Notes under the pieces: model-generated | The model's database searches: none | Told to the model about the DNA's origin: nothing | Seen by the model: the letters and a program-made list of their open reading frames with translations, nothing else | IMG/VR virus record: IMGVR_UViG_3300006802_000687 | Location: 1 to 21,651 of that record | From: a virus | Strand: one strand, 5' to 3' | DNA: 21,651 bases | In this document: piece after piece, positions 1-21,651 of the stretch | Layout of the letters: each line of letters starts with the position of its first letter | Position numbering within the stretch: position 1 is the stretch's first letter | Program-made: the position numbers and the translations under genes

Positions 1-297
1 CAAGAAAGTTTGAACCGCGATTACCGCGAACTACAAACAAAGAAAGCGTCCATACTCAGGGAGATGAAAGGTACTAGAGAGCAAAGAATTAAAAGGTTGG
101 AAGATAGCAAACAGAGCTTTACATCGTGGGTGGCTATGCTAATGCAAGACCCCGACACACTAAAGCGTTATGGTATTGAAATGGAGAAGATGAGACTCGC
201 TATGATGAAAGAAAAGGAACGCTTGGGCGCGTTCCATAAATATGAGGACGGGCAAATTGATCAACCATTTTTAACTCCAGATACGGTTGAAGATTAA
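1..297 (+). CDS. Partial small coiled protein, C-terminal part, function unknown
   Basis: The reading frame is open from base 1 to the TAA at 295-297, so the gene probably begins upstream; a TTG at 10 is the first start-like codon but has no clear ribosome site in view. The visible 98 residues are highly charged and probably helical, with many Lys, Arg, Glu and Met and a motif SFTSWVAMLMQDP near the middle. The tail is acidic and ends DQPFLTPDTVED. There is no signal peptide or membrane segment. I do not recognise the family. A small phage helper protein is possible given the structural genes downstream, but the sugar cassette separates it from them. It ends one base before the ATG of the next gene, which suggests one transcript. 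Confidence 0.6.
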   Translation, partial: QESLNRDYRELQTKKASILREMKGTREQRIKRLEDSKQSFTSWVAMLMQDPDTLKRYGIEMEKMRLAMMKEKERLGAFHKYEDGQIDQPFLTPDTVED

Positions 298-298
298 C

Positions 299-1519
299 AT
301 GTTTGCATTTAAGTATGATAATTTTTCTATAATTGCTAATAATCAAGCTTTGGTAGATTTTTCTTCCGTATTAGAAAATTGTAAAAATACGAATGTTATT
401 CACATCAATAGGGCCATACATATAAATAAATTCAAAACATGTAACAATTTTTTGGCTCTTCACAGTTGGCAAAAAAGCAAATTTATAGGTTATGACTGTA
501 ATAAATCTAGAAGCAATTTGTTCGATGGGATATTTTTTATTTTAAAACCGGGTCAAACCACTCAAGATAGACCATATGAGGATTTTCAAAAATATATAGA
601 TGAATTTCCACATAAAAATAAAACAATAATACATATTGGGGCATCAGTTTCTAAAAATTTACTTCGTGGTGGTCAACCATCAGCGGGCTTTAATGTTGCT
701 TATTATCTTCACGACCTTTATAAAAACGCTCAAATTAATCTTATTGGTTTTTCTGGGCATCATAAATTACCAAATGGAAAAATGGCATTAGATGGACACC
801 CAGTTTCTAAAGAACAATTATGGTATAAATCACAATCTAAAATAGCTTTATATTTAAATAATCCACCATGTAGTGAACTATTTGATTATCCTTGCGCAAT
901 GTGTAATGCTCAAAATTTTAATGATTCCAAATCAATGTGTACTATTTCACAATCCCCAATCGGGCAATATAAAATGAAAAAATGGTCTAAAATAGAAGAT
1001 GATAAGTATAGCTGGTTGTATAAAAATAATTATCCAATTGGTCAACCAATGAGGGTTGTAAAAAAATTTAATTTAGACAAAAATCTTTCATGTATTGATC
1101 TTGGTTGTGGAAGAGCTTCACTAAGTACACACTTTACAAACTATACTGGAGTAGATGTTTCTGAATATATAATAGAGTTCAACAAACTTAACCGTAGTGG
1201 TAAATATATACATGCATCTCTTGACGATTTAAGCCCCATAGATGATTTTTATGATGTAGCTATTTGTTCAGATGTGATGGAGCATCTTCCGCCAGATCAA
1301 ATAAAAAATGTTCTTAAGTCAATTTCTAGCTTATCAGTGAAGGATTTCTATTTTGTAATTTCGACTAGAAAATCCTTTATACTCGACAAAGAAAAGAAAA
1401 ATTTACACCTATCTGTGTTTAGTGCTTCTGTATGGAGAAATATGTTTTTAGAATTTTTTAAAATTACTAACGAAGATATATCGCCCACGCAATATACATT
1501 AAAATGTCAAACAAAGTAA
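299..1519 (+). CDS. Fusion of a sialyltransferase-like (GT29-type) domain and a SAM methyltransferase
   Basis: I start it at the ATG at 299, two bases after the previous stop, rather than the TTG at 287; this gives 406 residues. Residues 1-175 resemble a GT29-type sialyltransferase: FSIIANNQAL near the start looks like the nucleotide-sugar (L) motif, GGQPSAGFNVAYYL at 124-137 like the S motif, then INLIGFSG, and H167-x4-E172 fits the HxxxxE (VS) motif. Residues about 260-350 form a class I methyltransferase, with IDLGCGR at 266-272 (SAM loop), VDVSEYI at 285-291 and CSDVMEHLP at 323-331. Between them lie four cysteines (C191, C199, C202, C214) that could hold a metal. The expected role is glycosyl transfer coupled to methylation of the sugar or acceptor. 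The methyltransferase call is firm; the sialyltransferase-like call rests on short motifs, and donor and acceptor are unknown. Confidence 0.7.
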   Translation: MFAFKYDNFSIIANNQALVDFSSVLENCKNTNVIHINRAIHINKFKTCNNFLALHSWQKSKFIGYDCNKSRSNLFDGIFFILKPGQTTQDRPYEDFQKYIDEFPHKNKTIIHIGASVSKNLLRGGQPSAGFNVAYYLHDLYKNAQINLIGFSGHHKLPNGKMALDGHPVSKEQLWYKSQSKIALYLNNPPCSELFDYPCAMCNAQNFNDSKSMCTISQSPIGQYKMKKWSKIEDDKYSWLYKNNYPIGQPMRVVKKFNLDKNLSCIDLGCGRASLSTHFTNYTGVDVSEYIIEFNKLNRSGKYIHASLDDLSPIDDFYDVAICSDVMEHLPPDQIKNVLKSISSLSVKDFYFVISTRKSFILDKEKKNLHLSVFSASVWRNMFLEFFKITNEDISPTQYTLKCQTK

Positions 1520-1523
1520 TGCT

Positions 1524-1871
1524 ATGAACAAACAAGGTAAAATTTGGGGCGAAACATGTGAGATTTTTTCTCGTAATAATGTTTCTGTAAATAGAATTAG
1601 TGTAAATAAGGGGTCGTGTTGTTCCAAACATAAACATGTTAGTAAATACAATATATTTTTTGTAGAATCTGGAAAAATTAAAGTTCAAGAATGGAAAAAG
1701 GACTATAACTTAGTAGACGAAACAATTTTATTACCTGGGGAAAGTTGTTGTGTACCCCCCGACAATTTTCATAAATTCATTGGGTTAGAAGATAGCATAG
1801 TTTATGAAATATATTTTGTCAAACTGCTAGACAACGATATTATTAGAGAGGATGTTGGAAGTCAATCATGA
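1524..1871 (+). CDS. Small cupin-fold protein, sugar-isomerase or epimerase-like
   Basis: A 115-residue single-domain cupin. Motif 1 is visible as G30, H36-x-H38, E48 and G50; motif 2 is PGESCCVPPDNFHKF at 71-85, with H83 as the last metal ligand. The opening IWGETCEI resembles the start of the cupin domain of type II mannose-6-phosphate isomerases, so a sugar-binding or isomerising role is reasonable beside a GDP-mannose dehydratase and glycosyltransferases. It is far too short to be a bifunctional isomerase/guanylyltransferase. It starts four bases after the previous stop. Three cysteine pairs or clusters are unusual for this fold and may be incidental. Metal and substrate cannot be read from the sequence. 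Confidence 0.7.
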   Translation: MNKQGKIWGETCEIFSRNNVSVNRISVNKGSCCSKHKHVSKYNIFFVESGKIKVQEWKKDYNLVDETILLPGESCCVPPDNFHKFIGLEDSIVYEIYFVKLLDNDIIREDVGSQS

Positions 1872-1880
1872 GGAGCGAAA

Positions 1881-2462
1881 ATGGATAGATTAGATATACT
1901 TAATACGATAATTAAACGTCACAACTTTCAATCGTATCTAGAAATTGGAGTTTTTGGAGGCTACACTTTTAACAATATTTTGTGCCAACACAAGGTAGGA
2001 GTCGATCCAGATAAAAATTCTGCGGCAAATATATTTTTAACTTCCGACGAATTTTTTGAACAAAATCAAGAAACTTTCGATTTAATTTTCATAGATGGGC
2101 TTCATCATGCAGATCAAGTCAAAAAAGATATAGAAAATTCATTGAAAGTTTTAAATAACGGGGGCTTTATAGTTTGTCATGATATGAATCCGCACTCAGA
2201 AATTATACAAAGAGTCCCAAGACAAAGCTCTGAATGGACCGGCGATTGCTGGAAGGCATGGGTTCAATTGAGAGCATCTCGCGATGATTTGAGTATGCAA
2301 GTTATTGACAGAGATTACGGATGCGGTGTCATATTTCGCGGACAACAAGAGTTAATAAATATTGACTGCGAATTGTCCTACGAAAATTTAGACAAAAATA
2401 GAAAGTATTGGTTAAATTTGATTACTATGCAGCAATTTCTTGATATTTTTCTAAGGAACTAA
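1881..2462 (+). CDS. Class I SAM-dependent methyltransferase (Methyltransf_24-like)
   Basis: A 193-residue protein with a good ribosome site (AGGAG at 1871-1875) and an ATG nine bases after the cupin stop. The SAM-binding loop LEIGVFGG is at residues 20-27, an acidic residue that can hold the ribose (D42) sits in VGVDPDK, IDGLHHADQV is at 71-80 and VCHDMNPHS at 98-106. This LEIG...IDG.H...HDD/HDM pattern is typical of small methyltransferases of sugar and polysaccharide clusters that act on hydroxyl groups. It shares the same layout with the protein at 3278-3883, so the two are probably distant paralogs. The acceptor is unknown; a sugar made by the neighbouring enzymes is the simplest guess. 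Confidence 0.8.
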   Translation: MDRLDILNTIIKRHNFQSYLEIGVFGGYTFNNILCQHKVGVDPDKNSAANIFLTSDEFFEQNQETFDLIFIDGLHHADQVKKDIENSLKVLNNGGFIVCHDMNPHSEIIQRVPRQSSEWTGDCWKAWVQLRASRDDLSMQVIDRDYGCGVIFRGQQELINIDCELSYENLDKNRKYWLNLITMQQFLDIFLRN

Positions 2463-2466
2463 ATTC

Positions 2467-3198
2467 ATGAAACCATTATTGATTTGCATCGCCCATCATA
2501 TAACAAATAATGAACGCAATCAATATCTTGAGACTGTTATTAATAATATTCTAGATACATATCCAAAATCAACAGATATTATTATTGATGTAAATAAGCA
2601 GGGTTTTTCATTAAATAAAACTTATTCAAATATTAGAATAGTTCCTCATCCAAATCTAGCTCACCCATTTGACCTTACTTGGTGTCATAGGCAGCATTTC
2701 CTTAATCACATTAATGACTATGAATGGGTTTCTTATATCGAAGATGATATCTTAATTCCTTATTCTAATTTTTGTTTCTATCAATCACAATTTACTAAAT
2801 TATGGCCGAACTATGTTCCCGGTTTTGTTCGTATCGAGCGATACAATAATCAAGAATATATAGTGGATGTTACGCAAAAAAATGCCCATCGTCACATACA
2901 TTGTAATAATGAAGTTTATGTTTCATTTAGTCAACCCTATCATGCAACATGGTCACTTCCGACTAATGTTTTAGCTACCTGTGACACTCAGCAATTTTTG
3001 ACTATGCATCCCAACATATCGATGCGCAGAGAATGGGGCGCTTCTTACGTAATTTGGACAATGAATAAGCAATCTTTGATAAATGTGATCAACGATAAAA
3101 TCAATCCACTATGCCATATTTATCATTTAGCAAATAATTATGCTTCTTGTTCCGGCACTCCGTATGGCAAGATAGAAATCGATAGTGTCATTAAGTAA
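2467..3198 (+). CDS. Probable GT-A-like glycosyltransferase
   Basis: A 243-residue protein, ATG preceded by AAGGA at 2453-2457 and four bases after the previous stop. It opens with a short beta strand, PLLICIAHHI, followed by a helix (YLETVINNILDTYP) and a second strand, as in GT-A folds. YIEDDILIP at residues 90-98 fits the DxD-like metal and nucleotide-sugar site. Further on, a conserved-looking aromatic and histidine-rich section (HRHIHCNNEVYVSFSQPYHATW) may form the acceptor site. There is no membrane anchor. I cannot assign a CAZy family, donor or acceptor. It closes the first part of the sugar cassette; a 79-base gap with a possible promoter follows. Confidence 0.55.
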   Translation: MKPLLICIAHHITNNERNQYLETVINNILDTYPKSTDIIIDVNKQGFSLNKTYSNIRIVPHPNLAHPFDLTWCHRQHFLNHINDYEWVSYIEDDILIPYSNFCFYQSQFTKLWPNYVPGFVRIERYNNQEYIVDVTQKNAHRHIHCNNEVYVSFSQPYHATWSLPTNVLATCDTQQFLTMHPNISMRREWGASYVIWTMNKQSLINVINDKINPLCHIYHLANNYASCSGTPYGKIEIDSVIK

Positions 3199-3216
3199 CT
3201 GAGGTAAAAAGGCACA

Positions 3217-3245
3217 TTTACTTAATATAGATTCTACGTTATAAC
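3217..3245 (+). promoter_or_regulatory. Possible sigma70-type promoter
   Basis: In the 79-base gap between the glycosyltransferase and the next methyltransferase, TTTACT (3217-3222) is followed after 17 bases by TATAAC (3240-3245), matching the -35/-10 consensus in four and five of six positions. A strong Shine-Dalgarno site, AAGGAGG (3265-3271), follows seven bases before the ATG at 3278. In such AT-rich DNA these matches can occur by chance, so this rests mainly on the unusual gap and the strong ribosome site. Confidence 0.35.
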
Positions 3246-3277
3246 TAATTTCAGTAATCATTAAAAGGAGGTTATAA

Positions 3278-3883
3278 ATGAACAAATTATCCGAAATAGT
3301 AACATTTGCTAATAGTGACGATACAAAGCTTAACCAAAAAGCTTTGACTCTTGAGGGAATGTCTAGTAAAAAGGTCAGAAATCTACTTAATAAGTGTGTT
3401 TCATATCCAAATTCTAAATATCTAGAAATTGGTGTATGGAATGGATCTACTTTATATTCGGCATTGTGTGGAAATAATCCAGAATACGTCGTTGCTATTG
3501 ACAATTTTTCTGAATTTGGTGGTCAAAAAGAAAAATTTTTAAACAATATGTCAGATATAAATGTTCCATTTAAATTTATAGATCAAGATTGTTTTAGTGT
3601 TGATAAGTCGCAATTTAAAAATAAGTTCAATGTATATTTTTATGATGGCAGACATCAAGCTATAGATCAAGAAATGGCTTTGACATATTATTATGATTCT
3701 ATGGAAGACACGTTTCTTTATATATGCGATGATTATAACTGGCACCACGTACAGATCGGTACAAAGAATGGTGTTGAAAAATGCAATCTGAAGATTTTAG
3801 AAGAGAAAACGCTTTTGTGCGGCAAAAATGGAGATACTGATAGTTGGTGGAATGGAATATGGATAGCTTTATTACAGAAATAG
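3278..3883 (+). CDS. Class I SAM-dependent methyltransferase
   Basis: A 201-residue protein with the strongest ribosome site of the upstream region (AAGGAGG at 3265-3271). The SAM loop is LEIGVWNGST at residues 49-58, AIDNF at 73-77 holds the acidic ribose-binding residue, FYDGRHQAID is at 121-130 and CDDYNW at 150-155. The arrangement matches the methyltransferase at 1881-2462 (LEIGV.GG.T, then a DG.H motif, then a D-rich strand end), so the pair probably shares an origin and may methylate different positions of one glycan. There is no membrane segment. The acceptor is unknown. It ends eight bases before the GDP-mannose dehydratase gene and is likely cotranscribed with it. Confidence 0.75.
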   Translation: MNKLSEIVTFANSDDTKLNQKALTLEGMSSKKVRNLLNKCVSYPNSKYLEIGVWNGSTLYSALCGNNPEYVVAIDNFSEFGGQKEKFLNNMSDINVPFKFIDQDCFSVDKSQFKNKFNVYFYDGRHQAIDQEMALTYYYDSMEDTFLYICDDYNWHHVQIGTKNGVEKCNLKILEEKTLLCGKNGDTDSWWNGIWIALLQK

Positions 3884-3891
3884 GAAACAAG

Positions 3892-4977
3892 ATGAAAACC
3901 GCAATAATATTCGGAATAACAGGACAAGATGGTAGTCACTTAGCAGATCTCTTGCTAGATAAAGGTTACGAAGTAACGGGCGTGAGAAGACGTTCAAGCA
4001 CAGATAATACATCCAAAATAGAACATATATTAAATGAACCCAGATTCAAGTTGGTTGAAGGCGATATCACAGATCCGTATAGCATATCAAATATACTTAA
4101 AGATAACGTACAGGTAGATGAAATCTATAACTTAGCTGCTCAATCGCACGTAGGAACCTCTTTTAAGCAACCAGCTTTAACTTGGGATGTGACCGGTAAG
4201 GGCTGTATTAATATATTGCAAACAATTGTAGATTTAGGAATGTTTGGTACTAGGTTCTACCAAGCATCGTCTAGCGAAATGTTTGGAAGCTCTTTTACAG
4301 TTGGAGAACATGGAGAAAAGTATCAAGACGAAAATACTAAATTTCTACCGCAATCACCCTATGCTATAGCCAAGTGCGCCGCACATTATGCTGTTAGACT
4401 ATTCAGAGAAGCTTACGACCTTCATGCTAGTTGTGGAATATTATTTAATCACGAAGGCCCAAGGCGCGGTGATAATTTTGTTACAAAGAAGATCACAAAC
4501 TGGATAGTTAACTTTAAATTATGGCTAGATAATAATGCCCTTAATGTAGATGATTTGATATCAGATGGAGATCTCATATATTCAAAGTCTCTCCTTCAAA
4601 ATATACCTAAATTAAGATTGGGAAATTTGGATGCTTATAGGGATTGGGGGTATGCTGGAGATTATGTAGAAGCCATGTGGATTATGCTACAGCAAGAAAC
4701 ACCAGATGATTATGTAATATGTACTGGAAATACGTATAGTATTAGAGACTTTTTAGATAAAGCATTTCATTATATTAATTGTCCTAGCTGGGATAATTAT
4801 GTTGTTGTAGACCCAGAATTTTACAGACCGGCAGAGGTGGATTATTTACGTGGCAGTAACTCCAAAGCATTGAAGAAGCTTGGATGGAAACCAAAATATG
4901 ATTTAGATATGTTAGTTTCTTTAATGATAGATTGTGGTTTAAATGATAAACTTTCGAATCATGCTAGATATATCTAA
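3892..4977 (+). CDS. gmd: GDP-mannose 4,6-dehydratase
   Basis: A 361-residue extended short-chain dehydrogenase when started at the ATG at 3892 after AGGAAA; the frame stays open for 16 more codons upstream, but those overlap the previous gene and precede the natural start MKTAIIFGITG. The enzyme removes water from GDP-D-mannose to give GDP-4-keto-6-deoxy-D-mannose, the branch point to GDP-fucose, rhamnose, perosamine and related sugars. Seen: the Rossmann motif G8-x2-G11-x2-G14 (GITGQDGS), RRRSSTDNT at 32-40 (NADP-binding Arg segment), NLAAQSHV at 80-87, SSSEMFG at 126-132, and the catalytic pair Y157-x3-K161 in SPYAIAK. FNHEGPRRG and FVTKKI are typical of this family. Length fits known GMDs. 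No partner epimerase/reductase lies in the window. Confidence 0.9.
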   Translation: MKTAIIFGITGQDGSHLADLLLDKGYEVTGVRRRSSTDNTSKIEHILNEPRFKLVEGDITDPYSISNILKDNVQVDEIYNLAAQSHVGTSFKQPALTWDVTGKGCINILQTIVDLGMFGTRFYQASSSEMFGSSFTVGEHGEKYQDENTKFLPQSPYAIAKCAAHYAVRLFREAYDLHASCGILFNHEGPRRGDNFVTKKITNWIVNFKLWLDNNALNVDDLISDGDLIYSKSLLQNIPKLRLGNLDAYRDWGYAGDYVEAMWIMLQQETPDDYVICTGNTYSIRDFLDKAFHYINCPSWDNYVVVDPEFYRPAEVDYLRGSNSKALKKLGWKPKYDLDMLVSLMIDCGLNDKLSNHARYI

Positions 4978-5194
4978 TGTCTATATCGACATACGTCACC
5001 TAAAGCTTAAAAAATATAATTCACCATTTCCTACTATTTTTATTTCTGCCAAAGATCCAGATGATGCTTGTCACAAAGTTATCAATAACCTAATTAATAT
5101 TATCATGAATCAAGATTCATCTATGGAAATGCGAGTTGCTTGTAGAAAAATAAGAAGAGAATCAAAAATAGACAAGATTTATATACTAAACTAA
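4961..5194 (+). CDS. Small hypothetical protein
   Basis: An open frame of 77 residues from the ATG at 4961, which overlaps the end of the dehydratase gene by 17 bases; an earlier ATG at 4943 would add six residues. No clear Shine-Dalgarno site precedes either start. The protein is basic towards its C-terminus (RVACRKIRRESKIDKIYILN) and holds an acidic stretch, SAKDPDDACHKVINN, around residue 33. No signal peptide, membrane segment or known motif is seen. Its TAA at 5192-5194 touches the ATG of the HNH gene, so translational coupling is likely. The tight fit between neighbours is the main evidence that it is a gene. Confidence 0.5.
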   Translation: MLDISNVYIDIRHLKLKKYNSPFPTIFISAKDPDDACHKVINNLINIIMNQDSSMEMRVACRKIRRESKIDKIYILN

Positions 5195-5452
5195 ATGAAA
5201 CGAAACTATAATGACCCCGCATACGCAGATTGGCGTAAAAAAATATTTCAAAGAGATAAAAAGTGTATGATGCCTGGATGTACTTCAAAAACGAAATTAC
5301 AAGCACATCACATAAAAAGGTGGGCCGATGCATCCTCACTACGTTATGACATTTCTAATGGTATAACTCTATGTGCGGCTTGTCATAAGTCTATTAAAAA
5401 TAAAGAGGGTCATTATGAATCACTTTTTAGGAGTATTATAGATGGCTTATAA
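5195..5452 (+). CDS. HNH endonuclease
   Basis: An 85-residue HNH nuclease of the compact phage type. Zinc ligands are C24-x4-C29 and C60-x2-C63; the catalytic core is HH at 38-39, N55 and H64, in the order C..C-HH-N-C..C-H. HNH proteins of this size next to terminase genes help the terminase cut DNA in several phages (for example HK97 gp74), and this gene lies 1.1 kb upstream of the terminase on the same strand. The alternative is a free-standing homing endonuclease, but it is not inserted in another gene. Its ATG directly follows the previous stop and lacks a good ribosome site, which points to coupled translation. Its end overlaps the next gene by 11 bases. Confidence 0.85.
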   Translation: MKRNYNDPAYADWRKKIFQRDKKCMMPGCTSKTKLQAHHIKRWADASSLRYDISNGITLCAACHKSIKNKEGHYESLFRSIIDGL

Positions 5453-5942
5453 AGTAGCTCCACCATTTACAGTTATTAAAGATACTCGCGAACAAGATGG
5501 CTATTTTTTTAGCGCATTTAACACTTGTGCCGGTATGGTTGAGTCCAAATTAGACACAGGTGACTATACCATACAAGGATTAGAAGATAAAATATGCGTG
5601 GAAAGAAAGGGTTGCGTAGAGGAGTTAGCCGTTAACTTAGGCTCTAAAAAGTACGCATTTTTAAATGAAATAGAGCGTATGAAACCCTTCCCACACAAGT
5701 TCATAGTTTTAGAATTTTCTCTTGAAGATTTGATAAAATTTCCAGAAGAAACCAGAATACCTATCAAAAACAAAGCATCGCTAAAAATAACCGGCAAGTA
5801 TATGCTCAAATGTTTGATGGAATTTCAGTTATACGACAGTGTTCATATATGGTTTTGTGGAAACAAACACAATGCATTCTTAGCGATTAGTAGCCTATTC
5901 AAAAGAATAAACGAAATGTATACCATAGGGAGAAAAAAGTGA
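5442..5942 (+). CDS. ERCC4-type (XPF/Mus81-like) nuclease
   Basis: A 166-residue single-domain nuclease. The family signature is clear: D14 and E17 in IKDTREQ, D41 in TGDYTI, and the ERK triad at 54-56 in CVERKG, followed by the strand KFIVLEF at 86-92. These residues bind the metal that cuts branched DNA in XPF, Mus81 and the archaeal Hef family. There is no helix-hairpin-helix or helicase part, as in other phage versions. In a phage such a nuclease could trim branches or Holliday junctions in replicated DNA before packaging, which suits its position between an HNH nuclease and the packaging genes. Its TGA (5940-5942) overlaps the ATG of the protease gene by one base. Confidence 0.85.
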   Translation: MAYKVAPPFTVIKDTREQDGYFFSAFNTCAGMVESKLDTGDYTIQGLEDKICVERKGCVEELAVNLGSKKYAFLNEIERMKPFPHKFIVLEFSLEDLIKFPEETRIPIKNKASLKITGKYMLKCLMEFQLYDSVHIWFCGNKHNAFLAISSLFKRINEMYTIGRKK

Positions 5943-6583
5943 TGGCAGAACCAGAACTACTAAAGGATTTTCACGACTATGGCGCAAATATTTCTACAAG
6001 AGAGATATTTCTTCATAATATTTATCATTCAGAAGATAATCAAAACCCCGGTGTTGAATATAGAATGTCTAATACATTTTTGAAAAATTTGAGAGCTTTA
6101 GAACTAAAAAGCGATCAACCAATTATAGTACATATGCAAAGTATAGGTGGTGAATGGTCAGACGGTATGGCTATATACGACGCTATTAGGATGTGTCGTT
6201 CATATGTTACGGTTATAGTTTATGCACAAGCATCCTCAATGAGTAGTATTATATTGCAAGCAGCGGACTATCGTGTAATGACGCCAAATGCGCATTTTAT
6301 GAGTCACTATGGTTCTTCTGATATAAATACAGACTACTTAAGCGCTATGAATCAAGCAAATTATGAACGAGATATTTGCGATACTATGTTTGATATCTAT
6401 GCTTCAAGATGTGCGAATGGTCTGTTTTTCTACGAGAAGTACGGTAAAAAGCCTAGCGAAAAACAAGTCAAGCAATACTTAATAAGAAAATTAAAATCTG
6501 GCGATTGGTACCTTAACGCGGAAGATACTGTTTATTATGGTTTTGCCGACGCGGTGTTGAAGGATTGGCATTTCACATCATGA
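5942..6583 (+). CDS. ClpP-like serine protease
   Basis: A 213-residue ClpP/crotonase-fold protease, started at the ATG at 5942 after AGGGAG rather than at the GTG at 5939. IIVHMQSIGG at 61-70 matches the oxyanion strand (ClpP has NSPGG), AQASSMSS at 95-102 holds the nucleophile S99 (ClpP GQAASMG), and MSHYGSS at 120-126 holds H122. An aspartate in the last helix (GFADAV) could complete the triad. Phage ClpP-like proteins often act as head-maturation proteases and are usually fused to or near the portal gene; this one lies directly upstream of the terminase, overlapping its ATG by four bases. A second candidate maturation protease lies at 10729-12174. A role in host protein turnover cannot be excluded. 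Confidence 0.82.
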   Translation: MAEPELLKDFHDYGANISTREIFLHNIYHSEDNQNPGVEYRMSNTFLKNLRALELKSDQPIIVHMQSIGGEWSDGMAIYDAIRMCRSYVTVIVYAQASSMSSIILQAADYRVMTPNAHFMSHYGSSDINTDYLSAMNQANYERDICDTMFDIYASRCANGLFFYEKYGKKPSEKQVKQYLIRKLKSGDWYLNAEDTVYYGFADAVLKDWHFTS

Positions 6584-8559
6584 GCAAATTGAAGACTATA
6601 GATGAAGCTTGGTTAGGGTTAGATTTTGTAGACACCGATCTTTTTAACCCAATGTCTATTCTGCAAACGGCAGAAGACGATTTTCATCTAAAGTTGACTT
6701 GGCTTATGAGTCGCCCAGAATATCTATCTTTTACTTGTAGCAAAATACTCAATACCCATCTCCTACCTTCTCAAGCATTAATTATTAGCGAATTGTGGAA
6801 TAGAAAATTTCCATTATTAATAGCTAGTCGAGGATTTGGTAAATCGTTTCAATTAGCTCTCTATTCTATATTAAGGGCTATGATATTTCCTAAACGCAAA
6901 ATAGTTGTAGTAGGCGCTGCTTTTAGACAAAGTAAAGTTGTTTTTGAATACATGGAAACAATATGGAGAAATTCTCCAATGTTGCGCGATATATGCAGTG
7001 GTAATAGCGGGCCAACTAGAGATGTTGACCGTTGTACGATGAGAATAAATGAAAGTACGATTACTTGTTTACCTCTTGGTGATGGTCAAAAAATTAGAGG
7101 TCAACGAGCAAATGATATTATTGCGGACGAATTTGCATCTATACCAAGAGATATATTTGAAAATGTTGTTGCCGGTTTCGCCGCAGTTAGCGCCGATCCC
7201 GTTCAAAATGTAAAAAGATTAGCTGCTCAAAAGAAAGCCAAAGAGCTTGGTGTAGAGATATTTGCTGAAGACACGCCTAAAGACCAAAAAGATAACCAGA
7301 TCATCTTATCCGGTACCGCTTATTATGATTTTAACCATTTTGCAACATACTGGAAAAAATGGAAGTCTATCATACAGAGCAAAGGTAATCAAACAAAGTT
7401 AAAGGAAATATTTAATGGAGAAGATCCACCAGAAAATTTTGATTGGACTCAATATTCTATTATTAGAATACCATATGAACTATTACCACCTGGGTTTATG
7501 GACGCAGATCAAGTAGCAAGATCTAAGGCCACAGTACATGCCGGTATTTATCAAATGGAATATGGCGCCTGTTTCACCAGAGATAGCCAAGGGTTCTTTA
7601 AAAGGTCTTTAATAGAGTCATGCGTTGTTACTAAAGATAACGAAATTAAGGATTCTAAAAATAACATTATAAACTTTGAAGCCTCATTAATAGGTGACAA
7701 AAACAGAAAATATGTTTTTGGTGTTGACCCAGCTTCTGAAGTAGATAATTTCAGCATAGTTGTTTTAGAGATACATCCTGACCACAGAAGAATAGTTCAT
7801 TGTTGGACCACCACAAGAGCAGAACATAAAGAAAAAATCAAAAAAGGATACGTAAACGAAACCGACTTCTATTCATACTGTGGTAGAAAAATTAGAGATC
7901 TAATGAATTTGTACCCATGCATACATATTGCTATAGATGCTCAAGGTGGCGGCGTTGCGGTTATGGAATCTTTGCATGATCAAGATAAAATTAAAGAAGG
8001 TGAATTACCACTTTGGCCCACGATAGATGACGATAAGCCAAAAGACACAGATGGCGAAAGAGGTTTGCATATTTTAGAAATGTGTCAATTCGCAAAATAC
8101 GATTGGTTAGCGGAAGCAAATCATGGTATGAGAAAAGATTTTGAAGACAAAGTTCTTATATTCCCATTCTTTGATTCTATTTCTTTAGGTATGTCCAATA
8201 TAGAGGATTCATACAAAAATAGGATGTATGACACACTAGAAGAATGTGTTATGGAAATTGAAGAATTAAAAGATGAACTTTCTATGATTCAGATGACTCA
8301 AACTAATAGTGGAAGAGATAGGTGGGATACACCAGAAGTTATTGTTGGTACTGGGAAGAAAAGTAAAATGCGCAAGGACCGTTACTCTGCATTGTTAATG
8401 GCTAATATGGCTGCTAGAGTTTTGCAGAGAACCCCAACTCAAGAAGAATACAATTTTTATGGTGGTTTTGCTACAGGTGGTCATTCCAACAAGAAGGCAG
8501 ATGAGCGACTATATTCTGGACCTAGCTGGTTTAGTGATAACATGAAAGATGTGTATTAA
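6580..8559 (+). CDS. terL: Terminase large subunit (packaging ATPase and nuclease)
   Basis: A 659-residue TerL from the ATG at 6580, which overlaps the previous stop in an ATGA. The motor domain shows Walker A ASRGFGKS at residues 82-89, Walker B IIADE at 180-184 with catalytic E184, and the coupling motif ILSGTAYY at 242-249. The RNase H-like nuclease begins at VFGVDPAS (D383), continues with IAIDAQGGG (D453), and a third acidic residue probably lies in KDRYSALLMA near residue 600. It pumps DNA into the prohead through the portal and cuts the concatemer. The spacer at 191-240 (charged, KRLAAQKKAKELG) is longer than in many short TerLs. No small subunit is recognised in the window. Confidence 0.95.
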   Translation: MSKLKTIDEAWLGLDFVDTDLFNPMSILQTAEDDFHLKLTWLMSRPEYLSFTCSKILNTHLLPSQALIISELWNRKFPLLIASRGFGKSFQLALYSILRAMIFPKRKIVVVGAAFRQSKVVFEYMETIWRNSPMLRDICSGNSGPTRDVDRCTMRINESTITCLPLGDGQKIRGQRANDIIADEFASIPRDIFENVVAGFAAVSADPVQNVKRLAAQKKAKELGVEIFAEDTPKDQKDNQIILSGTAYYDFNHFATYWKKWKSIIQSKGNQTKLKEIFNGEDPPENFDWTQYSIIRIPYELLPPGFMDADQVARSKATVHAGIYQMEYGACFTRDSQGFFKRSLIESCVVTKDNEIKDSKNNIINFEASLIGDKNRKYVFGVDPASEVDNFSIVVLEIHPDHRRIVHCWTTTRAEHKEKIKKGYVNETDFYSYCGRKIRDLMNLYPCIHIAIDAQGGGVAVMESLHDQDKIKEGELPLWPTIDDDKPKDTDGERGLHILEMCQFAKYDWLAEANHGMRKDFEDKVLIFPFFDSISLGMSNIEDSYKNRMYDTLEECVMEIEELKDELSMIQMTQTNSGRDRWDTPEVIVGTGKKSKMRKDRYSALLMANMAARVLQRTPTQEEYNFYGGFATGGHSNKKADERLYSGPSWFSDNMKDVY

Positions 8560-8602
8560 AATATAGTAATCGGATTACAATCCAATTGATAACGAGGTAA
8601 AG

Positions 8603-10684
8603 ATGACTGATAAAAATATGATATCGTGGTCAGATGATAATCCACAAAGCAAAGCTGATGCTTTGTCTCAATTTTCGGATAATGTGGACTCTTATGGTGG
8701 TTTCTCAAAGACTCAAGGAAGCACATACAGGCACTTTATTGATATAGAGCCAAATAGATCAGTTAAACCACAATTTACTCAATTGGATTACTATGCGTTT
8801 AGGCCACACGAAGCGGTGCCTACTCAACAGCGCCGCGCAATAAAAATGTGCATGGATGCATATGACAAGGTTGGTATTATTAGAAATGTAATCGACTTGA
8901 TGGGTGATTTTGGTTGTCAAGGCATTCAAATTGTTCACCAAAATAAAAGTGTAGAAAAATTTTATCAGCAATGGTTTCGTAGTATAAATGGCAAAGAGAG
9001 ATCAGAAAGATTTCTTAACAATTTATACAAAACCGGTAACGTGATTGCTTATCGCAGTTATGCTAAAGTTACACCAAAGCTTAATAAGTATATGAAGTCT
9101 TTAGCTAGTGATATTAAAGTAGAGGTTCCAAATTTTACCTCCAATATGATTCCTTGGCGATACAATTTCTTTAATCCGCTAACTGTTAAGATGAAGGATG
9201 GTCAACTCTCCATATTTATGGGTACACCGGCATACGCCATAAATCTAGGATCATTCTTTGATAAATTCACAGAAGGCGATGTACCAATTAATGTTTTAAA
9301 TAGTCTACCGGAAAATGTCAAACAAGCTTTAAAAAGTGGTCAAAAAGAAGTCCCACTAGATAAAGATAGATTGTGCGTTTTTCATTATAAGAAAGACGAT
9401 TGGCAGCAGTGGGCCAATCCAATGATTTATGCAATTTTAGACGATATCATCATGCTTGAAAAAATGCGTTTGGCTGACCTATCCGCTCTAGATGGTGCTA
9501 TTTCTAATATAAGATTATGGACTCTTGGTAATCTAGATCATAAAATTTTGCCCAATAAAACAGCAATTAACAAGCTAAGAGATATTCTTGCTAGTAATGT
9601 TGGTGGAGGAACTATGGAATTAGTATGGGGTCCAGAACTATCATTCACAGAATCAAATAGTGAAGTATACAAATTCCTTGGTTCAGAAAAGTATTCAGCT
9701 GTTTTAAATAGTATATACGCTGGCCTTGGTGTGCCTCCAACCCTTACTGGTATGGCTACAAATGGCGGTGGATTCACCAATAACTTCATATCGTTAAAGA
9801 CTTTGGTCGAGCGCCTACAATATGGCAGAGATCAACTTATAAGATTTTGGGAAAAAGAAATAGAAATCGTTAGACAGGCTATGGGTTTTAGAAATAAAGC
9901 TCATATACAGTTTGATCAAATGAGTCTTTCTGATGAAGCTTCCGAGAAGAATCTTCTTATACAATTGGCTGATAGAGATATTATTAGTCAAGAAACTCTA
10001 CTTCAAAGATTCAAAGAAATTCCACAAATCGAAAAAATCAGACTACAGCGTGAGGTTAAGGATAGAGACAACGATAGAAATCCAAACAAGGCTGGTCCAT
10101 ACCATACGCCTCAACACAAAGAGAATTTGGAAAAAATAGCTCTTCAGAGTGGTAAAATATTACCTCAAGATTTAGGGCTGAAAACAAGTGTTCCTAAAGA
10201 AGTATTGGCACCAAAACCCGCATCTCCAGGTGGCGGTAATAATAATCAACCATCCCCACCTAATCAGAACGGTAGGCCACCTCTCTCAAAAGATCAAGAT
10301 GTTCGCAAACAAAGAGTTGCAAAACCACGATCAAAACCGGGAGTTGCTGAATTATTTACTTGGGCAGATAAAGCTTGGCACGAAGTCGGAAGTATTGTCA
10401 AAGACGCATACCTAATGTCTCTTAATAAGAAAAATGTTAGACAGTTGACCAAGGCTGAGTTCAAAAATCTGCACAAAATTAAATTGGATGTTTTTACTAA
10501 TTTACCCATTTGTGAAGATTTTACAAAAAGTGATGTGATACAAATATTAAAATCAAATCAATTAACTCCAAAATCATTTCTAGATAATCTAAATAATTCT
10601 AATATAACTATGGATAATTCAACCATAGAAGAATATGATAGATTCATAATCGCTAGATATGTTGAAGAAAACCTCTCTAGTTAG
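8603..10684 (+). CDS. Portal protein
   Basis: A 693-residue portal with GAGG at 8594-8597 before its ATG. The order terminase-portal-protease-capsid and the internal sequence support the call: the wing and stem region contains NVIDLMGDFGCQG (residues about 95-107), RLCVFHYKKDDWQQWANPMIYAILDDI (split here by an aromatic turn), then the typical stretch GLGVPPTLTGM and the long helix with ERLQYGRDQLIRFWEKEIE. From about residue 535 a Pro/Gly/Asn-rich linker (PKPASPGGGNNNQPSPPNQN) leads to a C-terminal extension of roughly 120 residues not needed for the portal core. Twelve copies would form the vertex channel where the terminase docks. It is preceded by a 43-base gap with a small dyad. Confidence 0.88.
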   Translation: MTDKNMISWSDDNPQSKADALSQFSDNVDSYGGFSKTQGSTYRHFIDIEPNRSVKPQFTQLDYYAFRPHEAVPTQQRRAIKMCMDAYDKVGIIRNVIDLMGDFGCQGIQIVHQNKSVEKFYQQWFRSINGKERSERFLNNLYKTGNVIAYRSYAKVTPKLNKYMKSLASDIKVEVPNFTSNMIPWRYNFFNPLTVKMKDGQLSIFMGTPAYAINLGSFFDKFTEGDVPINVLNSLPENVKQALKSGQKEVPLDKDRLCVFHYKKDDWQQWANPMIYAILDDIIMLEKMRLADLSALDGAISNIRLWTLGNLDHKILPNKTAINKLRDILASNVGGGTMELVWGPELSFTESNSEVYKFLGSEKYSAVLNSIYAGLGVPPTLTGMATNGGGFTNNFISLKTLVERLQYGRDQLIRFWEKEIEIVRQAMGFRNKAHIQFDQMSLSDEASEKNLLIQLADRDIISQETLLQRFKEIPQIEKIRLQREVKDRDNDRNPNKAGPYHTPQHKENLEKIALQSGKILPQDLGLKTSVPKEVLAPKPASPGGGNNNQPSPPNQNGRPPLSKDQDVRKQRVAKPRSKPGVAELFTWADKAWHEVGSIVKDAYLMSLNKKNVRQLTKAEFKNLHKIKLDVFTNLPICEDFTKSDVIQILKSNQLTPKSFLDNLNNSNITMDNSTIEEYDRFIIARYVEENLSS

Positions 10685-10693
10685 CGAAAATTT

Positions 10694-10710
10694 GCTTTTT
10701 GTGTATATTA
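10694..10710 (+). promoter_or_regulatory. Promoter-like 14-mer, copy 1
   Basis: The 14 bases GCTTTTTGTGTATA at 10694-10707 occur again at 13739-13752, both times in a gap just before a structural gene. Here they continue into TATATTA, so a -10-like TATATT lies at 10704-10709 roughly 20 bases before the protease ATG at 10729. No good -35 is evident. A phage-specific late promoter element is possible; the T-run may instead belong to a weak terminator after the portal gene. Confidence 0.35.
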
Positions 10711-10728
10711 TCACTGAGAGGAAAAAAT

Positions 10729-12174
10729 ATGAAAGTATATGAACAAGAAATATTAGACGGCCTAGCCGACCAAGTTAAAGCGCAAGCTAGTATTGCTTAT
10801 TGCGCACCCGCTGTTATTGTAAATAGTATCGATAACGATGTCACTTGGGATATTTCAAGAAACAGTATTGACAAGATCAAAGCATCTAGCAATCCAGATC
10901 AATTAGATTTATATTATCTAAAGTCTATTCTGGTTTCAACGGGCTGGAACAAAAATGATGATGTATTTGATCCAATGCAAACATGGTCGGCAAAAAATAC
11001 GCCCGAAGACAAACAATTCAATTTTATGCATAATGAAAATGATATCATCGGTCACATAACTGGTAGTTACGTTGTTGACAGAAATGGTTCTAAAATTATC
11101 TCACAAGATATAGATAATCCTCCAGAAGATTTCGACATAGTAACAGAAGCTGTCCTATACAACAGTTGGACCGATCCAGATAACAGAGAAAGGATGAGAA
11201 AAATAATAGCAGAAATAGAAGAAGGTAAATGGTTCGTTTCTATGGAATGTCTATTTGCCGGTTTCGATTATGCTGTTATAGACAAAGAAGGAAAAGCTAA
11301 AACGGTAGCTCGTAGTGAAGAATCAGCATTTTTAACCAAACACTTAAAAGCTTATGGCGGCACTGGGGAATACGAAGGCTACAGAATTGGTAGATCTTTA
11401 AGAGACATTTCTTTTTCTGGCAAAGGTTTAGTTTCTAAGCCAGCCAATCCTAGAAGTGTTATACTTGATTCTAGCAAAGCTTTCTCTGTCCAAGAACTCG
11501 ATAATAATGATTCTAACGTTTCCAAAGGAGATATTAACATGTCAGATATTAATCTAGAGAAGCAGTTAGCTGATCTACAGAATGAGCTAGCTTCTTCACA
11601 AGAAGAAACTAAGAACGCAAAGGCAGAAATTGAAACTGTAAGCACTGAGTTTACAGAAAAGGTTTCTGTTCTTGAGAACACAATCGCTGAAAAAGATTTA
11701 GCGTTACAGACTTCCGCAGAAAAGATTGCTTCATTAGAAGCCACTCTTGCTGAGAAAGAGCAGCAACTTAATGATCTTTCCACAGCTATGGATGAGATGA
11801 AGAAAGAGGAAAAGAATCGTATGCGTAAAGATAAGCTAGTCAAGGCTGGTTTTGAAGACGCTGAAGCAGAAGAATCTGTCAACCTTTATGATGCTCTTAG
11901 TGACGATGCTTTTGAAGCAGTAGTCGCCGCTATGAAAAAGAAGTGGGGCATGATGAAGGACAAGATGAAAGAAAAGGAAGAAAAGAAGGAAATGGCTTCA
12001 GAAACAGAGGTTGAATCAACCGAAGCTGCTGAAGAAGAAGTTTCCGAAGAACTTTTCGAAGAAGTAAATACAACAGAAGCCACACTTGTCGATGCTTCTG
12101 ATGTGGAAGATGAGTTAGCTACAACTAGAGCAAGTGTAGCAGAGTGGCTTGAACAAAACGTCTTAAATAAGTGA
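10729..12174 (+). CDS. Head maturation protease fused to a scaffold domain
   Basis: A 481-residue protein from the ATG at 10729 after GAGAGGAAAA; a TTG/ATG-like extension to 10699 crosses the promoter-like gap and is rejected. Residues 1-250 form a protease of the prohead (S78/U35-like) type: H101 in FNFMHNENDIIGH and S171 in WFVSMECLF are the likely His and Ser of the catalytic set, followed by ISFSGKGLVSKPANP at 227-241, a segment typical of these enzymes (VSKPANP). Residues 271-480 are a scaffold-like domain: a Glu/Lys/Ala-rich coiled coil (about 275-370), a charged helix with Met-Lys clusters, and a very acidic tail. It should guide head assembly and then be cleaved. An internal start at codon 271 is listed separately. 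Confidence 0.82.
   Translation: MKVYEQEILDGLADQVKAQASIAYCAPAVIVNSIDNDVTWDISRNSIDKIKASSNPDQLDLYYLKSILVSTGWNKNDDVFDPMQTWSAKNTPEDKQFNFMHNENDIIGHITGSYVVDRNGSKIISQDIDNPPEDFDIVTEAVLYNSWTDPDNRERMRKIIAEIEEGKWFVSMECLFAGFDYAVIDKEGKAKTVARSEESAFLTKHLKAYGGTGEYEGYRIGRSLRDISFSGKGLVSKPANPRSVILDSSKAFSVQELDNNDSNVSKGDINMSDINLEKQLADLQNELASSQEETKNAKAEIETVSTEFTEKVSVLENTIAEKDLALQTSAEKIASLEATLAEKEQQLNDLSTAMDEMKKEEKNRMRKDKLVKAGFEDAEAEESVNLYDALSDDAFEAVVAAMKKKWGMMKDKMKEKEEKKEMASETEVESTEAAEEEVSEELFEEVNTTEATLVDASDVEDELATTRASVAEWLEQNVLNK
11524..11530 (+). promoter_or_regulatory. Internal Shine-Dalgarno site for the nested scaffold
   Basis: AAAGGAG lies eight bases before the in-frame ATG at 11539, inside the protease-scaffold gene. 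The same core, AAAGGAGAAT-type, precedes the decoration gene (12176-12182) and the capsid gene (12660-12666), so this is as strong as the best ribosome sites of the head module. Its place exactly at the protease/scaffold junction argues against chance. Confidence 0.7.
11539..12174 (+). CDS. Nested scaffold protein from an internal in-frame start
   Basis: The ATG at 11539 is codon 271 of the protease-scaffold frame and would give a separate 211-residue protein, MSDINLEKQL onward, sharing the stop at 12172-12174. It is a predicted coiled coil (heptad-like Leu, Ile and Ala spacing in residues 5-100) with an acidic C-terminal section rich in Glu and Thr. This is the known arrangement of lambda C/Nu3 and related phages, where the scaffold is made in excess from a start within the protease gene. 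What I see is the start and ribosome site; production of the short form is inferred. Confidence 0.65.
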   Translation: MSDINLEKQLADLQNELASSQEETKNAKAEIETVSTEFTEKVSVLENTIAEKDLALQTSAEKIASLEATLAEKEQQLNDLSTAMDEMKKEEKNRMRKDKLVKAGFEDAEAEESVNLYDALSDDAFEAVVAAMKKKWGMMKDKMKEKEEKKEMASETEVESTEAAEEEVSEELFEEVNTTEATLVDASDVEDELATTRASVAEWLEQNVLNK

Positions 12175-12190
12175 TAAAGGAGAATAAACT

Positions 12191-12646
12191 ATGGCTCTAA
12201 AATCAGATAGATACGAAATTCAAACTGATATCAGTTTCTTTTACAATGAAGGTACTGCTACTCGCGGTGGTGTTGTTGTGCATGACACTGCCGGTTCTGG
12301 CGCTGCTATGGATCAAGGTGTAAATCTTGTGAAGTATACTACCAGTACAGCAAGTGCAGTTCCTGTTGGCATCCTTCTTAACGATGTTGTTAATAAGGAT
12401 CTAACCAGAACTCACCTTAATCAGCATAAGGATGAAGTCCAGAAGGGTGGTAAGGTTACTGTACTCCGCAAGGGTTATGTTGTAACCAACAGTCTCGACG
12501 GCGATCCTGCTGCTGGTGATGCTGCTTATCCTAGCACTCTTAATGCTGGCAACATCAGTACGGTTGCTAGCGGTGTAATAATCGGCAGATTCCTCTCATC
12601 AAAGGATGAGGACGGTTATGCCAAAGTAGAAGTCAACCTTCCCTGA
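12191..12646 (+). CDS. Head decoration (stabilising) protein
   Basis: A 151-residue protein with a strong ribosome site (AAAGGAG at 12176-12182). It is Gly, Val and Thr-rich and looks all-beta, with ATRGGVVVHD, KVTVLRKGYVV and GVIIGRFLSS, and it lacks any signal or membrane segment. Its place between the scaffold and the major capsid gene is the classical place of lambda gpD-like decoration proteins, which sit on the outside of expanded heads, and the segment VPVGILLNDVVNKD with a later RKGYVV strand is common in these proteins. The coding sequence has higher GC and a stronger codon preference than the upstream genes, as expected for a protein made in hundreds of copies. Confidence 0.75.
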   Translation: MALKSDRYEIQTDISFFYNEGTATRGGVVVHDTAGSGAAMDQGVNLVKYTTSTASAVPVGILLNDVVNKDLTRTHLNQHKDEVQKGGKVTVLRKGYVVTNSLDGDPAAGDAAYPSTLNAGNISTVASGVIIGRFLSSKDEDGYAKVEVNLP

Positions 12647-12674
12647 GTATAAACAAAATAAAGGAGAATCAAAC

Positions 12675-13682
12675 ATGCCAATTAATCAAAGACCTAGTGA
12701 TGAATTTATCACTCTCCTACGAAAGTCAGGGGATGCTGATATCAATGTCGCTTCTGCTGCTCAAAGAGAGTTTGCAAAAGCTTTAGAACTCCCACTTCGT
12801 AAGGGTGTTCTTGTCGGTAACATTCTCGGTAATATCTTTGAGACTATTACTGTAGAACCCGGTTCAACAACCGAGTATCCTCTTGACCTTATTTCTCCCG
12901 GCCTAGAAGGTGAGCATGTTGCTTACACCAACCCTGGTCACGGTAGAATTCCAGAGCGTTCGGTTGAAGGCGATTATGTGATGATCCCAACCTATAGCAT
13001 CACATCTTCGGTTGACTATCTTCTTCGCTATGCCCGCGAAGCCAGATGGGATATCGTTGGTCGCGCTATGCAGGTTATGGAAGCTGGTTTCGTAAAGAAG
13101 ATGAACGACGATGGTTGGCACACAATTCTTGCCGCTGGCGTTGATCGTAACATTCTTGTTTATGATGCTGACGCAACCGCTGGCCTTTTCAGCAAGAGGC
13201 TCGTTTCACTTATGCAGACCGTTATGCGTCGTAATAGCGGTGGCAACAGTGCTTCGGTTGGTCGTGGCCGTCTTACAGATATGTATCTAAGCCCAGAAGC
13301 TTTAGAGGATATCCGTAATTGGGGTCTAGATCAAGTTGACGAAGTTACTCGTCGTGAAATCTACACCGCTTCTGAGGGTGGCGCTCCCATCACCAGAATC
13401 TTTGGTGTTAACCTTCATGATCTTGACGAACTAGGCGAAGGTCAGGAGTATCAGAACTTCTTTACAAGTGATCTTAGTGCTAGTCTAGAAGGAAGCGACC
13501 TAGAGCTTGTTGTTGGTCTTGATCAGTCATCCAACGATAGCTTTGTAATGCCCGTCAAGGAGCAACTCCAAGTTTTCGAAGACCCAACTTTACATCGTCA
13601 GCAACGCGCTGGCTACTATGGTTGGTCAGAGCTTGGTTTTGGTGTTCTAGATAACAGAAGAGTCATTCTTGGCTCATTCTAA
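12675..13682 (+). CDS. Major capsid protein, HK97 fold
   Basis: A 335-residue protein with AAGGAG at 12661-12666. It lacks the long N-terminal delta domain, agreeing with a separate scaffold. Features of HK97-type capsid proteins include the E-loop-like region after FETITVEPGSTTEYPL (about 55-70), the long spine helix ARWDIVGRAMQVMEAGFVKKM (about 121-141, given here as one helix), the P-domain stretch DMYLSPEALEDIRNW, and a C-terminal beta segment VYEDPTL-like VFEDPTLHRQQRAGYYGW. It would form the icosahedral shell. GC is clearly higher (about 55% in a 60-base sample at 13021-13080) than in the upstream genes. A strong terminator follows 30 bases after the stop. Confidence 0.9.
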   Translation: MPINQRPSDEFITLLRKSGDADINVASAAQREFAKALELPLRKGVLVGNILGNIFETITVEPGSTTEYPLDLISPGLEGEHVAYTNPGHGRIPERSVEGDYVMIPTYSITSSVDYLLRYAREARWDIVGRAMQVMEAGFVKKMNDDGWHTILAAGVDRNILVYDADATAGLFSKRLVSLMQTVMRRNSGGNSASVGRGRLTDMYLSPEALEDIRNWGLDQVDEVTRREIYTASEGGAPITRIFGVNLHDLDELGEGQEYQNFFTSDLSASLEGSDLELVVGLDQSSNDSFVMPVKEQLQVFEDPTLHRQQRAGYYGWSELGFGVLDNRRVILGSF

Positions 13683-13712
13683 TCTAATATCAAATTAGTT
13701 GTTCGTGCAATT

Positions 13713-13745
13713 AAGCCGCTTCCATTAGTTTGGGAGCGGCTTTTT
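13713..13745 (+). terminator. Strong intrinsic terminator after the capsid gene
   Basis: An 8-bp perfect stem, AAGCCGCT (13713-13720) with AGCGGCTT (13735-13742), extends by three further pairs (one G-U) to an 8-base loop, ATTAGTTT. The stem runs into a T-run at 13741-13745. This is a textbook Rho-independent terminator, and it separates the head module from the tail module. Confidence 0.9.
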
Positions 13746-13754
13746 GTGTATAAT
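13739..13754 (+). promoter_or_regulatory. Promoter-like 14-mer, copy 2, with TATAAT
   Basis: GCTTTTTGTGTATA (13739-13752) repeats the element at 10694-10707 and here leads into a perfect TATAAT at 13749-13754, 45 bases before the tail gene ATG at 13799. The upstream hexamer would fall in the terminator loop and arm (TTTGGG region), so a -35 match is poor. The T-run is shared with the terminator. A promoter restarting transcription of the tail module right after the terminator makes sense, but it is only inferred. Confidence 0.45.
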
Positions 13755-13798
13755 ATTCTAGATACATACTATGAGGACTCTAATCTTAGGAGAAAAAT

Positions 13799-14491
13799 AT
13801 GGCTGCTTTATCGGATTATTTGGAATCTGGACTGTTGAATCACATCTTTAGAGGGCAAGAATTCCCAAAACCATCTTCTATAGCGATTGCACTAACAAGT
13901 GGTGTACCTCTAGATTCTGATACTGGTGAAACTATACCAGAGCTTCCTTCTGGTATTCAAAAAGGGAATCTTTTTGTTTCCACAAATTATAGCAGAGTAG
14001 ATTTAGGAAATCCAGAAAATAGTGGCAATGCATTTTGGAGCGCTGTTGGTGTAGACGATGTTACTCCGTTTCAAGTTTATGGAACTAGTAGAATAGGTGA
14101 TTCTGCTGGCGCTAGTGGTTATTTTGCACCTTTATATCAAAATCAATTTACTGCATTCACAGTTGATCCAGTTTCTGTTTTAGAATTCGAATTCGACGAA
14201 TTCCCAGGCATTATTCTATATGGACCAAAAAATGTAATTCAATCTGGCGTATCCACAAATCCAGGCTTTACTGATTATGAAGGTAATGGTTTCATAAAAA
14301 ATAATAATCAAGTTGTTTTTGATACAGCACTTGAGGATTGGGGTTGGATTTCTGGAGTAGCTATTTTAGATACCTCTAATTATGCCTCCGGTAATCTTTT
14401 GATGTACTCTGCCCTGTCTAATCCGCGTTATGTATATGTTGGTGACAACATTAAATTCGACGTTAGATCCTTAGAAATCAATTTTCAATAA
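13799..14491 (+). CDS. Phage tail or fibre-associated structural protein
   Basis: A 230-residue protein with AGGAG just before the ATG. The opening MAALSDYLESGLLNHIFRG and the phrase PKPSSIAIALTSG, together with WGWISGVAILDTSNYASGNLLMYSAL near the end, are of a type I associate with phage tail or fibre-base proteins; the domain has a Gly/Ser-rich beta content without signal or membrane segments. It is the first gene after the terminator and is followed by the large fibre gene, so it may join the fibre to the tail. The exact position in the virion cannot be decided. Three GAATTC sites occur within 21 bases at 14183-14203, encoding EFEFDEF. Confidence 0.6.
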   Translation: MAALSDYLESGLLNHIFRGQEFPKPSSIAIALTSGVPLDSDTGETIPELPSGIQKGNLFVSTNYSRVDLGNPENSGNAFWSAVGVDDVTPFQVYGTSRIGDSAGASGYFAPLYQNQFTAFTVDPVSVLEFEFDEFPGIILYGPKNVIQSGVSTNPGFTDYEGNGFIKNNNQVVFDTALEDWGWISGVAILDTSNYASGNLLMYSALSNPRYVYVGDNIKFDVRSLEINFQ

Positions 14492-14506
14492 AGAAAGTAA
14501 ACTAGA

Positions 14507-17500
14507 ATGATCTTAAATAAAGACGTTCTGGTTAACAATATAGTTACAGAATTATCTGATAATTCTACTGGTCAAATATCTCCATACGATATTAGACATA
14601 ATCTTATAGATATTATAGATTCTGTACATTTGTTAACCAAAGGTAAGCCTTTAGAAGGTTCAAATTTTAGTACCCCAGATACTAGAAGTACAAGCGTTGG
14701 TTTTGAATCTCTATCTAAAGTAAATCTAGCTGGTCATTTCAGTATAGATAATACGGCTATAGGTCATTCTGCCTTAAAGGGCAATTATCAAGGTATTAAA
14801 AATACAGCTGTAGGATCGCAATCTTTATTTTGTAATGTTTATGGTGAGAACAATGCTGGTTTTGGTTATGCTGCCTTGGCTGGCAATACGGTTGGTCACG
14901 GTAATGTTGGTTTAGGTAACTTTACTCTTCACAATAATAAAGGCGGTAATTTTAATATAGCCATAGGTCATGGCGCGGGTTATTATGCTAAAAATGTAAG
15001 CAACAAACTTTTTATAGCATCTCATAATGTAGATTCTACGTACATATGCGATAATCCTGACGGTATTGGTTTAAAGCCATTAGTATATGGTGATTTAGAA
15101 AATCTTAAGCTTGGCATAAGCGTTGATTCTCTGCACTCTGATGGCGTATTACAGGTTGGTGGAAATATTTCCCCATCTAATCATGACGCTCACAACCTTG
15201 GATCATCGGCTTATAGTTTTCATAATTTATATCTAAGTAGCGGAGTATATTTTGATTCCCAACTTTACCTTAAAAAGTTAGATAGTGCCAATTTACAATT
15301 ACATGGCAATCTCTTACCCTTTACCCACGATACATATACTTTAGGTGATGTTGATAATTTATGGAATTTTGGATATTTTCATAACATATATGTTAGTGGT
15401 ACAGCAAATATACATAGATTTAACGCTGTTGAAAGTTGTAATTACTTCTGTAAGACCATAAACTTAGCTAGTAGTGGTAGTGTAAGTTTGGATGGTGGCG
15501 GTCCAGTTTCGTTATATGATTATTCTGGTGAAGCAAGCCCCTTGGTATCTGATTGTGGATATTTGAATGATACAGAATTAACCGGCGCTGGTTTTGTTAT
15601 ACAATCAAGTGGCGATAACGCAGAAATAAGACAGTACGGTTTTACATTTGTTCCTTCCGGTAATCACTTAGAATGTAGACAATCAGAAGATGTTTATGCT
15701 AGCTCTTTTTGGAAAAGTGATATAAGTATTCATTTAGCTTCTGGTACCCATTTAGCAACAGATCGCGTTATATTTCCTTCGTCAATAAACATAGTAAATA
15801 ATTCTGGCTGTTTCGGTATCTTTTCTAAAGAAGATGATTTGTTCTTTTCTAAAGAAGATATTCTATCATTAGATCCTCATCAGCACCCAAGTGGTTATTT
15901 AGCCGGTGTTGGTAGCATTAATTTTTATGCTGAATCTGGTATTTCTGATGATTATATTGTCAACTTTGCGTCTCCAGAATCTGGAGTTATAATACGTCAA
16001 AGATTTTTAAACGGTGTAAAGAATAAACGATCAGATATTCTAAACAATAATAAAGATATTCTGAACGGTTTTGAAATTCAGTATATAGATGATTCTAATT
16101 CTGTTACCTATGGACCAACTGCTGATCGCTTAGTCATAGGTTCATATAATAACACATCTAATCCGATAAACGCGCTCACTGTAATGAAAAGTGATGCAGA
16201 TGAAGGTATCGTAGGAATCACAAATCTAACCCCCAATTCAGAATTTACTTTACCCGAAACATCGCTTAATATTAGATCGGCTAATAATGCTATAGGTAGA
16301 TTCACGGCAGAAAACTATGGAGACACAATATCTGCCATACAGCTATTGGGAGAATCCAATTGTTTAGCTAGTGGACTAGAGATTGCTTATCTTAATGGCA
16401 GCGGCCTAGCTGATATAAGCATGTTTATTAATTATGAGAAAGAAGTGTTTTTTAGATTTTATGACAATAATACTGTTGGGTTATTTACATCAAGTGGCAC
16501 AAAACCTACAGTAAATGACATGTTTACTATGGGTGATGAACACAACGATAATGCATTAATTAGCATGTATGAAAATAATGAAACGGTTGGCCCAAGGCAA
16601 AAACATGCTAAAATATATGTAAGAGAAAAAATTAGACCAAGACAGCAACACACTATCTATGTCACCGATGGTGAAGCCTATCTTCATGATTTGATAATTA
16701 ATCCGCTAGATACTACGGAGGGTCGCGGTTTGTATACCGATCCTTCGGGAAATACATTTGGTGGTTTATATTGTCCAGATAATAGAGATGATCTTAGCAA
16801 TACATTTAGAAATACTGCTATAGGTAGCGGAGCGATAGGTAATCTCATCAATGGAGATGACAATACTATTTTTGGCGCTAATGCTGGAAGCGGAATAACT
16901 GGCGGTAATAGAAATAGTATTTTCGGATCAATGAGTGCCAATTCTGTACGTAATGGTAATAACAATATCGTATTAGGATACAAGTCATTTATAGACTCCA
17001 GTTCTTCTGCTAGCTCTAATATAATTATAGGTAATCAAATAGGCTCTGGAATAGGTGATAGTTATAACTTCTTGGTTGGTGATAATGATAAAATATTATT
17101 AGAAGGTAAGATGGGGCCATACAATGTAGATAAATTCATAGCCATGCCGAGCGGTGGAAAATTTGGTTTATATGATAATAATAATGTTTATAGTTTATGG
17201 ATAGAGCCAAAATCTATCACATTGACTGAAGATGATACTGGAGATAAATATCCAGATTCTAGTCTAACTGTAAGATTTGCCGGGGAAGAAATAGCCGATT
17301 TATTGATAATGAATCATAATGCTGACCCAATGACGAATAGTGTTAATTATAGACTACCTATTGATGATAGACCATACGCTGAACTAAAGGGAGATTTTAG
17401 ACTTAGGGGATCTATTAGATTCAGCGATAACACATCTTTAAGTTCAGCCTCGTTCCTAACTAACATAAATAATCTAGAATCTGACTTATCTTCAACTAAA

Positions 17501-17773
17501 GACGATGTGAGTTATTTGTTAGGTTCTTTCGTGGAGGGTTATGTTAGTGACGCTATAGCGGCGCCAATCTCTGGAGAAAACCCAACAACAGGAACTCTAA
17601 ACTTAAGAGGTGCAAATTTTGAATATGCCATAGGTAACGATATAACATTAGTTAATAGAGATACCACGCTTTCTATTCATGCTGGTGCCTACGTAATAGC
17701 TATACGCATAAACAATGAATTTAGACCTTTATGGATCAGTGCTAGCGATACAAAATGGCAGTGTTGTAGATAA
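14507..17773 (+). CDS. Large tail fibre protein with two blocks of 17-residue repeats
   Basis: A 1088-residue beta-rich fibre protein, ATG 15 bases after the previous stop. After a short helical N-terminus (ISPYDIRHNLIDIIDS) comes a repeat block at about residues 61-160, where the glycine of TAIG-like motifs recurs at 65, 86, 103, 120, 137 and 154, a 17-residue period of the kind found in trimeric adhesin heads and fibres. Two related units, NISPSNHDAHNLG and NLLPFTHDTYTLG, follow at about 220-290. A second 17-residue block lies at about 769-848. The end has a coiled coil (NNLESDLSSTKDDVSYLL) and a small globular tip with two terminal cysteines. No S74 chaperone domain is seen. It probably forms a trimeric receptor-binding fibre or its shaft. 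Confidence 0.78.
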   Translation: MILNKDVLVNNIVTELSDNSTGQISPYDIRHNLIDIIDSVHLLTKGKPLEGSNFSTPDTRSTSVGFESLSKVNLAGHFSIDNTAIGHSALKGNYQGIKNTAVGSQSLFCNVYGENNAGFGYAALAGNTVGHGNVGLGNFTLHNNKGGNFNIAIGHGAGYYAKNVSNKLFIASHNVDSTYICDNPDGIGLKPLVYGDLENLKLGISVDSLHSDGVLQVGGNISPSNHDAHNLGSSAYSFHNLYLSSGVYFDSQLYLKKLDSANLQLHGNLLPFTHDTYTLGDVDNLWNFGYFHNIYVSGTANIHRFNAVESCNYFCKTINLASSGSVSLDGGGPVSLYDYSGEASPLVSDCGYLNDTELTGAGFVIQSSGDNAEIRQYGFTFVPSGNHLECRQSEDVYASSFWKSDISIHLASGTHLATDRVIFPSSINIVNNSGCFGIFSKEDDLFFSKEDILSLDPHQHPSGYLAGVGSINFYAESGISDDYIVNFASPESGVIIRQRFLNGVKNKRSDILNNNKDILNGFEIQYIDDSNSVTYGPTADRLVIGSYNNTSNPINALTVMKSDADEGIVGITNLTPNSEFTLPETSLNIRSANNAIGRFTAENYGDTISAIQLLGESNCLASGLEIAYLNGSGLADISMFINYEKEVFFRFYDNNTVGLFTSSGTKPTVNDMFTMGDEHNDNALISMYENNETVGPRQKHAKIYVREKIRPRQQHTIYVTDGEAYLHDLIINPLDTTEGRGLYTDPSGNTFGGLYCPDNRDDLSNTFRNTAIGSGAIGNLINGDDNTIFGANAGSGITGGNRNSIFGSMSANSVRNGNNNIVLGYKSFIDSSSSASSNIIIGNQIGSGIGDSYNFLVGDNDKILLEGKMGPYNVDKFIAMPSGGKFGLYDNNNVYSLWIEPKSITLTEDDTGDKYPDSSLTVRFAGEEIADLLIMNHNADPMTNSVNYRLPIDDRPYAELKGDFRLRGSIRFSDNTSLSSASFLTNINNLESDLSSTKDDVSYLLGSFVEGYVSDAIAAPISGENPTTGTLNLRGANFEYAIGNDITLVNRDTTLSIHAGAYVIAIRINNEFRPLWISASDTKWQCCR
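14687..14986 (+). repeat. 17-residue TAIG-type repeat block 1 in the fibre gene
   Basis: Six degenerate units of the form (T/A)x(I/V)GxxxL...N.xG, such as TAIGHSAL, TAVGSQSL and AGFGYAAL, with the motif glycines 21 and then 17, 17, 17 and 17 residues apart. The repeat is clear in protein and mostly degenerate in DNA, so it is old. It is followed by NKLFIASHNVD. Confidence 0.75.
16811..17050 (+). repeat. 17-residue TAIG-type repeat block 2 in the fibre gene
   Basis: TAIG, TIFG, SIFG, IVLG and IIIG recur at 17, 17, 17 and 18 residues, with Asn/Gly-rich turns between (DDN, NRN, NNN). About 600 residues separate it from block 1. It is followed by YNFLVGDNDK, parallel to NKLFIASHNVD after block 1, so a longer segment seems duplicated. 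Confidence 0.75.
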
Positions 17774-17783
17774 GGATTAAGTT

Positions 17784-20090
17784 ATGGGAGAGCCAAGGGA
17801 CGCTTGCTTTGAACAAAAATCTCCATATGATATTTGGACTACTACTACAACAACCAGTAGTACAACAACTTCGTCCCCAGATTTTTTTATTATTCCAAAC
17901 AGTGGCGCTCCATGTCCAACTATATCATTTAATATAGATCAAAATGAATGGTCGCCACCAGAACTAAACAATAACGAAAAGTATTCTTTTCGCTGTGATT
18001 CTGCTTTATATTATCCTAATCCATGTATTTTGGAGTCAGACAAATATATTAAAGTTGCAGATATTAATATTGACATAAATCGTTGTACTAGATTTAGATT
18101 AACATTATCTGGAGATTATTCAAATCTATTTTATATTTTTGGAACCTCTTTATATATTGATTCTAAGGTTTTAGACTTTGATCAATCGACTAAAAACTAT
18201 GGTGTCGTATTAAACTTAGTTGACATACAGACCAACAACATTTTAGACAGCGTTGCTCACACTGTAACCGCAACTCCTTGTGAATGCATAAAACCATGCT
18301 GTGAAGAAATGAGAATACAGTTTACAAGTTATGATGAAGCCCACAATATAACGGTTTATGACAATCAAAATTCCATCATGTACACCGCAGATATTCCTCC
18401 TAATGAATCTATAGATACAACTTTACAAAATATAAATCATGACTTCAAAGTTTGTGTCGATTATGATTATTGTTATGACTTTGTTTGTAATCCAACTACG
18501 ACAACTACTATAGACCCAAATGCCCCAACAACAACTACTACGACAACTACTATAGATCCGAATACGCCCACCACCACAACAACTACTACTATTACCCCAA
18601 TCGTAGACAATTATGCTAACTATGATAACGAAGCCAATTGGAACGGAACAAGTAACGGCAATGTTACAACTGTTGGAAGTAATGGTGGGCCTAGTGCTTA
18701 CGGAACTTTTGACCAGAGCGGGAACGTCAGCGAGTGGAACGACGAGACGGGTGCTGCCGGCTCCAATAAGGGAATCCGGGGCGGCAACTGGAACAACGAC
18801 GACGCGTTCGGCTTGTCGTCCTCGGGCAGGAGTACGTCCGCCCCGTCGAACGAGTACGGCAGCTACGGTTTTCGTCTCGCAAGTCGCCTTAATCCTTTAA
18901 GCCTTTCTAACTTTGTTACTGTAGGAGACGCTAATAACAGTAATGATTCTACTGGCTTTGGAGGCGTCAGCTATACATATCAGATCGGTAAGTATCCTGT
19001 TACAAATTGCGAATATGTTGAATTCTTAAATGCGGTAGCAAGCACGGACGTTTATGGTTTATACAACGACTTCATGGATAGCGAAATTAGAGGCGGTATA
19101 ACTAGAAGTGGAAATGTTGGAAGTTATACTTATAGCGTTAAACCAAACATGGGCAACAAGCCCGTAGTTTATGTAAGTTGGTTTGATTGCGCACGATATT
19201 GTAACTGGCTACACAACGGTAAAGGTAGCGGAGATACCGAAACCGGAGCATATACCCTAAACGGAGCAATTAACGGAGATGCTGTAGCGATTAACGCTGG
19301 CGCTAACTACCACATTCCCACAGAAAACGAATGGTATAAAGCAGCATATTACAAGGGCGGCGGTACTGATGCTGGGTATTGGACTTATGCTACTCAAAGC
19401 GATACTGATCCAACTCCCGTGCAAGCCAACAGCATTGGAGATGGTCAGATAAACGGAATCAGCGTACCTGGAAGTGATCCTATATTGTTAGATCCAAACA
19501 CATGCGTAGACCCAACCCTGACCACGACCACAACAACAACCACCACGACCACAACAACCACAACAACCACCACAACCACAGTAGCGCCACCAGAAATATG
19601 TGATTGTTCACAATTTACCACTATTTGGAATGATGACAGCAATTTGTCGGTACCTATAAATTCAATATATCAAAAAGAATTCAAAAATTGTAATAATGGT
19701 ATTAAAGATGTGCTAAAAATCTATACCACTCAATATCTTATAGAATATGATTCTTATTACCGCCATGATGAAAATTGCTCGTATCTTTATGAGGTAAGGG
19801 ATGAATCTGGTTATAACATTGAGGTTACTTGGAATTTCTTCTTCACCCCATATGGGATATATATTGATTTTAATTACTATAATGTATCAAATAACGACTT
19901 TTTAAGATATGACTTTGAGCCAAGCGATGTAACAATATTGCACAATAACAACAACTGCCCAACTGGAGCATTAATAGAAATACCACAAGTTATTAAAGAT
20001 ATAAACTTTCCACTAACTACTTATCCGTGTGTACCGTCCGGTGAGAATAATCAGATGATAATTGGAATACAGTGCAATACGGAGAATTAA
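17784..20090 (+). CDS. Adhesin 1: Thr-rich linkers and a circularly permuted FGE/C-lectin domain with a DGR-like variable region
   Basis: A 768-residue modular surface protein, ATG ten bases after the fibre stop with AAGGA near it. Order: Thr/Ser linker (19-32); beta domain possibly cadherin-like (about 40-165); small Cys-rich domain starting CCEEMRIQF (about 172-235); Thr-rich linker made of two 14-residue repeats (237-272); FGE-sulfatase/C-lectin-like domain (275-570); 20 Thr in a row (580-599); a C-terminal Cys-containing domain with no recognised family. The FGE domain is permuted: GNVSEW, RGGNW and GFRLAS (about 314-366) precede KYPVTNCEYVEFLN (about 403), VSWFDCARYCNWL (about 464) and HIPTENEWYKAAYY (510). 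The cysteines of catalytic FGE are absent after RGG, so it should bind rather than catalyse. Probably the receptor-binding tip. Confidence 0.82.
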   Translation: MGEPRDACFEQKSPYDIWTTTTTTSSTTTSSPDFFIIPNSGAPCPTISFNIDQNEWSPPELNNNEKYSFRCDSALYYPNPCILESDKYIKVADINIDINRCTRFRLTLSGDYSNLFYIFGTSLYIDSKVLDFDQSTKNYGVVLNLVDIQTNNILDSVAHTVTATPCECIKPCCEEMRIQFTSYDEAHNITVYDNQNSIMYTADIPPNESIDTTLQNINHDFKVCVDYDYCYDFVCNPTTTTTIDPNAPTTTTTTTTIDPNTPTTTTTTTITPIVDNYANYDNEANWNGTSNGNVTTVGSNGGPSAYGTFDQSGNVSEWNDETGAAGSNKGIRGGNWNNDDAFGLSSSGRSTSAPSNEYGSYGFRLASRLNPLSLSNFVTVGDANNSNDSTGFGGVSYTYQIGKYPVTNCEYVEFLNAVASTDVYGLYNDFMDSEIRGGITRSGNVGSYTYSVKPNMGNKPVVYVSWFDCARYCNWLHNGKGSGDTETGAYTLNGAINGDAVAINAGANYHIPTENEWYKAAYYKGGGTDAGYWTYATQSDTDPTPVQANSIGDGQINGISVPGSDPILLDPNTCVDPTLTTTTTTTTTTTTTTTTTTTTVAPPEICDCSQFTTIWNDDSNLSVPINSIYQKEFKNCNNGIKDVLKIYTTQYLIEYDSYYRHDENCSYLYEVRDESGYNIEVTWNFFFTPYGIYIDFNYYNVSNNDFLRYDFEPSDVTILHNNNNCPTGALIEIPQVIKDINFPLTTYPCVPSGENNQMIIGIQCNTEN
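18498..18581 (+). repeat. Two 42-bp tandem repeats coding a Thr-rich linker
   Basis: The unit beginning ACGACAACTACTATAGA at 18498 recurs at 18540 and codes TTTIDPN(A/T)PTTTTT twice. The copies differ at a few, mainly third, positions. It forms the linker just before the permuted domain. Confidence 0.8.
18660..18700 (+). repeat. 41-bp identity block A, copy in adhesin 1
   Basis: These 41 bases are identical to 20146-20186 in adhesin 2, although much of the surrounding paralogous sequence differs. The block codes NVTTVGSNGGPSAY and ends ten bases before the GC-rich variable patch. Confidence 0.9.
18711..18890 (+). other. Candidate DGR variable region (VR) in adhesin 1
   Basis: GC is 114 of 180 bases (63%), against 40% in 18601-18660 and 38% in 18901-18960. 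It codes residues 310-369, from DQSGNVSEW through RGGNW to GFRLASR, exactly the part of the FGE/C-lectin fold altered by diversity-generating retroelements. At the surface-loop positions the codons are AAC 335, AAC 337, AAC 338, GAC 339, GAC 340, TTC 342, GGC 343, GGC 348, AAC 356, TAC 358, GGC 359, AGC 360 and TAC 361: the first two bases vary and the third stays C, as expected if AAC codons of a template were mutated at adenines. Framework residues (RGG, W336, GFR) are kept. The template repeat and reverse transcriptase are not in the window, so the mechanism is inferred. Confidence 0.65.
19155..19195 (+). repeat. 41-bp identity block B, copy in adhesin 1
   Basis: Identical to 20641-20681 in adhesin 2. 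It codes NKPVVYVSWFDCAR, the core motif of the displaced N-terminal half of the FGE domain. The bases on either side differ between copies. Confidence 0.9.
19521..19580 (+). repeat. Run of 20 threonine codons
   Basis: Sixty bases made only of ACC, ACA and ACG codons give 20 Thr in a row between the permuted domain and the C-terminal domain of adhesin 1. Mixed third bases show it is not one simple repeat, yet it should still be prone to length change in steps of whole codons. Confidence 0.95.
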
Positions 20091-20091
20091 T

Positions 20092-21552
20092 ATGAGTAAC
20101 TATGCTAATTTTAATTACTGTGCCGATTGGAATGGTCAAGATGGAAATGTTACAACTGTTGGAAGTAATGGTGGGCCTAGTGCTTATGGTACATATGACC
20201 AAAGCGGGAACGTGCGAGAGTGGAACGATCTCACGGGTACTGCCGGACCATTTCGTGGGCTTAGAGGCGGTGATTGGGCTAACAATGCGTTCAGTATGTC
20301 CTCTTCTTTTAGTAGTAACACATCCTACACATTGTTTGAGAGCGTTGTAAGTGGTTTTCGTATTGCAAGCGCACTTAATATTTTTGCTCTTGATAATTTT
20401 GTAATTGTTGAAGATGCTAATAACCTTGCCGATGATACCACTTATGGTTCAGTAGGTTATGAATACCGTATTGGAAAATATCCTGTAACTAACTGCGAAT
20501 ATGTTAAATTCCTTAATTCTGTAGCTAGTAGTGACCCCTATTTGTTATATAATTTATTAATGAATAGTGAAATTCCGGGTGGTATAACTCGCTCCGGTAG
20601 TGATGGAAGCTACACTTATAGCATTAAACCTAATATGGGTAACAAGCCCGTAGTTTATGTAAGTTGGTTTGATTGCGCACGGTATTGCAACTGGCTACAC
20701 AACGGTGGCGGATTAGGCGCAGACACAGAAACTGGAGCATACACTTTAAACGGAAAAATATCGGGAGATGCTGTTGAGCGTAATAGTGGCGCTAAATATC
20801 ATATACCAACAGAGAATGAATGGTATAAAGCAGCATACTACAAAGGTGGCGGAACTAATGCTGGTTATTGGATTTATGCTACTCAAAGTAATAGTGATCC
20901 AACCTGTATTACTGCTAATAATGTTGGCGATGGTCAAATAAATGGGAGCGATGTCCCTGGCAGTGAAGCTATACTACTGGATGAAAATATATGTTTAGAA
21001 TCAACCGTTACCACAACCACAATACCTCCAGATCCGTGCGGCTTTAGGCTTCTAATTACGGGGTGTTTAGAGGTTGATGTTGATTCTATATGCCCAACCA
21101 CCACCACCACCACCACAACTCAAGCGCCGCCAACTACCACCACTACAACAGAAGCGCCACCCACTACAACAACCACCACGACCACCTCAACCACAACCAC
21201 AACGACCACAGAAGCGCCATGTTGTGACGAACTAGTAGTATATTTTACCACTTACATTATTGAAGATAAATTAAACATTCATGATTCTGAAGGGAATATC
21301 TTATATACAACAGGTTTTATATCAACTGGTAGTAATCCACAACAATTTATATACAACAATTTACCTTGTGGATTTTATATTTGTATTGAAGCCCCTTATG
21401 GTGGAACCGCTTGGGAATTCACCACTACTGGATGTGTAACTCTATCTGATAGCGGAACTCAATTACTGGAACCAAGATGCTATTTCCCTCCACTTACTAG
21501 TACTACTACTACTGAAGAACCACCACCCGTTTCAACGAGTCCAGCGCCATGA
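20092..21552 (+). CDS. Adhesin 2: paralog of adhesin 1 beginning with the permuted FGE/C-lectin domain
   Basis: A 486-residue protein from the ATG at 20092, preceded by GGAG at 20081-20084; the frame extends to 20062, but only inside the previous gene. It begins directly with the half that is normally C-terminal: NYANFNYCADWNG (3-15), GNVREWND, RGGDW and GFRIAS (up to about 93), then the half that is normally N-terminal, with KYPVTNCEYVKFLN (about 129), VSWFDCARYCNWL (about 190) and HIPTENEWYKAAYY (237). A Thr-rich linker (336-376) leads to a small domain, CCDELVVYF to TTTGC, related to the Cys-rich domain of adhesin 1, and a final Thr/Pro tail. No catalytic FGE cysteines follow RGG. Like adhesin 1 it is probably a surface-exposed binding protein; the next gene starts within its stop. 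Confidence 0.82.
   Translation: MSNYANFNYCADWNGQDGNVTTVGSNGGPSAYGTYDQSGNVREWNDLTGTAGPFRGLRGGDWANNAFSMSSSFSSNTSYTLFESVVSGFRIASALNIFALDNFVIVEDANNLADDTTYGSVGYEYRIGKYPVTNCEYVKFLNSVASSDPYLLYNLLMNSEIPGGITRSGSDGSYTYSIKPNMGNKPVVYVSWFDCARYCNWLHNGGGLGADTETGAYTLNGKISGDAVERNSGAKYHIPTENEWYKAAYYKGGGTNAGYWIYATQSNSDPTCITANNVGDGQINGSDVPGSEAILLDENICLESTVTTTTIPPDPCGFRLLITGCLEVDVDSICPTTTTTTTTQAPPTTTTTTEAPPTTTTTTTTSTTTTTTTEAPCCDELVVYFTTYIIEDKLNIHDSEGNILYTTGFISTGSNPQQFIYNNLPCGFYICIEAPYGGTAWEFTTTGCVTLSDSGTQLLEPRCYFPPLTSTTTTEEPPPVSTSPAP
20146..20186 (+). repeat. 41-bp identity block A, copy in adhesin 2
   Basis: Identical to 18660-18700. It lies ten bases before the counterpart of the variable patch. Confidence 0.9.
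20197..20370 (+). other. Counterpart of the variable region in adhesin 2, possibly an old or second VR
   Basis: It aligns with 18711-18890 and codes DQSGNVREW, RGGDW and GFRIAS, residues 36-93. The first 50 bases remain GC-rich and close to adhesin 1 (about nine differences), but the loop section after RGGDW has lower GC, mixed third bases (GCT, AAT, AGT, TCT, GTA) and one codon fewer. It lacks the NNC pattern, so it looks like an ordinary or retired copy rather than an active target. Confidence 0.5.
20641..20681 (+). repeat. 41-bp identity block B, copy in adhesin 2
   Basis: Identical to 19155-19195 and codes the same NKPVVYVSWFDCAR core. Confidence 0.9.
21097..21219 (+). repeat. Thr-rich linker with repeated EAPP units in adhesin 2
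   Basis: Forty-one codons give runs of Thr broken by QAPP, EAPP and EAP, with one Ser. The DNA is mostly ACN codons, and GAAGCGCCA recurs. It joins the permuted domain to the small Cys-rich domain. Confidence 0.9.
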
Positions 21553-21651
21553 CAGAAAACAATATCGAATGTCCGTGCGGATCAATGGTTATACCTATTG
21601 GGTCTAAATATTTGGATACATTTACTAACATTTTAGTAAATATAAATCCAG
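21549..21651 (+). CDS. Partial CDS, start of a further tail or adhesin gene
   Basis: The ATG at 21549 overlaps the TGA of adhesin 2 (21550-21552) in an ATGA, and the frame stays open to the window end, giving 34 residues: MTENNIECPCGSMVI and on to LVNINP. The gene is cut by the window edge. A CPCG motif close to the start recalls the Cys-containing small domains of the adhesins. Too little is present to name it; the tight coupling suggests it belongs to the same tail operon. Confidence 0.7.
   Translation, partial: MTENNIECPCGSMVIPIGSKYLDTFTNILVNINP

Follow-up and report, generated by a model that had tools for sequence, protein, structure and literature searches.

Can a phage gene carry the variable region (VR) of a diversity-generating retroelement (DGR) when the template repeat (TR) and the reverse transcriptase (RT) that would write it are encoded elsewhere? 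This question is raised by a GC-rich patch at positions 18711-18890 of the window, i.e. the whole stretch of 21,651 bases analysed here. For this patch an earlier note, made from the sequence alone, had proposed a live or recently active DGR-type VR in a phage adhesin.

The window is a viral record with a head module (terminase, portal-like protein, Clp-type protease and major capsid-like protein, the name of the putative portal being taken from position and size), and in this module it is syntenic with four related phages (G008, G001, G014 and G004). Methyltransferases, a cupin protein and a GDP-mannose 4,6-dehydratase are clustered beside the head module (287-4977). A cyanophage is not indicated, psbA being missing from 20 relatives. 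Two tandem FGE-sulfatase ORFs close the window. The patch lies in frame in the first of them, the target ORF (Table 1), where it runs from FDQSGNVSEW through RGGNW to GFRLAS inside the Pfam FGE-sulfatase domain.

Composition of the patch and the fold that carries it

The patch has a GC content of 63.3%, compared with 41.7% and 38.3% in the 180-base blocks on its two sides and 36.3% in the contig. This value is the maximum for 180 bases of the contig; 18711-18890 shares it and no stretch is higher. In the core VR, 19 of the 35 codons end in C against a background of 21% (binomial p = 2e-5) and 86% end in G or C against a background of 31% (p = 3e-11), and both shares are far above those in the remainder of the ORF. 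The high GC content and the loop codons with C as third base, both described in the earlier note, are borne out by these values. As a GC-rich block the patch stands over its full length; what is common with the relatives is the core only. The 5' extension is found chiefly in this phage, most relatives being AT-rich there. Several related phages of 32-41% GC have a GC-rich patch at the equivalent place, and in G001 (178 kb) and G004 (120 kb), both of them incomplete, the homologous segment is the top 100-base GC peak of the entire record. Just 5' of the VR, the tandem paralogues share a near-identical stretch (18661-18706 and 20145-20190), which suggests duplication or gene conversion.

Table 1. 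Features of the target gene and its tandem paralogue (positions in the window)
Feature	Position	Strand	Description	Basis
Target ORF	17784..20090	+	768 aa	ORF listing; Pfam FGE-sulfatase E 4.3e-19 in two stretches
Permuted domain	18606..19469	+	circularly permuted FGE/C-lectin domain	AlphaFold model, structure alignment, sequence profile
5' extension of VR	18711..18776	+	GC-rich, GNVSEWNDETGAAGS	GC profile
Core VR	18777..18881	+	NNC codons amid adenine-free constant blocks	codon alignment, codon-position test, codon statistics
Constant 3' edge of VR	18867..18881	+	GGTTTTCGTCTCGCA, candidate IMH (initiation-of-mutagenic-homing) site	codon usage; IMH role putative
Tandem paralogue	20092..21552	+	second permuted FGE protein	one FGE-sulfatase domain
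Decayed VR counterpart	20263..20367	+	in paralogue; AT-drifted, keeps GCG, TTC and GGTTTTCGT	

The target protein consists of an N-terminal region, a threonine-rich linker, a permuted FGE domain, a second threonine-rich linker and a C-terminal region. Both linkers are ACN-rich (18495-18600 and 19520-19590), and the paralogue has similar ones. The two halves of the domain are reversed, i.e. the C-half (NYAN..RGGxW..GFR) precedes the N-half (FVTVGDAxN..NEWYKAAY). Residues 97-282 of its AlphaFold model (pLDDT 85, pTM 0.89) superpose on residues 2-208 of the FGE fold (VIA-align structure alignment), and the structure alignment of the N-half to 5aoh has a Z of 6.4. When the sequence profile is compared with solved FGEs and the DGR protein TvpA, residues 26-93 align with their C-terminal ends and residues 121-231 with N-terminal parts. 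A Foldseek search with the domain model gave no match at E <= 0.001, perhaps because the domain is permuted. By Pfam, the profile matches to TvpA and FGEs and the structure alignment, the fold that carries the VR is an FGE/C-lectin fold, and its circular permutation is common to the related phages. As a result of the permutation the VR lies near the front of the domain and not at the end of the protein; the N-half of the domain and about 400 residues come after it. Thus the domain assigned in the earlier note is retained, with the patch now placed near the front of a permuted domain. The host-binding or adhesin role of the protein is putative.

Codon signature and history of the variable region

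In a codon alignment of eight related phages, the mismatches at codon positions 1/2/3 were 0.40/0.43/0.13 in the VR and 0.23/0.21/0.46 downstream of it. In the variable codons 94% of the third bases are C, and A is the most frequent base at positions 1 and 2. The NNC codons are separated by constant blocks (CGGGGCGGC, TTGTCGTCC, CCGTCG and GGTTTTCGT), and the adenine-free blocks CGG GGC GGC, TTG TCG TCC, CCG TCG and GGT TTT CGT are nearly fixed, synonymous sites included. Given the codon-position pattern, purifying or diversifying selection at the protein level is inadequate, and adenine mutagenesis of an AAC-rich template would give it; such mutagenesis is the established DGR mechanism (PMC8144416). 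Adenine-linked variation in the target gene was shown here by comparison among the phages, not against a TR. The sequence data strongly support the reading of the core as a DGR-type VR. The central claim of the earlier note is upheld by the inverted codon-position pattern, by the share of C at the third base and by the inferred template described below, which finds TRs near DGR-like RTs.

Strong positive selection on the ligand loops together with GC-biased conversion might also lead to NNC-rich codons, and the variable codons do lie in loops of a binding domain. However, selection would not fix C as the third base of codons whose first two bases vary, and TTG TCG TCC and CCG TCG are frozen synonymously though other third positions of these phages differ by 0.42-0.49. 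An origin of the patch other than by a DGR is hardly credible to us.

The motif GGT TTT CG(N) at the 3' edge is retained in 18 of the 39 distinct copies, and CGT makes up 9% of the Arg codons elsewhere in the domain. In VR-bearing copies GGTTTTCGT is preserved beyond codon usage, which makes it a candidate IMH. In the clean copies the 3' edge is always at GGTTTTCGT and the 5' edge is variable.

Among five phages with clean VRs the third-position difference is 0.08 within the VR and 0.42-0.49 in the flanks. This indicates that the template is younger than these lineages and common to them. The clean state is dispersed over the tree of the N-halves, with six changes, at least three of which are forced by well-supported branches. 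In this tree the paralogue is the sister of the first copy, so that the one clean and the one decayed VR copy of this phage group together with moderate support (92/78, below the starred level). That these VRs have nearly one backbone despite strongly diverged flanks is best read as the work of an outside template in trans, and repeated refreshment from such a template would fit these sequences best.

The main rival is that a complete DGR diversified another gene and that the phages took ready segments of it by homologous recombination. FGE proteins of the same layout do exist in GC-rich phages and in bacteria that bear RT and TR. Recombination near the VR is also suggested by proteins of G004 (116-119 kb) and G001 (139-142 kb) that are 93-100% identical in phages otherwise about 65% alike; this stretch, near the VR gene of G004, is by its sequence apparently a recent local recombination. 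Yet the 3' edge fixed at GGTTTTCGT in all clean copies and the variable 5' edge are as retrohoming predicts, and the exact backbone occurs in no other viral gene except for a partial match (L019/L081). We consider this capture of ready segments unlikely.

The claim of the earlier note that the VR is live is not supported. Phages of the same species from different metagenomes have identical VRs, as found within each of three near-identical groups (L002/L003/L068, L005/L006/L007 and L016/L017/L027). Thus current activity is not supported in the species compared; the cleanest VRs, with one genome per species only, lie outside this within-species comparison. Between the otherwise identical phages L050 and L051, four differences fall within 14 bases (302-315 of the matched segment).

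Search for the template and the reverse transcriptase

The near-copy of the patch and the DGR-type RT, which the earlier note had proposed to look for, were found neither in the phage's own record nor in those of its relatives (73 records for the RT, 30 for the TR). RVT_1 was detected neither in the own record nor in 50 relatives nor in 23 more. A DGR RT profile, made from the RTs of L210 and L211, gave nothing in 21 records of the permuted family; as a control it was run on 11 GC-rich phage records whose VRs are similar, and 7 of these were positive. With the template query each clean record gave a single VR-like copy, and neither the window nor the records of 30 relatives yielded a TR; a DGRscan-like search forgiving template adenines did no better than a codon-shuffled VR null. 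Since the own record is a fragment of 21,651 bases, its negatives cover this part of the genome. Exact-pattern scans of 2.9 million viral contigs (IMG/VR) found no TR; apart from chance matches, all that they yielded was VRs of this family and an additional FGE gene (L019/L081). L077 and L298/L299 were rejected as such chance matches.

The first and last genes of G008 (230,097 bases) have their counterparts side by side in G036 (at 184 and 185-190 kb), and by this G008 is practically complete. It holds no RT and no TR. Neither was found in same-family records of 120-229 kb or within 10 kb of dozens of targets, so that RT and TR are absent from the readable related genomes. The VR of G008 is less clean than others, and the cleanest VRs are in incomplete records (178, 154 and 120 kb). 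The absence of TR and RT, part of what the earlier note gave as refuting its reading, thus holds for the relatives as far as they are assembled; we take it to point to machinery outside the phage and not to speak for the absence of a VR. With a practically complete genome among those lacking RT and TR, the mutating machinery is probably elsewhere, perhaps in the host bacterium.

Alternatively, the phages could have a DGR of their own acting in cis, on a part of the genome outside this 21.6-kb contig and the contigs of the relatives. The window is a fragment, G001 is about 52 kb short relative to G008, and in most known phage DGRs the action is in cis. However, neither G008 nor the family records of 120-229 kb contain RT or TR, and the 10-kb flanks of dozens of targets are empty, as against an RT within 20 kb by construction in published surveys (PMC8144416). 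A DGR of the phages' own is in our view distinctly improbable.

A template was inferred from the related phages alone by writing AAC at the variable codons (CGGGGCGGCAACTGGAACAACAACGCGAACAACTTGTCGTCCTCCAACAGGAACACGAACAACCCGTCGAACGAGAACAACAACAACGGTTTTCGTCTCGCA) and was run as a DNA query; the search covered four phyla and one class of GTDB. It matched 15 of 388 genomes in the phylum of a Verrucomicrobiales genome and 3 of 386 genomes in the phylum of a genome titled Cyanobacteria, and the class-level search gave further matches. In two further phyla, for which there was no positive control, no match was obtained at E <= 1e-14. The phage and plasmid collections contained no match to the inferred template, and the phage collection none to the target region. 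The bacterial matches have the look of non-coding AAC-rich repeats, and at 20 of 23 loci an RT-like ORF lies at most 1.5 kb away (profile built from two DGR RTs). The backbone of this phage family is absent from all retrieved bacterial repeats. AAC-rich FGE templates are mutually alike; the query thus confirms what kind of sequence is involved and does not single out a donor. The pattern TTGTCGTCCTCSANCAGGANC in genome contigs was rejected, since the matches listed include chance matches in GC-rich genomes.

A possible interpretation is that adenine-specific mutagenic retrohoming writes the core VR, and its 5' extension to about 18711, into the permuted FGE/C-lectin domain. The phages of this family, with genomes of about 230 kb, would have neither RT nor TR of their own; most likely both would come in trans from the chromosome of the host or from some other element present in the infected cell, and donor cDNA would be copied into the phage gene, anchored at GGTTTTCGTCTCGCA. 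That the VR arose by adenine-specific retrohoming with RT and TR supplied in trans from outside the phage genome seems probable to us. The argument for trans action rests on absence, because the specific TR and RT were found nowhere. More tentatively, we suggest that a host-encoded (or other in-cell) DGR rewrites the host-binding protein of the infecting phages, and that a family of large phages in this way borrows hypermutation, which a permuted C-lectin domain receives. In this reading three points are putative: that the DGR acts in trans, which element is the donor, and that the protein binds a receptor.

Implications and comparison with known systems

In the open literature we found no precedent for a DGR acting in trans from cell to phage. 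Surveys like that of Roux et al. start from the RT and require a repeat within 20 kb of it (PMC8144416); by this design, targets without an RT on their own contig cannot be seen. Should the VRs be written in trans, machinery absent from a phage could hypermutate its adhesin, DGR targets would have been undercounted, and the infected host would feed diversity to its parasite. The VR backbone can serve directly as a probe for the missing template.

TvpA of Treponema denticola (PDB 2y3c) resembles the present target in its FGE-type C-lectin fold, in a VR ending at GFR and in its NNC codons, and a match to the profile built for the present family lies in C-terminal residues 192-292 of 2y3c (E 1.3e-6). 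In contrast to TvpA, we deal here with a phage target for which no RT or TR was found alongside, and whose domain is permuted with the VR not at the C-terminus. The DGRs of GC-rich phages (L206-L208, L210, L211 and L213) have a closely similar TR/VR layout in an FGE domain, GSSRGLRGGxW..SS.R....PS.E....GFR. Unlike in the present phages, the RT lies beside the TR there, the target is unpermuted, and genome and VR are both GC-rich. The TR next to the DGR RT of these six is AAC-rich, and in several of them the FGE target ends in a PEP-CTERM-like tail, which suggests a phage-borne hypermutated protein anchored at the surface.

Closest with respect to trans action is Thiohalocapsa PB-PSB1, where DGR targets have a VR matching a TR encoded elsewhere in the same bacterial genome (PMC10907252). 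Common to both would be the matching of a target VR to a distant TR. The difference is that TR and RT are intragenomic in PB-PSB1, whereas the present proposal puts them outside the genome of the phage.
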